Positions 1 to 64,000 of a stretch of 64,000 nucleotides of DNA are shown here, one piece after another. Both the position numbers and the translations under genes were made by a program. Position 1 is the first letter of the stretch. Every line of letters begins with the position of its first letter. Source of the DNA: Corynebacterium sp. NML98-0116 (GTDB taxonomy: Bacteria > Actinomycetota > Actinomycetes > Mycobacteriales > Mycobacteriaceae); contig NZ_CP017639.1 of assembly GCF_001767255.1 (NCBI RefSeq), forward strand, positions 1,076,875 to 1,140,874, read 5' to 3'. Below the pieces are notes generated by a model. The model was not told where the DNA came from and ran no database searches. It was given only the letters and a program-made list of their open reading frames with translations.

Positions 1-15
1 TGGAAGGAACGGTAA
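1..15 (+). CDS. 3' end of an upstream gene, probably def (partial)
   Basis: The first 15 bases read as Trp-Lys-Glu-Arg-stop, and the TAA shares its last base with the fmt ATG (TAATG). In corynebacteria and many other bacteria peptide deformylase (def) precedes fmt, so this is probably its last codons. Identity rests on context alone. Confidence 0.4.
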   Translation, partial: WKER

Positions 16-947
16 TGCGTATTGTGTTTGCTGGGACGCCAGAACCTGCAGTCGTGGCGCTGGAGGCGTTGCTTCATTCAGAGCATGAAGTAGTTGCGGT
101 GCTCACGCGCCCTGACGCGCCGAAGGGGAGGGGGCGGACGCTTCACCCGTCGCCCGTTAAGAAAGTTGCGCTTGAGCATGGCATTGAAGTACTTGAGCCG
201 AAGACATTGCGTGGTAATGCAGAAATCGTCGAACGTCTACGTGCGATTGCTCCAGATGCGATTCCCGTCGTAGCGTACGGCAACCTTGTTCCGCCTGAGC
301 TGCTCGACTTGCCTCAGCACGGGTGGGTGAACCTCCACTTCTCGCTTTTGCCTGAGCTCCGGGGAGCGGCTCCAGTCCAGGCTGCAATCTTGTCGGGATT
401 GACGACGACCGGTGCCACGACATTCCGCATCGATGAGGGACTCGATACAGGTCCAGTTCTGGCTACGTTTGAGGAAGCGATTTTGCCTACCGATACCGCG
501 GACGATCTCTTGACCAGGCTTGCGTACAAGGGTGCTGACTTGCTTGTTGCCACGATGGATGGTCTCGCCAGTGGCAGCATAGTACCGGAACCCCAGCCCG
601 TGGATGGCACATATGCCCCGAAAATTCAGAGCAAGGATGCTCGGATTCAGTGGGATTGTGACGCCGAAGTAGTTGATCGTACGATCCGCGCATACACGCC
701 AGGACCTGGTGCGTGGACAATGCTCGGTGAGCAGCGTGTCAAAATCGGGCCGGTGTCGATTGGTGACTCGGATACGCTTGGCGCGGGCGAAGTGGCCGTC
801 GAAAAGAATCGGGTGCGAGTTGGGACTGGGACAGTCGATGTGATCTTGCAAGAGATACAACCGCCTGGGAAGAAGCGTATGGCTGCAGATGCGTGGGGGC
901 GCGGGCTCGCAACCGAGACTATTGAGGCAGGGGTGAAGTTTGTATGA
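15..947 (+). CDS. fmt: Methionyl-tRNA formyltransferase
   Basis: Transfers the formyl group of 10-formyl-tetrahydrofolate to Met-tRNA(fMet) for translation initiation. The 310-aa protein has the usual family length. It opens with MRIVFAGTPE, followed near residues 103-115 by the catalytic Asn/His loop and SLLP motif (VNLHFSLLPELRGAAP). A C-terminal anticodon-binding domain starts near residue 205. The ATG overlaps the stop of the preceding gene, and fmt overlaps rsmB by 4 nt (ATGA), so the genes are probably translationally coupled. The formate-THF ligase at the far end of this window makes its cofactor. Confidence 0.97.
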   Translation: MRIVFAGTPEPAVVALEALLHSEHEVVAVLTRPDAPKGRGRTLHPSPVKKVALEHGIEVLEPKTLRGNAEIVERLRAIAPDAIPVVAYGNLVPPELLDLPQHGWVNLHFSLLPELRGAAPVQAAILSGLTTTGATTFRIDEGLDTGPVLATFEEAILPTDTADDLLTRLAYKGADLLVATMDGLASGSIVPEPQPVDGTYAPKIQSKDARIQWDCDAEVVDRTIRAYTPGPGAWTMLGEQRVKIGPVSIGDSDTLGAGEVAVEKNRVRVGTGTVDVILQEIQPPGKKRMAADAWGRGLATETIEAGVKFV

Positions 948-2398
948 GCGGAGGGTTCCGATCCCGGTCTGCGGGGCGTCGTAAGCCTGCCGCGGTAAGC
1001 AAGAAGACGGCGAAGGTTGCGCAAAAGCGAACCAACCAGCAAGCGCCAAAGGTTGATATTGGTGACCCTGCTCGTGAGGCAGCGTGGTCGACGCTGATGC
1101 GCGTCGACATAGACGGGGCGTTCGCGAACTTGGTCTTGCCAGGAATACTCCGTGAACACAAGGTGCGCGGCAAGGATGCTGCATTTGCCACGGAGCTGAC
1201 GTATGGAGCACTGCGATCGCTCGGAGTGATTGATGCAGTTCTTCAGGAGTGCTCGAGCCGCGCTATTGCTGATCTCGATGCTGAGGTACGCGCAGCTCTG
1301 CGATTAGGCGCTTACCAGTTGCTGTACACCAGAGTCGGGCAGCATGCCGCGGTTGATACTTCTGTGCGCTTGGTTATCGGCGCTGGGAAACAGGGCGCGA
1401 AAGGTTTTGTTAATGCGGTGCTGCGAACGATGAGTCGGCAACCCTCGAAGCACTGGATAGACACCTGCAAGCCCAATGAGCCACTGGAGCGCATCGCGTT
1501 CGAGCACGCGCATCCTGTTTGGATTGCTCGTTCTTTTGCAACGGCGTTAGGGGTTGAAGCAGATGATCCGGAGCTGGCCGAGGCCCTCGAAGCTGACTCG
1601 GAGCGTCCCATCGTGCATCTTGTCGCACGGCCCGGCGAGATCTCCGCGGAGGAGTTGGCACTCATCACTGGTGGCGACATTGGCAAGTACTCCCCGTATG
1701 CCGTGTATTTGCCTGAGGGGAACCCAGGTGAGCTGCAGCCGGTACGTGATGGTTTCGCAGCGGTACAAGACGAAGGCTCTCAGTTGATAGCACGGGCACT
1801 TGTCCAAGCGACCGTCGCTGACGACCAGGGACGCTGGTTGGACCTCTGCGCAGGCCCGGGTGGCAAGGCTGCATTCATCGGTTCCTTGGCGGCAATTGAT
1901 GGTGCACGCGTTGATGCAGTCGAGGTTGCGCCTCACCGTGCGGAGCTTGTGCAGAAGGCGACGAAAGGTTTGCCGGTCAGTGTTCGCACAGGGGACGCGA
2001 CAACCATTGAGCTCGAGTCTGGATACGACCGAGTGCTTGTCGACGCCCCCTGTTCCGGCCTCGGATCGTTGAGGCGTCGGCCTGAAGCACGCTGGACGAA
2101 GCACGAGTCAGATATCGCTTCGCTCACCCAGCTACAGCTCAAGCTGCTCAACACAGCCATTACTGCGACAAAACCTGGTGGCGTAATCGTGTACTCGACA
2201 TGTTCGCCAGATATTCGGGAGACCAGAGGCATCGTTGACGCTGTGCTGGCCACAGGCGAAGTCGAGGAGTGCGACGCACAGCAACTTGTTGCGCCAATGG
2301 AAAACGTCGGTCCACATCGTAGTGTGCAGATGTGGCCACACCGCCACGGAACTGACGCAATGTTCTTCGCAGTTCTTCGCAAGAAAACACTAGGGTAG
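944..2398 (+). CDS. rsmB: 16S rRNA (cytosine-967-C5)-methyltransferase RsmB
   Basis: SAM-dependent m5C methyltransferase of 16S rRNA, 484 aa. It has an Arg/Lys-rich N-terminal tail (about 45 residues), a NusB-like RNA-binding domain (about 50-190), and a Rossmann methyltransferase domain with the SAM loop DLCAGPGGKAAF. The two catalytic cysteines lie in VDAPCSGLGSLRRRPE and VIVYSTCSP. The ATG overlaps the fmt stop. Gene order fmt-rsmB-rpe is typical of corynebacteria. The basic N-terminal extension looks like an RNA-binding tail and is longer than in E. coli. Confidence 0.95.
   Translation: MSGGFRSRSAGRRKPAAVSKKTAKVAQKRTNQQAPKVDIGDPAREAAWSTLMRVDIDGAFANLVLPGILREHKVRGKDAAFATELTYGALRSLGVIDAVLQECSSRAIADLDAEVRAALRLGAYQLLYTRVGQHAAVDTSVRLVIGAGKQGAKGFVNAVLRTMSRQPSKHWIDTCKPNEPLERIAFEHAHPVWIARSFATALGVEADDPELAEALEADSERPIVHLVARPGEISAEELALITGGDIGKYSPYAVYLPEGNPGELQPVRDGFAAVQDEGSQLIARALVQATVADDQGRWLDLCAGPGGKAAFIGSLAAIDGARVDAVEVAPHRAELVQKATKGLPVSVRTGDATTIELESGYDRVLVDAPCSGLGSLRRRPEARWTKHESDIASLTQLQLKLLNTAITATKPGGVIVYSTCSPDIRETRGIVDAVLATGEVEECDAQQLVAPMENVGPHRSVQMWPHRHGTDAMFFAVLRKKTLG
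2391..2396 (+). promoter_or_regulatory. Candidate -10 element (TAGGGT) for leaderless rpe
   Basis: TAGGGT ends 6 nt before the rpe ATG at 2403, so transcription would start at or next to the A of the start codon. AGAGG just before the ATG is too close (1 nt) to act as a normal ribosome binding site. No clear -35 is seen. Confidence 0.3.
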
Positions 2399-2402
2399 AG
2401 GC

Positions 2403-3068
2403 ATGATTTATATTGCGCCGTCCATCCTCGCCGCGAACTATGCAGCTCTCGGCGAAGATGTTGAGAAAGTTCCGAACGCCGACATGCTCCACGTAGACAT
2501 CATGGACGGTCATTTTGTGCCGAACCTTTCTTTTGGTCCGGATGTGACCAAAGCAGTCAACGGGGTGACCGACCAGTTTCTCGACATGCACCTCATGATC
2601 GAGGAACCTGAGCAGTGGTTCGAGACCTATGCCAACGCTGGTGGTGATCGAATGATTTTCCACGTCGAGGCAACGAATGACCACGTCGCTGCTGCGAAGC
2701 AGTGCCGTGAATTAGGCGTGCAGGCGGGATTTGCTATTAAACCGGGCACACCAATCGAGCCATACCTCGACGATCTTGAGCATTTCGAGGAAGTGCTCGT
2801 GATGAGTGTGGAGCCCGGTTTTGGCGGACAGAAGTTCATGCCGGAAGTGCTCTCGAAGGTGTTTACCCTGCGTGACCACATTCGCGCTGCTGGCTTGTCC
2901 ACGGTAATTGGGATCGATGGTGGCATCGCCAACTCCACAATTGCTCAGGCGGCCGAGGCCGGTGTGGACGCCTTCGTGGCTGGATCCGCAGTATTCGGCG
3001 CAGATAATCCCGCTGAAGCAGTAGATACGCTGCGTCGGATGGCAAAGGAAGCGGCTGGCGTCGCGTGA
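2403..3068 (+). CDS. rpe: Ribulose-phosphate 3-epimerase
   Basis: Interconverts D-ribulose 5-phosphate and D-xylulose 5-phosphate in the non-oxidative pentose phosphate pathway. The 221-aa TIM barrel starts IAPSILAANYAAL. It has the metal-binding signature HVDIMDGHFVPNLSFGP, then LMIEEPE, MSVEPGFGGQ(K)F and GIDGGI near the end. It overlaps ribD by 4 nt (GTGA). The placement makes sense because it supplies pentose phosphate, and ribulose 5-phosphate is a direct riboflavin precursor used by the RibB half of RibBA downstream. Confidence 0.96.
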   Translation: MIYIAPSILAANYAALGEDVEKVPNADMLHVDIMDGHFVPNLSFGPDVTKAVNGVTDQFLDMHLMIEEPEQWFETYANAGGDRMIFHVEATNDHVAAAKQCRELGVQAGFAIKPGTPIEPYLDDLEHFEEVLVMSVEPGFGGQKFMPEVLSKVFTLRDHIRAAGLSTVIGIDGGIANSTIAQAAEAGVDAFVAGSAVFGADNPAEAVDTLRRMAKEAAGVA

Positions 3069-4030
3069 TCGAAGCAGCTATCGCAGCAGGGGATGCAGTC
3101 CGCGGGACTACGAGTCCCAATCCACCAGTTGGATGTGCGTTGTATAGCCCAGACGGAGTTCTAGTCGCTACCGGTGCGACGGCCCCCGTCGGCGGGCCAC
3201 ATGCGGAGGTTCAAGCACTTCGTAAGGCAGGAGCTCGTGCAGAAGGCGCTACAGCCGTTGTCACGTTGGAGCCGTGTAACCACACTGGACGAACTGGCCC
3301 GTGCACAGAGGCACTGATTTCTGCGGGTGTTGCCAAGGTTGTGTATCTCACGGCTGACCCGAATCCTCTCGCTACAGGCGGTGCTCAGCGGCTTGAAGCC
3401 GCGGGTATCGACGTCCGCTTCGAGCCTTACCGCGTTGAAGCCCTTCAGCCTTGGATTTCCTCCATACGCCACAATCGGGTCAGCGTGACCGCGAAGTTTG
3501 CGATGACGTTGGATGGGTTCACCGCAGCGATTGACGGCTCCAGCAAGTGGATTACCGGACCTGAGGCGCGCCAGTTCGTGCACCGTGACCGCGCTCAACG
3601 CGACGCCATCATCGTTGGGACCGGAACCGCGATCACTGACAATCCTTCGCTCACCGCGCGTAGACCGGATGGAAGCCTGTATCCGCACCAGCCTCGCCGC
3701 GTTGTAATCGGCACGAGAGAAGTGCCCGAAGGAAACTTACGCGAGCTAGGCTTTTTGCAGTATCCGACCCCTGAGGCAGCATGCGCAGAACTTTGGGAAC
3801 TTGGCTGCCGTGACGTACTTGTTGAGGGTGGAGCGAATCTCCTCAGCAGCTTCTTTACCCGCGGTGTTGTCGACCGGGTGCAAGCATATATTGCGCCAAA
3901 ACTGCTAGGCCAAGGTCGCTCGGTGCTGGACGCTGCACTGGCGCGTACGATAGGCGACGCATTCGAATTTAAGATCTGCGACGTGCACCAACTTGGCGAG
4001 GACGTATTGATAGAAATGGAGACTGCATAG
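3065..4030 (+). CDS. ribD: Bifunctional diaminohydroxyphosphoribosylaminopyrimidine deaminase / 5-amino-6-(5-phosphoribosylamino)uracil reductase
   Basis: Catalyses the second and third steps of riboflavin synthesis. The N-terminal cytidine-deaminase-like domain (1-about 135) carries the zinc motif, GGPHAEVQAL plus LEPCNHTGRTGPC. The C-terminal reductase domain (about 140-321) contains KFAMTLDG and ends with LVEGGANLLSSFF. At 321 aa it is slightly shorter than E. coli RibD (367). It starts at a GTG overlapping the rpe stop, and its TAG overlaps the ribE GTG. No FMN riboswitch lies upstream, since rpe abuts it directly. Confidence 0.95.
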   Translation: MIEAAIAAGDAVRGTTSPNPPVGCALYSPDGVLVATGATAPVGGPHAEVQALRKAGARAEGATAVVTLEPCNHTGRTGPCTEALISAGVAKVVYLTADPNPLATGGAQRLEAAGIDVRFEPYRVEALQPWISSIRHNRVSVTAKFAMTLDGFTAAIDGSSKWITGPEARQFVHRDRAQRDAIIVGTGTAITDNPSLTARRPDGSLYPHQPRRVVIGTREVPEGNLRELGFLQYPTPEAACAELWELGCRDVLVEGGANLLSSFFTRGVVDRVQAYIAPKLLGQGRSVLDAALARTIGDAFEFKICDVHQLGEDVLIEMETA

Positions 4031-4617
4031 TGTTTACAGGACTGGTTGAGGAAGTTGGTTCGGTGGCGTCAATCGAGCCACTCGACGACGCAGTTCGGAT
4101 CCGTATCGGCGCAGAGACCGTACTTGCAGGAGTGGAACTTGGAGACTCGATTGCTGTCGACGGGGTGTGTCTCACAGTAGTTGAGGCCACAGAAAATTCT
4201 TTTACTGCAGACGTCATGCTTGAAACTTTGCGTCGTTCCCGTATCGGTGAATACAAGGAAGCAACCCTGGTCAATCTTGAGCGCGCACTAGCAGTGGGAG
4301 ACCGACTTGGTGGTCACATTGTGCAGGGGCACGTCGATGCAGTGGCGACACTTCAACATCGCTCGCCTGGTGAGCACTGGGACGTACTGCGGTTTTCGCT
4401 CCCTGAAAAAGTACGAAAGTACGTGGTGGAAAAGGGCTCTATCACGATCAGCGGGATCTCGTTGACCGTCTCTGCAGTAGGAGATGGTTGGTTTGAAGTC
4501 TCGCTCATCCCTGCGACCCTACAGGCGACGACCGCAGGTTCATGGAAATCAGGCGATTCGGTCAACATCGAAGTCGATATCATTGCCAAATACGTTGAGA
4601 ACATGGTGAGGCACTAA
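4030..4617 (+). CDS. ribE: Riboflavin synthase (alpha chain)
   Basis: Dismutates two 6,7-dimethyl-8-ribityllumazine molecules to riboflavin. The 195-aa protein is two homologous lumazine-binding beta barrels in tandem. The first opens [10 protein letters not shown] and contains [13 protein letters not shown]. The second contains [12 protein letters not shown] and ends with [12 protein letters not shown]. The GTG start overlaps the ribD stop by one base. The gene is called ribC or ribE depending on the species. Confidence 0.95.
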
Positions 4618-4619
4618 CA

Positions 4620-5897
4620 TTGGGTTCCATGAATGCTCCTCAGGACTCCGTTGGACGTAATTCGCAGCTAGACACCGTCGAAGATGCAGTAGCAGCTATT
4701 GCTCGCGGTGAAGCAGTCGTTGTTGTTGACAACGAGGATAGGGAGAACGAGGGGGACCTCATCTTCGCCGCCGAGTTCGCAACCCCAGAGCTCGTAGCGT
4801 TTATGGTGCGATACACCTCCGGATACATTTGCGTCCCGCTCGAGGACGAGCGCGCAGATGAACTGCAGTTGCCACCGATGGTGGCGCACAACGAAGATGC
4901 ACGAGGTACCGCCTATACGGTCACTGTCGATGCAGCGACAGGATCGACAGGTATTTCCGCAACATCGAGAGCTGAGACTATTCGACGCCTCGTCGATACG
5001 AAGTACGGGCCGCACGACTTCACTCGTCCGGGCCATATCGTGCCTCTGCGCGCACGCAAGGGAGGGGTGCTCACGCGGGATGGACATACCGAGGCCTCAA
5101 TCGATCTCGCGCGCTTGGCAGGACTTACTCCGTGCGGTGTGCTCTGCGAAATTGTGTCCGAGGAGGATCCGACGGATATGGCGCGGTTTGATGAACTGCG
5201 CAAGTTCAGCGACCGGCACGGTCTCAAGATGATCTCCATCGAGCAGCTTATTGCGTATCGACGTCGCCACGAGATGTCAGTCGAACGCACGGTAGAAACC
5301 ACACTTCCAACAGAGTTCGGGACGTTTTCCGCGTACGGCTATCGGAATCGCATTGATGGTTCCGAGCACATAGCGTTGGTGGTTGGGGACGTCGCGAACT
5401 GTGACGATGTACTTGTGCGGGTTCACTCCGAGTGCTTAACGGGGGATGCCTTTGCGTCAAAGCGGTGTGACTGTGGTCCGCAGCTCCATGAGTCCATGCG
5501 CCGGATTCAGGAAAAGGGTTGTGGTGTGCTCGTGTATGTTCGCGGGCACGAGGGGCGCGGTATCGGACTCCTCGCCAAGCTCGAGGCCTATCGCCTGCAA
5601 GACCAGGGCCTTGACACCGTTGATGCCAACCTTGAGCAGGGGCTGCCCGTCGATGCCCGAGAGTATTCGGTTGCCGGACAGATTTTGAAAGACCTTGGTA
5701 TCATTTCGTTTACACTGTTATCCAATAATCCGGAAAAGGTGGAAGCGCTCAGCGGCTTCGGTCCGATCGTGAAAGAGCGGGCTCGAATCGAAATTGTGCC
5801 TACTCACGAGAACATCCGGTATTTACAAACCAAGCAGTTGCGCATGGGGCATGATCTCCCGTTGGCTGCTTCGTGGACTGAGCAGGAGGACGATTAG
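4620..5897 (+). CDS. ribBA: 3,4-dihydroxy-2-butanone-4-phosphate synthase / GTP cyclohydrolase II
   Basis: Bifunctional enzyme supplying both branches of riboflavin synthesis. The N-terminal RibB domain (about 20-215) has the acidic loop [13 protein letters not shown] and [10 protein letters not shown]. The C-terminal RibA domain (about 220-425) has the zinc-binding pattern [15 protein letters not shown] and the [10 protein letters not shown] loop. Total 425 aa. The TTG at 4620 lies 9 nt after a GTGAGG Shine-Dalgarno; an ATG at 4629 is the alternative start. It abuts ribH directly. Confidence 0.95.
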
Positions 5898-6386
5898 ATG
5901 GCAAGTGTCGGTGCACCTGATGCGCAGACGATAAGTGGCGAGGGCTATACAGTCGCCATTGTTTCGACACTGTGGAACCAGAAAATCGTGGAGCGTCTCC
6001 GGGACCGGGCGATCTCGACTGCCCGAGAAATGGGTGCTAAGTATGCGGAATTTACCGTCGCTGGCGCGTTAGAATTGCCGGTTGTGGTGCAGGCCTGTGC
6101 TCAGCGTTACGACGCTGTCGTAGCGCTAGGGTGCGTAATTCGAGGTGAGACGGCGCACTTTGAGTACGTTTGTGACTCGGTGACCGCAGGGTTGACCCGC
6201 ATCGCACTCGACGAATCAACGCCCGTCGGAAACGGAGTACTCACCGTCGAAGAAGAAGACCAGGCCTACGAGCGTGCTGGTGGAGAGGACGCGAAGGAAG
6301 ACAAGGGCGCGGAAGCCGTGCAGGCAGCAATCGGTGCCCTCATCGAGCTTGAAAAAGTCCGAGCGACCCCGAAGAAGCATTCATAA
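5898..6386 (+). CDS. ribH: 6,7-dimethyl-8-ribityllumazine synthase
   Basis: Condenses the pyrimidine and the butanone phosphate to lumazine and forms icosahedral or pentameric assemblies. Motifs are the substrate loop [36 protein letters not shown] and the central region before [10 protein letters not shown]. At 162 aa it is near the family norm, with an acidic C-terminal stretch around [18 protein letters not shown] before the last helix. The ATG follows the ribBA TAG without a gap. A 6-bp hairpin (6396-6411, CGTAGC-gtgt-GCTACG, no T-tract) lies just downstream. Confidence 0.95.
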
Positions 6387-6431
6387 CTGAAAGAACGTAG
6401 CGTGTGCTACGGCAGCGAGGAGTAAAGAGTA

Positions 6432-6965
6432 GTGAGCGAAGAACAGTCGGTTGCACGCAAGATTGATGAAGCGGAGCTTGCATACCTCAACGCACTAGAC
6501 CCACACGCTTCGATCTCGACTAAGCCGTGGGAGCTGACGATTCGGTCCCCATTTCTGAAGAAAGTCGCAGCTGTATGCATTCTTGTGCTGATGGCCGTGC
6601 ACATCTTCATGGCCGCCGTCGTTGACGTGGAATTTTCGGGCCTCACAATTACGTGGCTCGACAAGTTTGCTTTCGTTGGAGTCGGTATCATCCTCTCGAT
6701 TCTGACCTGGCTCGTGTTGACGCGGCCGTGCGTCCAGGTCAATGAGGATGGTGTCGAGGTAGCCAACATTATCGGGACGCGATTTTACCCCTGGCTAGTT
6801 ATCTATGGGCTTTCGTTCCCAAAGGGCGCCCGAATGGCCAGGCTAGAGCTTCCAGACTTTGAATACGTTCCACTGTGGGCGATTCAGGCTGCAGATAAAG
6901 AGCTAGCGTTGCATGCAGTTGCGGAGTTCCGCGAGCTCGAAGCTAAGTACATGCCGTCAGAATAG
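6432..6965 (+). CDS. Small PH-like-domain membrane protein
   Basis: 177 aa with no enzymatic motif I recognise. Residues about 36-58 and 68-92 are hydrophobic membrane segments. The segment that follows (RPCVQVNEDGVEVANIIGTRFYPW onward, about 95-150) has the beta-strand pattern of bacterial PH domains (bPH family), facing the cytoplasm by inference. A homologous gene sits beside ribH in mycobacteria and corynebacteria. The GTG start follows GAGGAG by about 6 nt. Function unknown. Confidence 0.75.
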   Translation: MSEEQSVARKIDEAELAYLNALDPHASISTKPWELTIRSPFLKKVAAVCILVLMAVHIFMAAVVDVEFSGLTITWLDKFAFVGVGIILSILTWLVLTRPCVQVNEDGVEVANIIGTRFYPWLVIYGLSFPKGARMARLELPDFEYVPLWAIQAADKELALHAVAEFRELEAKYMPSE

Positions 6966-6980
6966 GGAGCGCGGAGCGTT

Positions 6981-9056
6981 TTGGCTGATCCCACTTCCTA
7001 CCGTCCGGCTCCAGGGACGATCCCCACCGACCCAGGTGTTTATAAGTTTCGCGACCCTCATGGTCGCGTCGTCTACGTCGGTAAGGCGAAGAACCTGCGA
7101 GCTCGACTCAGCAACTATTTCCAGCCACCGGCGCAGCTCCATCCGCGAACGCGCCAGATGGTATTTACCGCCAGCTCCGTGGAGTGGACGGTTGTAGCGA
7201 GCGAAGTTGAGGCGCTGCAGCTTGAGTACACGTGGATCAAGAAATTCGATCCCTGGTTCAACGTCATGTACCGGGATGACAAGACGTATCCCATGCTCGC
7301 TGTGAGCGTGAAAGAGCGCTACCCCCGGGCATTCTTCTACCGGGGGCCGAAACGAAAAGGTGTCCGCTACTTTGGGCCGTTCTCGCACGCGTGGGCCGTA
7401 CGCGAAACGCTTGATCTATTGACGAGAGTGTTTCCGATTCGTACCTGTTCGAACGGTGTGTTTAATCGACATGAGTCGCTCGGGAGACCATGCCTGTTGG
7501 GCTACATCGATAAGTGTTCGGCACCGTGCGTACAACGTGTTGATCAACAGGAATATGACGAGATTGTTGCCGGGTTCCTCTCGTTTATGGGCGGACGAAC
7601 AGAGCACGTTGTCAGATCCCTCAAGCAGCAAATGGCTACTGCGGCAGAAGAACTCGAGTTTGAAAAGGCAGCGCGTCTTCGCGATGACCTTGGCGCACTG
7701 GACAAAGTGATGGAGCGCCAAGCCGTAGTGCTCAGCAGCGATACGGATGCTGACATCATTGCTATCGACAGCGATGAGCTGGAAGCAGCTGTGCAAATCT
7801 TTAACGTTCGTGGTGGTCGCATTCGTGCCCAGCGAGGCTGGGTCGTTGAGAAGACCGGCGACGAACCCGGCAGTTTGGACCGGTTAGAAGAGGGGGAAAA
7901 GGACCCTGCAGTTCCCACACTGATGCAGGACTTTCTGGTTCAGTACTACTCAGATGCCGTTGAGCGTGACGCCCAGGAGCGAAAAGAAGACCTACAGATT
8001 ACAGAGCAATTCCGACGAAGGGGCGTCGATAAGCAATCGCATCGCGAAGCGGTGCCGAGTATTCCGGTGCCGCGTGAAATCCTTGTTGCGGAACTTCCAG
8101 AAGAGTTGGCCGACGTCTCTACGCTATTGACACAGCTTCGAGGTGCGCAGGTTGACATCCGCGTGCCGCAACGTGGCGACAAAGCAGCGTTGCTGGAGAC
8201 AGTCCACCGCAATGCCGCTGAAGCACTCCATCAGCACAAGCTGAAACGCGTAGGCGATCTCACTGCCCGTTCACAGGCATTGCAGGATATTCAGTCGGCG
8301 CTTGGCATGGATGAAGCTCCGTTACGAATTGAGTGCACCGACATTTCTCATATTCAGGGCACAGACGTTGTGGCGTCGCTGGTTGTGTTTGAAGATGGTC
8401 TGCCGAAGAAGAACGATTACCGGCGATACCAAATTAAAGAAGCAGCCGGCGATGGGCGCTCCGATGATGTTGGATCGATAGCTGAGGTCACTCGACGGAG
8501 GTTTAAGCGCTACCACGAGGACAAACTCGCCAATCCCGACGAAGAAGTAAGCAAGATGATGTTTGCGGAGGAGGCGAGTGAGGTCGCTTCCACCGGCAAT
8601 CAACGATTTGCCTATCCACCACAATTGTTTATCGTCGACGGCGGAAAACCACAGGTAAACGCAGCGCAGGCGGTATTTGATGAGCTTGGTATCGTGGATG
8701 TGCAGCTCATCGGGCTGGCAAAGCGACTGGAAGAAATCTGGGTTGCCGATGACGATGAACCAATCATTTTGCCCAGAAACTGCGAGGGTATGTACCTGCT
8801 GCAACAGATACGAGACGAGGCTCATCGCTTCGCGATCACCTATCACAGACAGCAGCGTTCGAAACGGATGAGAGCATCAGTACTGGACAACGTACCGGGG
8901 CTGGGGCCTGCTCGGAGAAAAGAACTGGTGAAGCATTTCGGCAGTGTCAAACAGATTCGCAAGGCTTCGCTTGAGCAATTGCAGCAGGTAGCGGGGGTCG
9001 GGCCGAAGTTGGCAGAGACGATTTTCGAGCACCTACACAAGGACGTCGAAGCCTAG
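6981..9056 (+). CDS. uvrC: UvrABC excinuclease subunit C
   Basis: Makes both incisions in nucleotide excision repair. The 691-aa protein has the GIY-YIG nuclease domain at the N-terminus ([10 protein letters not shown] then [18 protein letters not shown], about 16-50). A UVR motif follows near 205-240 ([11 protein letters not shown]), then the RNase H-like UvrC domain ([11 protein letters not shown] about 440, [10 protein letters not shown] about 550). Tandem helix-hairpin-helix motifs close it ([18 protein letters not shown] and [13 protein letters not shown]). It starts at TTG, 15 nt after the previous gene. Confidence 0.97.
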
Positions 9057-9057
9057 C

Positions 9058-9063
9058 TAGTAT
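9058..9063 (+). promoter_or_regulatory. Candidate -10 element (TAGTAT) for leaderless rapZ
   Basis: TAGTAT ends 6 nt before the rapZ ATG (9070) and overlaps the uvrC 3' end region. No ribosome binding site is visible before this ATG. The -35 region is weak. Confidence 0.35.
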
Positions 9064-9069
9064 GGGCCT

Positions 9070-9960
9070 ATGACTTCGCCTTTATTACCTGCATCCGAAT
9101 CTCGTCGCCCTGTGATAATCACCGGGCTTTCTGGTGGTGGTTTGTCGACTGCCGCGAAAGTTTTTGAAGATAAGGGGTACTTCGTTTCCCAGAATCCGCC
9201 TCCGCAGCTCATTCTCGATCTTGTCGAGATGTCAACTGCGGACGATTCCCCCGTTGACCATCTCGCTGTAGTCACTGATGTACGTGCCAGGATGTTCAAT
9301 GGCTCGTTAATGGAGACGATTGAGGCGATTGAGGCAAAAGGCCTATCTCCGTTCATCTTATTTCTCGACGCCCGCGATGAAGTCCTTATCCGCCGATTCG
9401 ACAGTGTGCGACGTACGCACCCGTTGCAGGGCAATGACACGCTGAAAGAGGGGATCGAACGGGAGCGAAAGGAGATCGCCCCGGTTCGGGAGCGTGCAGA
9501 TCTCATTATTGATACGACACACCTCTCAGTTCACGACCTGCGTCGGTCGATTGAGGCCTCTGTTGGCGACCTCTCTGCACCGAAACAGCACGTCACCGTG
9601 GAGTCGTTTGGGTTTAAACACGGGACCCCTCGTGATGCGGATTTAGTGTTGGACGTACGGTTTTTGCCAAATCCGTTTTGGATCCCCGAGCTTCGGGAGT
9701 TTCGAGGTATCGATGCACCAGTCGCAGACTATGTTCTGTCGCAGCCTGGAGCGAAGGCATTCGTCGATAACTTCTTGACAATGCTGAAGGATATGCTCAA
9801 GGGCTACCGTCATGAAGGTAAGGACTTTATCACTGTTGGGATCGGCTGCACTGGCGGGCACCACCGGTCAGTCGCAATTTCGGAGGAGATTGTACGCAGG
9901 CTTCGAGAGTCCGATGACGTGGACGTCAACGTCTTGCACCGTGACTTGGAACGCAACTAG
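9070..9960 (+). CDS. rapZ: RapZ-family nucleotide-binding protein
   Basis: Member of the RapZ/YvcJ family. In E. coli RapZ is an RNA adaptor controlling glmS; in actinobacteria the role is poorly defined. 296 aa. The N-terminal P-loop region is GLSGGGLST (residues 19-27), where the usual Lys/Arg at position 25 is Leu. The C-terminal domain carries the family signatures [25 protein letters not shown] and [13 protein letters not shown]. It is followed by yvcK and whiA in the conserved trio. Confidence 0.93.
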
Positions 9961-9997
9961 CTGCTCTTTATCGTTGGAAAGAAGCACTGATTAAATT

Positions 9998-10966
9998 ATG
10001 GGACCTGCATTTACTTGCCTTGGGGGAGGGCACGGTTTATACCAAACACTATTGGCGGCGCGGGCGGCTGAGGCTCGAGCCATCCACGCCGTGGTAACAG
10101 TTGCTGACGACGGAGGCTCATCCGGTCGGCTACGCCGTGAGATGGATATCATTCCGCCTGGTGACCTGCGGATGGCGCTCTCAGCCCTGACCGCGGATGA
10201 CGAAGATGGCGCTCTGTGGAGAGATACATTACAACACCGATTTGGCGGAAATGGAGCGATGGCAGGGCACGCAGTTGGCAATCTGCTCCTTGCCGGACTA
10301 AGCGAGGAACTCGGCGATATTCAGCAAGCGTTGGACGTCATCGGCTCATGGACAGGCGCACAGGGCAGGGTTGTTCCTATGAGTCCTATGCCTCTCGACA
10401 TTGAGGCCGATGTCGCGGGGTTAGACGACGACCCCCGTGTTTTGCGTTCTGTTCGCGGTCAAGTTGCCGTTGCCACCACACCCGGAACTGTGCGACGCGT
10501 CCGCCTTTTGCCCCACAATCCTCCCGCAACCGACGAAGCAGTGCAGGCGATCATGGACGCAGAAGTGGTGACAATCGGGCCTGGATCGTGGTTTTCGTCG
10601 GTGATTCCGCATCTACTCGTTCCGGACATTGTCCGCGCGTTGAATGAGACGTCCGCGTTGGTAGTTGTAGTGCTGAATCTTTCTCCGGAGGCAGGAGAGA
10701 CACCGGGATTTAGCACGGAACGCCATATTCATGTCTTCGAGCAGCACGCTCCGAACCTGCATGTTGATGTGTTCCTGGCTGATAACTCAATTAGCCCGAC
10801 GGAGGGCGAACGCGTTCATCTTGGGCGCGCCGCGGATCGAGTTGGTGCAACTGTACTGTTCCGAGATATTCATGAAGTTGATGATCAGCACCGCAACACA
10901 AACCGGCATGATCCACGCAAGCTTGCACATGAGCTGCTATCTCTCGTTCGTGATTTTCACGCATAA
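9998..10966 (+). CDS. yvcK: YvcK/CofD-like gluconeogenesis factor
   Basis: 322-aa member of the CofD/YvcK superfamily, which binds UDP-sugars and affects cell-wall precursor balance and growth on gluconeogenic carbon. The glycine-rich N-terminal loop CLGGGHGLYQTLLA, the VTVADDGGSSGRLR signature and PPGDLRMALSAL are clear. The later VTIGPGSWFSSVIPHLLVP is the second conserved block. The start is an ATG 37 nt after rapZ. Confidence 0.93.
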   Translation: MGPAFTCLGGGHGLYQTLLAARAAEARAIHAVVTVADDGGSSGRLRREMDIIPPGDLRMALSALTADDEDGALWRDTLQHRFGGNGAMAGHAVGNLLLAGLSEELGDIQQALDVIGSWTGAQGRVVPMSPMPLDIEADVAGLDDDPRVLRSVRGQVAVATTPGTVRRVRLLPHNPPATDEAVQAIMDAEVVTIGPGSWFSSVIPHLLVPDIVRALNETSALVVVVLNLSPEAGETPGFSTERHIHVFEQHAPNLHVDVFLADNSISPTEGERVHLGRAADRVGATVLFRDIHEVDDQHRNTNRHDPRKLAHELLSLVRDFHA

Positions 10967-11013
10967 CGTGCGCTACACTAATCCACCGATGTTTTTGTAG
11001 AAAGGATCACTCG

Positions 11014-11988
11014 GTGTCGCTGACCGCCAAAACCAAAGAAGAGCTGCTTCGAACTCCAATAGGAGCGAAGTCTGCCGCGGCCGCCGAGGCATCCGCGTTA
11101 GTTCGGTTTGCAGGAAAACTTGACGCCTCAATCCACGGGGTAACTATGATTGCGGATTTCGCGGAAGAGGCGGTGGCACGTCGCTTAATCCTGATTCTTG
11201 AAACTCTTTTCATGAGCTCACCAAAGTTCGCCGTGGTTTCACCTGGCTCGGCGACAAAGGAAACGAAATACGAAGTACGTCTAGATACTGGTGTTGAAGC
11301 GCTGTATCGGCGTCTAAATCTTCGGACGCAGTCTGGTCATCTCGTGGTAGGTATGCCCCCGCAAATCGTTTCGGGAGAAATTGCTGAAGTTGAAGCCGCG
11401 TGGCGGGGTGCGTTCCTCGCTAGGGGAGCGCTCACAGAGCCGGGCCGAACTGCCGCTTTAGAGGTCGAGTGCCCATGCGAGGAAGCTGGGCTTGCCCTAG
11501 TGGGGTTAGCGCGTCGTCTTGGGTGCCACATCAGAATGCGGGAGACTCGCGGTGTTGAGCGTGTACATGTCCGTGATGCGGAGACGATAGGGGTGCTTCT
11601 CAGTCGAATGGGTGCGCCTCTTGCTCGCCTGGAGTGGGACGCAAAACTTCGGGAGAAGCAAGCGCAGATGCGTGGCGGTCAACGGTTGGCAACTTTTGAC
11701 GACGCCAACACCCGCAGAAGCGTACATGCTGCGACGGTAGCCGCTCAGCGTGTGGAACGTGCGATGGAGATCCTCGGCGACGATGTGCCTGAGCATCTCG
11801 CCGAAGCCGGATACCTGCGTGTTGAGCACCGGCAAGCCTCGCTTGAAGAACTTGGCCGGTTGGCTGACCCACAGATGACGAAGGATGCGGTCGCTGGGCG
11901 AATTCGTCGGCTGTTGTCCCTTGCTGACAAGCGGGCTGCTGAGCTCGGTATAGCGAACACTCGCGGTAAAGACACGAAGGCAACATAG
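11014..11988 (+). CDS. whiA: DNA-binding protein WhiA
   Basis: 324 aa. WhiA combines a LAGLIDADG-homing-endonuclease-like N-terminal domain (about 15-200) with a C-terminal helix-turn-helix (about 220-310, ending LADPQMTKDAVAGRIRRLLSLAD). In Streptomyces it controls sporulation septation; in non-sporulating actinobacteria it affects cell division. It starts at GTG after AGAAAGGAT. A TACACT (10974-10979) upstream is a possible -10, so it may have its own promoter besides read-through from yvcK. Confidence 0.95.
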   Translation: MSLTAKTKEELLRTPIGAKSAAAAEASALVRFAGKLDASIHGVTMIADFAEEAVARRLILILETLFMSSPKFAVVSPGSATKETKYEVRLDTGVEALYRRLNLRTQSGHLVVGMPPQIVSGEIAEVEAAWRGAFLARGALTEPGRTAALEVECPCEEAGLALVGLARRLGCHIRMRETRGVERVHVRDAETIGVLLSRMGAPLARLEWDAKLREKQAQMRGGQRLATFDDANTRRSVHAATVAAQRVERAMEILGDDVPEHLAEAGYLRVEHRQASLEELGRLADPQMTKDAVAGRIRRLLSLADKRAAELGIANTRGKDTKAT

Positions 11989-13383
<1,395 letters not shown>

Positions 13384-13393
13384 GACCTAGAAC

Positions 13394-13434
13394 GGCCCGG
13401 GTGTGCAGTACGCACACTTCGGGCCATTTCTTTC
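13394..13434 (+). terminator. Hairpin terminator or attenuator between gap and pgk
   Basis: GGCCCG (13394-13399) pairs with CGGGCC (13420-13425), and the inner GTGTGC (13401-13406) pairs with GCACAC (13412-13417). The run ATTTCTTTC follows. It lies 10 nt after the gap stop, so gap transcripts may partly end here, leaving pgk-tpi at a lower level or under a second promoter. Confidence 0.7.
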
Positions 13435-13488
13435 GCTACTGTTTGAAAAGAAAACTACTGCAAACAACAGTCAACTGAGGAGAGTCCC

Positions 13489-14706
13489 ATGACAATGAAA
13501 ACGCTGCAACAGCTTCTGGATGAAGGCGTCGAAGATCGCCACATCCTGGTCCGTTCTGACTTCAACGTTCCGCTTGATGAGGACGGCAATATTACCGATG
13601 CTGGTCGTATCGACGCATCACTGCCAACTTTGAAGGCGCTCTTGGAAGGTGGCGCGAAAGTCATTGTCATGGCTCACCTCGGCCGCCCAAAGGGGGAAGT
13701 GAACCCTAAGTTCTCCTTGAAGCCAGTGGCTGAAGCCCTAAGTGAGCGCCTAGGTCAGTTCGTAGCGCTCGCCGGTGATGTTTCTGGTGAGGATGCACAT
13801 GAGCGGGCAAATGGGCTTACCGGTGGCGAGATTCTGCTTCTCGAGAATGTACGCTTTGACCCACGCGAGACCTCGAAGGACGAGGCTGAGCGCACTGAGT
13901 TCGCAGCTGAGCTTGTAGCACTAGCTGCGGACAACGGCGCGTTTGTTTCTGACGGTTTCGGTGTAGTACACCGCGCTCAAACCTCCGTCTACGACGTTGC
14001 TAAGAAGCTTCCTGCCTACGCTGGTTACCTCGTCGAGAAGGAAGTCAAGACTCTGAGCAAGGTGAAGGATGCTCCAGATCATCCATACGTTGTTGTGCTT
14101 GGCGGTTCGAAGGTTTCCGACAAGTTGGGAGTCATCGAGGCACTTGCGGCGAAGGCCGACAAGGTAATTATCGGTGGCGGCATGTGCTACACCTTCCTGG
14201 CTGCACAGGGCTACAACGTTCAAAACTCTTTGTTGCAGGAAGACATGATTGAGACCTGCAAGGACCTCATCGGCCGTTTCGGCGACAAGCTGCTATTGCC
14301 TGAGGACCTGATCGCAGCGTCTGAGTTTGCAAAGGATGCAGAGAAGCAGACCGTCGCGGCCGACGCTATTCCGGAAGGCTGGATGTCTCTCGACATTGGC
14401 CCGAAGACTGCCGCGCGTTATGGTGAGGCGCTGAAGAGCTCGAAGACCGTGTTCTGGAACGGGCCAATGGGCGTTTTCGAGTTTCCAGCGTTCGCCTCTG
14501 GCACAAAAGCCGTTGCTGAAGCAATGATCGCTGCTACGAAGGACAACGGGTCCTTCACGGTGGTCGGTGGCGGCGATTCCGCAGCATCTGTTCGCATTCT
14601 GGGCCTCGATGAGGCTGGGTTCTCCCACATCTCTACGGGCGGTGGCGCATCGCTCGAGCTGATCGAGGGCAAAGAGCTGCCCGGCGTTGCTGTACTTGGA
14701 CAGTAG
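13489..14706 (+). CDS. pgk: Phosphoglycerate kinase
   Basis: Transfers phosphate from 1,3-bisphosphoglycerate to ADP. 405 aa, two Rossmann-like lobes. Visible motifs are [14 protein letters not shown] (substrate binding, about 22-35), [19 protein letters not shown], and the C-terminal nucleotide site [11 protein letters not shown] plus GGGDSAASV. The ATG follows GAGGAG by 6 nt. Codon use is optimised like that of gap. Confidence 0.97.
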
Positions 14707-14730
14707 TCGTTGTTGAAAAGGAGTATGAAT

Positions 14731-15513
14731 ATGTCTCGCAAACCACTGATTGCTGGTAACTGGAAGATGAACCACGACCATCTCGAAGCAATCGCTTCGG
14801 CCCAGAAACTCGCGTTCGCTTTCCCGAAGGACGGCTATGAGTTCGTGGACGTTGCATTGACCGTGCCGTTTACCGACCTTCGTTCTATCCAGACTCTCGT
14901 TGAAGGCGACAAGCTGCAGATCACATATGGTGCACAGGACGTGTCAGCACACGATGCTGGTGCCTACACTGGTGAAGTTTCGGCCACAATGCTGGAGAAG
15001 CTTGGCTGCACGTGGGTAGTTGTCGGCCACTCAGAACGCCGTGAGTACCACGGTGAGGACGATGAGCTAGTTTCCCGCAAGGCAAAGAAGGCACTTGAGC
15101 ACGGCATGAACCCAATCGTGTGTGTCGGTGAGCCGCTAGACATTCGCGAACAAGGCACCCATGTCGACTACGTCGTAGAGCAGACGAAGAAATCCCTGGA
15201 CGGTTTGAGCAACGAGGAGTTGGAGAAGACCGTCATTGCATATGAGCCGGTATGGGCTATCGGCACTGGCAAGGTTGCCTCTGCCTCCGATGCGCAGGAA
15301 GTGTGCCAGGCTATTCGCGGCCTGATCTGTGACTTGGCCGGTGATGCGGTTGCTGATGGCATCCGTATTTTGTACGGCGGATCCGTAAAGACGGAAACTG
15401 TCGGTGAGATCATCGCTCAGCCTGATGTTGACGGTGGTCTTGTCGGAGGTGCGTCTCTTGACGGCCAGGATTTCGCGAAATTGGCTGCTGCGGCTGCCCA
15501 GGCAGTACAGTAG
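14731..15513 (+). CDS. tpi: Triosephosphate isomerase
   Basis: Interconverts dihydroxyacetone phosphate and glyceraldehyde 3-phosphate. 260 aa from ATG 14731, which has AAGGAG (14718-14723) at good spacing; in-frame TTG 14710 and ATG 14725 are too far or too close. Catalytic elements are NWKMN (Lys), VVGHSERRE (His) and [14 protein letters not shown] (Glu and flexible loop), with YGGSVK for phosphate binding near the end. In C. glutamicum ppc follows; here secG does. Confidence 0.97.
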
Positions 15514-15530
15514 ATTTGCAAGACATGTCG

Positions 15531-15588
15531 CTCGGACCAGAGCGCGTCGAATAACACCATTCGGTGACTTCGTGTAGTCTGGTCCGAG
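15531..15588. repeat. 11-bp perfect inverted repeat in the tpi-secG gap
   Basis: CTCGGACCAGA (15531-15541) is the exact reverse complement of TCTGGTCCGAG (15578-15588), separated by 36 nt. It lies just past the tpi stop, where ppc stands in C. glutamicum. No T-tract follows, so it is not a standard terminator. A second short palindrome, TACAT-CA-ATGTA, follows at 15590-15601. Confidence 0.6.
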
Positions 15589-15626
15589 TTACATCAATGT
15601 AGGTTTTATAGTGAGGATTTACCACC

Positions 15627-15863
15627 ATGACGTTGGCTCTTGAGATCGTGCTCGTAATCGCTGCGGTCTTGATGACAGTGTTCGTGCTGCTTCACAAAGG
15701 CAAGGGAGGCGGGCTTTCGAGCCTGTTCGGTGGTGGCGTGCAGGCTAACCTGTCCGGCTCCACTATCGTGGAGAAGAACCTCGACCGTTACACGGTTATC
15801 ATTACGCTCATCTGGCTTGTATGCATCGTGGGCCTGAATCTTATTCAGACTTTTGCTGCTTAG
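15627..15863 (+). CDS. secG: Preprotein translocase subunit SecG
   Basis: Small membrane subunit of the SecYEG channel, 78 aa. Two transmembrane helices (about 3-23 and 54-75) flank the conserved cytoplasmic loop LLHKGKGGGLSSLFGGG. A TATAGT (15607-15612) and a GTGAGGA Shine-Dalgarno precede the ATG, so it may have its own promoter. Confidence 0.95.
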   Translation: MTLALEIVLVIAAVLMTVFVLLHKGKGGGLSSLFGGGVQANLSGSTIVEKNLDRYTVIITLIWLVCIVGLNLIQTFAA

Positions 15864-15871
15864 CCGCTAGC

Positions 15872-15912
15872 AAAAGGCCCGCCTGGAGCAATAAGCTTCC
15901 GGCGGGCCTTTT
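15872..15912. terminator. Bidirectional terminator between secG and pgl
   Basis: AAAAGGCCCGCC (15872-15883) pairs perfectly with GGCGGGCCTTTT (15901-15912), with further imperfect pairing inside the loop. The flanking A and T runs let it work on both strands, serving the converging secG (+) and pentose phosphate operon (-). Confidence 0.9.
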
Positions 15913-15942
15913 CGTTGGTCAGAAATCCGAATCTGCGGGAAT

Positions 15943-16671
15943 CTAACGTGGTGCCGCGTCGTCGGTGACCCACAAGATCGTTTCTTCCTTGCCGACAGCA
16001 CCGGCCGCTGGCCAGTCAAGATACTCTGCCCGGTTTGCAACTGCGGACGCAGCTTCTGCCTTCTCTGCACCAGAAACAAGAAGCCAGACCTTTTGTGCTT
16101 TCCGAACAGCAGGTAGTGTCAACGAAACACGTTCCGCAGGTGGTTTTGGTGAATCCGTCACAGCAACAACCAGAGCGGCGTCCTCTCTCACAGCAGGCGT
16201 ATGTGGGAATAGCGAATTAATGTGGCCTTCACCGCCCATTCCCAGTAGATGGAGGTCGAACCCCTCAGGCGCCTCAACTTTCAGGTGCGCTTCATAACGA
16301 GTGACAGCGGGCTCCATCGTCCCTCCGTCCAACCCATACCCGAAAATGTTTCCTTCTGGGATATCTATATGATCGAGCAACGCTGCCCGGGCCTGGCCTT
16401 CATTCGAATCAGGATGGCTGACGGCTACGTTGCGCTCGTCGCCAAAGAATAGCTTCACCCTGGACCAGTCGATATCTGATGAAACTAGGGCTGCAAGGAA
16501 CCGGATTCCGGCTGTTCCGCCAGTAAGCACAACACGTGCGGTTCCGTCGCCGTTTACACCACCGGTAGGGGAGCTGTGGATCTCTGAAATCAACGTTTGG
16601 AATGCGGAGGTGGAGACGTCGATAAGCTGTTCCAGGTTTGTAAAGGTGTTGGTCTTGACTGTATTGGACAT
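15943..16671 (-). CDS. pgl: 6-phosphogluconolactonase
   Basis: Hydrolyses 6-phosphogluconolactone to 6-phosphogluconate; last gene of the pentose phosphate operon. 242 aa from the ATG at 16671, which follows AAAGAGGG and sits 25 nt after opcA; the frame is open further upstream but that part lies inside opcA. Family motifs are VLTGGTAG, KLFFGDERNVAVSHPDSN and LLGMGGEGHINSLFPH. Confidence 0.93.
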   Translation of the reverse strand: MSNTVKTNTFTNLEQLIDVSTSAFQTLISEIHSSPTGGVNGDGTARVVLTGGTAGIRFLAALVSSDIDWSRVKLFFGDERNVAVSHPDSNEGQARAALLDHIDIPEGNIFGYGLDGGTMEPAVTRYEAHLKVEAPEGFDLHLLGMGGEGHINSLFPHTPAVREDAALVVAVTDSPKPPAERVSLTLPAVRKAQKVWLLVSGAEKAEAASAVANRAEYLDWPAAGAVGKEETILWVTDDAAPR

Positions 16672-16696
16672 CCGTCGACCCTCTTTCGGTGCGAAG

Positions 16697-17611
16697 TTAA
16701 GGGAGGTTATGTAACAATGCCCGAGCATACATGGCGTCAGGATCGAGGTGGCGTAGCTCCTCAGCGAGGCATTCTGCGTCCGAGCGAGCACTCAGTGCAA
16801 CAAACGCATCAGGGTATCCCGGTACGGAAACTCGCACGGTGTGCTCATCAACAATTTGTACCTGCACAGAGCCTTGTTCGCAGTCCAGCGATAGGTGTTG
16901 GATTGGGGAGCCAGGAATGGCGTCGGCGCCTGCTACGTTTTGCACGGTTACCTCAACGCCAAAGCAGGCATCGAGCCAAGAGGCTGCGATTTGTACGCTT
17001 GGATGCTCGGTAATACCGCTGAGCAAGATCCGGCGTGGTTGCTGTTTATAGCGGTCGAAAGCTGAGGCGACAACGCCGCGCCATGGCGTGATTTTAGACC
17101 ACATCATGTCCGAATCACCTGGGACGTACGCCTTAGCCAGCTGCTCTATGCATTCTGCCCCCATAGTGCGCCACGCATTCGTGATTCTGCGGTGCGCGAT
17201 ATTACCCAGCTCTGCTTCTGCAGGAACATCTGGCACAGTTGTGGGCCACCAAGCAACGATAGGGGTATCGGGCAGCAACAGCGGGGTGACCACCGCGTCA
17301 AGATGCTGGGTAAGTTCACCGTGGAGAGTCATGACAACCATCTCAGAGGCGCCAGCGTCCGCCGCGACGATTACCTCTGCATCCATCCAGGTTTGCTCGC
17401 TCTGGCAGTCGAGCAACAAGACGAGAACTCGAGCCGGGTGCTCCATGGTCGCGTTCCGGACCGTCTCCAGAATAGAATCGACATCATCCTCCGCATGTGC
17501 AGCAACCAAGAGCGTGAGCACGCGCCCGGTCGCCAACGAGTAATTTTCACGAGCCTCTAGGAGCGCTGTGGACACATCGCGGGTGGTCGTGTCGGGAAGA
17601 GTGACAATCAA
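16697..17611 (-). CDS. opcA: Glucose-6-phosphate dehydrogenase assembly protein OpcA
   Basis: 304 aa. OpcA is required for or stimulates G6PDH (Zwf) activity in corynebacteria and cyanobacteria. The conserved core LLPDTPIVAWWPTTVPDVPA followed by LGNIAHRRITNA is clear. It starts at a TTG 32 nt downstream of zwf and is followed by pgl, the standard actinobacterial order. Confidence 0.93.
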   Translation of the reverse strand: MIVTLPDTTTRDVSTALLEARENYSLATGRVLTLLVAAHAEDDVDSILETVRNATMEHPARVLVLLLDCQSEQTWMDAEVIVAADAGASEMVVMTLHGELTQHLDAVVTPLLLPDTPIVAWWPTTVPDVPAEAELGNIAHRRITNAWRTMGAECIEQLAKAYVPGDSDMMWSKITPWRGVVASAFDRYKQQPRRILLSGITEHPSVQIAASWLDACFGVEVTVQNVAGADAIPGSPIQHLSLDCEQGSVQVQIVDEHTVRVSVPGYPDAFVALSARSDAECLAEELRHLDPDAMYARALLHNLP

Positions 17612-17643
17612 GGATTAAGCCTCACGTTCGTTGTTTGCACACA

Positions 17644-19182
17644 TTATGGACGACGCCATTGGCGGCCGTCCTTGGCCAGCATCGCGTCTGCTGATGCGGG
17701 CCCCCAAGTGCCCGCGCGGTATTCATCTGGATGTCCGTGCGACTCCCAGTAGTTGAGAATTGGATCGAGGATTTCCCAGCTCCGCTCGACTTCCGCATTG
17801 GTTGGAAACAAGCTAGATTCGTCGAGTAGTGCATCGAGGATGAGCCGCTCGTATGCTTCGGGAGACTGTTCCGTAAATGCCTCTGCGTACGAGAAATCCA
17901 TGTTGACATCCCTAACTTCAAATGCAGTTCCAGGCACCTTGGAACCAAAGCGCATCAGCACGCCTTCGTCCGGCTGCACGCGGATAACGACTGCATTGTT
18001 CGTAAGTAGTTTTGTCTGGTCGTCTTCGAACGGCTGGTACGGAGGACGCTTAAAGACCAGGGCAATCTCAGTCACTCGACGCCCGAGGCGCTTACCAGTG
18101 CGAAGGTAGAAAGGAACACCTGCCCAGCGACGCGAGTTTATCTCTAACGTACAGGCCGCATAGGTTTCGGTTGCAGAGTTGGGGTCAAACCCGGACTCCT
18201 CCCGGAGCCCGATTACGCGTTCAGAACCTTGCCAGCCCGCTACGTATTGGCCGCGTGCGGTCGTCTCATCGAACGGCTCGACGGGAGTCGTAGCGCGGAG
18301 GACCTTGAGTTTCTCCGCACGAAGACGCCCCGGGGAGAACGACGTCGGCTCCTCCATAGCGATCAAGGCGAGCAGCTGAATCAGGTGGTTTTGGATGACG
18401 TCTCGTGCTGCACCAATACCGTCGTAATAGCCTGCGCGGCCGCCGAGCCCAATATCTTCAGCCATCGTGATTTGTACGTGGTCGATGTAGTGCGAATTCC
18501 ACACTGGTTCAAACATCTGGTTTGCGAAACGCAGCGCCATAATGTTCTGCACGGTTTCTTTGCCGAGATAGTGATCGATTCGGAATACGGATCGCTCCGG
18601 GAACACTGAATTCACTACTCGGTTTAGCTCTTTGGCGGATTCCAGATCATGCCCGAATGGCTTCTCGATGATCACTCGGCGCCAGCCGTGGTCTTGAGGC
18701 TGTGCCATTCCACTGCGGTCCAGCTGGTGGACAACGCTCGAAAAGTGCTCGGGCGGCACAGAAAGGTAAAAGGCCCAGTTTCCGTTCGTCCCCCGTGTTT
18801 CATCGGTCGAGCGCAGTGTATTGGCTAGGGCGTCGAACGCGGCGTCGTCATTAAACGAGCCCGAGACGAACTGCATACCTTCTGCGAGCCGGTCCCAAAC
18901 GTTCGTATTAAACGCGGTGCGGGAAGATGCTTCAACGGCTTCACGCACATAGTCCTCAAAATCTTGTTTAGACCAGTTTCGACGCCCAAACCCGACGAGA
19001 GCAAAGCCCGGTGGGAGGAGACCCCGGTTCGCGAGGTCGTAAATTGCCGGCAGGAGCTTTTTCCGAGCTAGATCTCCAGTTACACCGAAGATCACCATCC
19101 CAGACGGACCCGCAATGCGGGGAAGCCGCTTATCCTCGGGGGACCGAAGCGGGTTCACCCAATGCGTGCTCTCGTCACTCAC
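17644..19182 (-). CDS. zwf: Glucose-6-phosphate 1-dehydrogenase
   Basis: First oxidative step of the pentose phosphate pathway, producing NADPH. 512 aa. The dinucleotide-binding motif is in FGVTGDLARKKLLPAIYDL (about 32-50), and the active-site signature is RIDHYLGKETVQNI. EKPFGHDL and the C-terminal RAGTWGP are also typical. It lies 12 nt after tal. Confidence 0.97.
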   Translation of the reverse strand: MSDESTHWVNPLRSPEDKRLPRIAGPSGMVIFGVTGDLARKKLLPAIYDLANRGLLPPGFALVGFGRRNWSKQDFEDYVREAVEASSRTAFNTNVWDRLAEGMQFVSGSFNDDAAFDALANTLRSTDETRGTNGNWAFYLSVPPEHFSSVVHQLDRSGMAQPQDHGWRRVIIEKPFGHDLESAKELNRVVNSVFPERSVFRIDHYLGKETVQNIMALRFANQMFEPVWNSHYIDHVQITMAEDIGLGGRAGYYDGIGAARDVIQNHLIQLLALIAMEEPTSFSPGRLRAEKLKVLRATTPVEPFDETTARGQYVAGWQGSERVIGLREESGFDPNSATETYAACTLEINSRRWAGVPFYLRTGKRLGRRVTEIALVFKRPPYQPFEDDQTKLLTNNAVVIRVQPDEGVLMRFGSKVPGTAFEVRDVNMDFSYAEAFTEQSPEAYERLILDALLDESSLFPTNAEVERSWEILDPILNYWESHGHPDEYRAGTWGPASADAMLAKDGRQWRRP

Positions 19183-19194
19183 ATGTACTCCTTT

Positions 19195-20280
19195 TTATTG
19201 CAGCTTTTCCGACATGGAATTTAGCAATTCTTGCCACGCATCAACAAACTTATCGACGCCCTCCTGCTCGAGGACTCGCACGACATCAGACAAGTCGATT
19301 CCTGCAGCGGTGATAGCGTCAAACGTCTTCTGCGCGTCGTCAGCACTGGCAGACAAAGTATCGCCGTGAAGACTGTCGCTAGCCAGGGTGGCGTCGATAG
19401 TTGATTCCGGCATGGTGTTGACCGTGTTTGGGCCAGCCAGCTCAGACACATACAACGTGGCAGGGTACTCAGGGTTCTTTACACCAGTCGAGGCCCACAG
19501 CGGGCGTTGAACGTTGGCACCAGCTGGAAGGTCATCCAACGAAGAAAATTCCTCAAGGAACAAGCGGTATGCCAGTTGAGCGTTTGCCACGCCTGCTTTG
19601 CCTCGCAACGCAAGTGCTTCAGAAGTAGCAATTTGCTCAAGGCGAGCATCGACTTCGGTGTCCATGCGAGACACGAAGAATGAGGCAACAGAATGAATGG
19701 TTGAGACATCGTGGCCGTTGGCTGCAGCCTGCCGAATACCTTCCTTGTACGCGCGAATGACCTCGCGGTAGCGCTCCACAGAGAAGATCAGCGTGACATT
19801 CACTGAAATACCAGCTGCCAGTGCTGCTGTGACTGCTGGCAACGAGGCGTCTGTGGCTGGAATCTTGATCATTGCATTCGGTTTACCCACGCGTGCCCAC
19901 AGCTCTTTCGCTTGAGCGATCGTCTTCGCTTCGTCGTGAGCATAGCGGGGGTCAACCTCGATGGAAACGCGACCATCAAGGCCGTCGGTCGCATCGTAGA
20001 TGTCCTGGAAGATGTCGCACGCGTCGCGGACGTCGTCAATGCTCATCGCGTAAACCGCCTCGTCGGGGCTGGCACCTGACGCTCTCAACTGTTGGATTTG
20101 CTCGTCGTACGCGCTTCCAGTCGACATTGCTGAAGCAAAAATTGCAGGGTTGGTTGTCACGCCAACGACCGACTTCTCACGTTTGACTGCTTCTAGATTG
20201 CCAGTGGCGATGCGCTGGCGAGAGAGATCATCCAGCCAAGTGGACGTGCCGAGCTCCCGAAGCCTTTCAACTGTGTTCAT
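19195..20280 (-). CDS. tal: Transaldolase
   Basis: Transfers dihydroxyacetone between sedoheptulose 7-phosphate and glyceraldehyde 3-phosphate. 361 aa, the long actinobacterial form. GVTTNPAIFASAM lies near the N-terminus, and the Schiff-base lysine is in MIKIPAT (about 137-143), followed by NVTLIFSVERYR. It is preceded by a terminator-like hairpin after tkt. Confidence 0.96.
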   Translation of the reverse strand: MNTVERLRELGTSTWLDDLSRQRIATGNLEAVKREKSVVGVTTNPAIFASAMSTGSAYDEQIQQLRASGASPDEAVYAMSIDDVRDACDIFQDIYDATDGLDGRVSIEVDPRYAHDEAKTIAQAKELWARVGKPNAMIKIPATDASLPAVTAALAAGISVNVTLIFSVERYREVIRAYKEGIRQAAANGHDVSTIHSVASFFVSRMDTEVDARLEQIATSEALALRGKAGVANAQLAYRLFLEEFSSLDDLPAGANVQRPLWASTGVKNPEYPATLYVSELAGPNTVNTMPESTIDATLASDSLHGDTLSASADDAQKTFDAITAAGIDLSDVVRVLEQEGVDKFVDAWQELLNSMSEKLQ

Positions 20281-20296
20281 GCTCAGATTCCTTTCT

Positions 20297-20337
20297 AAAA
20301 AATGGGCCTGGCCAAGCTAGGGGAGGGCTTGACCAGG
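20297..20337 (-). terminator. Hairpin terminator or attenuator between tkt and tal
   Basis: On the minus strand CCTGGTCAAGC pairs with GCTTGGCCAGG (one mismatch, 20337-20327 with 20317-20307), followed by six T (20302-20297). It lies inside the tkt-tal operon, so it probably lowers rather than ends transcription of tal-zwf-opcA-pgl. Confidence 0.75.
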
Positions 20338-20349
20338 ACAACTCTTCAA

Positions 20350-22452
20350 CTATCGCTGCACCGCTGCTACAGACGCGCGTCCGGCTGCTGCAACGTTGTC
20401 TGCTGTAAAGCCGAACCGCTCGAAGAGCTCTGGACCTGGTGCGGAGGCACCAAAGTGCTCCAAGGAAACACACTGACCGGCGTCGCCTACAAAACGATGC
20501 CATGGCATGGACAGACCGGCCTCGACAGAGACCCTTGCTCGAACCTCTGCAGGAAGTACCGATTCAATGTACTCCGGCGATTGCTGCGTAAACCACTCCA
20601 TGCAAGGCACCGAGACAACTCGAGTTCCGATACCTTCGGCTTCCAAGGACTTCGCAGCCTCAACAGCAAGCTGCACTTCCGAGCCAGAAGCCATCAGAAT
20701 CAAATCAGGCGTCGGGGTAGAGGAGTCCACGAGTACGTACGCACCGCGAGCAACACCTTCGAATGCCTTTTCCTTTGTGCCCTCAAGCACAGGGAGGTTC
20801 TGACGGGAAAGCGCCAGTGCCTTCGGCATCGGCTTAGCCTCCAGCGCAGACTTCCACGCAGCAGACGTTTCATTCGCGTCGGCCGGTCGGATCACCGCCA
20901 TATCCGGGATGGCTCGAAGCGCAGTGAGCGTTTCAACCGGCTGGTGGGTCGGACCGTCTTCGCCCAGGCCGATCGAGTCGTGCGTGAAGACGTAGTAGCC
21001 GTCGATACCTGAAAGTGCTGCGACGCGAATTGCCGGGTAGAGATACTCGGAGAAGATCAGGAACGTACCGCCGTAAACTCGTGTGTTGCCGTGCAGTGCA
21101 ATGCCGTTCATGATCGCGCCCATGGCATGTTCGCGGATGCCGAAGTGCAAATTGCGACCGTACGGCTCAGCGCTGAACATATCGGTAGAAATCGCCTGAG
21201 GCCCGAACGATGCAGCCCCCTTGATAAGGGTGTTATTGGAGCCTGCAAGGTCTGCGGAGCCACCCCAAAGCTCTGGAAGGGCCGCAGCCGCAGCCTGGAT
21301 TACTGCTTCAGAAGCCTTACGGGTAGCAAGGCCCTTTTCGTCAGCGTCCCAAGTTGGGAAGTCCTGCGACCAGTTGGATGGGAGCTCTCGAGCCGTCAAT
21401 CGGTCAAACAGGGCCTTCTTCTCTGGGTTGGCCTCAGCCCAAACAGCAAACGTCTCGTCCCACTGTTTACGCTTCGCAGCACCACGGTCCCGGAGCTTTC
21501 GAGTATGGGTGATAACGGACTCTTCCTCCGGGAAGTGAATCTCCGGATCAAAGCCGAGAATCTTTTTGACAGCTGCGATTTCTTTCGCACCGAGAGCTGC
21601 GCCGTGTACTGCACCCGTGTTTTGCAGCGTAGGAGCAGGGAAGCCGATGACCGTCTTTACCTGAATGATCGTTGGGCGATTGGTGTCGGACTGTGCTTCC
21701 TTGATCGCTTTCTCAATCGCGACGACGTCCTCGCCGGACTCAACCGTTAGTGTTTGCCAGCCGTAGGCCTCGTAGCGCTTCATAACGTCTTCAGTGAACG
21801 CGATCTGGGTATCATCCTCGATCGAAATCCTGTTGTCATCCCAGAATACAATCAGGTTTCCGAGCTGCTGCGTCCCTGCGAGAGATGAAGCCTCCGATGT
21901 GACACCTTCTTGAAGACAACCGTCTCCAGCCACGACGTAGATGAAATGATCGAACGGCGATTCGCCAGCCGGAGCCTCAGGGTCAAACAGGCCACGTTCC
22001 CGGCGCGAAGCCATCGCCATACCAACTGCTGATGCCAACCCCTGGCCGAGCGGGCCAGTTGTAATCTCTACGTGGTCCGTGTGGTTGTACTCAGGGTGAC
22101 CAGGAGTCTTAGCACCCCAGGTACGAAGCTGCTGGAGGTCTTTGAGCTCAAGTCCCATGCCCCCCAGGTAGAGCTGAACATACTGTGTCAGGGAAGAGTG
22201 GCCGTTTGACAATACGAAGCGATCGCGCCCTGCCCAATGTGGGTCAGCGGGGTCTACATTCATCACCCGCTGGTAGAGCGTATATGCAAGAGGTGCGAGC
22301 GACATCGCGGTGCCTGGGTGCCCAGAGCCGCAGTTTTCCACGGCGTCAGCCGCGAGGATTCGGGCTGTATCAACTGCCCGCGTATCCACGTCGGTCCAGT
22401 CTTCGGGATAGTTACGTACAGTTTTTGCTTGAAGTTCAGCTGAAAGCGTCAC
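20350..22452 (-). CDS. tkt: Transketolase
   Basis: Thiamine-diphosphate enzyme moving two-carbon units in the pentose phosphate pathway. 700 aa. Visible motifs are GHPGTAMSLAPLAYTLY, GPLGQGLASAVGMA, the ThDP motif GDGCLQEGVTSEA..N, and in the middle domain SADLAGSNNT, GIREHAMGA and HDSIGLGEDGPTHQP. It starts at GTG with GAGGATT upstream. It is the first gene of the minus-strand operon tkt-tal-zwf-opcA-pgl. Confidence 0.97.
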   Translation of the reverse strand: MTLSAELQAKTVRNYPEDWTDVDTRAVDTARILAADAVENCGSGHPGTAMSLAPLAYTLYQRVMNVDPADPHWAGRDRFVLSNGHSSLTQYVQLYLGGMGLELKDLQQLRTWGAKTPGHPEYNHTDHVEITTGPLGQGLASAVGMAMASRRERGLFDPEAPAGESPFDHFIYVVAGDGCLQEGVTSEASSLAGTQQLGNLIVFWDDNRISIEDDTQIAFTEDVMKRYEAYGWQTLTVESGEDVVAIEKAIKEAQSDTNRPTIIQVKTVIGFPAPTLQNTGAVHGAALGAKEIAAVKKILGFDPEIHFPEEESVITHTRKLRDRGAAKRKQWDETFAVWAEANPEKKALFDRLTARELPSNWSQDFPTWDADEKGLATRKASEAVIQAAAAALPELWGGSADLAGSNNTLIKGAASFGPQAISTDMFSAEPYGRNLHFGIREHAMGAIMNGIALHGNTRVYGGTFLIFSEYLYPAIRVAALSGIDGYYVFTHDSIGLGEDGPTHQPVETLTALRAIPDMAVIRPADANETSAAWKSALEAKPMPKALALSRQNLPVLEGTKEKAFEGVARGAYVLVDSSTPTPDLILMASGSEVQLAVEAAKSLEAEGIGTRVVSVPCMEWFTQQSPEYIESVLPAEVRARVSVEAGLSMPWHRFVGDAGQCVSLEHFGASAPGPELFERFGFTADNVAAAGRASVAAVQR

Positions 22453-22757
22453 AGAATCCTCGATTCATGCTATGGAAACAGAACAGGACCCAGCCTAGTG
22501 TAAAACTCGCTTTGTGGTGGTGACACCCAACGGTGTTGTGCGAAGAAAACTCGCGGGTGTAGCCGCCACGTTAATTCTGACAAATTGGTGAGCGGAGGCT
22601 AACATCACCGGGAGGGTCAAAGTATAAGAGGGCTGAAAAGATCATCGTGTAATGCGTTGCGGTACCATATCAGCCGAAATGCTCGACACCTGAACGCGAA
22701 CCAATGTTGCGTAAGAGTTCTAGCCGAACGGTTGAAGTTTGATGTGGAGGAGAAGTA
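22453..22757. other. 305-bp divergent tkt/ctaB intergenic region
   Basis: Must hold the tkt (-) and ctaB (+) promoters. I see ribosome binding sites for both (GAGGATT before tkt, GGAGGAG before ctaB) but no promoter pair good enough to call, and no GlxR-type palindrome. Confidence 0.5.
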
Positions 22758-23672
22758 TTGGAGACCATCAAGGCATACTTCGCGCTTACGAAGCCCAGGG
22801 TCATTGAACTTCTTCTAGTGGCAGCTATCCCCGCAATGTTGCAAGCAGACCGTGGCACTGTGCACGTGTGGCTCATTCTTGCAACGCTGTTCGGTGGTTG
22901 GATGGGGGCCGGTGCGGCAAATGCATTTAACATGGTCGCCGACTACGACATTGACCAGAAAATGGGGCGAACGCGTGCACGACCACTTGTCCGGGCAAAG
23001 GTCACCAAACAGAAAGCCGCCGTATTTGCTTGGGCGCTTCTCGTCGCGAGCGTGCTTTGGCTTGGATTCCTGTGTAAGTCGTGGCTCGCGGCGTTCTTTA
23101 TCATTCTGACCAACTTCTTCTATATCTACGTGTATACAAAGTGGCTGAAGAGGCGAACTTGGCAGAACGTCATCTGGGGCGGCGCAGCAGGTTGCATGCC
23201 CGTGATGGTCGGTTGGGCGGCAATTAGAGACAATGTCACCGACGGCTCCAAGGACGCGTGGTGGCAGGCGATCGTGATGTTCATGATCATCTTCTTCTGG
23301 ACGCCACCGCACACCTGGGCGCTGGCAATGAAGTACCGAGCGGATTACGCCCGCGCTAATGTCCCGATGCTGCCGGTGGTAGCCTCCCCTGCGGAGACAA
23401 CCCGCCAGATTCTCATTTACTCATGGTGGACCGTCGGGGTGTCCCTGCTCCTGGTTCCCGCCACCTCGTGGACCTATCTTGCAACCGCGGTGATTTCGGG
23501 TGCATTGTTCCTCGCCGTTGCCACACAGCTGCATGCTGGGGTAAAGCGCGGGGAGAAGGTGAAACCGCTCAAGCTGTTTATTCTCTCCAACAACTATCTT
23601 GCGGCGTTGTTCTTGGGGCTTTCCGTTGATGCGGTGCTCGGTTGGACTCCACTATTCGCTACCTTCTTCTAG
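22758..23672 (+). CDS. ctaB: Protoheme IX farnesyltransferase (heme O synthase)
   Basis: Membrane UbiA-family enzyme attaching farnesyl to heme B to give heme O, the precursor of heme A for cytochrome aa3. 304 aa with multiple transmembrane helices. The first Asp-rich motif is [20 protein letters not shown], and [13 protein letters not shown] is the other conserved block. The TTG start follows GGAGGAG closely. Its TAG overlaps the stop of the opposite gene in a shared CTAG. Confidence 0.95.
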
Positions 23673-24520
23673 CTCGTGGATCCTTGGAGCTTGATGGCTC
23701 CAAGGTCAGTGTCACAAACCTCCGAAGTTTCGGAACCCAGTAGCGAGCTGGCGTCATCTATCGATTCACACACGTGAACTGGCGGTTCCCATCGTGTTTC
23801 TTCGAGCACTCTGGTAACGGTCTGTGCATGCTTACGGAAGCCGTTGGCATCCATTCGTATCGACGCTAAGTCCTCATAGCAACACGTACGCGCAGAGCTG
23901 CGCCCAACTTCGTGCGCAAAGCCATTTTTGAAGTCAGAGCGTGCCAGCACAACTGCATCCACCCCGATCCCATCATTGAGCGCTTTGATCTGTGCAGCAG
24001 TACCTGGCTGGCCACTGAATACGGCTGTGGCTCCAGCCTCATCTGCTGCTACTCGGCCTTCCTCGCTTTCCGAAACGGCATACACGATGATGTCCTTCTC
24101 TCGAGCGATTGCAATCATGTACAACCCAATTGCGGAACCTGCATTCGTGACGACGACAGCTTCACCTTGCACAAGCTTCAAAACTTCGAATAGCGAATAA
24201 CTTGCGGCCATTCCCGGCCTCAACATTGAAGCACCAATGCGTGGGGCGATCAGGTCCGATACAGCGACTACCCGGCTTCGGTCAACGACAACCTGCTCGG
24301 CGATGGGGCCGGTGGCATCGCTCCACGCAACCACAGTTCCTGGCGCAACCTCGTCGAGGGGGTCTTTCAGGACACGACCGCATCCTTGGTTGCCGAAGGA
24401 GGTGTCGTGAAGAAAAAACCCAGCGTAGAGGACTTCGACTAGAAGTTCTCTATCGCTGGGGAACGGTGAAGCGATATCAATGCAACGCACCTGCTGCGCG
24501 TCGAACTCAATCGCTTTCAT
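23669..24520 (-). CDS. Divergent quinone oxidoreductase-like (MDR superfamily) protein
   Basis: 283 aa. The overall layout matches zinc-independent quinone oxidoreductases: an N-terminal GroES-like part ([10 protein letters not shown]) and a Rossmann part ([18 protein letters not shown]). However, the usual GGVG nucleotide motif is degenerate, the first domain is shortened and the rest of the family sequence is hardly recognisable. A normal qor gene stands between ctaB and ctaA in C. glutamicum. This is therefore a decaying or repurposed qor. No frameshift or stop is seen. Confidence 0.6.
23682..23705 (+). terminator. Candidate ctaB terminator hairpin inside the opposing gene
   Basis: CCTTGGAGC (23682-23690) and GCTCCAAGG (23697-23705) form a perfect 9-bp stem with a 6-nt loop, 9 nt after the ctaB stop. 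No T-run follows, and the sequence also codes for the C-terminus of the minus-strand gene. Confidence 0.4.
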
Positions 24521-24548
24521 ACTTTCTCAGGCTACATGGTGTTTGCGT

Positions 24549-25496
24549 CTAGCGATACAGCAACTCACGACGCACAGCGTGCGCGTACAAGAACGCGGTG
24601 AACGCTACAACTAGAGACGACAGCCCAATATGGATCGGAATCGTCCAACGCGGCACGCCCATGTAGTACTGGCTTAAACCTACTGCCCACTGGACCACGA
24701 TGAGTCCAAGAAGAATCCAGGAAGTTTTCTGTGCCGCATGCGGGGCTTTCGCTCTACGTAGCAGGAAAAATGTGATCACTGTAAGAAGTAGATACGCGTA
24801 CATGCACCCTGCGTGAATATATGCCAACAACGCTGTGTCAATCGCAAGTCGACCTTCCATACCGACGCTTGCGTCACCCGAGTGCGGGCCGGACCCTGTC
24901 ACCATCGTTCCTGTCACAAGTACACAGCTCAACGCAACGGCAGCGATCACGGCGATCACTCGGATGTGCCCGGGGTAGCGGTCTTGAGCAACCGTGGACT
25001 CGTCTTCTGCCAAACGCATGTAGAGCAATGCAGCGACCCACACGAGCACCATCGAAGGCAAGAAGTGCACGGCGACCGCCCACCACTGCAAATCAAGGCG
25101 AACAGAAATACCGCCGATAATCGCCTGGACAACCACGCCGACGAGGGAGAACCATGCCAAGAATTGGGCATCTCGACCGCGGGATGCGCGGTAGACAGCC
25201 CAAAGCACGGCGATCGCGGCAGCCGCGACCACGAAAGTAAGCAGGCGGTTTCCAAACTCAATGGCTTGGTGAATCCAAGGTGCGGCACCAGCGACGGGGA
25301 CAAGCGAACCTTCATGGCAAAGTGGCCACGTATTGCAACCAAGCCCCGAACCGGTCACTCGCACCAACGACCCTGTTACGGTGATCCCGCCTTGGCAGAG
25401 CAAGAGAATCATGGCTAGAGTTCGTTGCAACTTCAGACTGGGGGCTTGCTTTTTATCCTGATGCGTCATCGGCGCACCGGTCTGTTGTAAAGTCAT
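24549..25496 (-). CDS. ctaA: Heme A synthase CtaA
   Basis: Oxidises heme O to heme A for the aa3 oxidase. 315 aa with eight likely transmembrane helices in two four-helix halves. The first half has LVRVTGSGLGCNTWPLCHEGSL with the Cys pair, and the conserved histidines include those in IHQAIEFGNRLLTF, AVHFLPS and YIHAGCMYAYLLL. The ATG at 25496 has AAGGAAAG upstream; Met10 is an alternative start. Confidence 0.94.
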   Translation of the reverse strand: MTLQQTGAPMTHQDKKQAPSLKLQRTLAMILLLCQGGITVTGSLVRVTGSGLGCNTWPLCHEGSLVPVAGAAPWIHQAIEFGNRLLTFVVAAAAIAVLWAVYRASRGRDAQFLAWFSLVGVVVQAIIGGISVRLDLQWWAVAVHFLPSMVLVWVAALLYMRLAEDESTVAQDRYPGHIRVIAVIAAVALSCVLVTGTMVTGSGPHSGDASVGMEGRLAIDTALLAYIHAGCMYAYLLLTVITFFLLRRAKAPHAAQKTSWILLGLIVVQWAVGLSQYYMGVPRWTIPIHIGLSSLVVAFTAFLYAHAVRRELLYR

Positions 25497-25566
25497 GCAC
25501 TTTCCTTGGACGTATAAAACACGTTCGACTATTCAGGCTCGAATCTTAGTCGATGAGCGCATGGCC

Positions 25567-26328
25567 TTAATCATCGAAACGGAAGAAGCGAACGCTTGAG
25601 CCAACGCCGACGATGAGCCACGCTAGCAAGCTAAGCAACGCAGGACCATTCGCAGTCAGCGCGAGTGCATCAGAAATACCAGCTGCCAGCGAAACCGTGG
25701 GTACTAGGTTCCACCAACCAGCGTGGCTAAGGTCGCCAGAATAGACGACCCAACCCACGATTCCCATCATGATCACCCACATTAAATTCGAAATGGCAAG
25801 GACCATCTCGGAACTTAGCGAGCCGCCCATGAGCAAGCCCAAGGAAGTAAAGCAAGCAACCCCCAGGAACAAGACGCAGGCACCAAGCACCGCGCCAACG
25901 ACTGAGGGGCGCCAGCCAAAGAAACCTGCAACAGCTCCTAGCACCGCAATCTGGACGCAGACCATCGCGACCACGCCAAGGATTTTTCCGACGATGATCG
26001 TCCACGGTGGGACTCCGGAAGCACCGGTCCGCTTCAGCGCACCGTATCGGCGGTCAAAGGCGAGCGAAATCGCCTGGCCCGTAAATCCAGAGCTGGTCGC
26101 CGCGACGGCAAACACCATCGGCACCAGGGTGTCGAGGCTGTAGTCATCCCCAAAAACAGGCAAATATACTGATGCGATGAGCAACGCTGCCGGGATGAAG
26201 ATGCTGAGCACCAACTGTTCGCCGTGACGGAGCATCAGCTTGCTTTCGATGAGTCCCTGAGCGCTGGCCATCGCAAACTTCGAAGACCGTTGCGGGGCGG
26301 GCGTAAAGGTTCCTTCCTTGATGTGCAC
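25567..26328 (-). CDS. ABC-2 type transporter permease
   Basis: 253-aa integral membrane protein with about six hydrophobic segments. It has the ABC-2 layout with a first periplasmic loop followed by RRYGALKRTGASGVPPW. The GTG start is just 2 nt past the ATPase stop, with AAGGAGC as ribosome binding site, so the two form one exporter. The same pair flanks ctaA in C. glutamicum; the substrate is unknown. Confidence 0.85.
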   Translation of the reverse strand: MHIKEGTFTPAPQRSSKFAMASAQGLIESKLMLRHGEQLVLSIFIPAALLIASVYLPVFGDDYSLDTLVPMVFAVAATSSGFTGQAISLAFDRRYGALKRTGASGVPPWTIIVGKILGVVAMVCVQIAVLGAVAGFFGWRPSVVGAVLGACVLFLGVACFTSLGLLMGGSLSSEMVLAISNLMWVIMMGIVGWVVYSGDLSHAGWWNLVPTVSLAAGISDALALTANGPALLSLLAWLIVGVGSSVRFFRFDD

Positions 26329-26330
26329 CG

Positions 26331-27263
26331 CTAGCTCCTTAATTCCTTACCGGTGATGTTCAAAAACACTTCTTCCAACGCCATGTGGCTTACTTGCATA
26401 TCCCGAATCAGCACGGATTGGCGAAGTGCTTCTTCGGTAATACAGGCGACGAGTTCAGGAGAAACCGAACCGTTGACTACGTAGCGCATTGGGCGAACTT
26501 GGGTCACAGCTGTATCGATCTGACACAAAGCCACGTGCTGCTTCAGCTTCTCGACGTCGAGTGGTTGCGCCGTACCAAACGTGATTTGCTGCTCAAATGA
26601 TCCGCTGGTCAGGTCCGCCGGTGTACCCGCGGCGACTACCTTTCCATGATCCATGATCACAATGTCATCGGCGAGCGACTCCGCCTCGTCCATCAGGTGC
26701 GTAGTCAGGACGATCGTGGTTCCGTCACGTTTTAGTGCAGAAACAATATCCCACACAGCGTTGCGTGACTGTGCATCCATGCCAGCGGTTGGCTCATCAA
26801 GAAAAACCAGCTCCGGACGACCTATAAGTGCAAGCGCCAGGGACAAGCGTTGCTTTTGCCCTCCGGAGAGGCGTCGATACGTGGTATTGGCGACTCCCTC
26901 GAGCCCTAGGAGGGCCATGAGCCACTCAGGGTCGTGAGGATTTGCGTTGTATGAAGCCGAAAGCTTCAGCATTTCTCTGACTTTGACGCCCGAATATGAT
27001 CCGCCACCCTGCAGCATGATCCCAATTCGGTCGCGCACACGCTGAGGGTGGGTTGCAGGGTTTTCGCCTAGTACCGTGATTGTCCCTGAGGTTGGCCGGG
27101 TGAATCCTTCACACATCTCGATGGTCGTTGTCTTGCCGGCTCCATTCGGACCGAGCAAAGCCAGCACGGTTCCTTCTTTTGCGGCAAACGATGCTCCATC
27201 TACAGCAGTAACGTCCCCAAAAGTTTTCTTCACATTGTCAACTGAAAGAACAGGCGCGTTCAT
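26331..27263 (-). CDS. ABC transporter ATP-binding protein
   Basis: 310 aa. Walker A is GPNGAGKTTTIEMCEGF (about 34-50), the signature is RLSGGQKQRLSLALAL, and Walker B is LVFLDEPTAGMD followed by the switch histidine in LTTHLMDEAE. The C-terminal extension (about 220-310) is typical of ABC-2 drug/antibiotic exporter ATPases. It starts 6 nt after the mannosyltransferase stop. Confidence 0.92.
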   Translation of the reverse strand: MNAPVLSVDNVKKTFGDVTAVDGASFAAKEGTVLALLGPNGAGKTTTIEMCEGFTRPTSGTITVLGENPATHPQRVRDRIGIMLQGGGSYSGVKVREMLKLSASYNANPHDPEWLMALLGLEGVANTTYRRLSGGQKQRLSLALALIGRPELVFLDEPTAGMDAQSRNAVWDIVSALKRDGTTIVLTTHLMDEAESLADDIVIMDHGKVVAAGTPADLTSGSFEQQITFGTAQPLDVEKLKQHVALCQIDTAVTQVRPMRYVVNGSVSPELVACITEEALRQSVLIRDMQVSHMALEEVFLNITGKELRS

Positions 27264-27269
27264 GGATAG

Positions 27270-28919
27270 CTAGTGTAGCCTGCCGGCACCAAAGCGCCGA
27301 TACAACAGGAAACTGAGCCCAACAAATACGACAAAACAACAGGCTGCGACACCGTAAATAGTGAAAACTGTCTTTGCTTGCAGGCCGAGACCACGCGGTA
27401 GCACCAGAAAACTAAATACAGCAGAATACACAGCCACCCCGGCGCGGAAAAAGAACCTATTTGCCCATGCAGCAAGGGGATAAATCGCCCACAGAGGGTA
27501 CCAAGGGTGTACGACTGGGAAGAATATAACAAGCACGAGCGTTGCGACGCCAAGTCCACCTGCAGGGTGAATGGCTCCCCGCAACGTAGCCCACAGCAGG
27601 CGAACCAGAAACGCCACCGCGATGGCCACTCCAATCCCGCGGGTGACAATGAGAACTGCGTCAATGTGGTCGCCGAGACCTAGGAGCATTCCTAGAAAGC
27701 CGCTGATTACGCCCACGTCTGTTGAAATCGAGAGCCAGCTACGAATCGACGCTGCTCCGCCTTGACCAGTGACCCATCCGAGCCCAATGCCTGTCATAAG
27801 TGAAACGGCGGCAGTAGTGACAATGAGCATCAATGTCTGAAAAAGCACCGCGATGCTAAGAGCTTTAGCTTTTCGCTGGCGTTGCCCAAGCACACGAGCG
27901 ATTGCCATGCCTATAAAACCGAGACCGAGAAAGCCTGTCACTTTGACTAGTCCTCCACAGGTAATGGTGATCGCGGAGAGAGCCAGGTAACCCCACGCTT
28001 GCGCTGAACTGATGGTCCTCAACCTGTCGGCCCCGCGAAGTCCCAGTTCAAACCCGACTAACACCAATCCGAGCATGATTGCTTCATTATGGATGCCACC
28101 AATGAGATGCAGAATCGTTAGCGGATTGAGCACCCCGAGCCACAGCGCGGCAGTCTCTGGTACACCACAGCGGCCGGCAATCTTTCGGATCCCCCACGCT
28201 GCGGCGAGCACTCCGACGAGTGATACGACGCGGTGCGCAATCACCCCGAGCACAATAGAGTCGGAGGTAATACGAGAAATTGCCGCTGCAATACCTAACG
28301 CGACAGGCCCGTAGGGGCTTGGAGAATGCGCCCAAATAAACGGGACCGAGCGCGCTAGATGGTGTTCTGGCCCGAGAAGCTCGACTGGTCCAGCGGAGTA
28401 CGGGTCAAGACCAAACCGGACAATTGCACCATTAGCTAAGTATGAATAGATGTCTTGGGTAAAGAGGGGAGCGGTAATCACCAGAGGAGCAACCCATGCA
28501 ACGAATGTTCGCATAAGAAGCGGCGTCGAAACGCGGGGCCTCTGGCCACTTACGCCAACGAAGGGGCCCATACACAACCAAGCGGAGACCAAGAGTCCTA
28601 CTCCGAACAGAACTATGGAAGACGACGCTTGCATCATTCGGCCAAGCAAGGCCCCGCCAGGCAGAGAGAACCAAGGATTATCGACGACCGGCAAGGCCCC
28701 GCCCCCGAGGCCTCCCAAGCCAATGAGAAGTGTGCCGACCAAACCCAGCCATCGAAGTACGGCAAACCGGTTCTGCTCAGCGTAGTTGGTTGAACGAAAG
28801 TCTTGTCCTCGCCAAACCTCTTTAGAGACTCGGTGGAGCCCAGCCGACCGTGATCCAGGCTTGCCGATGCGAGGAAACGCATCAAGCAAAGACTTTATCG
28901 GTGAATCCTGGAACAACAC
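27270..28919 (-). CDS. mptB: Alpha-(1->6)-mannosyltransferase MptB (GT-C family)
   Basis: Polyprenyl-phosphate-mannose-dependent membrane transferase that initiates the mannan core of lipomannan/lipoarabinomannan. About 549 aa with a dozen or more hydrophobic helices. The GT-C acidic loop is visible in TQDIYSYLANGAIVRFGLDPYSAGP. The frame is open to a TTG at 28925, but TACAAT (28932-28927) ends 7 nt before GTG 28919, so I place the start there as a leaderless GTG. Position beside the ABC pair and sufR matches C. glutamicum mptB. Confidence 0.85.
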   Translation of the reverse strand: MLFQDSPIKSLLDAFPRIGKPGSRSAGLHRVSKEVWRGQDFRSTNYAEQNRFAVLRWLGLVGTLLIGLGGLGGGALPVVDNPWFSLPGGALLGRMMQASSSIVLFGVGLLVSAWLCMGPFVGVSGQRPRVSTPLLMRTFVAWVAPLVITAPLFTQDIYSYLANGAIVRFGLDPYSAGPVELLGPEHHLARSVPFIWAHSPSPYGPVALGIAAAISRITSDSIVLGVIAHRVVSLVGVLAAAWGIRKIAGRCGVPETAALWLGVLNPLTILHLIGGIHNEAIMLGLVLVGFELGLRGADRLRTISSAQAWGYLALSAITITCGGLVKVTGFLGLGFIGMAIARVLGQRQRKAKALSIAVLFQTLMLIVTTAAVSLMTGIGLGWVTGQGGAASIRSWLSISTDVGVISGFLGMLLGLGDHIDAVLIVTRGIGVAIAVAFLVRLLWATLRGAIHPAGGLGVATLVLVIFFPVVHPWYPLWAIYPLAAWANRFFFRAGVAVYSAVFSFLVLPRGLGLQAKTVFTIYGVAACCFVVFVGLSFLLYRRFGAGRLH

Positions 28920-28926
28920 AGGCAAG

Positions 28927-28932
28927 ATTGTA
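28927..28932 (-). promoter_or_regulatory. Candidate -10 element (TACAAT) for leaderless mptB
   Basis: On the minus strand TACAAT is followed by 7 nt and then GTG (28919). The longer TTG start at 28925 would be only 1 nt from this hexamer and so could not be transcribed from it. Confidence 0.35.
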
Positions 28933-28969
28933 GCCGAACGACCGGGTTAAACGTGCACATTGAATTAGG

Positions 28970-28986
28970 ACACAGTAGTGTTGTGT
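28970..28986. promoter_or_regulatory. Candidate SufR operator
   Basis: Perfect inverted repeat ACACA-N7-TGTGT about 70 bp before sufR, with TAGTGT (a possible -10) in its centre and TTGAAT just upstream at 28960-28965. SufR-type repressors bind ACAC/GTGT-type dyads upstream of their own suf operon in mycobacteria. Confidence 0.45.
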
Positions 28987-29057
28987 AAAGGCCGGTCGGT
29001 GTACAGCCAATCGGTTGGAAAGTCAGAGATCAAAGCAGATCGAAGCGAGGTGAGCCA

Positions 29058-29765
29058 GTGCTGAACCAAGCGCGGTCAGTTGACGGTGGCACTCGCAAGC
29101 GAGTGATGGCGCTCTTGCTGAAAAGCGGACCGGTGACTGCATCAACACTTGGTGAGCAAACTGGAATTTCAGCTGCCGGTATCCGTCGGCACCTGGATAA
29201 GCTCACTGAGGCTGGACTCATTGAGACGTGTGAGCCACTGCCGGTTGCTGGAGAAGAGCCACCGCGAGGCCGTCCCGCGAAGCACTACTGCTTGACGGAA
29301 GAAGGCCGAGAAAGCTTCGGTAGCAACTATGAGAATATGGCGCTTGATGCAATCGAAGCTCTTGAAGAACTTGGCGGCCATGAAGCAGTCAAAGCGTTCG
29401 CCAAAACTAGGATTGAACGCATCCTTGAAGAAGTGGAGCCGATTTCGGAGCGATCAAGCAGTGGCGACCTTGAATCAGTCGTGCTCGAAGTCGTGTCCGT
29501 TTTAGAGCGTCACGGCTATGTTGCCTCGGTGACTCAGGCAGGAACTGGAATTCAAATTTGTCAGCATCACTGCCCGGTGTCACAAGTAGCGTCTGCGCAT
29601 CCCGAAATTTGCGAAGCAGAGCAAGAAATGATCGCTAAGATCGTAGGCCGACACATCCAACCACTTGCCTCCATTACAGAGGGCAATGGTGTCTGCACAA
29701 CAAACATTCCACTCGCTGCTGTTCACGGGCCGAAAAATAACGTATCTGAAAGGAGCGGAAAATAA
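29058..29765 (+). CDS. sufR: Fe-S cluster-binding transcriptional repressor SufR
   Basis: 235 aa. N-terminal winged helix-turn-helix (about 12-80: [27 protein letters not shown], then [15 protein letters not shown]). The C-terminal part holds the cluster ligands in [18 protein letters not shown], with another Cys in GNGVCTTN. It represses the suf operon when the cluster is loaded. It starts at GTG after GAGGTGAG. Its last base is the first base of the sufB ATG (TAATG), so it is cotranscribed with its targets. Confidence 0.94.
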
Positions 29766-31210
29766 TGACGAAAGCTAATCCCGCACCCGGTTTAGAGAAA
29801 CCAATGAACGACGAAGAGATTATCGAGTCAATCGGTAGCTACAACTACGGGTGGCACGACCCAGACGCTGCCGGGCAGGCAGCAAAGCGTGGTCTTAACG
29901 CTGGGGTAGTCAAGGACATTTCTGGCATTAAGGAAGAGCCAGAATGGATGCTGGAACAGCGCCTCAAGGCTTTGGACATTTTTGAAAAGAAGCCACTGCC
30001 GACTTGGGGCGCAGACCTGAGTGGCATCGACTTTGACAACATTAAGTACTATGTCCGCTCTACGGAGCAACCAGCTACGAGCTGGGATGACCTTCCTGAA
30101 GACATTAAGAATACGTACGACAAGCTTGGCATTCCTGAGGCAGAAAAGCAGCGCCTAGTCGCTGGTGTTGCTGCGCAGTACGAATCTGAGGTTGTCTACC
30201 ACCAGATTCGTGAGGATCTCGAAAAGAAGGGTGTCATCTTCGTAGACACTGACACCGCGCTTCGCGAGCACGAGGACATCTTTAAGGAGTACTTCGGCTC
30301 GGTCATCCCCGCTGGCGATAACAAGTTCTCAGCTCTGAATACGGCAGTATGGTCAGGCGGTTCGTTTATCTATGTTCCGCCGGGCGTCCACGTCGATATC
30401 CCGCTCCAGGCATACTTCCGTATTAATACCGAGAACATGGGCCAGTTCGAGCGCACGCTCATCATCGTTGATGAGGACGCCTACGTCCACTACGTAGAAG
30501 GATGCACCGCCCCGATTTACAAGTCCGACTCGCTTCACTCCGCGGTCGTTGAAATCATCGTGAAGAAAGGTGGCCGCTGCCGGTACACCACGATCCAGAA
30601 CTGGTCGAACAACGTTTACAACCTCGTCACCAAGCGCGCTAAGGCCGAAGAGGGCGCAGTGATGGAGTGGGTCGACGGCAATATCGGTTCAAAGGTGACG
30701 ATGAAGTACCCAGCAGTCTGGATGACTGGCGAGTATGCCCGTGGCGAAGTGCTTTCCGTCGCTTTTGCTGGTGAAGGACAGTTCCAGGACACCGGTGCCA
30801 AGATGACACACATGGCTCCGCACACCTCGAGTTCAATCGTTTCAAAGTCAGTTGCGCGCAGTGGCGGACGCGCGGCCTACCGTGGCCTGGTACAGATCAA
30901 CGCAAACGCGCATGATTCCGCCTCGAACGTTGAGTGCGACGCGTTGCTTGTCGATGACATTTCTCGTTCTGACACTTACCCGTACAACGACATTAGGAAC
31001 GATCGGGTTACGCTCGGACACGAGGCGAAAGTCTCCAAGGTCTCTGAAGAGCAGCTGTTCTACCTGATGTCCCGCGGTATTGCCGAAGAAGAAGCTATGG
31101 CGATGATTGTCCGTGGCTTCGTCGAGCCTATTGCCAAGGAGCTCCCGATGGAGTACGCCCTGGAGCTCAACCGTCTGATTGAATTGCAAATGGAAGGATC
31201 AGTGGGCTAA
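29765..31210 (+). CDS. sufB: Fe-S cluster assembly protein SufB
   Basis: Scaffold subunit of the SufBC2D complex, where Fe-S clusters are built. 481 aa; the beta-helix core includes [32 protein letters not shown] and the C-terminal [21 protein letters not shown]. The start overlaps the sufR stop by one base. No intein is present, unlike in mycobacterial SufB. Confidence 0.96.
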
Positions 31211-31215
31211 TCACC

Positions 31216-32388
31216 ATGACTTCAACGATTAATCCCGTATCGAATGCAACTCCTCACAACAACAAGGGAGATCTGTTTTCGTCGTTCAATGTTGAGGATT
31301 TTCCCGTTCCACGTGGACGTGACGAAGTCTGGCGGTTCATTCCACTTCGCCGCATCCGAGGTCTGCACAACGGGGAGTTCCCGCAACAGGCTGACGCCCA
31401 GATCACGATTGATGCGCCAGATGAGGTCGTCGTCACGGAGCTTGACGCAGCTGACGATCAGCTCAAAGTAGCCGGCGCGCCCGTAGACCGCGTTGCTGCA
31501 CAAGCATGGTCGAGCGCGAAAACCGGCACCTTGATTACCGTGCCTGGTAACAGCAAGTTGTCCAAGCCCATCACCGTCACCATCACTGGTGCCGGCGCCG
31601 ACGTGACATCCTTTGCAACGATCCTTTTTGAAGTTGGGACCCATGCAGAGGCTGACATCGTTGTCAAGTACACCGGCACAGGTGTGCATGCAGACAACGT
31701 CAATTGGCATATCGGCGCAGGCGCGCACGTACGCGCAGTCGTAGATACGGACTGGGACTTGGACGCAGTACACATTGGTCAACAGTCCATCTTGATGGAG
31801 CGCGATTCGGTACTGCGCCACAACGTCGCAGCTTTCGGTGGCGAGATCGTGCGCATCACCCCACGCGTAAAGTTCCAAGCTCCGGGGGCAGACGTCGAGC
31901 TCAACGGCGTTTACTTTGCGGACGCGGGTCAGTACATCGAAAACCGTATGCTGGTCGACCACAGCGTTCCGAACTGCCGGTCGAACGTGCTGTACAAGGG
32001 TGCGTTGCAAGGCGACAAGGCGTCGGATCTGCCAGAAGCACGAACCTGCTGGGTCGGTGATGTGCTGATTCGCGCAGGCGCGCACGGCACAGATACATAT
32101 GAAACGAACCGGAACCTGGTCTTGACGGATGGTGCTCGCGCTGACGCAATTCCAAACCTCGAGATCGAGACTGGTGAAATCGCTGGAGCCGGCCATGCCG
32201 CAACCGTTGGTCGGTTCGATGACGAGCAAGTGTTTTATCTCCGGTCCAGGGGCATCCCTGAGGACGAAGCCACGCGCTTGATCATTCGCGGATTCTTTAA
32301 CGAGGTCCTCAATCAGGTCCCGCTCGAAGACCTCCGTGAAGAACTCGTTGCACGTGTGGCCGGAGAGCTCGAGCAAACGAACCAGTAA
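31216..32388 (+). CDS. sufD: Fe-S cluster assembly protein SufD
   Basis: 390-aa paralogue of SufB and partner in SufBC2D. An N-terminal helical part (PRGRDEVWRFIPLRRI) is followed by the beta-helix core. The C-terminal H..TVGRFDDEQVFYLRSRGIPEDEATRLI block is typical. It starts 5 nt after sufB. Confidence 0.95.
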   Translation: MTSTINPVSNATPHNNKGDLFSSFNVEDFPVPRGRDEVWRFIPLRRIRGLHNGEFPQQADAQITIDAPDEVVVTELDAADDQLKVAGAPVDRVAAQAWSSAKTGTLITVPGNSKLSKPITVTITGAGADVTSFATILFEVGTHAEADIVVKYTGTGVHADNVNWHIGAGAHVRAVVDTDWDLDAVHIGQQSILMERDSVLRHNVAAFGGEIVRITPRVKFQAPGADVELNGVYFADAGQYIENRMLVDHSVPNCRSNVLYKGALQGDKASDLPEARTCWVGDVLIRAGAHGTDTYETNRNLVLTDGARADAIPNLEIETGEIAGAGHAATVGRFDDEQVFYLRSRGIPEDEATRLIIRGFFNEVLNQVPLEDLREELVARVAGELEQTNQ

Positions 32389-32411
32389 AACGAAAAGGAA
32401 TCAGTAAAACA

Positions 32412-34438
<2,027 letters not shown>

Positions 34439-34441
34439 ACG

Positions 34442-34885
34442 ATGAACCTAGAGTCTATGTACCAAGAAGTAATCTTGGACCATTACAAGAACCCACGGCA
34501 TAAGGGGCTGCGCGAACCGTACGAAGCGGAGGTGCACCACGTCAACCCATCTTGCGGTGATGAGCTGACGCTGCGTGTGCACCTGTCTGCCGACGGAAAG
34601 ACGGTTGAAGACGTCTCTTACGATGCTCAAGGTTGCTCGATCTCCCAAGCCTCAACCAGTGTGATGACAGAAGAACTGGTGGGGCTACCTGTTGCGGATG
34701 CGATGGAAAAGTTGCACTCGTTTGAGGAAATGATCACCTCTCGCGGGACCAAAGAAGGGGATCCGGAAGCCATCGGCGATGGCATTGCGTTCGCAGGTGT
34801 TTCTAAGTTCCCAGCTCGCGTCAAGTGTGCGTTGTTGGGCTGGAAAGCATTTGAAGCCGCCACGTCCGAGGCGTTAGACAAATAG
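34442..34885 (+). CDS. sufU: SufU-type zinc-dependent sulfurtransferase
   Basis: 147 aa. Partners SufS and relays sulfur; in Gram-positive bacteria it binds zinc rather than acting as an IscU scaffold. The three cysteines are in NPSCGDELTL, AQGCSISQAS and RVKCALLGW. The spacing insert between the second and third cysteine is the SufU form. Confidence 0.93.
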   Translation: MNLESMYQEVILDHYKNPRHKGLREPYEAEVHHVNPSCGDELTLRVHLSADGKTVEDVSYDAQGCSISQASTSVMTEELVGLPVADAMEKLHSFEEMITSRGTKEGDPEAIGDGIAFAGVSKFPARVKCALLGWKAFEAATSEALDK

Positions 34886-34897
34886 AAAGGCGAAAAT

Positions 34898-35290
34898 ATG
34901 GTGGATAACGATCACACTTCGAACCTTGGCGATGGCGACGAGCGGCCAGCACAGACCGAGGAACAGCTCAAAATCTGTGGTGAAGTAGAGGAGTACCTAC
35001 ACGACGTCATTGACCCCGAGTTGGGTATCAATGTTGTTGACCTTGGACTTGTCTATGACGTGTGGGTAGAAACTAACGATAATGTCCACCGAGCAGTCGT
35101 CAACATGACGTTGACTTCGCCGGCTTGCCCGCTTACCGATGTCATCGAAGAACAAGCTGATCACGCTATCACGACGAATACTGTGTGTGATGAAGTCGTC
35201 ATCAATTGGGTGTGGATGCCACCATGGGGACCGCAGATGATTACGGAAGAAGGGCGCGAGCAGTTGCGTGCACTAGGTTTCGCTGTTTAG
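34898..35290 (+). CDS. sufT: SufT-like protein (MIP18/DUF59 family)
   Basis: 130 aa. DUF59 motif DPELGINVVDLGLVYDVWV near the middle, then LTSPACPLTDVI, which carries the conserved Cys. The family helps mature Fe-S proteins. Last gene of sufRBDCSU-sufT. The N-terminal 25 residues are an acidic, probably disordered tail. Confidence 0.92.
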   Translation: MVDNDHTSNLGDGDERPAQTEEQLKICGEVEEYLHDVIDPELGINVVDLGLVYDVWVETNDNVHRAVVNMTLTSPACPLTDVIEEQADHAITTNTVCDEVVINWVWMPPWGPQMITEEGREQLRALGFAV

Positions 35291-35320
35291 ACCACGTTTT
35301 CGTCTACTCACGCGGCCTTG

Positions 35321-35326
35321 TAGAGT
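35321..35326 (+). promoter_or_regulatory. Candidate -10 element (TAGAGT) for the leaderless ABC-F gene
   Basis: TAGAGT ends 8 nt before the GTG at 35335. There is no Shine-Dalgarno between them. Confidence 0.35.
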
Positions 35327-35334
35327 AACCCTTT

Positions 35335-36963
35335 GTGATTGTTACTAATGATCTCGAAGTCCGTGTAGGAGCCCGGACGCTTCTCGAAGCGCCTGGGCAG
35401 CATCTCCGTGTTCAACCTGGTGACAGAATCGGTCTCGTCGGCCGAAATGGTGCCGGGAAGACCACTACGATGCGAATCCTCGCAGGAGAAACAGAACCCT
35501 ACGCGGGCACGGTTACTCGTACTGGCGAGATCGGATACCTGCCACAAGACTCCAAAGAAGGCAATATCGAGCAGAGTGCCCGAGATCGCGTTCTTTCGGC
35601 GCGAGGCCTTGATCAGATCCAACGCTCGATGGATCGGCAGCGTTCCATCATGGAAGAGTCAGATGGTGCGACCCGTGATAAAGCAATCGAGAAGTTTTCC
35701 CGGCTCGAAGAGCAGTACCACGCGCTAGGCGGTTACGAGGCGAACGCAGAGGCTGCGCAGATATGTGACAACCTCGGGCTTCCAGCACGAGTGCTCGACC
35801 AACAGCTCAGTACCCTCAGCGGTGGTCAACGCCGTCGCGTGGAGTTGGCACAGATCCTTTTCGCCTCTCGGGCGGGTTCTGGAAAGTCCCAAACCACACT
35901 GCTTCTCGACGAGCCCACTAACCACCTCGACGCGGACTCTATTACATGGCTGCGTTCGTTCTTGAGCAAGCACGATGGTGGCTTGATCATGATTTCGCAC
36001 GATGTTGAGTTGCTTGAGGCAGTATGCAATAAGATTTGGTTCCTTGATGCAGTGCGCGCTGAGGCTGATGTCTACAACATGGGCTTCAAGAAGTACCAGG
36101 ATGCCAGGGCACTCGATGAAGCACGACGCCGCCGTGAACGCGCTAATGCGGAAAAGAAAGCTTCCGCACTGCAAAAACAAGCGGCCAAACTCGGAGCGAA
36201 GGCGACGAAGGCTGCAGCTGCTAAACAGATGCTTGCTCGCGCTGAGCGCATGATGGGTGAGCTTGATGACATTCGTGTAGCGGATAAAGTAGCGTCTATT
36301 TCCTTTCCGAAGCCAGCACCATGCGGCAAGACACCCTTGTTTGGCAAGGGCCTTACCAAAATGTATGGCTCCCTCGAAGTGTTCGCTGGCGTCGATCTAG
36401 CTGTTGATAAAGGATCCCGAGTTGTAGTGCTTGGCACCAATGGTGCAGGCAAGACGACGCTGCTCAAGTTACTTGCTGGCGTTGAACGCACGGATGGGGA
36501 AGGCGGAATCGTGTCAGGGCATGGCCTCAAGATCGGGTACTTCGCCCAGGAGCACGACACGATCGACGGTAACAAAACAGTCTGGGAGAACACGATCGAA
36601 GCCTGCCCAGATGCAGGGCAGCAGGATCTACGCGGTCTACTCGGGGCGTTCATGTTCTCGGGAGACAAGCTAGACCAGCCAGCTGGAACACTGTCTGGTG
36701 GTGAGAAAACGAGGTTAGCGCTGGCAACGCTCGTTTCCTCGCGCGCAAATGTCCTTCTTCTTGACGAGCCGACAAACAACTTGGATCCGCAGTCCCGACA
36801 GCAAGTATTGGATGCGCTGAAAACCTATACCGGCGCTGTCGTTCTCGTCACGCACGACCCTGGAGCTGTCGAAGCACTCGAGCCAGAGCGAGTGATCATC
36901 ATGCCTGAAGGCGATGAAGACCTGTGGAGCGACGAGTATATGGAGATCGTCGAATTGGCGTAG
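35335..36963 (+). CDS. ABC-F family ATPase (translation factor type)
   Basis: 542 aa with two ABC domains and no membrane segments. Domain 1 has GRNGAGKTTTMRILAG, LSGGQRRRVELAQIL and LLLDEPTNHLDADS. A charged helical linker rich in Lys/Ala/Arg (about 255-310) joins it to domain 2, with GTNGAGKTTLLKLLAG, LSGGEKTRLALATL and LLLDEPTNNLDPQS. ABC-F proteins act on ribosomes. Length and position (after the suf operon, before acn) match mycobacterial Rv1473. The specific role here is unknown. Confidence 0.9.
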   Translation: MIVTNDLEVRVGARTLLEAPGQHLRVQPGDRIGLVGRNGAGKTTTMRILAGETEPYAGTVTRTGEIGYLPQDSKEGNIEQSARDRVLSARGLDQIQRSMDRQRSIMEESDGATRDKAIEKFSRLEEQYHALGGYEANAEAAQICDNLGLPARVLDQQLSTLSGGQRRRVELAQILFASRAGSGKSQTTLLLDEPTNHLDADSITWLRSFLSKHDGGLIMISHDVELLEAVCNKIWFLDAVRAEADVYNMGFKKYQDARALDEARRRRERANAEKKASALQKQAAKLGAKATKAAAAKQMLARAERMMGELDDIRVADKVASISFPKPAPCGKTPLFGKGLTKMYGSLEVFAGVDLAVDKGSRVVVLGTNGAGKTTLLKLLAGVERTDGEGGIVSGHGLKIGYFAQEHDTIDGNKTVWENTIEACPDAGQQDLRGLLGAFMFSGDKLDQPAGTLSGGEKTRLALATLVSSRANVLLLDEPTNNLDPQSRQQVLDALKTYTGAVVLVTHDPGAVEALEPERVIIMPEGDEDLWSDEYMEIVELA

Positions 36964-36987
36964 TCGACTCAGTGTAACGTGGAGGTC

Positions 36988-37236
36988 GTGAATACGACAC
37001 GATTCGAAACACTGTTACTTGACGTACGTAATAGCTGGAGCGGCATGTCCGCGCAGGAGCGCAGGCTCATTGCATCGCTCGCCTCCATCGATTTACTGGG
37101 CAAAATTACGGCGCTAGTTCATTTGGCCAGGACTGATAACCGGAAAATCCGCGGCTCGAAGTGGGTATGGGGCCCTGCCGTGGGCGGCGTGAATATGTTT
37201 GGATGGATTGCTTACTTCCTCTTCGGGAGGAAGTAA
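36988..37236 (+). CDS. Small membrane protein with PLDc_N-like segment
   Basis: 82 aa from GTG 36988. The C-terminal half (GSKWVWGPAVGGVNMFGWIAY followed by FLFGRK) matches the membrane segment seen at the N-terminus of cardiolipin-synthase-like proteins (PLDc_N) and in many free-standing actinobacterial proteins. The preceding helix is IASLASIDLLGKITALVHLA. The start is chosen because TAACGT (36975-36980) ends 7 nt before it; an in-frame GTG at 36979 is inside the GGAGG region. The last codons form one arm of a hairpin. Confidence 0.65.
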   Translation: MNTTRFETLLLDVRNSWSGMSAQERRLIASLASIDLLGKITALVHLARTDNRKIRGSKWVWGPAVGGVNMFGWIAYFLFGRK

Positions 37237-37251
37237 GCCCCACCGCTGGGG
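37211..37251 (+). terminator. Tandem hairpins at the end of the small membrane protein gene
   Basis: CTTACTTCCTC (37211-37221) pairs perfectly with GAGGAAGTAAG (37227-37237) over a TTCGG loop, including the TAA stop. A second hairpin, CCCCA-ccgc-TGGGG (37238-37251), follows directly and is trailed by TGTTTAA. It separates this gene from the converging UPF0210 gene. Confidence 0.65.
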
Positions 37252-37254
37252 TGT

Positions 37255-38625
37255 TTAATTCCGGAACCCGTGGACCGGCGCAGGGATGAAGCCACCGCGC
37301 TGAATAAACTCCGTATTTTGTTTTGTACCTACCTCGATTACAGGGGCGTAGCCGAGGAGGCCACCGAAGTTCACCTCGTCGCCCGGCTTGGTGCCCGGTA
37401 CGGGGATGAGGCGCGCTGCGGTGGTCTTATGGTTCATGACGCCGATTGCAGCCTCATCAGCGATCATCCCCGCGATCGTTTCCGCCGAGGTGTTGCCGGG
37501 GATGGCGATCATGTCAAACCCGACAGAGCAGATCGACGTCATCGCTTCGAGCTTGTCCATACTGATGGATCCAGCGCGGACCGCGTCGATCATGCCCTTA
37601 TCTTCCGAAACCGGAATAAAGGATCCAGAAAGCCCTCCGACACGGGAGCAGGCCATCATGCCGCCTTTTTTGACGGCGTCGTTAAGAAGCGCGAGCGCAG
37701 CCGTCGTGCCGTGCGTGCCAACCTGCTCTAGCCCCATGTGTTCGAGGATATGCGCAACGGAGTCACCAACCTCAGCGGTCGGTGCCAAGGAGAGATCGAC
37801 GATGCCAAATGGCACTCCGAGACGTTCTGAAGCAAGGTTGCCAACCAGCTGGCCTGCGCGGGTGATCTTGAACGCAGCCTTCTTGATCTCTTCAGCTACC
37901 TCGTTCAAGCTGGCTTTTCCGAGCCGCTGGATCGCATTGTCGACGACACCAGGGCCTGATACACCAACTGAAACAACCGCGTCAGGCTCCTCAATGCCAT
38001 GGAACGCTCCGGCCATAAATGGGTTATCACCCACAGCATTTGCGAACACAACAAGCTTTGCGCACGCAATCGAAGAACGGTCTTTGGTCAGCTCCGCTGC
38101 CTCTTTCACGACGCGCCCCATCTTCGCGACAGCATCCATGTTGATACCAGCACGGGAAGTAGCGATGTTCACCGAGCCACACACGTTCTCCGTGACGGTC
38201 AATGCCTCCGGAATGGACTCGATGAGACGCATATCAGAGGTGGTTGCCCCCTTTTCAACGAGCGCCGAGTAACCACCTACGAAGTTGACTCCCAGCTCAC
38301 CCGCCGCTTTGTCAAGCGCTTTTGCAATGTCGACCGGATTGCCGTCCACCCCAGCTGCGACCAAAGCAATGGGAGAAACGGAGACTCGCTTGTTCACAAT
38401 GGGAATACCGAGCTCGCGTTCAATGTCCTGGCAAACTTCTACCAGACGGGCTGCCTTCGTCGTCACTCTGTCGTAGACCGCCTGGCACGTTGCATCCATA
38501 GTGGGACGTGTACAACCGATGAGTGAGATTCCCATTGTTACAGTACGAATGTCCAGCCGGTAGTCCTCAATCATCTTGATGACGTCAAGAATGTGTTGGG
38601 ACTTGAAATCAAAATCAACAGCCAC
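37255..38625 (-). CDS. UPF0210 / PFL family protein
   Basis: 456 aa, conserved single-domain protein (DUF711) related in fold to pyruvate formate-lyase-like proteins. Conserved stretches are [32 protein letters not shown] and [20 protein letters not shown]. Always paired with the ACT-domain gene just upstream (12 nt gap), as here. Function not established. GTG start after GGGAGGGG. Confidence 0.9.
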
Positions 38626-38637
38626 AGCAACCCCTCC

Positions 38638-38907
38638 CTAGATTTCGTTCATGGCGGTGAAAAGGTCCTCGGACTGGATCCGAACAATGACCCCCAAAGA
38701 TTCACCAGCTGCTGAAAGGTGAGTTTGCAGTGATTCCATGTTTACATCGCCTTCGGGAAGTTCCACACGCATGATCATGGTGAAGAAGTCATCCATGAGA
38801 GTTTGGGAAACATCTACGATATTGAGGTTTACCTCAGCCGCGGCGATCGCAACTCCTGCGATGATGCCTACACGGTCTTTACCTGTGGTTGTGATGATTG
38901 CATGCAT
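38638..38907 (-). CDS. ACT domain protein (UPF0237)
   Basis: 89 aa, a single ACT fold: AIITTTGKDRVGIIAGVAIAA with LNIVDVSQTLMDDFFTM. ACT domains bind small ligands such as amino acids, so this is the likely sensor partner of the UPF0210 protein downstream. TAGAAT (38921-38916) ends 8 nt before its ATG. Confidence 0.9.
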   Translation of the reverse strand: MHAIITTTGKDRVGIIAGVAIAAAEVNLNIVDVSQTLMDDFFTMIMRVELPEGDVNMESLQTHLSAAGESLGVIVRIQSEDLFTAMNEI

Positions 38908-38915
38908 AAGTAGGA

Positions 38916-38921
38916 ATTCTA
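38916..38921 (-). promoter_or_regulatory. Candidate -10 element (TAGAAT) for the leaderless ACT gene
   Basis: Minus-strand TAGAAT followed by 8 nt and the ATG at 38907. Lies in the 39-nt gap after the amidotransferase gene. Confidence 0.35.
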
Positions 38922-38946
38922 GCTACCAGAAACAAGTTGTTTCTAC

Positions 38947-39675
38947 TCAACCCACGCAGTATTGCGTAAATGATTGTAAAATTCTGTTTGCCCACGAAAC
39001 ATCGTGAAGAGGCAGCCCCTTTACGATCTTGTCGTAGTCTTCCGGAGAGAAGTACCCATAGTTAGCGAAGAAGTCCATACGAGTCTGCATTGCTTTGGCA
39101 TCCATCTCCGCATGAAATTGCGTCGCCCAAACATGATCACCGTACCGAATCATCTGAACCGGACAACTATTCCCAACTGCCAATATCTCAAGTGAGGGCG
39201 GGAGGGTGGACTCGTCAGGATTCTCGGTATGTCCGGTCAGCGCTGTGAAGTTCCCTGGGAACCCCTGAAGCAGTACGTCACGTTTACCGGCGTCTGAAAG
39301 CGAAACCTGTGTCGGGCCAGAGTCCTCTGGATGCGTGTGAACGATGTTTCCTCCGAGGTAGTGCACCAGCCAGCTCGTTCCGAAACAAACGAAGAACACG
39401 GGTTTTCCAGATTCCACAACCTCAGTGAGCACAGCATCTACATGCTGCGCCCACGCTGAGGTATGTGCATCTGAAACGTTTAAAGAACAACCTCCAACGA
39501 TCACGCCTTCAACTGAATCCAGTGACTTCAGCTGGGCGTGCTCGTCAGAGATATGACAGAGCTCTATAGCTGTCTGATCCATCTTCGTCGCTTTGAGTAC
39601 GTCGTTGTACTCGGCGTGAGCAACGTCAGCACCGATCTCACCATTTCGCAGCGACACCATAAGCAACTTAGACAT
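38947..39675 (-). CDS. Class I glutamine amidotransferase-like protein
   Basis: 242 aa. The nucleophile elbow is FFVCFGTSWLVHYLGG (Cys about 97), with His-Glu in WATQFHAEMD (about 190), so the triad looks intact. The fold is the GMP-synthase/GATase1 type without a synthase partner. In corynebacteria this gene stands directly after acnR. The substrate is unknown; gamma-glutamyl hydrolysis or amide transfer is possible. Confidence 0.82.
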   Translation of the reverse strand: MSKLLMVSLRNGEIGADVAHAEYNDVLKATKMDQTAIELCHISDEHAQLKSLDSVEGVIVGGCSLNVSDAHTSAWAQHVDAVLTEVVESGKPVFFVCFGTSWLVHYLGGNIVHTHPEDSGPTQVSLSDAGKRDVLLQGFPGNFTALTGHTENPDESTLPPSLEILAVGNSCPVQMIRYGDHVWATQFHAEMDAKAMQTRMDFFANYGYFSPEDYDKIVKGLPLHDVSWANRILQSFTQYCVG

Positions 39676-39682
39676 GACGAAC

Positions 39683-39688
39683 AGTCTA
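39683..39688 (-). promoter_or_regulatory. Candidate -10 element (TAGACT) for the leaderless amidotransferase gene
   Basis: Minus-strand TAGACT, then 7 nt, then the ATG at 39675. No Shine-Dalgarno in the gap. Overlaps the end of the acnR region. Confidence 0.4.
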
Positions 39689-39701
39689 TATCGCCCGGTA
39701 G

Positions 39702-40265
39702 CTAGCTAGAAACCGAAGATCGAACAGACTGCTCGACAACGTCTAGCATTGCTTCCAGCTGCTCTGGTGGCTCACCTGCGGCCAATTTGATTATGAACCC
39801 TTCCAGAACTGTCTCTAGATAGGTCTGCATTACTTCAATTGGCACATCTTGCCGCATCGCCGTATTCGATTCCAGCCTTTTCCGCACGGCCTCATCAAGT
39901 ACTTCCTGGTGCTTCCTCCACCGAGCCTCAAATGCAGGATCCGTGCGGAGCTTTCGAACAATCTCAGAACGCGTCACGAACCAGTCATTTTCTTCCGGAT
40001 GTTGCAAGAGGTCGTGCATAACTTCTACGAGCCCCTGTCGGCTAACTACCTCAGCTTGGCGTTCAGCGTCCTCGCTGGCGATGGCGAGAAACAACGTTTC
40101 CTTGTCTACGAAGTGATGAAAAATAGCACCACGCGTTTTGCCAGTGGCCTTTTCCAAACGAGCTACGGTAGCTCCTTCAAACCCATACTTGGCGAAGCAT
40201 GCTCTCGACGCATCCAAGATTTCTTTGCGACGCCGCGCGAGCTCTGCATCACTAATGATCGGCAT
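39702..40265 (-). CDS. acnR: TetR-family repressor of aconitase, AcnR
   Basis: 187 aa. N-terminal TetR helix-turn-helix (about 10-55: RRKEILDASRACFAKYGFEGATVARLEKATGKTRGAIFHHF). The C-terminal helical ligand domain is of AcnR type. In C. glutamicum AcnR represses acn and binds citrate/cis-aconitate with a divalent ion. It is immediately downstream of acn, separated by a terminator hairpin, so it depends on read-through or its own promoter. Confidence 0.93.
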   Translation of the reverse strand: MPIISDAELARRRKEILDASRACFAKYGFEGATVARLEKATGKTRGAIFHHFVDKETLFLAIASEDAERQAEVVSRQGLVEVMHDLLQHPEENDWFVTRSEIVRKLRTDPAFEARWRKHQEVLDEAVRKRLESNTAMRQDVPIEVMQTYLETVLEGFIIKLAAGEPPEQLEAMLDVVEQSVRSSVSS

Positions 40266-40307
40266 AGTCAGGCGCCCAACCTTTCGAGCTACTTAATAAT
40301 TGCATTG

Positions 40308-40358
40308 GAGAAAAAGAAAGACTTAAGGGGTCACCACATACCGCGGAGACCCCTCAAG
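40308..40358 (-). terminator. Terminator after acn
   Basis: On the minus strand CTTGAGGGGTC (40358-40348) pairs with GACCCCTTAAG (40332-40322, one mismatch) and is followed by the T-rich tail TCTTTCTTTTTCTC. Located 21 nt after the acn stop. Confidence 0.8.
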
Positions 40359-40378
40359 CGTGTTACGTAACTACGGTG

Positions 40379-43159
40379 TTAGTTCTTGACCATCTGGCGA
40401 AGAACGTACTGCAAAATACCGCCGTGACGGTAGTATTCAGCCTCACCTGGTGTATCTACGCGGACTACAGCGTCGAATTCTACGGTCTCGCCGGAATCCT
40501 TCGTTGCGGATACACGGACGGTCTCAGGGATCGTTCCGTTCTCATTGAACGCTGTGATGCCGCTAATGGAGATCGTCTCTGTGCCGTCGAGCCCGAGCGA
40601 TGCGTGAGACTTTCCTTCTGGGAACTGCAGTGGAAGCACGCCCATGCCGATGAGGTTCGAACGGTGAATACGCTCGAAGGACTCAGCGATGACAGCGCGG
40701 ACGCCGAGCAGCTTCGTGCCCTTTGCGGCCCAGTCGCGGGAAGAACCAGTGCCGTATTCCTTGCCTGCCAGGACGACAAGCGGAATACCAGCGGCCTGGT
40801 AGTTCTGTGCAGCATCGTAGATGAATGCCTGCGGTGCACCTTCCTGGGTGAAGTCGCGAGTGTAGCCACCAGCGTCTTCAACAAGCTCGTTGCGGAGACG
40901 GATGTTGGCAAAGGTACCGCGAACCATGACCTCGTGGTTACCACGACGTGAGCCGAAGGAGTTGTAGTCCTGGCGCTTGACGCCGTTTGCATCGAGGTAG
41001 TTTGCTGCCGGCGTACCTGGCTTGATGGACGAAGCAGGGGAGATGTGGTCCGTCGTTACAGAGTCACCCAACTTGGCAAGGATGCGAGCACCATCGATGT
41101 CCGAAACGTCGTTTGGCTCAGCTGGCATTCCGTCAAAGTACGGGGCCTTGCGGATGTACGTGGAATCGTCGTTCCACTCGAATGTCTTGCCGGTTGGGAT
41201 ATCCAGATCCTGCCACTGCTTGTCACCTTTGAAGACGTCGGCGTAGTCAGCCTCGTACATCTCACGGGAGATTGTGCCAGCAATGGTGGATTCAATCTCC
41301 TCAGTTGATGGCCATACATCCTTCAGGAAGACGTCGTTGCCATCCTGGTCCTGGCCAAGTGGCTGAGTCTCGAAATCGAAGTCCATCGTGCCAGCGATGG
41401 AGTAGGCGATGACGAGCAGAGGCGAAGCCAAGTAGTTCATCTTGACGTCAGGAGAAATGCGGCCCTCGAAGTTACGGTTACCAGACAGGACTGCGGTCGC
41501 GGTCAGGTCGTATTCGTTGATAGCGTCGGAGACCTCTGTTGGCAGAGGACCAGAGTTACCGATGCAGGATGCACAGCCGAAGCCGGTGAGGTAGAAGCCA
41601 ACAGCCTCGAGGTCCTTCCAGAGATCGGCGCGTTCGTAGTAGCCGTCGACAACCTGGGAACCCGGTGCCATGATTGTCTTAACCCATGGCTTCGCCTTCA
41701 GACCCTTTTCCGCAGCCTTGCGTGCGAGCAGAGCAGCGCCAACCATGACCGATGGGTTGGAAGTGTTGGTGCAGGAAGTAATAGCTGCAATCGCAACCAT
41801 GCCGTGATCCAGGGTGTACTCGCCACCCTGCGGCGACTCAACGATAACGGGCTTCGAAGCACGACCCTCTGCGCCGACCGCTGCAGATTCTCCATTTGCA
41901 GGCCAGGACTGATTGAAGTCAACTGTCTCAACCTTCGCCGCACGAACTGGCTCAAAGGTCTCGTTGCCAGCATCGTTGTAGTCCGGCAGCTGCTTACGGA
42001 AGGTGTCCTTGGATTCGGACAGGAGGATGCGGTCCTGCGGACGCTTCGGGCCAGCGATAGACGGAACGACCGTTGAGAGATCAAGCTCCAAGTATTCGGA
42101 GTACTTCGCCTCTGGAGCGTCCTGCTCAAGCCACATGCCCTGAGCCTTCGCGTATGCCTCCACACGGTCGATGTCCTCCTGGGAACGACCGGTGAGGTGC
42201 AGATAGTTGATGGTCTCTTCATCGATTGGGAAGATCGCACAGGTGGAGCCGAACTCAGGCGACATGTTGCCGATCGTCGCACGGTTTGCAAGCGGGATCT
42301 GCTTTACACCATTGCCGTAGAACTCGACGAACTTCTGAACCACGCCATGCTCGCGCAGCATCTCGGTAATCGTCAACACAACATCGGTAGCGGTGACGCC
42401 GGCAGGAATCTCACCGGTGAGCTTGAATCCGACAACGCGTGGGATCAACATCGAAACTGGCTGGCCAAGCATTGCAGCCTCAGCCTCAATACCGCCAACG
42501 CCCCAGCCCAGGATGCCAAGGCCATTTTCCATGGTGGTGTGGGAGTCGGTACCAATACAGGTGTCTGGGTATGCAACGCCATCGTTATCGAATACAACAC
42601 GGGAGAGGTACTCAATGTTGACCTGGTGAACGATACCGGTCCCCGGTGGCACAACGCGGAAGTTCGAGAAGTTCTCAGCACCCCAACGCAGGAACTGGTA
42701 GCGCTCCTCGTTGCGTTGGTACTCGATTGCGACGTTCTTGTCGAGAGCGTTGGTGGAACCGAACGCCTCGATGATCACAGAGTGGTCGATGACCATCTCG
42801 GCTGGGTTCAGCGGGTTGACCTGATCAGGATCACCGCCGAGTGTGGAAACTGCCTCACGCATGGTGGCCAGGTCCACGACACAAGGAACACCGGTAAAGT
42901 CCTGCATAAGGACGCGGGCAGGGGTGAACTGAATTTCTACAGATGGCTCGGCATCTGGATCCCAGTTCGCAATAGCCTCGATGTGTTTCTTGGTCACGTT
43001 CTTGCCATCCTCAGTGCGGAGGAGGTTTTCACCAAGAACCTTGAGGGAGTATGGAAGTTTCTCCATGCCTTCAACCGCATCAAGTGCGAAGTAGTCATAA
43101 GACTTCTCGCCGACCTGAAGCGACTTCTTGGCGTTAAAGGAGTTCTTGCTTTCGGTCAC
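40379..43159 (-). CDS. acn: Aconitate hydratase (AcnA/IRP1 type)
   Basis: Interconverts citrate and isocitrate in the TCA cycle. 926 aa. The 4Fe-4S ligands are Cys463 ([10 protein letters not shown]), Cys529 and Cys532 ([14 protein letters not shown]). The swivel domain near the end contains [14 protein letters not shown]. It starts at GTG with GGAG upstream. Codon use is of the highly expressed type. The upstream region carries an AcnR-like operator next to a possible -10. Confidence 0.97.
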
Positions 43160-43253
43160 AGTAAGCTCCGTTTCTCGTCGTAAACCAGATAAATTGGAAC
43201 AAGGTCCAAACGGTCAACCTCAAAGATATGCGATTAACCGCCTATGCGTAGCA

Positions 43254-43276
43254 ATGATAACAGTACGGATGTAATG
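43254..43276 (-). promoter_or_regulatory. Candidate acn promoter with AcnR-like operator
   Basis: The imperfect inverted repeat CAGTAC-GGAT-GTAATG (43261-43276; reverse strand CATTAC-N4-GTACTG) resembles the reported C. glutamicum AcnR box CAGAAC-N4-GTACTG. Directly after it on the minus strand comes TATCAT (43259-43254), a possible -10, giving a leader of about 90 nt before the acn GTG. Confidence 0.5.
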
Positions 43277-43318
43277 TTTGTTGTCCAACAGGGAAGATTT
43301 GAGAAAAAATGGAGCTAA

Positions 43319-43334
43319 ACCCCCCATTTGGGGC
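43319..43334. promoter_or_regulatory. Possible RamA-type C/G-run site between acn and the next gene
   Basis: ACCCCCCATTTGGGGC contains two facing C/G runs of the AC4-6/G4T type reported for the acetate regulator RamA, a known activator of acn in C. glutamicum. The motif is short and degenerate, so chance occurrence is likely enough. Confidence 0.25.
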
Positions 43335-43404
43335 ACAACCCAACAATCTCCGCAGTTAAGGCGAACTGTACGGGGGAGTACAAGGTGGTTATCGCCATAC
43401 AGGA

Positions 43405-43410
43405 TAGAAT
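43405..43410 (+). promoter_or_regulatory. Candidate -10 element (TAGAAT) for the small membrane protein gene
   Basis: TAGAAT 37 nt before the chosen ATG at 43448. No clear -35. If it is the promoter, the longer in-frame start at 43328 cannot be used. Confidence 0.35.
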
Positions 43411-43447
43411 GAGGGGCCCATCGACCGCAGAGGAATGTAGCCGCGAC

Positions 43448-43933
43448 ATGCAATACCAAAATCCAGATCCACGATTCGATAGCCTTGTAGATCAGCTCAA
43501 TATTGACGGTATCGCATTCGAGACTATCAATGAAGGTACCGGCAGCCTGGAACAGTCACTATCTTCCACCTTGTCGAGCGCGCATGATCATTCTGGCCTT
43601 AATGTGGGGCTCGTTTTTCTCGACTCGACGCCTCCCCGCATTCCTGAGTTAAGAGATCTGGCGCAAGACCTCAATCTTGCCACCGGAATCGAAACTATCT
43701 ATATCCGAACGCCCGATGTCGCCATTGCTACATCAGAAAAGTTTCCACGTTCCTCAATCGAGGCTGGCCAGCTCGCCTCTGTACGGGCCTCAAGCTACGA
43801 AGATGGGGTGGCGCAGTTTCTGCAAGAGGCAACCTCTAGGCAGCTTGATTGGATTTCGGTATTGATTGCGGTTGCAGTAGTCCTCATCGTCACGTGTGGA
43901 GCTACCGCTATCCAGAATTGGCGTCAGGCGTAG
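43448..43933 (+). CDS. Membrane-anchored protein of the Rv1476-like (DUF6676) family
   Basis: 161 aa. A soluble N-terminal domain (LVDQLNIDGIAFETI, VGLVFLDSTPP, LRDLAQDLNLATGIETIYIRTPD) is followed by a single C-terminal membrane helix (WISVLIAVAVVLIVTCGATA) and a short basic tail. The same gene stands between acn and the NlpC/P60 genes in mycobacteria and corynebacteria. Function unknown. The start at ATG 43448 fits the conserved part and lies past the candidate -10; an ATG at 43409 is possible. Confidence 0.75.
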   Translation: MQYQNPDPRFDSLVDQLNIDGIAFETINEGTGSLEQSLSSTLSSAHDHSGLNVGLVFLDSTPPRIPELRDLAQDLNLATGIETIYIRTPDVAIATSEKFPRSSIEAGQLASVRASSYEDGVAQFLQEATSRQLDWISVLIAVAVVLIVTCGATAIQNWRQA

Positions 43934-43962
43934 AGCCTTGACGTTTCGATTAGCGACTTTTA

Positions 43963-43978
43963 AGTGACGATAATCACA
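43963..43978. promoter_or_regulatory. Candidate GlxR (CRP-type) site upstream of the NlpC/P60 gene
   Basis: AGTGACGATAATCACA: one mismatch to TGTGA-N6-TCACA. It lies about 110 bp upstream of the candidate -10 TATGGT. Confidence 0.35.
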
Positions 43979-44036
43979 CTGCTACTTTTGTGCCTACATA
44001 ATCCAAGGTTAGAGCTCTCGTCGTCAAGTGAAAATC

Positions 44037-44095
44037 CTTAACTTCTGTTACTGAAGATAAAGTTTGTGTAACAAATCAGTTAAGTGTCGTATGGT
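44037..44095 (+). promoter_or_regulatory. NlpC/P60 promoter with two-block dyad (MtrA-like)
   Basis: CTTAAC (44037-44042) and TGTTAC (44046-44051) pair with GTAACA (44068-44073) and GTTAAG (44079-44084), so each strand carries one GTAACA-N3-5-GTTAAG unit. TATGGT (44090-44095) follows as a possible -10, 17 nt after TGTAAC (44067-44072). GTAAC-type repeats are the reported target of the MtrA response regulator, which controls nlpC and other cell-wall genes in C. glutamicum. Confidence 0.45.
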
Positions 44096-44372
44096 TTGTT
44101 TGTTGCCTCATGAGCTGAGGTGTGTTGCAAACGTGCCAGAGCTTTCCTCTAGTCAAGGAAGTTGCACTGACTTTCGACACGTGTGGTCCAGTCAAACCAC
44201 GTCTATGTTTGCGTCGTACACAACCGTGAGGCTGTTTTCAGTAGTCGATTTAACAGAGCCGTACTCGTCTCAGCACGCGGAGTCTTCACAGGTCGGGTTT
44301 GCCTGACAGCGAGCTAGTCACTCGCTTGCTTGCCCGGCGTGAGACTTTGCATGAGTTGATGTTGGGTGCGGC

Positions 44373-46028
44373 GTGAGGAGCACCTTCGTGGTTACCCCGT
44401 CGAAGAGCACGCGAACGCGTGCTCGCCAGGTTTGGTCCAGCACCCTTGCTTGTTCAACCAGTTTCGCGTTGGCTTTTTCATTGAGCTCTCCTGTGGGCCC
44501 TGCTGTTGCTGTTCCCGCAGCGCAGTCAACTGCGTCTGCTCTAGTAGCCAAGCTTTCAGCATCGCAAGCTGAGATCGCCGAACTAGACCTGAAAATTGGT
44601 CAACTACGGGAAGCGGCAAATCGTGCTTTTGTAGACCTCCATGATGCTCAGTCTCGTTCTGAGCAGGCACGCCGCGGTGCTGAGGAGGCGAAGCGTCGTC
44701 TGGAGGAATCGCAGGCGGCAGTTGAGAAAGCTCGTGCTGAGCTATCCGCAGTGACTCGGTCGCAGTATCGCAACTCCGCTGGTGGAAGCCCGATTCAGGC
44801 ACTCGGTGGAGAGCAATCGCAAAAGGATGTACTTGACCGTTCACTCTTTCTCCGTCAACGAAGCGAGGAAAAACAGCAAAAGCTCGCCGAAGTTGAGCAA
44901 GCACGCCTCGAGGCTGCGAACGATGAATCTCTGCAGCGCCAGGCCAGTGAAGTTGCGCAGCAGGCTGCGGACGAAGCTGCGGCCGCAGAATCCGCTACGC
45001 GTGATGAGCTTGCCTCTCTGTCTTCACAACTAGACGATGTCATTGAGCAGCGCGAGGCTGCATCTGCGGAGTTGAACAGCATCGAGAGCGACGTCGCGCA
45101 GGAACGTGGCATCTCAAATAACCCTGCGCCGCAGTCAGCTCAGGTTCAGGAGACTCCAGCTGAAACGTATGAGGTTTCGCCTGAGCTTCTTGACGCCGTC
45201 GAAGAACGAATGAACGAAATTGCCCCCGGAGCTGAGGTTCCAAATGAACAAGCACTAGTACAAGCCGTGAATACGGCGCAGCGTACAGGTGGATATGTGG
45301 AGGTCTCCAACCAGGCAGATACGCCGCGGCTCGAGTACTCCGAGGGGAGCGATGTCACTGACTTGCTGACCCAAGCGGCAACCATCGTCGCTTCTGAAGC
45401 CCTCGTTGGTTCCTCTCAGCCTGATCACAGCGAAACAGCGAACCCCTATGGAGGCTCGAGCACAAGTGACGTCATTGCTGCTTTCGCACAGGGGCTCAAT
45501 AGTGTTCTGGCTGCTGATTCCTCCGCTGGTCAGCCTGACTCTGCTACTTCCGATCTGTCGCAGGTCGTTCCTGCAGTTGGCACTTTCGAGTCGATTACGA
45601 ATGAAGTTCGGTCTGCCTTAGCGCCGTCGGCAAATTCTTCGTCTGTAGAGACAGTGATCGCACGTGCCGAAGCGATGATCGGTACACCGTATGTTTGGGG
45701 TGGTGGTGACGCGAATGGTCCAACCGTGGGTGTGAATGGCGGGAGCATGTCTGGATTCGATTGCTCTGGGCTTGTGCTCTACGCCTTTGCTGGCGTAGGA
45801 ATTTCGCTGCCGCACTACACGGGCTACCAGTACCAGCGAGGAACTCCAGTTGCGCCGAGTGAAGCACAACGTGGCGATCTCTTGTTCTGGGGCCCTGGCG
45901 GCAGTCAGCACGTGGCAATTTACCTCGGCGACGGCATGATGATCGAGGCTCCTCAAGCTGGCCAGAATGTTCAGATTGCTCCAGTTCGTTGGTCTGGTAT
46001 GTCAGCGAATGCAGTCCGTCTGCTTTAG
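44373..46028 (+). CDS. Secreted NlpC/P60 peptidoglycan endopeptidase (RipA-like)
   Basis: 551 aa. An Arg-rich n-region and hydrophobic signal peptide (about 1-50) precede an alpha-helical coiled-coil region (about 55-240) rich in Glu, Ala and Gln, which usually restrains the enzyme. A long Ser/Ala/Glu-rich linker follows (about 250-445). The C-terminal NlpC/P60 domain has catalytic Cys464 (GFDCSGLV) and His513 (SQHVAIYLGDG), with PYVWGGGD before it. It cleaves within stem peptides to separate daughter cells. It starts at GTG. Confidence 0.92.
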   Translation: MRSTFVVTPSKSTRTRARQVWSSTLACSTSFALAFSLSSPVGPAVAVPAAQSTASALVAKLSASQAEIAELDLKIGQLREAANRAFVDLHDAQSRSEQARRGAEEAKRRLEESQAAVEKARAELSAVTRSQYRNSAGGSPIQALGGEQSQKDVLDRSLFLRQRSEEKQQKLAEVEQARLEAANDESLQRQASEVAQQAADEAAAAESATRDELASLSSQLDDVIEQREAASAELNSIESDVAQERGISNNPAPQSAQVQETPAETYEVSPELLDAVEERMNEIAPGAEVPNEQALVQAVNTAQRTGGYVEVSNQADTPRLEYSEGSDVTDLLTQAATIVASEALVGSSQPDHSETANPYGGSSTSDVIAAFAQGLNSVLAADSSAGQPDSATSDLSQVVPAVGTFESITNEVRSALAPSANSSSVETVIARAEAMIGTPYVWGGGDANGPTVGVNGGSMSGFDCSGLVLYAFAGVGISLPHYTGYQYQRGTPVAPSEAQRGDLLFWGPGGSQHVAIYLGDGMMIEAPQAGQNVQIAPVRWSGMSANAVRLL

Positions 46029-46033
46029 TTCAT

Positions 46034-46039
46034 TAGAAT
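46034..46039 (+). promoter_or_regulatory. Candidate -10 element (TAGAAT) for leaderless hemH
   Basis: TAGAAT ends 8 nt before the hemH ATG (46048) in the 19-nt gap after the NlpC gene; no Shine-Dalgarno is present. Confidence 0.4.
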
Positions 46040-46047
46040 CATTCCCC

Positions 46048-47100
46048 ATGGCATTCAAAAATTTCGATGCGTTGCTCGTGCTCTCTTTCGGCGGACCAGA
46101 AGGGGAGGACGAAGTAATTCCATTCCTCGAAAATGTCACACGCGGCAGGGGCATCCCGAAAGAGCGGTTGAAAGTAGTTGGTGAGCACTATTTCCACTTC
46201 GGTGGAGTGAGCCCAATTAATGGCCAAAATCTAGAAATCATCGAGCAGCTTCGTGCCGAGCTGAGTAAGCGGGGGCATAATCTTCCGGTCTATTTCGGAA
46301 ATCGGAATTGGCATCCTTTCGCAGAAGATACCGCACGCGAAATCTCAGAAGCTGGGCATCGGAACATCCTCGTTTTCGCTACGAGCGCTTGGGGCGGTTA
46401 CTCCGCTTGCCGTCAGTATGATGAGGATATTGCTCGGTTACACCAGGCACACCCTGAGCTGCATTTCACAAAACTGTGGCAGTTCTACGGGCACCCAACG
46501 TTTGTCCGGCTCATGGGTGATTCGTTGAAGCAAGCAATGGAGTCACTTGATGACAAGGCTTTGCGAACGACCCGGATCCTCTTCTCGGCGCACTCAATTC
46601 CCACAGCTGCAGATGCCGCCGCTGGCGGCCACGAGGACGCACATCTTTACTCGCGACAGGTCCTTGAGGCTTCGCGCCTCGTCGCAGAGCACGCAGGAGT
46701 AGAGACTTACGAAAACGTTTGGCAATCGCGTTCCGGCAACCCGCAGACTCCGTGGCTAGAGCCCGATATCATCGACCGCGTCAAGGAGCTCCACCAACAG
46801 GGAGTCACTCACATCGTTTGCGTGCCGATCGGGTTCTTGACTGACCATATGGAGGTTGTGTGGGATCTCGATACCGAATTGAAGGCTGAGTGCGACAAGC
46901 TCGGCGTTGAATTCACCAGGGTCCCGACTATCGGTCTCGAGCCGCGGTTCGCATCGATGATCGTTGACATTGCAGAATGCATTAGCCGCGGCGCGACGCC
47001 TCCTACGCTGTCCACGATTTCGGTGCAGGGCTGCACCGAAAATGGTGTTCCTTGCCACACTGATTGCTGCGCTCCGATTCGTCCGCGCGTTACCGAGTAG
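46048..47100 (+). CDS. hemH: Ferrochelatase (coproporphyrin/protoporphyrin ferrochelatase)
   Basis: Inserts Fe(II) into the porphyrin ring. 350 aa from ATG 46048; the frame is open upstream but would overlap the NlpC gene. Conserved blocks are LLVLSFGGPEGEDEVIPFLENV, the active-site region ILFSAHSIP, and VWQSRSGNPQTPWLEP. Actinobacterial enzymes of this type usually use coproporphyrin III and carry a 2Fe-2S cluster; the C-terminal CTENGVPCHTDCC provides clustered cysteines consistent with that. Confidence 0.95.
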   Translation: MAFKNFDALLVLSFGGPEGEDEVIPFLENVTRGRGIPKERLKVVGEHYFHFGGVSPINGQNLEIIEQLRAELSKRGHNLPVYFGNRNWHPFAEDTAREISEAGHRNILVFATSAWGGYSACRQYDEDIARLHQAHPELHFTKLWQFYGHPTFVRLMGDSLKQAMESLDDKALRTTRILFSAHSIPTAADAAAGGHEDAHLYSRQVLEASRLVAEHAGVETYENVWQSRSGNPQTPWLEPDIIDRVKELHQQGVTHIVCVPIGFLTDHMEVVWDLDTELKAECDKLGVEFTRVPTIGLEPRFASMIVDIAECISRGATPPTLSTISVQGCTENGVPCHTDCCAPIRPRVTE

Positions 47101-47839
47101 CCCGAAAATCGCGAACAGCTTCCGCAACGCCTGCTGTTCGCGCTCTTCGGATGCTCCTTCCCAATACGAGCAAGTGCTGATCAAAAGAGTGATCTCCCAG
47201 CCGATCTGTCACCGTCTCGACGATCGCCGAGACTCTATCCGCGCGCGCAAAAATCTGAGCTGCCCTTGGCGTGGTGGCAATTGGCAATCCTGGGGTGTCA
47301 TAGAAATCGGTGATATGGCCGACCGTCAGTCGGGGTGAGGACAGCGTTTCGTTGGGCTGGGCGACGGCCTCAATCATCATCGCAGCTTGATCTGTTGCGC
47401 TTCTCAGCATTTGGTCGGCCTCACCAGGAGATAGCCAGTCTGGTTCTGGTGGGCGTCGATAATCCTCGAACCACCGCCAGTGCACGCCGTCTGTTTCGAA
47501 GCTCGGAATGAGAATGTGATAGAGCCCTTCTGCCCCGATGATGATCAAGGCTCCTGCATCCGTCATTGCTTCCGCCGCTGCTGTGTGCGCCCACAGCGCA
47601 GGAGTGTCGCCCGCTCCACCTAGGACTAGCCGCACGACCGGCTCGCGGGACTCAAGATTAGCTACCCTGCGAATTTCGGTGAGCAATTCTACGCCCCCAC
47701 CGGTGCCATAATGGTGGCCTCCACCGAGCTCGTCAAGTGCTGCGAGCGTTTCGTCTGTCGACGTCACGTGATACAACCACGCTGCGATCCACACCGCAGT
47801 GTTTTGCAGTGGCGAGTAAACATGCGCGCGAAGATTCAT
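47090..47839 (-). CDS. Conserved actinobacterial protein of unknown function
   Basis: 249 aa from ATG 47839. No domain I recognise. Visible features are a central LVLGGAGDTPALWAHTAAAEAM and GALIIIGAEGLYHILIPSF, then DWLSPGEADQMLRSATDQAA. It has no signal peptide or membrane helix. The 3' end overlaps hemH by 11 nt. The frame runs on to 48070, but that part lies inside DUF3097. TACCAT ends 7 nt before the chosen ATG. Confidence 0.7.
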   Translation of the reverse strand: MNLRAHVYSPLQNTAVWIAAWLYHVTSTDETLAALDELGGGHHYGTGGGVELLTEIRRVANLESREPVVRLVLGGAGDTPALWAHTAAAEAMTDAGALIIIGAEGLYHILIPSFETDGVHWRWFEDYRRPPEPDWLSPGEADQMLRSATDQAAMMIEAVAQPNETLSSPRLTVGHITDFYDTPGLPIATTPRAAQIFARADRVSAIVETVTDRLGDHSFDQHLLVLGRSIRRARTAGVAEAVRDFRATR

Positions 47840-47846
47840 TCGTCTG

Positions 47847-47863
47847 ATGGTAACCGATAGACT
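47847..47863. promoter_or_regulatory. Back-to-back -10 elements of a divergent leaderless pair
   Basis: Minus-strand TACCAT (47852-47847) is 7 nt from ATG 47839, and plus-strand TAGACT (47858-47863) is 9 nt from ATG 47873. Only 5 bp separate the two hexamers; the whole intergenic region is 33 bp. Confidence 0.4.
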
Positions 47864-47872
47864 AGTGCCACT

Positions 47873-48718
47873 ATGACACCGGATAATCGTTACAGCGGAG
47901 ATATTTTCCAAGGGCATTCGCGCAACAAGAAGCCCAAGTATCCCAGCATCCCCGCAGAGCCAGGCATCATCGTTGAGATTGTGGGCGACGAATTCGTGGG
48001 AGCCGTGGTTGGTTTTGAGCGTACGTACGACGGTGATTTCGTTCGTCTCGAGGACAGGCACGGACAACAACGCCTTTTTAAGATGCTTCCCGGAGCGTTC
48101 GAAGTAGAGGGACAGCGAGTCTCCTTACACCGCTATGTTGCTCCGCAGCAGGAATCGAGCACCCACTCAAACTCCGGTTCACGAAAAGTAGCTAACGCGA
48201 AAGCGAAAGTTGCGCAGCCAAGCCGAATTTGGGTGGAAGGTATTCACGACGCCGCTATCGTGCAGAAGGTATGGGGGCACGACCTCAAAGTCGAAGGTGT
48301 CGTCGTTGAGTATCTTGAGGGGCTTGACAACTTGAGCGACAGGCTGGAGGAGTTCCACCCGGGACCGGGGCGACGCATCGGTGTGCTTGCTGACCACCTC
48401 ATCGAAGGCACAAAAGAGTCCCGCCTCGTCGAGGGGGTAGGTCCACACGTACTTGTCACAGGCCACCCATACATCGACATCTGGGAAGCCGTAAAGCCGG
48501 AACGACTTGGGTTGAAGAACTGGCCAAAGGTGCCTTACAGAGAGGATTGGAAGACAGGGGTATGCCAACGTGCCGGGTGGGGCAGCCCGAAGGATGGCTG
48601 GCGGCGTGTCTACGATGCTGTCGAGACATACCGAGATCTTGATTCCACCCTTATCGGCGCAGTTGAGCGACTCGTAGATTTTGTCACCAATCCGCAGCTT
48701 AAGAAATCCGACTGCTGA
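47873..48718 (+). CDS. DUF3097 protein
   Basis: 281 aa, actinobacterial family of unknown function. N-terminal beta-rich part (VEIVGDEFVGAVVGFERTYDGDFVRLEDRHGQ, about 30-62), then a second domain with WVEGIHDAAIVQKVWG and HPYIDIWEAVKP that resembles a TOPRIM-like alpha/beta fold (inference from ...VEGIHDA... and ...GVLADHLI...). The family is a near-constant neighbour of hemH-region genes in corynebacteria. Confidence 0.85.
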   Translation: MTPDNRYSGDIFQGHSRNKKPKYPSIPAEPGIIVEIVGDEFVGAVVGFERTYDGDFVRLEDRHGQQRLFKMLPGAFEVEGQRVSLHRYVAPQQESSTHSNSGSRKVANAKAKVAQPSRIWVEGIHDAAIVQKVWGHDLKVEGVVVEYLEGLDNLSDRLEEFHPGPGRRIGVLADHLIEGTKESRLVEGVGPHVLVTGHPYIDIWEAVKPERLGLKNWPKVPYREDWKTGVCQRAGWGSPKDGWRRVYDAVETYRDLDSTLIGAVERLVDFVTNPQLKKSDC

Positions 48719-48732
48719 CCGAATCGTTTTTG

Positions 48733-48738
48733 TATAGT
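48733..48738 (+). promoter_or_regulatory. Candidate -10 element (TATAGT) for the leaderless nfeD-type gene
   Basis: TATAGT ends 6 nt before GTG 48745. An in-frame TTG at 48730 precedes this hexamer and so is not the start if the promoter is real. Confidence 0.4.
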
Positions 48739-48744
48739 GAAGCC

Positions 48745-49176
48745 GTGGGTAGTCTTATTTGGCTAGGCATTGCCGTAGCATTCGCAGTTGCTGAACTCGC
48801 CGTAGGGGAGTTCACGTTCCTCATGATTGCAGCAGGGGCGCTTACTACGTCTGCTATTGCGCTTGCCGGGGTGCCTTTGGGGGTTGAAATCGGGGCGTTT
48901 GTAGTTGCTTCGGCCGGTTTCTGGTTCCTCCTCCGGCCTTACTTGCACAGGCGCTTGCGCCGCCCATCTACGGTGGGGGAGCTTGGCCAATCACTCATTG
49001 GCGCGAGTGCACAAGTGGTTGAGGAGATCACGCCGAGCAGCGGTCAGATTCAACTGGACGGATCGCTTTGGTCCGCGAGAGCAATTGATCCAAGCCACAC
49101 CATTAAGTCTGGTTCCACAGTCATCGTTTCAGATATTGACGGCCCAATCGCCGTCGTATGGAAGGAGTCGCCATAA
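48745..49176 (+). CDS. NfeD-family membrane protein
   Basis: 143 aa. Two or three membrane helices (about 1-75) precede an OB-fold domain (LIGASAQVVEEITPSSGQIQLDGSLWSARA, about 85-140). NfeD proteins partner SPFH/stomatin proteins; here the next gene is one, and the stop and start overlap in TAATG. Confidence 0.9.
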   Translation: MGSLIWLGIAVAFAVAELAVGEFTFLMIAAGALTTSAIALAGVPLGVEIGAFVVASAGFWFLLRPYLHRRLRRPSTVGELGQSLIGASAQVVEEITPSSGQIQLDGSLWSARAIDPSHTIKSGSTVIVSDIDGPIAVVWKESP

Positions 49177-50381
49177 TGGCCTTGGTAATACTGGGGCTGC
49201 TGCTCATCTTGGTAATCGCGGTGCTGCTCGCATCTGTGAAGCTAATCCCGCAAGGTGAGTCAGCAGTTATTGAACGTCTGGGGTCCTATACACGGACCGT
49301 TTCCGGTGGGCTAACACTACTGGTGCCGTTTATTGATCGTGTTAGAGCGCGCGTTGATACGCGCGAGAGGGTCGTTTCGTTTCCTCCGCAGGCAGTAATT
49401 ACGCAGGACAACCTCACCGTCGCAATTGATATTGTGGTGACGTTTCAGATTAACGATCCGGCAAAGGCTATTTACGGCGTCGATAATTATTTGGTAGGTG
49501 TTGAGCAAATATCCGTCGCGACGTTGCGTGATGTCGTCGGCGGGATGACACTTGAGGAAACGCTGACCTCGAGAGAAACTATTAACAGGCGCCTGAGGGG
49601 TGAGCTTGACGCTGCTACCGCCAAGTGGGGACTGCGTATTAGCCGCGTTGAGCTGAAAGCGATTGATCCGCCACCATCGATTCAGCAATCGATGGAAATG
49701 CAGATGAAAGCCGACCGCGAAAAGCGCGCCATGATTCTTACCGCTGAAGGTAAGCGCGAGTCGGACATCAAAACTGCCGAAGGTGAGAAGCAGGCGCGAA
49801 TCCTCTCTGCTGAAGGCGAGAAGCACGCTGCTATTCTCGCGGCTGAAGCTGAGCGCCAGGCGATGATTCTACGCGCGGAAGGCGAGCGTGCGGCGAAATA
49901 TCTTGAGTCGCAAGGTGAAGCGCGAGCCATTCAGAAAGTCAACGCGGCGATCAAGTCCTCAGAGGTGACGCCGGAGATGCTTGCGTACCAGTACCTGGAG
50001 AAGCTGCCTAAGATCGCGGCCAATGAAGCATCAACGATGTGGATGATTCCGAACAGCTTTGGCGATTCTTTGGAGCAGTTCGCCAAGGCGTTTGCTGGCA
50101 AGGACAGCGATGGAGTGTTCCGCTACGAACCCCAGCGTGCAGATTCACAAACGCGCGCTATGGCCGGCGAAGACGACAGCACGGACCAGTGGTTTGATAC
50201 CTCCACTGATCCTGAACTTGCTCGGGCACTTGCAGAGGCGCGTGCCGTCGCGAACAAGCACGTCGACGACCCGGATCCGACAAGCGCATTCGACGAAGTC
50301 TCTACCCCGACCGAAACGCCGCAAGTTGCCCAAAAGGGCGAGCACCGGGCAATTGAATCTAATGACTCGCCCGACGCATAA
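49176..50381 (+). CDS. SPFH/stomatin-like (prohibitin) membrane protein
   Basis: 401 aa from ATG 49176 (AAGGAGT before it). An N-terminal membrane helix (ALVILGLLLILVIAVLLA) is followed by the SPFH/band-7 domain (about 25-190: QGESAVIERLGSYTR, ITQDNLTVAIDIVVTFQI). Five 11-residue repeats come next (TAEGEKQARIL type, about 190-245), then a C-terminal tail with negatively charged, low-complexity sequence. It forms membrane scaffolds with NfeD. The 3' end overlaps the converging gene by 23 nt. Confidence 0.92.
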   Translation: MALVILGLLLILVIAVLLASVKLIPQGESAVIERLGSYTRTVSGGLTLLVPFIDRVRARVDTRERVVSFPPQAVITQDNLTVAIDIVVTFQINDPAKAIYGVDNYLVGVEQISVATLRDVVGGMTLEETLTSRETINRRLRGELDAATAKWGLRISRVELKAIDPPPSIQQSMEMQMKADREKRAMILTAEGKRESDIKTAEGEKQARILSAEGEKHAAILAAEAERQAMILRAEGERAAKYLESQGEARAIQKVNAAIKSSEVTPEMLAYQYLEKLPKIAANEASTMWMIPNSFGDSLEQFAKAFAGKDSDGVFRYEPQRADSQTRAMAGEDDSTDQWFDTSTDPELARALAEARAVANKHVDDPDPTSAFDEVSTPTETPQVAQKGEHRAIESNDSPDA

Positions 50382-50907
50382 GGTGTAGCGCGAGTTTCCA
50401 GCCAGCCTGCTCGGCCTGCCACCCGGCGGCCTGCAGGCGCTGGCTCATTGCCTGTTTAGAAATGCCTAGTTGCGCTGCGGCTTCATTTTGGTTGAGCCCA
50501 GAGCGCACGAGCGATGTGGCTTCGCGGCCTTCAAACGTTCGCTTATGCAGAATGTGCGCCAGCAGGGCAAACGTCGCTGAGATATCTTCTGCCTCGGTAT
50601 CAGGCGCATGAGCATCCGTGATAACTTTCACTTGCGCTGCACGTGTGCCGACAGCCTCAGTGGCGGCAAACTCTGCTCGTCGCCTGCGCGTGATTCCCAG
50701 GCCGACAGCCCAATTACCATCTGACAGCAGCGCCATAATGAGGTTAAGTGCTGTCTCCGGCCCATCCACTGTTGTGCGGATATCCTCAACGCCAATGACT
50801 TCGAACGGCGAAACACCCGGAAGCGTCGAGAGCGCGTGAGCCGAGGACTCGACGAACGCGGCGCGCCCCTTTTCTCGACCACGGTAACGTGCATGCACAG
50901 CAATCAT
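50359..50907 (-). CDS. SatD-like protein with C-terminal helix-turn-helix
   Basis: 182 aa. An N-terminal alpha/beta part (NLIMALLSDGNWAVGLGI) is followed by a clear helix-turn-helix (NQNEAAAQLGISKQAMSQRL, about 142-161). The layout resembles SatD-family proteins, but similarity is only by eye. It probably regulates its own or nearby genes. TAGTAT (50919-50914) ends 6 nt before the ATG. Confidence 0.65.
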   Translation of the reverse strand: MIAVHARYRGREKGRAAFVESSAHALSTLPGVSPFEVIGVEDIRTTVDGPETALNLIMALLSDGNWAVGLGITRRRRAEFAATEAVGTRAAQVKVITDAHAPDTEAEDISATFALLAHILHKRTFEGREATSLVRSGLNQNEAAAQLGISKQAMSQRLQAAGWQAEQAGWKLALHLMRRASH

Positions 50908-50913
50908 GCGTAC

Positions 50914-50919
50914 ATACTA
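50914..50919 (-). promoter_or_regulatory. Candidate -10 element (TAGTAT) for the leaderless SatD-like gene
   Basis: Minus-strand TAGTAT, 6 nt, then ATG 50907; no ribosome binding site. Confidence 0.4.
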
Positions 50920-50950
50920 GCGTGCTTCAAGAAAGTACATGCTCGAGCCT

Positions 50951-51607
50951 TTACTCTTCTATTCGACGCGGCTTCGCCGGGTGGCGCGCGTCGATAATCA
51001 GTCCTGTCACGCCAAGAACCGACAGTGCAAACACTGCGCCGAGAAGTACTGGGTTTGCATCTCCGCTCAACGTGTCTCCGAACAATGCAACGAGAATCGT
51101 GTTAGGAGCCGAGCCGATGAGCGTTGCCCCCATGAACGGCAAAAGCCGGACTCGACTTAGCGCTGAAGCGTAGTTCATGACCGAGAAAGGGATACCGGGG
51201 ATGAGTCGCAGGCTCATTACAGCCAGCCAACCGCGCTGTTCCAACCGCTCATTAATCATGTGAAGCTTGGGGTGAGAAATTTTGCTCTCAACCCAGTCAC
51301 GTAAAAGAAACCGCACAACAGTTAGCGAAAGACCTGCTGAGGCCGTCGTTGCGGTGATAGCGAGCAGAATCCCAAACCAACCACCGAACAGAACACCGGA
51401 GGAAATGGTGAGCAACGTACGGGGGATCGGGAACTGTGTGATGAGTACGTAGAGCAACCAGAAAACGACTGGGAACCAGGCTCCCGTACTATCAGCCCAC
51501 TCGCGAAACGTCGACAGCGAAGGTATTTCAAAGAAGCGCCACACCCACAGTGCAATTGCGAGAAGTACCAAAATGACCATCACGCGTAGTGGTGACTGTT
51601 GGCGCAT
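50951..51607 (-). CDS. TVP38/TMEM64 (DedA-like) membrane protein
   Basis: 218 aa from ATG 51607. About five hydrophobic segments with the family core FPIPRTLLTISSGVLFGGWFG and LRLIPGIPFSVMNYASALSRV. Members act as lipid or membrane-stress transporters/scramblases; the substrate here is unknown. The frame is open to an ATG at 51673, but the first 22 codons lie in the tRNA terminator, so I start at 51607, where AAGGGC gives a ribosome binding site. Confidence 0.85.
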   Translation of the reverse strand: MRQQSPLRVMVILVLLAIALWVWRFFEIPSLSTFREWADSTGAWFPVVFWLLYVLITQFPIPRTLLTISSGVLFGGWFGILLAITATTASAGLSLTVVRFLLRDWVESKISHPKLHMINERLEQRGWLAVMSLRLIPGIPFSVMNYASALSRVRLLPFMGATLIGSAPNTILVALFGDTLSGDANPVLLGAVFALSVLGVTGLIIDARHPAKPRRIEE

Positions 51608-51640
51608 CCGTTTGCCCTTCGTCTTTAAGTGCGGCCTAAA

Positions 51641-51670
51641 CAAAAAACCGGCTTCCTGGAGGAAGCCGGT
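51641..51670 (-). terminator. Terminator of tRNA-Leu
   Basis: On the minus strand ACCGGCTTCC-tcca-GGAAGCCGGT forms a perfect 10-bp stem followed by TTTTTTG. It begins 6 nt after the tRNA 3' end. Confidence 0.93.
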
Positions 51671-51675
51671 CATTG

Positions 51676-51761
51676 TGCCCGGAGGGGGACTTGAACCCCC
51701 ACGTCCGTTAATAGGACACTAGCACCTCAAGCTAGCGCGTCTGCCATTCCGCCACCCGGGC
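51676..51761 (-). tRNA. tRNA-Leu (anticodon GAG)
   Basis: 86 nt on the minus strand. The acceptor stem GCCCGGG pairs with the 3' strand (last pair G-U), with discriminator A and no encoded CCA. The anticodon arm is CTAGC-TTGAGGT-GCTAG, giving GAG at positions 34-36, which reads CUC/CUU. A long variable arm and T-arm GTGGGGGTTCAAGTCCCCC complete a class II leucine tRNA. Confidence 0.95.
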
Positions 51762-51788
51762 TGGGTGTTTTGCTTTCAACCTCTCGGC

Positions 51789-51852
51789 TGGGCACTTGCA
51801 CTACTATAGAGTGACGTTGATTCAAGATGCAAATCGCCAGTACAAGTGCCCA
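51789..51852. repeat. 10-bp inverted repeat flanking the tRNA-Leu promoter
   Basis: TGGGCACTTG (51789-51798) is the exact reverse complement of CAAGTGCCCA (51843-51852). The 44 bp between the arms contain the candidate promoter. Confidence 0.6.
51803..51832 (-). promoter_or_regulatory. tRNA-Leu promoter
   Basis: Minus-strand TTGCAT (51832-51827), an 18-nt spacer and TATAGT (51808-51803) form a sigma-A type promoter, with a start expected near 51796, about 35 nt before the mature tRNA. Confidence 0.6.
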
Positions 51853-51868
51853 AACGTAGGCCACCAAG

Positions 51869-52978
51869 CTAGTCGGAGTTCAAGGCGATCCAGGGGAGTT
51901 CGGAGCCAACAGCATCTGTAATATTGGAAAGTCCATGGGCTTTAAGTTGCTTCTGTAAGTCCTTGTGAATTCGGTAGATCCACCCCGGACCACCGTAAAT
52001 AAACGGCGTATACCCCTGGAGAAGGCTTGCGCCGGATGTAATACGCTCCCATGCCTGCTCTGGTGTCGAAATGCCACCGGAACTGACCAGTACGAGTTGG
52101 TCGCCGACTCGCGCATGGAGACGCCGCAAAACCTCCAGCGCGCGGCTGTTGAGCGGCGCGCCGGAAATACCACCCGCCCCCATGGCTTCCACTTCGGCAG
52201 CATCGGTTCGAAGGCCTTCGCGGGAGATGGTCGTATTGGTCGCCACGATGCCGGCAAGGTTCATTTCGACGGCCAGATCTGCAACTGCATCGATATCCTC
52301 GTCGCTGAGATCAGGAGCAATTTTTACCAGCACAGGCGTCGTAGTTGCCGTAGTAACCACGTCAAGGATTGGCCTCAACGATTCAACTGACTGAAGGTTG
52401 CGAAGCCCAGGGGTGTTTGGGGAAGAAACATTGACCACGAGGTAGTCCGCCAGAGGGCCGAGCACAGTCGCGGTAGCTCGGTAGTCGCCAACCGCGTCCT
52501 CGGAGAGCTTATTTTTCCCGATGTTGATTCCAACGATCTCAGGAGTCTTCCGGGCTCGGAGACGCTCTGCAATGCTCAGCGCGCCATCGTTGTTGAAGCC
52601 CATTCGGTTGAGGATCGCTTTGTCCTTCGGCAAGCGATAGAGCCGTGGACGTTCGTTTCCGGGCTGCGCCTTCGGGGTCACAGTTCCTAATTCCGCATAA
52701 CCGAAACCGATCGCCGACCACGTGTCCGGAGCTTCCGCGTTCTTATCGAATCCTGCAGCGAGACCCACCGGGGCGGGGAAACGCACGCCGAACAACGTCT
52801 GCTCGAGAAGCGGGCCGTCGACACGTACGACACGAGTCATAGCTCGGGTGAGGGGAGTTAGGCGTTGTAGGGTTTTCAGCCCGCCCATGATGATGTCGTG
52901 GATGCGCTCAGGCGGAATTGTAAACATTCCCCGAAGTGCGAGCCCATATACCGTGTCGTACAAATTGCGTTGATTCAT
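51869..52978 (-). CDS. pyrD: Dihydroorotate dehydrogenase (quinone, class 2)
   Basis: Oxidises dihydroorotate to orotate at the membrane for pyrimidine synthesis. 369 aa. The N-terminal helical extension (about 1-45) marks class 2. FMN/substrate motifs are [37 protein letters not shown] (catalytic Ser), LVKIAPDL and the phosphate loop [12 protein letters not shown]. It follows the lipoprotein gene by 2 nt. Confidence 0.96.
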
Positions 52979-52980
52979 TT

Positions 52981-53994
52981 CTATTTGGCCTCAATGCTTT
53001 CAGTGGAAACTATTTGCAGGCCACTACCTGACGCAGATCCGATAATGAGTGTTCCGTCAGAGAGCGCTGCAATACTTTGTGCATCTGGAACTGTACTGAC
53101 CTGAGCACGTTCAACGGGGACGCCGTGGGAAATGTCATAGGCAGTCGCCAGGTTCCTTTCGGTTGAAGTCACCCACGCGAGCTTATTAGCGCTATCCCAC
53201 GCGACGTCCCACGCTCCGGAGGGCACCGGCACACTCTGCTGGAGACGAATGACTTCATTGGTGGTGTACACGAGTAGCTGGTTACCCGTCGCGTCCGCAG
53301 CGAGCACCATACCGTGCTCTCCAGCAGCAACCTTGCCGACGCCAAGCCCAGCACGCAACGTTGCCCCCTGACGTCCTGTGCCCCAATCAAGGTCCTGAAT
53401 GGTGGTGTCAAATGTGTTCACGCGCACAACGGAATCGGCACCACCATCTACCGGAACAGCCTGCAGCTGGTCAGTTTCGCGCGCGACAGAAAACTCCTTT
53501 TTGAGCTCACCGTTGCTATACAACCACACTGACTTCGCACTGTCGCTTCCGGCTAAAACACTGCCGTCCGAGGCGACTGTTGCCACAGTTACCGGGTGGT
53601 CGGTAGCAACTTTTTGAAGCCCCTCTTTGTTAATGATGGCAATGAAATCTCCGCACCCTACCGCAAACTGGCCAGCGTTTGCCGAGACTTCACCGCAAGC
53701 ATCCTCCAACTTAAACTCTTCTACTCGGTTTTCTTCGAATTGTGCGCTGGTCCCAACGTAAAGCGCATCCGGGGTGCGCACACCAATCAAGTCGTTCGTT
53801 TGATCCACATCGACGATGGTGCCAAATTGAAGCAACTGGCCGTCAGGATGTGCCGAAGGGGGTGACGCAACTGGTTCAGCGCTACCCATACTTATGGCGT
53901 CATTTGGGTCAACGACATCAGGAGTACACGCCGCAACAGCCAAAGCTACGGCCATAATGGGCAGCATTAAGGCGACTTTTCGTTTTGTTCTCAC
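52981..53994 (-). CDS. Putative lipoprotein, beta-propeller-like
   Basis: 337 aa from GTG 53994. The n-region is [10 protein letters not shown], then a hydrophobic stretch ending in the lipobox VAAC with Cys23. The rest has repeating strands with blade-like spacing ([79 protein letters not shown]), suggesting a beta-propeller; function unknown. An upstream in-frame ATG at 54024 would give an over-long n-region and lies close to the uppP promoter. Confidence 0.75.
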
Positions 53995-54047
53995 GGAGGT
54001 CAACCTTATCAATGCTGTACGCATGTGGGGATTTTTCTCCGCACGGG

Positions 54048-54053
54048 TAAGGT
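54048..54053 (+). promoter_or_regulatory. Candidate -10 element (TAAGGT) for leaderless uppP
   Basis: TAAGGT ends 8 nt before ATG 54062. No Shine-Dalgarno is visible in TTTTCCAAC. Confidence 0.4.
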
Positions 54054-54061
54054 TTTCCAAC

Positions 54062-54919
54062 ATGATTGCCGCCTCTCAGTTAGCAGAGTCAATGACATGG
54101 GCTCAAGTGATTGTTCTCTCGGTCGTCCAAGGCTTAACCGAGTTCCTTCCAGTCTCATCGTCAGGCCACCTCCGCATTGTGTCCGAGCTTTTGTGGGGCG
54201 AGGACGCTGGCGCGAGTTTTACCGCTGTCATTCAGCTCGGCACCGAACTCGCTGTGCTGGTCTTCTTTGCGAAGGACATTTGGAGGTTCCTCTCTGGATG
54301 GTGTGTCGGACTGTTTGATAAGACGAAGCGCGGGTTCGATTACCGGATGGGGTGGATGGTCATCGCTGGCACTATTCCGGTCGGGGTGCTTGGCTTTGCT
54401 CTGAAAGACTTGATCCGTGAGAACTTCCGCAACCTTTGGATTACTGCAACGGTTCTCATTTTGTTTTCGTTCGTGTTCATCTTGGCGGAAAAGCGCGGGA
54501 CGAAAAAGCGTAGCTTCGAGCAGCTGACAGTAAAAGATGCCATCGTGATGGGCCTGTGGCAGTGTCTAGCTCTCATTCCGGGTGTTTCGCGTTCGGGCGG
54601 CACTATTTCGGGCGGTCTCTTTTTGAACCTTGAGCGGGAAGTAGCAACTCGTTTTTCGTTCCTCTTAGCTATCCCGGCAGTGCTCGCATCAGGCATCTTC
54701 TCACTACCGGATGCGTTTGATCCGCAAGCAGGGCAAGCAGCAACAGGTCTGCAGTTGCTCGTCGGAAGCGCTATCGCATTTGTTTTGGGATATATTTCCA
54801 TTGCTTGGCTGCTGAAGTTTGTTTCGCACCACTCATTCTCCTGGTTTGCTGCGTACCGCATACCTCTTGGCATCATCGTGATGGTGCTGCTGGCTACCGG
54901 TGTTATGCAACCGGTGTAG
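54062..54919 (+). CDS. uppP: Undecaprenyl-diphosphatase (UppP/BacA)
   Basis: Recycles the undecaprenyl carrier for cell-wall synthesis. 285 aa from ATG 54062, with about eight membrane helices. The two conserved active-site motifs are [17 protein letters not shown] and [17 protein letters not shown]. The frame is open 56 codons upstream, but that part overlaps the opposite gene and its promoter. Confidence 0.95.
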
Positions 54920-54970
54920 GCAACGCTTGCCTTTGAACGCCGGTAACCGCGCATGATGAGCGTGCCGCGG

Positions 54971-54976
54971 TATGGT
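54971..54976 (+). promoter_or_regulatory. Candidate -10 element (TATGGT) for leaderless mshC
   Basis: TATGGT ends 7 nt before ATG 54984; an in-frame upstream ATG at 54972 lies inside the hexamer and is therefore excluded if it is the promoter. Confidence 0.4.
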
Positions 54977-54983
54977 GGTCACT

Positions 54984-56213
54984 ATGCATTCTTGGCCACA
55001 ACCTGTAGTCCCTGCTGTCTCTGGTACTCCGGTGCCGCTGTCTCTGTATGACACCGCAGATAGGGTGGTAAAGCCCGTTAACACAGCTGCCCATCACTCG
55101 GGGAAGGTGGGGATGTACGTCTGCGGGATCACCCCATACGACTCCACTCACCTTGGACACGCAGCTACGTACCTCTCCTTTGATCTCATCTATCGTCAGC
55201 TCCTTGCTAACGGCCACGACGTTCATTACGTGCAGAACATCACCGATGTCGACGATCCATTGTTCGAGCGCGCGGAGCGAGACGGCGTCGATTGGCGCGA
55301 GCTGGGAACGGAACAGATCAACCTTTTCCGCAGCGACATGGAAGTGCTCTCAGTCATCCCGCCTCAGGACTATGTTGGCGCGATGGAGACTGTCGATGAG
55401 GTCATTGAGATGGTGCAGCGCTTGCTCGACGTCGGCGCAGCGTACCGCCTAGACCACGGTGATATTTACGCTGATATCACCGCAACCAAACAGTTTGGAT
55501 ACGAGTCAAACATGACGCGCGAGCAGATGGAGCATTTCTTTGCCGAGCGCGGGGGAGACCCTGACCGTGAGGGGAAACGAGACTCACTCGATGCGCTGGT
55601 GTGGCGTGGACACAGGGAAGGGGAGCCCGCGTGGGATTCTCCCTTCGGCCCCGGCCGCCCAGGTTGGCACGTCGAGTGCTCTGCCATCGCTGCGAACCGT
55701 CTCGGCGTACCGTTTGCAATCCAAGGCGGAGGCTCGGACCTAGCGTTTCCACATCACGAGTTTTCTGCCGCGCATGCTGAGGCTGCGACTGGAGAACAAC
55801 GGATGGGACACCACTACGTGCACGCGGGAATGATCGCGCTTGAGGGAGTGAAGATGTCGAAATCTCTCGGCAATCTCGTCTTTGTGCACAAGCTAACAGA
55901 AGAGGGACACTCAGCGTCTGCGATTCGCCTTGCCGTCTTCTCCGGCCACTATCGCCAAGACCGCGATTTCTCCTACGAGGCACTCGATCAAGCAGAGCAT
56001 CGACTCAAGTCGTGGCACACAATTCTTTCTCAGACAGATCAGCAGTCTCGCGTGGAGCAAACAATTCAAGATTTGCGCCAGGCCCTTGCTGACGACCTCG
56101 ACACACCAACTGCGATTCAAATTATCGACGCCGCCAAAGGTGATTACAACGGGTTACTTCGACAAGCTATCGAAGGCTTACTCGGTGTAAAGGTAGGCAG
56201 CAACGATGAGTAG
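54984..56213 (+). CDS. mshC: Cysteine--GlcN-Ins ligase MshC (mycothiol synthesis)
   Basis: ATP-dependent ligase, paralogue of cysteinyl-tRNA synthetase, that joins Cys to glucosaminyl-inositol. 409 aa. The zinc-site and HIGH-type motif [20 protein letters not shown], then HVECSAIA, and KMSKSLGN (KMSKS loop) are intact. The short C-terminus without an anticodon domain separates it from CysS. It indicates a mycothiol-producing actinobacterium. Confidence 0.95.
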
Positions 56214-56589
56214 TCTCCGATCCGCATTCCAATCCGATGTCGACGAGTTCATCGAGGATTTGAGGGTGTTTGCATCCGGTGAATATTTGCAAGAGCAGGA
56301 CCTCGAACTCTGGGAAGCCCCATTTGACCCTGCCGTATTACCTGAGCTCCGTGAAATCCTCGAGATTTTTCTCGACACTGCGTCGCTCGTCGCGCAGCCG
56401 GTTGACGACGCCACCATCAGCGACCTCTACACGGGCCTCATTGCTAATCTTGAAGAGTTCAACGCTAAGCATCAATATGCCGTGCTCGAGCCAGAGGAGA
56501 TGTCGGACATCGAGGGAATTTTCGCGAAGGTCTCGGCACAGATTGGCGCGGATCCATCCGTCGTCCAGGAGCTGTTCAATCGTGAGTAG
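56206..56589 (+). CDS. Small acidic protein of unknown function
   Basis: 127 aa, rich in Glu/Asp, no Cys and no membrane helix; predicted alpha-helical ([26 protein letters not shown]). I do not recognise a family. Its ATG overlaps the mshC stop by 8 nt (ATGAGTAG), and its own stop overlaps the HAD start by 8 nt in the same way, so the three are probably translated in coupled fashion. Confidence 0.7.
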
Positions 56590-57250
56590 GGTTCGCGCTC
56601 CCCAAGCTGTGCTGTGGGATATGGATGGGACGCTCATCAATACCGAGCCGCTTTGGGCGCAAGCAACCTTTGAGCTGTCTGAGTTTTTGGGCAAGAGGCT
56701 TTCTGCGGAGGGGCGTCGAAAAGCGGAGGGCGTCAGTTTCCCCACAGCGTTGAGCATCATCACTACTTGGACCGGGTATTCCTTGCAGCCCGGAGATACA
56801 GAGCGGCTGAAGCGGTGGATGCAAGAACGGATGCAGCAACTCCTAGGGCAAGGTATTGAGCTGAACCCGGGAATACGCCACGTCCTTGACATACTGCGGG
56901 ACCATGGCATTCCGATGGCCATTGCGACGAACACAGAACGCGCGCTCGCTCAAACCTGCATTGACTTCATCGGAAACGATTACTTTCAAGCAACCGTGAC
57001 TGGAGATGAGGTATCCAACCCAAAACCAGCTCCGGATATGTATCTGAAAGCAGCGCAATTGGTTGGTGCTGAGCCGTCGCGCTGTATCGCAGTTGAAGAC
57101 TCTCAGGCGGGAATGCAAGCAGCGATTAGGGCAGGTGCACGGGTGCTCGGCTTGGCCGACTATGTCCCGAAGCCGGCCACAAGAATCACCTTCAGCGATT
57201 TACAGTCTGCGACACTTCATGATGTTGCAAGGTGGTATTCCGCGCCATAA
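56582..57250 (+). CDS. HAD-superfamily phosphatase (beta-phosphoglucomutase/phosphoglycolate phosphatase-like)
   Basis: 222 aa from GTG 56582. HAD motif I is [12 protein letters not shown] (nucleophile Asp), motif [11 protein letters not shown], motif III in SNPKPAPD, and motif [11 protein letters not shown]. The helical cap (about 20-80) is the C1 type. The substrate is unknown. Although the frame is open much further upstream, that part is inside the 127-aa gene. Confidence 0.88.
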
Positions 57251-57278
57251 ACCGCGCTCAAAGCTCTTCTGTTTCCGC

Positions 57279-57284
57279 TAAGGT
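57279..57284 (+). promoter_or_regulatory. Candidate -10 element (TAAGGT) for leaderless hisE
   Basis: TAAGGT, 7 nt, then GTG 57292. Confidence 0.4.
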
Positions 57285-57291
57285 GTTGTGC

Positions 57292-57555
57292 GTGAAGGAC
57301 TTCGATCAACTTTTTGCTCAGCTCACTGAAACTGCCGACTCCAAGCGCCCTGACTCAAGCACGGTGCAAGCGTTAGAGAAGGGCGCCCATTTCATCGGCA
57401 AGAAAATCATCGAAGAAGCTGGTGAAGTGTGGATCGCTGCCGAGTATCAGTCTGACGAGGAGCTGGCGGAGGAAATGAGCCAGCTGATGTACTGGACCCA
57501 GGTAATGATGCTGCAACGAGGTCTTACCCCTGATGACATCTATAAATACCTCTAA
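57292..57555 (+). CDS. hisE: Phosphoribosyl-ATP pyrophosphatase
   Basis: Second step of histidine synthesis. 87 aa from GTG 57292 (an earlier in-frame start is inside the HAD gene). All-alpha MazG-like fold with [13 protein letters not shown] and EEMSQLMYW acidic metal ligands. hisG follows after 12 nt, the usual actinobacterial pair. Confidence 0.94.
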
Positions 57556-57567
57556 GGATTTCGCCTG

Positions 57568-58416
57568 ATGATTAAGTTTGCGGTTCCAAATAAAGGCTCT
57601 TTGTCAGAGAAGGCGCTCCAGATTCTCAAAGAGGCCGGTTACAAGGGGAGGGGCACGTCAAAAGCCCTGAATATCTGGGATGAAGAAAACGGTATTGAGT
57701 TCTTCTTCCTGCGCCCAAACGACATCGCTATTTACGTTGCTCAAGGCCACCTTGACCTGGGTATCACTGGGCGAGATTTGGCACTCAATTCCCATGCCGA
57801 AGTAGAAGAAGTACTTCCGTTGAGCTTTGGTGCATCGACATTCCGGTTTGCTGCCCCGCAGTCTGAAACGTGGGCGGTGCCTGATTTGGAAGGTAAGCGG
57901 ATAGCAACTTCATACCCGCACCTCGTGATTGACTATCTTGACGGGCTCGGCATCACTCCGAAGGAAGTCATTGAGCTTGACGGCGCTGTTGAGATTTCGA
58001 TCAAGTTGGGCGTCGCGGACGTTATTGCTGACGTCGTATCCACTGGTACGACGCTACGACAACATGGGCTGGCACCATTTGGGGAGCCCATTCTTGCCAG
58101 CGAAGCCGTCGTCATCAAGCGTAAGGGCGTAACGCTAGCAAACGAACATGAGGTAGTGCTTCAGCGTATCCGCGGCATCTTGAACGCAGAGAACTTCCTG
58201 ATGCTCGATTACAACATTTGCAGAGATGACCTCGACAAAGCCAGCGAACTTACACCAGGCATGACGGGGCCGACTGTCTCGCCGCTGTCGCGCGACAACT
58301 GGGTCGCGGTGCGCGCTATGGTTCCGCGAACCCAAGCGAATGCGGTTATGGACGCTCTCTCTGAAATTGGCGCGGAAGCCATTTTGGCCACTCAGCTGCG
58401 CATTGCACGCCTATAG
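57568..58416 (+). CDS. hisG: ATP phosphoribosyltransferase
   Basis: First committed step of histidine synthesis. 282 aa, long form. The catalytic part (about 1-205) has PNKGSLSEKALQIL, DLGITGRDL and the PRPP loop VADVVSTGTTLRQHGL. A C-terminal regulatory (ACT-like) domain, about 210-282, gives histidine feedback inhibition. Confidence 0.96.
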   Translation: MIKFAVPNKGSLSEKALQILKEAGYKGRGTSKALNIWDEENGIEFFFLRPNDIAIYVAQGHLDLGITGRDLALNSHAEVEEVLPLSFGASTFRFAAPQSETWAVPDLEGKRIATSYPHLVIDYLDGLGITPKEVIELDGAVEISIKLGVADVIADVVSTGTTLRQHGLAPFGEPILASEAVVIKRKGVTLANEHEVVLQRIRGILNAENFLMLDYNICRDDLDKASELTPGMTGPTVSPLSRDNWVAVRAMVPRTQANAVMDALSEIGAEAILATQLRIARL

Positions 58417-58438
58417 GATTTTCAATTAATCACCGATA

Positions 58439-58469
58439 AGTCACCCCTATCCCTATTATTGGGGTGACT
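58439..58469. repeat. 9-bp inverted repeat between hisG and aspA
   Basis: AGTCACCCC (58439-58447) and GGGGTGACT (58461-58469) with a 13-nt loop. It could end hisG transcription (no T-tract) or serve as an operator: it lies 36 bp before the aspA -10. Confidence 0.6.
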
Positions 58470-58504
58470 AGGTGGCCCAAAAGTTGTATAGCGTCGAATT
58501 TGCG

Positions 58505-58510
58505 TACAAT
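58505..58510 (+). promoter_or_regulatory. Candidate -10 element (TACAAT) for leaderless aspA
   Basis: TACAAT ends 7 nt before ATG 58518; CAGTGGC has no Shine-Dalgarno. A TTGTAT (58484-58489) sits 15 nt upstream as a poor -35. Confidence 0.45.
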
Positions 58511-58517
58511 CAGTGGC

Positions 58518-59939
58518 ATGAGTAATCGAATTGAAGAAGATCTGCTTGGCACACTCGAAGTGCCCTCCGACGTCTACTACGGCATCCACACCCTGCGTGC
58601 CGTCCACAACTTCCCGATCTCCGGCCAGACCATCAATGACCTGCCAGAGTTCATTCGTGGCATGGTGGAAGTAAAGAAAGCCACCGCACTGGCCAACAAC
58701 CGCCTCCACGTTCTGCCAAAGAAGAAGGCGGACGCCATCGTCAAGGCCTGCGACGAGATCCTCGACAACGGTCGCTGCATGGACCAGTTCCCAATCGACC
58801 AGTTCCAAGGTGGCGCTGGCACGTCCCTGAACATGAACACCAACGAGGTTGTCGCAAACCTCGCTCTTGAGATCCTCGGTGAAGAAAAGGGTAGCTACGA
58901 CATCATCAACCCGAATGATGACGTCAACATGTCCCAGTCCACCAACGACGCATACCCGACCGGCCTTCGCCTCGGTGTGTACTACGCCGTCCAGGGCCTG
59001 CTGACCGAGCTTGAGGAGCTCACCAAGGCGCTCAACGCTAAGGGTGAAGAGTTCGACGACATCATCAAGATGGGGCGCACCCAGCTCCAGGACGCAGTCC
59101 CGATGACGCTCGGCCAGGAATTCACTGGCTTCGGCGCACTGCTTGAGGAGGAACTGGACGTCATCAAGTCCGCAGCACAAGCACTGCTGACCGTCAACCT
59201 CGGTGCAACCGCAATTGGTACCGAGCTCAACACTCCAGACGGCTACCGTCAGAAGATCGTTGAGGCTCTCGCGGAAGTCACCAAGCTGGATATCAAGGGC
59301 GCACCGAACCTGATTGAGGCAACGTCCGATACCGGCGACTACGTATGGATGCACTCCGCACTGAAGCGCGCCGCGATGAAGATCTCTAAGGTATGTAACG
59401 ACCTGCGCCTGCTGTCCTCCGGCCCACGTGCTGGCCTGAACGAGATCAACCTGCCGGAAATGCAGGCTGGCTCTTCGATCATGCCTGCGAAGGTGAACCC
59501 TGTCATCCCTGAGGTTGTAAACCAGGTGTGCTTCAAGGTCTTCGGCAACGACGTTGCCGTCCTGACCGCATCTGAGGCTGGCCAGCTCCAGCTCAATGTC
59601 ATGGAGCCGGTAGTTGCCGAGGCCCTGTTCAATTCCATCCGTCTCCTCACCAACGCAGTCCGTACGCTGCGTGAGAAGTGCATCGTTGGCATCACCGCTA
59701 ACAAGGATGTGTGTGAGGCCTTTGTGAACAACTCCATCGGCATCATCACATACCTGAACCCAGTGATCGGCCACCACAATGGTGACGTCATCGGTAAGGA
59801 AGCTGCTGCTACGGGTAAGAGCGTTCGTGATCTTGTTCTCGAGCGTGGCCTGCTCACGGAGGAGGAGCTGAAGGTTGTGCTGGGCAAGGACAACTTGATG
59901 CACCCAGAGTACCGCGGCGAATTTTTCGACGAGGACTAA
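58518..59939 (+). CDS. aspA: Aspartate ammonia-lyase (aspartase)
   Basis: Reversibly converts aspartate to fumarate and ammonia. 473 aa from ATG 58518, close to E. coli AspA (478). The fumarase/aspartase signature [11 protein letters not shown] is near residue 318. Other motifs are [18 protein letters not shown] and NMNTNEV. Codon use is strongly optimised, like the glycolytic genes, suggesting high expression. The position after hisG matches C. glutamicum. The following dcu gene makes it part of an aspartate/fumarate/succinate exchange system. Confidence 0.95.
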
Positions 59940-59963
59940 TCAACCAAAAGTAGTAAATCTCAC

Positions 59964-60039
59964 ACTCCCCTGATTCGGTAGTTATCGCCTCTTAGTGCGA
60001 TAATGGAAGCGAATACTAATTCGACCGAATCAGGGGAGT
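59964..60039 (+). promoter_or_regulatory. 16-bp perfect inverted repeat leader of the dcu gene
   Basis: ACTCCCCTGATTCGGT (59964-59979) pairs exactly with ACCGAATCAGGGGAGT (60024-60039). Inside, TTATCG (59982-59987) pairs with CGATAA (59998-60003). The 3' arm contains the AGGGGAG (60032-60038) that is the ribosome binding site of the GTG at 60044, and an internal TGC-GATAAT (extended -10, 60004 end) could start transcripts lacking the 5' arm. Confidence 0.75.
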
Positions 60040-60043
60040 TCCT

Positions 60044-61357
60044 GTGTTACTTGTGATACAACTCATCATCCTGTTCGGCGCCATTGTTCTCGGCGCCCGG
60101 ATGGGTTCCATTGCTATCGGTTTTGCCGGTGGCCTTGGCGTTTTGCTTCTCGGACTCACTGGTATGTCCGTAACCGCCGATGACATCCCCTTTGATGTCA
60201 TCGGCATCATCATGTGTGTGATCGCTGCTATTTCTGCAATGCAGCTGGCGGGGGGCATGGACTATCTCGTGTACCTCGCTGAGAAGTTCCTACGCCGCAA
60301 TCCAAAGCGCGTCACGGTGTACGCGCCAATCGTTACTTGGTTGATGACCGTGCTGGCAGGCACTGGCCACACCGCTTTTTCCACTCTTCCAGTTATCGTT
60401 GAGGTTGCTAAGGAGGGCGAAGTTCGCCCATCCCGCCCGCTTTCGGTCGCAGTCATCGCATCGCAGATGGCAATCGTGGCTTCCCCGATTTCGGCAGCAG
60501 TCGTCTTTATGGCCTCCGTGCTTGAGCCTCTGGGCGTCGGCTACCTGCAGTTGCTCGGCGTCATGATTCCTGCGACCTTCCTCGCGATTTTCCCAACCGC
60601 TTGGGTTTCGAACAAGCTTGGTAAAGACCTCGTTGACGACGAGGTGTACCAGCGTCGCCTCGCAGACGGTCTCGTAGCAAAGTCGAGCACCACCGAAGAC
60701 AGCTACAAGCCGAAGGATGGCGCAAAGGCCTCCGTGTGGATCTTCCTTGTCGCGATTGTCATCGTTATGTTCTACGCGACGATCATCTCCGATCAGATCG
60801 GTCTCATCGAGAACCCAACCGTCCCTCGTAACGAGGCAATCATGGCGATCATGCTTTCCGCTGCCGCTGCGATCCTGCTTATTACGAAGTCTCGCGCAGC
60901 TGAGGTCTTGAACACCCAGGTGTTCCGTTCCGGCATGTCTGCTTCTGTGTGTGTGCTTGGTGTTGCATGGCTGGGTACGACCTTTATTAACCACTACATT
61001 GAGGACATTCAAAACATTGCTGGTGACGTCCTGACGGCACAGCCATGGCTGCTCGCAGTCGTTCTGTTCTTCGCCGCATCTCTGCTCTACTCGCAGGCTG
61101 CCACCGCGAAGGCACTTATCCCAGCTGCTCTCGCAATTGGCGTCAGCCCGCTCACCGCTGTTGCAGCATTCCCAGCAGTGTCCGCACTGTTCGTGCTTCC
61201 GACGTACCCAACCCTGCTTGCAGCAGTGGAGATGGACGATACAGGCTCGACCCGAATCGGCAAGTACGTCTTCGACCACCCATTCATTCTGCCGGGTATC
61301 GTCTGCATCGCAGTCTCGGTAATTCTCGGCTACCTCATTGGGGCGGTGCTGATTTAA
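60044..61357 (+). CDS. Anaerobic C4-dicarboxylate transporter (DcuA/DcuB family)
   Basis: 437 aa, at least ten hydrophobic segments. Features are QLIILFGAIVLGARMGSIAIG, LAGTGHTAFSTLPVI, ASPISAAVVFMASVLEP and SQAATAKALIPAALAIGVSP, all typical of Dcu antiporters that exchange fumarate or aspartate for succinate. The GTG follows AGGGGAG by 5 nt. Downstream of aspA, so likely aspartate or C4-acid uptake coupled to aspartase. DcuA versus DcuB cannot be decided. Confidence 0.9.
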   Translation: MLLVIQLIILFGAIVLGARMGSIAIGFAGGLGVLLLGLTGMSVTADDIPFDVIGIIMCVIAAISAMQLAGGMDYLVYLAEKFLRRNPKRVTVYAPIVTWLMTVLAGTGHTAFSTLPVIVEVAKEGEVRPSRPLSVAVIASQMAIVASPISAAVVFMASVLEPLGVGYLQLLGVMIPATFLAIFPTAWVSNKLGKDLVDDEVYQRRLADGLVAKSSTTEDSYKPKDGAKASVWIFLVAIVIVMFYATIISDQIGLIENPTVPRNEAIMAIMLSAAAAILLITKSRAAEVLNTQVFRSGMSASVCVLGVAWLGTTFINHYIEDIQNIAGDVLTAQPWLLAVVLFFAASLLYSQAATAKALIPAALAIGVSPLTAVAAFPAVSALFVLPTYPTLLAAVEMDDTGSTRIGKYVFDHPFILPGIVCIAVSVILGYLIGAVLI

Positions 61358-61366
61358 AGCTAAACT
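61338..61366 (+). promoter_or_regulatory. Promoter of fhs (leaderless)
   Basis: TTGGGG (61338-61343), a 17-nt spacer and TAAACT (61361-61366), 6 nt before the ATG at 61373. The only one of the leaderless candidates here with a good -35 at ideal spacing. It overlaps the end of the dcu gene. Confidence 0.55.
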
Positions 61367-61372
61367 AGGGGC

Positions 61373-63064
61373 ATGTCTACACAACATCACGACAGCCCCA
61401 AGTCCGAAGTTCTAACTGATGTGGAGATCGCTCAAGCGCATACGCTTGAACCGATCTCCACTATTGCGTTCAAGGCCGGTATTTCCGAAGATGCGCTGAT
61501 TCCATATGGCAAGTACATGGCCAAGGTCGACCCCTCGCTTGTCAAGGACGATAAGCAAGGCAAGATCATTCTTGTCACAGGTGTTTCCCCAACCCCAGCG
61601 GGGGAGGGGAAATCCACCACACTGATTGGCTTAACTGATGCGTTTACAAACCTCGGCAAGAACGCCATTGTTGCTTTGCGGGAACCTTCTCTCGGCCCTG
61701 TGATGGGTTTGAAGGGCGGCGCGGCAGGTGGTGGCTACTCGCAGGTGGTTCCGATGGAGAACATTAACCTCCACTTCACTGGGGACTTCCACGCGATTAC
61801 CAGTGCGAACAATACGTTGGCTGCGATGATCGACAACCACATTCACCAGGGCAACGAGTTGAATATCGACCCGCGGCGTATTACGTGGCAGCGGTGCTTG
61901 GACGTCAACGATCGTTCCCTGCGAAACGTAGTAACTGGTCTGGGGGGACCAGCCCACGGAGTACCGACGGAGACTGGATTTACGATTACTGCGGCTTCGG
62001 AAATTATGGCAATCCTCGGTCTTGCGAACGACCTTGACGACCTCCACGAACGCCTGGCACAAATCACTGTCGGTTTTACCTACGATCGCAAGCCGGTGAC
62101 TGCGGGTGAGCTTAATGCAGCCGGGGCTATGACAGCGCTGCTAAAAGACGCATTGAAGCCGAACCTTGTGCAGACCATGGGTGGCACTCCTGCATTTATC
62201 CATGGCGGTCCGTTTGCAAACATTGCCCATGGTTGCAACACCTTGATTGCCACGAAGACAGCACAGAAGTGTGCTGACTACGTCTTTACGGAAGCGGGAT
62301 TCGGGGCTGATCTCGGCGCGGAAAAGTTCTTCGATATCAAGTCACATTACGGTGACCTCGACGTGGCTGGCGCGGTAGTGGTCGCCACTATCCGTTCTAT
62401 CAAGTACAACGGTGGTGTTGACCGCTCCGATCTCAAGGCTGAAAATATTGATGCGCTGGCGAAGGGCATTGTGAACCTTGAGCGGCACGTCGAAAACCTT
62501 CGTAAATTTGGTGTCCGCCCTGTCGTGGCGCTCAACCTGTTCACTTCTGACACGGATCGCGAGCGCGCTTGGATGGCAAAGTGGGCAAAGGATTTCGGTG
62601 TTGCACTGGAAGAGGCCGAGGTATGGGCGCATGGCGGTAAAGGCGCCGAGAAGCTGGCAAAGACGGTCCTTGACAACCTGGTCGAAGGTGCTTCGTCATC
62701 GCTGTACAACCCGGAGGAAGGTGTCGAGCAGTCAATCGAGACGATTGCCCGCGAGGTATACCGCGCGGCAGACGTTCAGTACTCGGATGCGGCGCGGAAA
62801 GACCTCGAGAACTTGCGTGTGAGTGGTGCAGATGCCCTACCGGTATGTATCTCAAAAACGCAGTACTCGTTTAGCGACGACCCCTCTCGCCTCGGAGCGC
62901 CCGAGGGCCACACGTTGCATGTGCGTCAGCTCATTCCGCGTACGGGTGCCGGATTCGTACTAGCACTCACTGGTGCTGTGATGACAATGCCTGGCCTGCC
63001 GAAAAAACCAGCAGCCAACAACATTGATGTTGATTCGAGTGGCAACATCAAGGGGCTATTCTAG
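61373..63064 (+). CDS. fhs: Formate--tetrahydrofolate ligase
   Basis: ATP-dependent synthesis of 10-formyl-THF from formate. 563 aa, full family length. The P-loop is TPAGEGKSTTLIGLTDAF. Other motifs are REPSLGPVMGLKGGAAGGGYSQV, DFHAITSANNTLAAMIDNH and FGADLGAEKFFDIK. It feeds one-carbon metabolism, including the formyl donor for fmt at the start of this window. Not common to every Corynebacterium; the neighbour dcu/aspA genes suggest a low-oxygen metabolic setting (inference). Confidence 0.96.
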   Translation: MSTQHHDSPKSEVLTDVEIAQAHTLEPISTIAFKAGISEDALIPYGKYMAKVDPSLVKDDKQGKIILVTGVSPTPAGEGKSTTLIGLTDAFTNLGKNAIVALREPSLGPVMGLKGGAAGGGYSQVVPMENINLHFTGDFHAITSANNTLAAMIDNHIHQGNELNIDPRRITWQRCLDVNDRSLRNVVTGLGGPAHGVPTETGFTITAASEIMAILGLANDLDDLHERLAQITVGFTYDRKPVTAGELNAAGAMTALLKDALKPNLVQTMGGTPAFIHGGPFANIAHGCNTLIATKTAQKCADYVFTEAGFGADLGAEKFFDIKSHYGDLDVAGAVVVATIRSIKYNGGVDRSDLKAENIDALAKGIVNLERHVENLRKFGVRPVVALNLFTSDTDRERAWMAKWAKDFGVALEEAEVWAHGGKGAEKLAKTVLDNLVEGASSSLYNPEEGVEQSIETIAREVYRAADVQYSDAARKDLENLRVSGADALPVCISKTQYSFSDDPSRLGAPEGHTLHVRQLIPRTGAGFVLALTGAVMTMPGLPKKPAANNIDVDSSGNIKGLF

Positions 63065-63093
63065 TTTTAGCCTGCAGTGGTCCGTCGCGGTGT

Positions 63094-63903
63094 TTACTCC
63101 ACATCCGCCGCGGACCCCGGCCACCCAGGGTACTGCGGTGGCGTCCCTCCGAACTCCGGGCAGTACGCCTGAAACGCACACCAATCACAGAGCCTGGAAC
63201 GTTTTGGTCGGAACTGTCCGGTTTCACCGTCACGGGTAATTTTGGCCCAAAGTTCACCGAGGTCGCGCTCGAAGTACTCGAGTTCTTCACTTGAAGGGGT
63301 AAGGAAGAGCGAGTCTGCCACCTTGAGATACATGAGCCGCAGTTGATCAGGTATTTCGTTGAAAAGCCGCCAGTACACCAGTGCGTAGAAGCGCATCTGG
63401 AACTTCGCGTCGTGTGAGAACCTTGGCTGTGGTTTCTTGCCGGTCTTGTAGTCAACGACCCTGATTTCACCAGTTGGCGCGACGTCAACGCGGTCGATGA
63501 AGCCTCGCACGGGCACACCGTTGGGCAGCACAGTATTGACGTACATTTCTTGCTTGTGTGAGTCAAAGCCAAGTGGGTTTTCCATCTGGAAATATCCGCG
63601 TAGGAGCGTGCGGGCGTCGATAAAAAGCAGTTGTTCGTCCTCGATGGGGTCTGCAACGCTGGGGTCCTGTTCGCACATCTTCTGCCATGCGGGGACGATG
63701 AGTTTCACCGCCGCAGGGTAGGTGCGTTGTTCGCGTTCCATCCCAAACAGTTCCTCGAGGACGGCATGCACGAGGGTGCCTTTGACCTGGGGTTCAGTTT
63801 TGGGTTCTTCGATTTTGTCGATCGCTCGCAGCCTGTAGAGCAGTGGGCACTGCTGGTAGTCGGACGCGCGCGAGGGGGACAGGGCTAACGGTTTCGCTTT
63901 CAT
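63094..63903 (-). CDS. RecB-like PD-(D/E)XK nuclease with Fe-S cysteines
   Basis: 269 aa, single PDDEXK_1 domain. Nuclease residues are in GFIDRVDV and IRVVDYKTGK, with GTLVHAVLEELF upstream. Four cysteines, Cys19 (QQCPLLY) and Cys239, Cys242, Cys248 (CDWCAFQAYC), match the AddB/Cas4-type Fe-S cluster. No CRISPR array or cas gene is near, so it is a stand-alone RecB-type exonuclease of actinobacteria. Start ATG 63903 with AGGA; TAGGAT (63918-63913) lies 9 nt upstream. Confidence 0.88.
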   Translation of the reverse strand: MKAKPLALSPSRASDYQQCPLLYRLRAIDKIEEPKTEPQVKGTLVHAVLEELFGMEREQRTYPAAVKLIVPAWQKMCEQDPSVADPIEDEQLLFIDARTLLRGYFQMENPLGFDSHKQEMYVNTVLPNGVPVRGFIDRVDVAPTGEIRVVDYKTGKKPQPRFSHDAKFQMRFYALVYWRLFNEIPDQLRLMYLKVADSLFLTPSSEELEYFERDLGELWAKITRDGETGQFRPKRSRLCDWCAFQAYCPEFGGTPPQYPGWPGSAADVE

Positions 63904-63934
63904 ATTCGTCCTATCCTAGTGGTTTCTCTCGAGC

Positions 63935-63940
63935 TAGACT
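63935..63940 (+). promoter_or_regulatory. Candidate -10 element (TAGACT) for the leaderless M18 gene
   Basis: TAGACT, 7 nt, then ATG 63948; divergent from the RecB-like gene. Confidence 0.35.
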
Positions 63941-63947
63941 CGCACGT

Positions 63948-64000
63948 ATGACTACATCGATTGATTCGTTTCTTCGATTTCTTAGCGCAAGCCCGAGCGC
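63948..64000 (+). CDS. M18 family aminopeptidase (partial, 5' end)
   Basis: Only the first 17 codons are in the window: MTTSIDSFLRFLSASPS. The FLxxSPS pattern matches the N-terminus of M18 (aspartyl) aminopeptidases, and C. glutamicum has such a gene in this neighbourhood. Identification is tentative because the catalytic part is beyond the edge. Confidence 0.55.
   Translation, partial: MTTSIDSFLRFLSASPS

Follow-up and report, generated by a model that had tools for sequence, protein, structure and literature searches.

In bacteriophage T4, an RNA helix encloses the Shine-Dalgarno sequence (SD) or AUG of genes e, soc, 49, and I-TevI. As described for two of them, e and I-TevI, late promoters give RNAs that lack the 5' strand of the helix and are translated, and the late promoter of gene e (lysozyme) lies within the region encoding that strand (PMC3014915, PMC2988022). 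In Bacillus subtilis, a hairpin of more than 20 bp has been proposed to block sigG in RNA reading through from the spoIIG operon (PMC5942855). A third case is B. subtilis araL, where a stem of -21.4 kcal/mol lies over the ribosome binding site within a polycistronic RNA; one base change that weakens it raised reporter expression ~30-fold, while a double change that preserves the pairing gave no rise (PMC3207120). We recognised no report in the open-access literature of such a hairpin at a gene of Corynebacterium or another actinobacterium.

Here we analyze a 64,000-nt stretch of the genome of Corynebacterium sp. NML98-0116 (the window, whose + strand carries the aspA-dcu features given below), in which a promoter-nested, start-hiding hairpin probably silences translation of the transporter gene dcu in RNA reading through from aspA. 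It appears, at the level of a model, to work like the T4 e and I-TevI helices and the sigG hairpin. As in the published descriptions of e and I-TevI, a long upstream RNA is predicted to bury the start and an inner-promoter RNA to drop the 5' strand; unlike dcu, a bacterial metabolic gene whose case is predicted only, the T4 genes serve phage developmental timing from late promoters and their regulation was shown experimentally. The sigG hairpin, as reported, is likewise unable to form in the RNA from the gene's own promoter and precedes a GTG start, but its case, also a proposal, concerns the gene of a sporulation sigma factor and comes from a different phylum (PMC5942855), and the dcu junction differs from it in that stems unrelated in sequence appear in different species. 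With araL, dcu would share a stem over the ribosome binding site in a polycistronic RNA; in contrast to dcu, the araL reporter was driven by the operon promoter, and the sections of that report dealing with the stem describe no inner promoter that escapes it (PMC3207120). The new element is that such stems recur with unrelated arms within a promoter frame that stays fixed.

The aspA gene encodes aspartate ammonia-lyase (58518..59939; TIGR00839 equivalog and NF008909 above cut-off) and is followed on the same strand, after a gap of 104 nt, by dcu, which encodes an anaerobic C4-dicarboxylate transporter with a GTG start (60044..61357; TIGR00770, NF006927, and PF03605 above cut-off). By name in the genome collection, the nearest dcu proteins are those of Corynebacterium sp. 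NML130628 (99% identity) and NML140438 (98%). Carriers of the Dcu family swap C4-dicarboxylates (fumarate, aspartate, and succinate among them) for one another, so that having aspartase but no exchanger may suit a cell, which could benefit from separate control of dcu.

The original prediction placed a perfect 16-bp stem around a 44-nt loop in this gap, and both its coordinates and its full complementarity were verified. The 5' or anti-SD arm, ACTCCCCTGATTCGGT (59964-59979), starts 24 nt past the aspA stop, upstream of the -10 hexamer discussed below, and pairs at 16/16 positions (100% complementary) with the 16-nt 3' arm, ACCGAATCAGGGGAGT (60024-60039), enclosing 44 nt. As had been claimed, the 3' arm covers the SD of the transporter gene, AGGGGAG (60032-60038), 5 nt upstream of the GTG at 60044. 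The second hairpin reported in the loop exists as well but has 7 bp instead of 6 (TTATCGC, 59982-59988, with GCGATAA, 59997-60003); it spans 59982..60003 and overlaps the -10. Terminator scans found no intrinsic terminator in the stretch from the aspA stop to the 5' arm, and the sole listing of one scan at this junction was a weak 5-bp match at 60031-60044. We rejected the repeat itself as an intrinsic terminator, given its 44-nt loop, the sequence TTCCTGTG after the stem, and the lack of any terminator in the window junction.

Folding of positions 59940-60060 (121 nt) gave -45 kcal/mol, compared with -24.0 ± 3.6 kcal/mol for 200 dinucleotide shuffles (z -5.8), 0/200 of which folded as well as the native sequence. 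To express how far the start is hidden, we calculated how much energy is needed to unfold the start region (-16 to +6 about the start codon) in a long RNA, starting at the aspA stop, and in a short RNA, starting 12 nt past the first nucleotide of the -10. Opening the dcu start is predicted to cost 27.6 kcal/mol in the read-through RNA and 10.1 kcal/mol in the short RNA, in line with the earlier claim that read-through hides the SD and that RNA from the inner promoter leaves it free. Shuffling the upstream part alone drops the long-RNA cost to 10.7 ± 1.6 kcal/mol (native z 10.8; 0/100 shuffles reach it), which identifies the 5' arm as the source of the hiding. As in T4 e and I-TevI, then, the SD is predicted to be buried in a stable helix of a longer upstream RNA.

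An SD held in a stable stem is also the usual off state of riboswitches and RNA thermometers, and a leader opened on the long transcript by ligand or heat had been among the suggested functions. The stem is far from marginal, however: the long-RNA opening cost of 27.6 kcal/mol at 37°C falls only to 25.8 kcal/mol at 42°C and to 22.9 kcal/mol at 50°C, which disfavors a thermosensor. Rfam, which an undescribed aptamer could escape, gave no match at the window junction or in 12 relatives, and the spacer is not conserved between the two groups of stems described below, so that ligand sensing found no support either. A leader sensor of either type thus appears highly improbable.

A dcu-type protein match was present in 170/242 genomes of the genus, a count that includes distant paralogues, and the GTDB collection gave 80 named dcu loci, some of them outside Corynebacterium. 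Since the intergenic region, searched as DNA against 61 genomes, matched no genome but its own and that of one near relative, junctions were compared by way of the dcu protein and the position of its gene. An initial set comprised 53 junctions chosen as distinct, 3 of which had too little upstream sequence, leaving 50 scored. From a second set of 40 genomes, we dropped 4 in which aspA was not beside dcu and 4 in which the gap was too short, and scored 32 with 60 shuffles each; 11 of these were copies of earlier junctions and 21 were new, for a combined total of 71 distinct junctions. Where neither NATA[A/C]T nor GATAAT was present, the transcript start was placed 30 nt upstream of the start codon.

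The presumed dcu promoter has the -10 hexamer GATAAT (59999-60004), preceded by TGC, and we assumed a transcript start near 60011, i.e., a leader of ~33 nt before the GTG. This length would fit the 26- to 40-nt leader class reported in Corynebacterium glutamicum; GATAAT lacks the first T of the -10 motif TAnnnT, reported there for ~97% of mapped starts (PMC3890552). A consensus promoter scan of the window did not list the GATAAT -10 among its promoters. The hexamer is conserved across species: a NATA[A/C]T sequence occurs 30 to 60 nt upstream of the start codon in 34/53 junctions, compared with 2.1 expected from single-base shuffles, and GATAAT itself occupies this interval in 25/53. The extended -10 described earlier (TGC-GATAAT, ending at 60004) is present in the window, but its TGC is not conserved in the second group of stems. 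Upstream lies a second conserved element, GTAGTAAATCTCACA (59950..59964; GTAGnnnAnaTCACA in relatives), a possible activator site containing TCACA (59960-59964), which we take to resemble a half-site of the CRP/FNR family.

The spacing of these elements is fixed. The starts of TCACA and GATAAT are exactly 39 nt apart in 15 of the 20 scored junctions having both, the exceptions being L132 (38 nt) and four junctions of the C. lowii group (33-34 nt), and GTAG stands six bases upstream of TCACA in 14/15 junctions with the 39-nt spacing, window included. TCACA-N34-GATAAT occurs a single time in the whole genome, at dcu. Yet the 34-nt spacer itself is only 26% identical between the two stem groups, compared with 92-94% within groups, indicating that the promoter frame is fixed while the spacer is free to change. 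It is in this spacer that the 5' arm of the window lies, its first base being the last base of the TCACA element; in the second group, the arm ends at the -10. RNA from the GATAAT promoter would therefore be without the 5' arm. If the true start lay upstream of this arm, dcu RNA would be blocked every time; judged from the layout of these motifs, an own promoter of the T4 e and I-TevI type is likely.

In the group of the window, the two nearest relatives keep the stem, NML130628 with one pair changed to G-U (z 10.6) and NML140438 with one G-U and one mismatch (z 7.6). The two distinct junctions of this group besides that of the window, L039 and L002/L033, have one G-U each, with an extra mismatch in L002/L033. 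A second group (L005/L038, L035 from C. haemomassiliense, L040, L131, and L134) has an unrelated stem, CGGGCTCCTTCGGACAG / CTGTCTGAAGGAGCCCG, of 17 bp including one G-U pair and with GAAGGAG in its 3' arm; start hiding in this group ranges from z 3.9 to 6.3, and one stem pair is mismatched in L131 and L134. Because the arms of different groups cannot be aligned by sequence, the groups were compared by distance from the start codon. At 15 common pair positions, 9 have changed on both sides with pairing kept, 5 are identical, and 1 has changed on one side. Within groups, the arms are conserved except for wobbles and mismatches, and no compensatory changes were seen within either group. The arm covariation proposed as a check on the stem is thus found as compensatory divergence between groups but not within them.

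Other unrelated folds hide the start in C. senegalense L036 (z 8.9), L122 (z 5.1), C. lowii L077 (z 3.0), L168 (z 4.4), and L176 (z 3.3). L036, L122, and L168 have AATACT or GATACT, TCACA was not found upstream of dcu in L036 and L122, and L176 has no NATA[A/C]T; outside the two groups, then, the TCACA/GATAAT frame is not common to all strong stems. By parsimony on a quick tree of the 53 junctions, the strong-stem state has changed at least 4 times. A different arrangement was seen in L003, L133, and L047, where the predicted partner of the stretch just past the aspA stop is not the SD but the start codon and first codons of dcu; the scoring window catches this pairing only partly (z 2.8, -0.3, and 0.0, respectively).

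These comparisons bear on two further readings of the repeat. It could act as DNA, each arm serving as an operator at which a dimeric regulator binds and so loops or blocks the enclosed promoter, an option the original prediction had also raised; the arms do flank the -10, and the 7-bp inner repeat overlaps it. Operators, however, would be expected to keep their sequence, and here the second group has arms of unrelated sequence (26% spacer identity) and no further copy of the window's arm exists in its genome with 2 or fewer mismatches, while what is conserved is the pairing and the overlap with the SD. Moreover, the conserved DNA element, GTAG-N6-TCACA, lies outside the arm save for one base. 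We thus consider twin operators very unlikely. Somewhat less improbable, but still unlikely, is that the stem serves the aspA mRNA, as a 3'-end stabilizer or as a processing site of the RNase III type, with SD hiding as a by-product. The closeness of this very stable stem to the aspA stop and the lack of a terminator after aspA would suit such a role, yet the 3' strand of the unrelated stems elsewhere again covers the SD or start codon, which a stabilizer would not need, and 16 bp is short for RNase III.

The last rival to a start-hiding hairpin acting in RNA is a palindrome present by chance or as a passenger. The arm of the repeat has no other copy at 0 to 2 mismatches in the 2.37-Mb genome, and we rejected an origin from a palindrome family dispersed in it; relaxing the search to 3 mismatches gives 17 scattered matches, compared with 6 for the reversed control. 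Long palindromes as such are not rare in this genome: in 444 kb (the window plus 19 stretches of 20 kb), we counted 31 perfect inverted repeats of at least 12 bp with 12 to 110 nt between arms, 7 of which, the dcu-leader repeat among them, reach at least 16 bp. These repeats qualify the claim that a chance match is very unlikely. Their number, and the 58/71 junctions without strong hiding, are what a functionless palindrome would have in its favor; against it, the repeat is not a copy of any other palindrome found, and hiding recurs with unrelated sequences at dcu starts while 0/24 aspA starts used as controls have z >3 (2/24 have z >2). For this control, 37 loci were tried, 13 without a clear aspA start were dropped, and a fixed 80-nt upstream part was used with 60 shuffles. 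We give a chance origin very little credence. The dcu repeat is set apart by its SD-covering position, the promoter it encloses, and its unrelated counterparts in relatives.

We also compared the distribution of start hiding with that of terminators. Strong hiding was defined as z ≥3 and a strong terminator as a hairpin of at least 7 pairs and ≤-20 kcal/mol followed by at least 4 T in 8, the cut-offs of z 3 and -20 kcal/mol being set after the values were known. Strong hiding was found in 13/71 distinct aspA-dcu junctions. A strong terminator is present in 1/13 of these and in 34/58 of the others (Fisher p 0.0013, a descriptive value only, since the junctions come from related species). The exception is L176, which combines both; in L007 and L170, a strong terminator goes with z 2.5-2.7, and weaker terminator-like hairpins stand beside the stem in L035, L040, and L131 of the second group and in L168. 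Stem and terminator thus look as if they were alternative insulators. The stem is not needed for dcu, given the 58/71 junctions without strong hiding, some of which have the same promoter frame (L043, L045, L132, L006, L133, L130, and L090; L003 has z 2.8). Neither feature is present in strength at 24/71 junctions, so the need for insulation is either not universal or met invisibly. The simplest reading is that the junction profits from insulation against aspA read-through, via a terminator, a start-hiding stem, or both.

Promoter choice is the best supported of the functions suggested earlier, backed by the predicted gap in opening energy, the unrelated stems elsewhere, and the conserved promoter placement. 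Under this model, a polymerase running past aspA would meet no recognisable intrinsic terminator and would copy both arms; the read-through RNA would then fold into the 16-bp stem, and with the dcu SD buried, ribosomes would not start on it. Left untranslated, this RNA would perhaps be exposed to Rho or RNases. The own promoter of dcu (TCACA element and GATAAT -10) would instead give RNA from ~33 nt before the GTG, whose SD would be much more accessible because the 5' arm is absent. It may be used under other conditions, perhaps via a factor at GTAG-N6-TCACA. The stem would thereby insulate the transporter gene from its neighbor, which is seemingly the job of intrinsic terminators in many relatives.

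More broadly, it is possible, though we put this forward tentatively, that Corynebacterium species repeatedly evolve translational insulators from unrelated sequences at this one junction, with the 5' arm in the free promoter spacer and in exchange with terminators. If so, insulation against upstream read-through would be a selected trait attainable by RNA folding, and not by terminators alone: read-through messages would be made untranslatable. The device is known in phage T4 and has been proposed for a sporulation gene, and here it would serve an ordinary metabolic gene. Similar stems might be findable at other tandem gene pairs via pairing; sequence conservation would be the wrong signal. 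Because the device appears several times with unrelated arms, the dcu junction can be seen as an experiment in evolution performed by nature; the region is short and offers 13 natural variants predicted to hide the start strongly.

Other palindromes of this genome deserve mention in their own right. One is dispersed, with arms GTGCCAAAGGACGCAA and ~45 nt between them (e.g., L162:5678-5756 and L163:8779-8857, two copies that have AAAAGCCCAGGTCG between the arms). Its arm has 55 matches at up to 1 mismatch in the 2.37-Mb genome, compared with 0 for the reversed control, and these run from ~2.02 Mb through the contig ends to 0.65 Mb, with none in the remaining 1.37 Mb. A genome of the same species has 58 matches, similarly one-sided, with none between 0.34 and 1.73 Mb. 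In six other genomes, there were 27 and 12 matches in two near relatives, 1 in one, and 0 in three. Separately, L150:13116-13198 is a perfect 27-bp inverted repeat with 29 nt between its arms (arm CAAAGTGTAGTAACAGGATTGTAGTAA), and the palindrome at L164:4659-4733 has TAGTAACAGGA in common with it.
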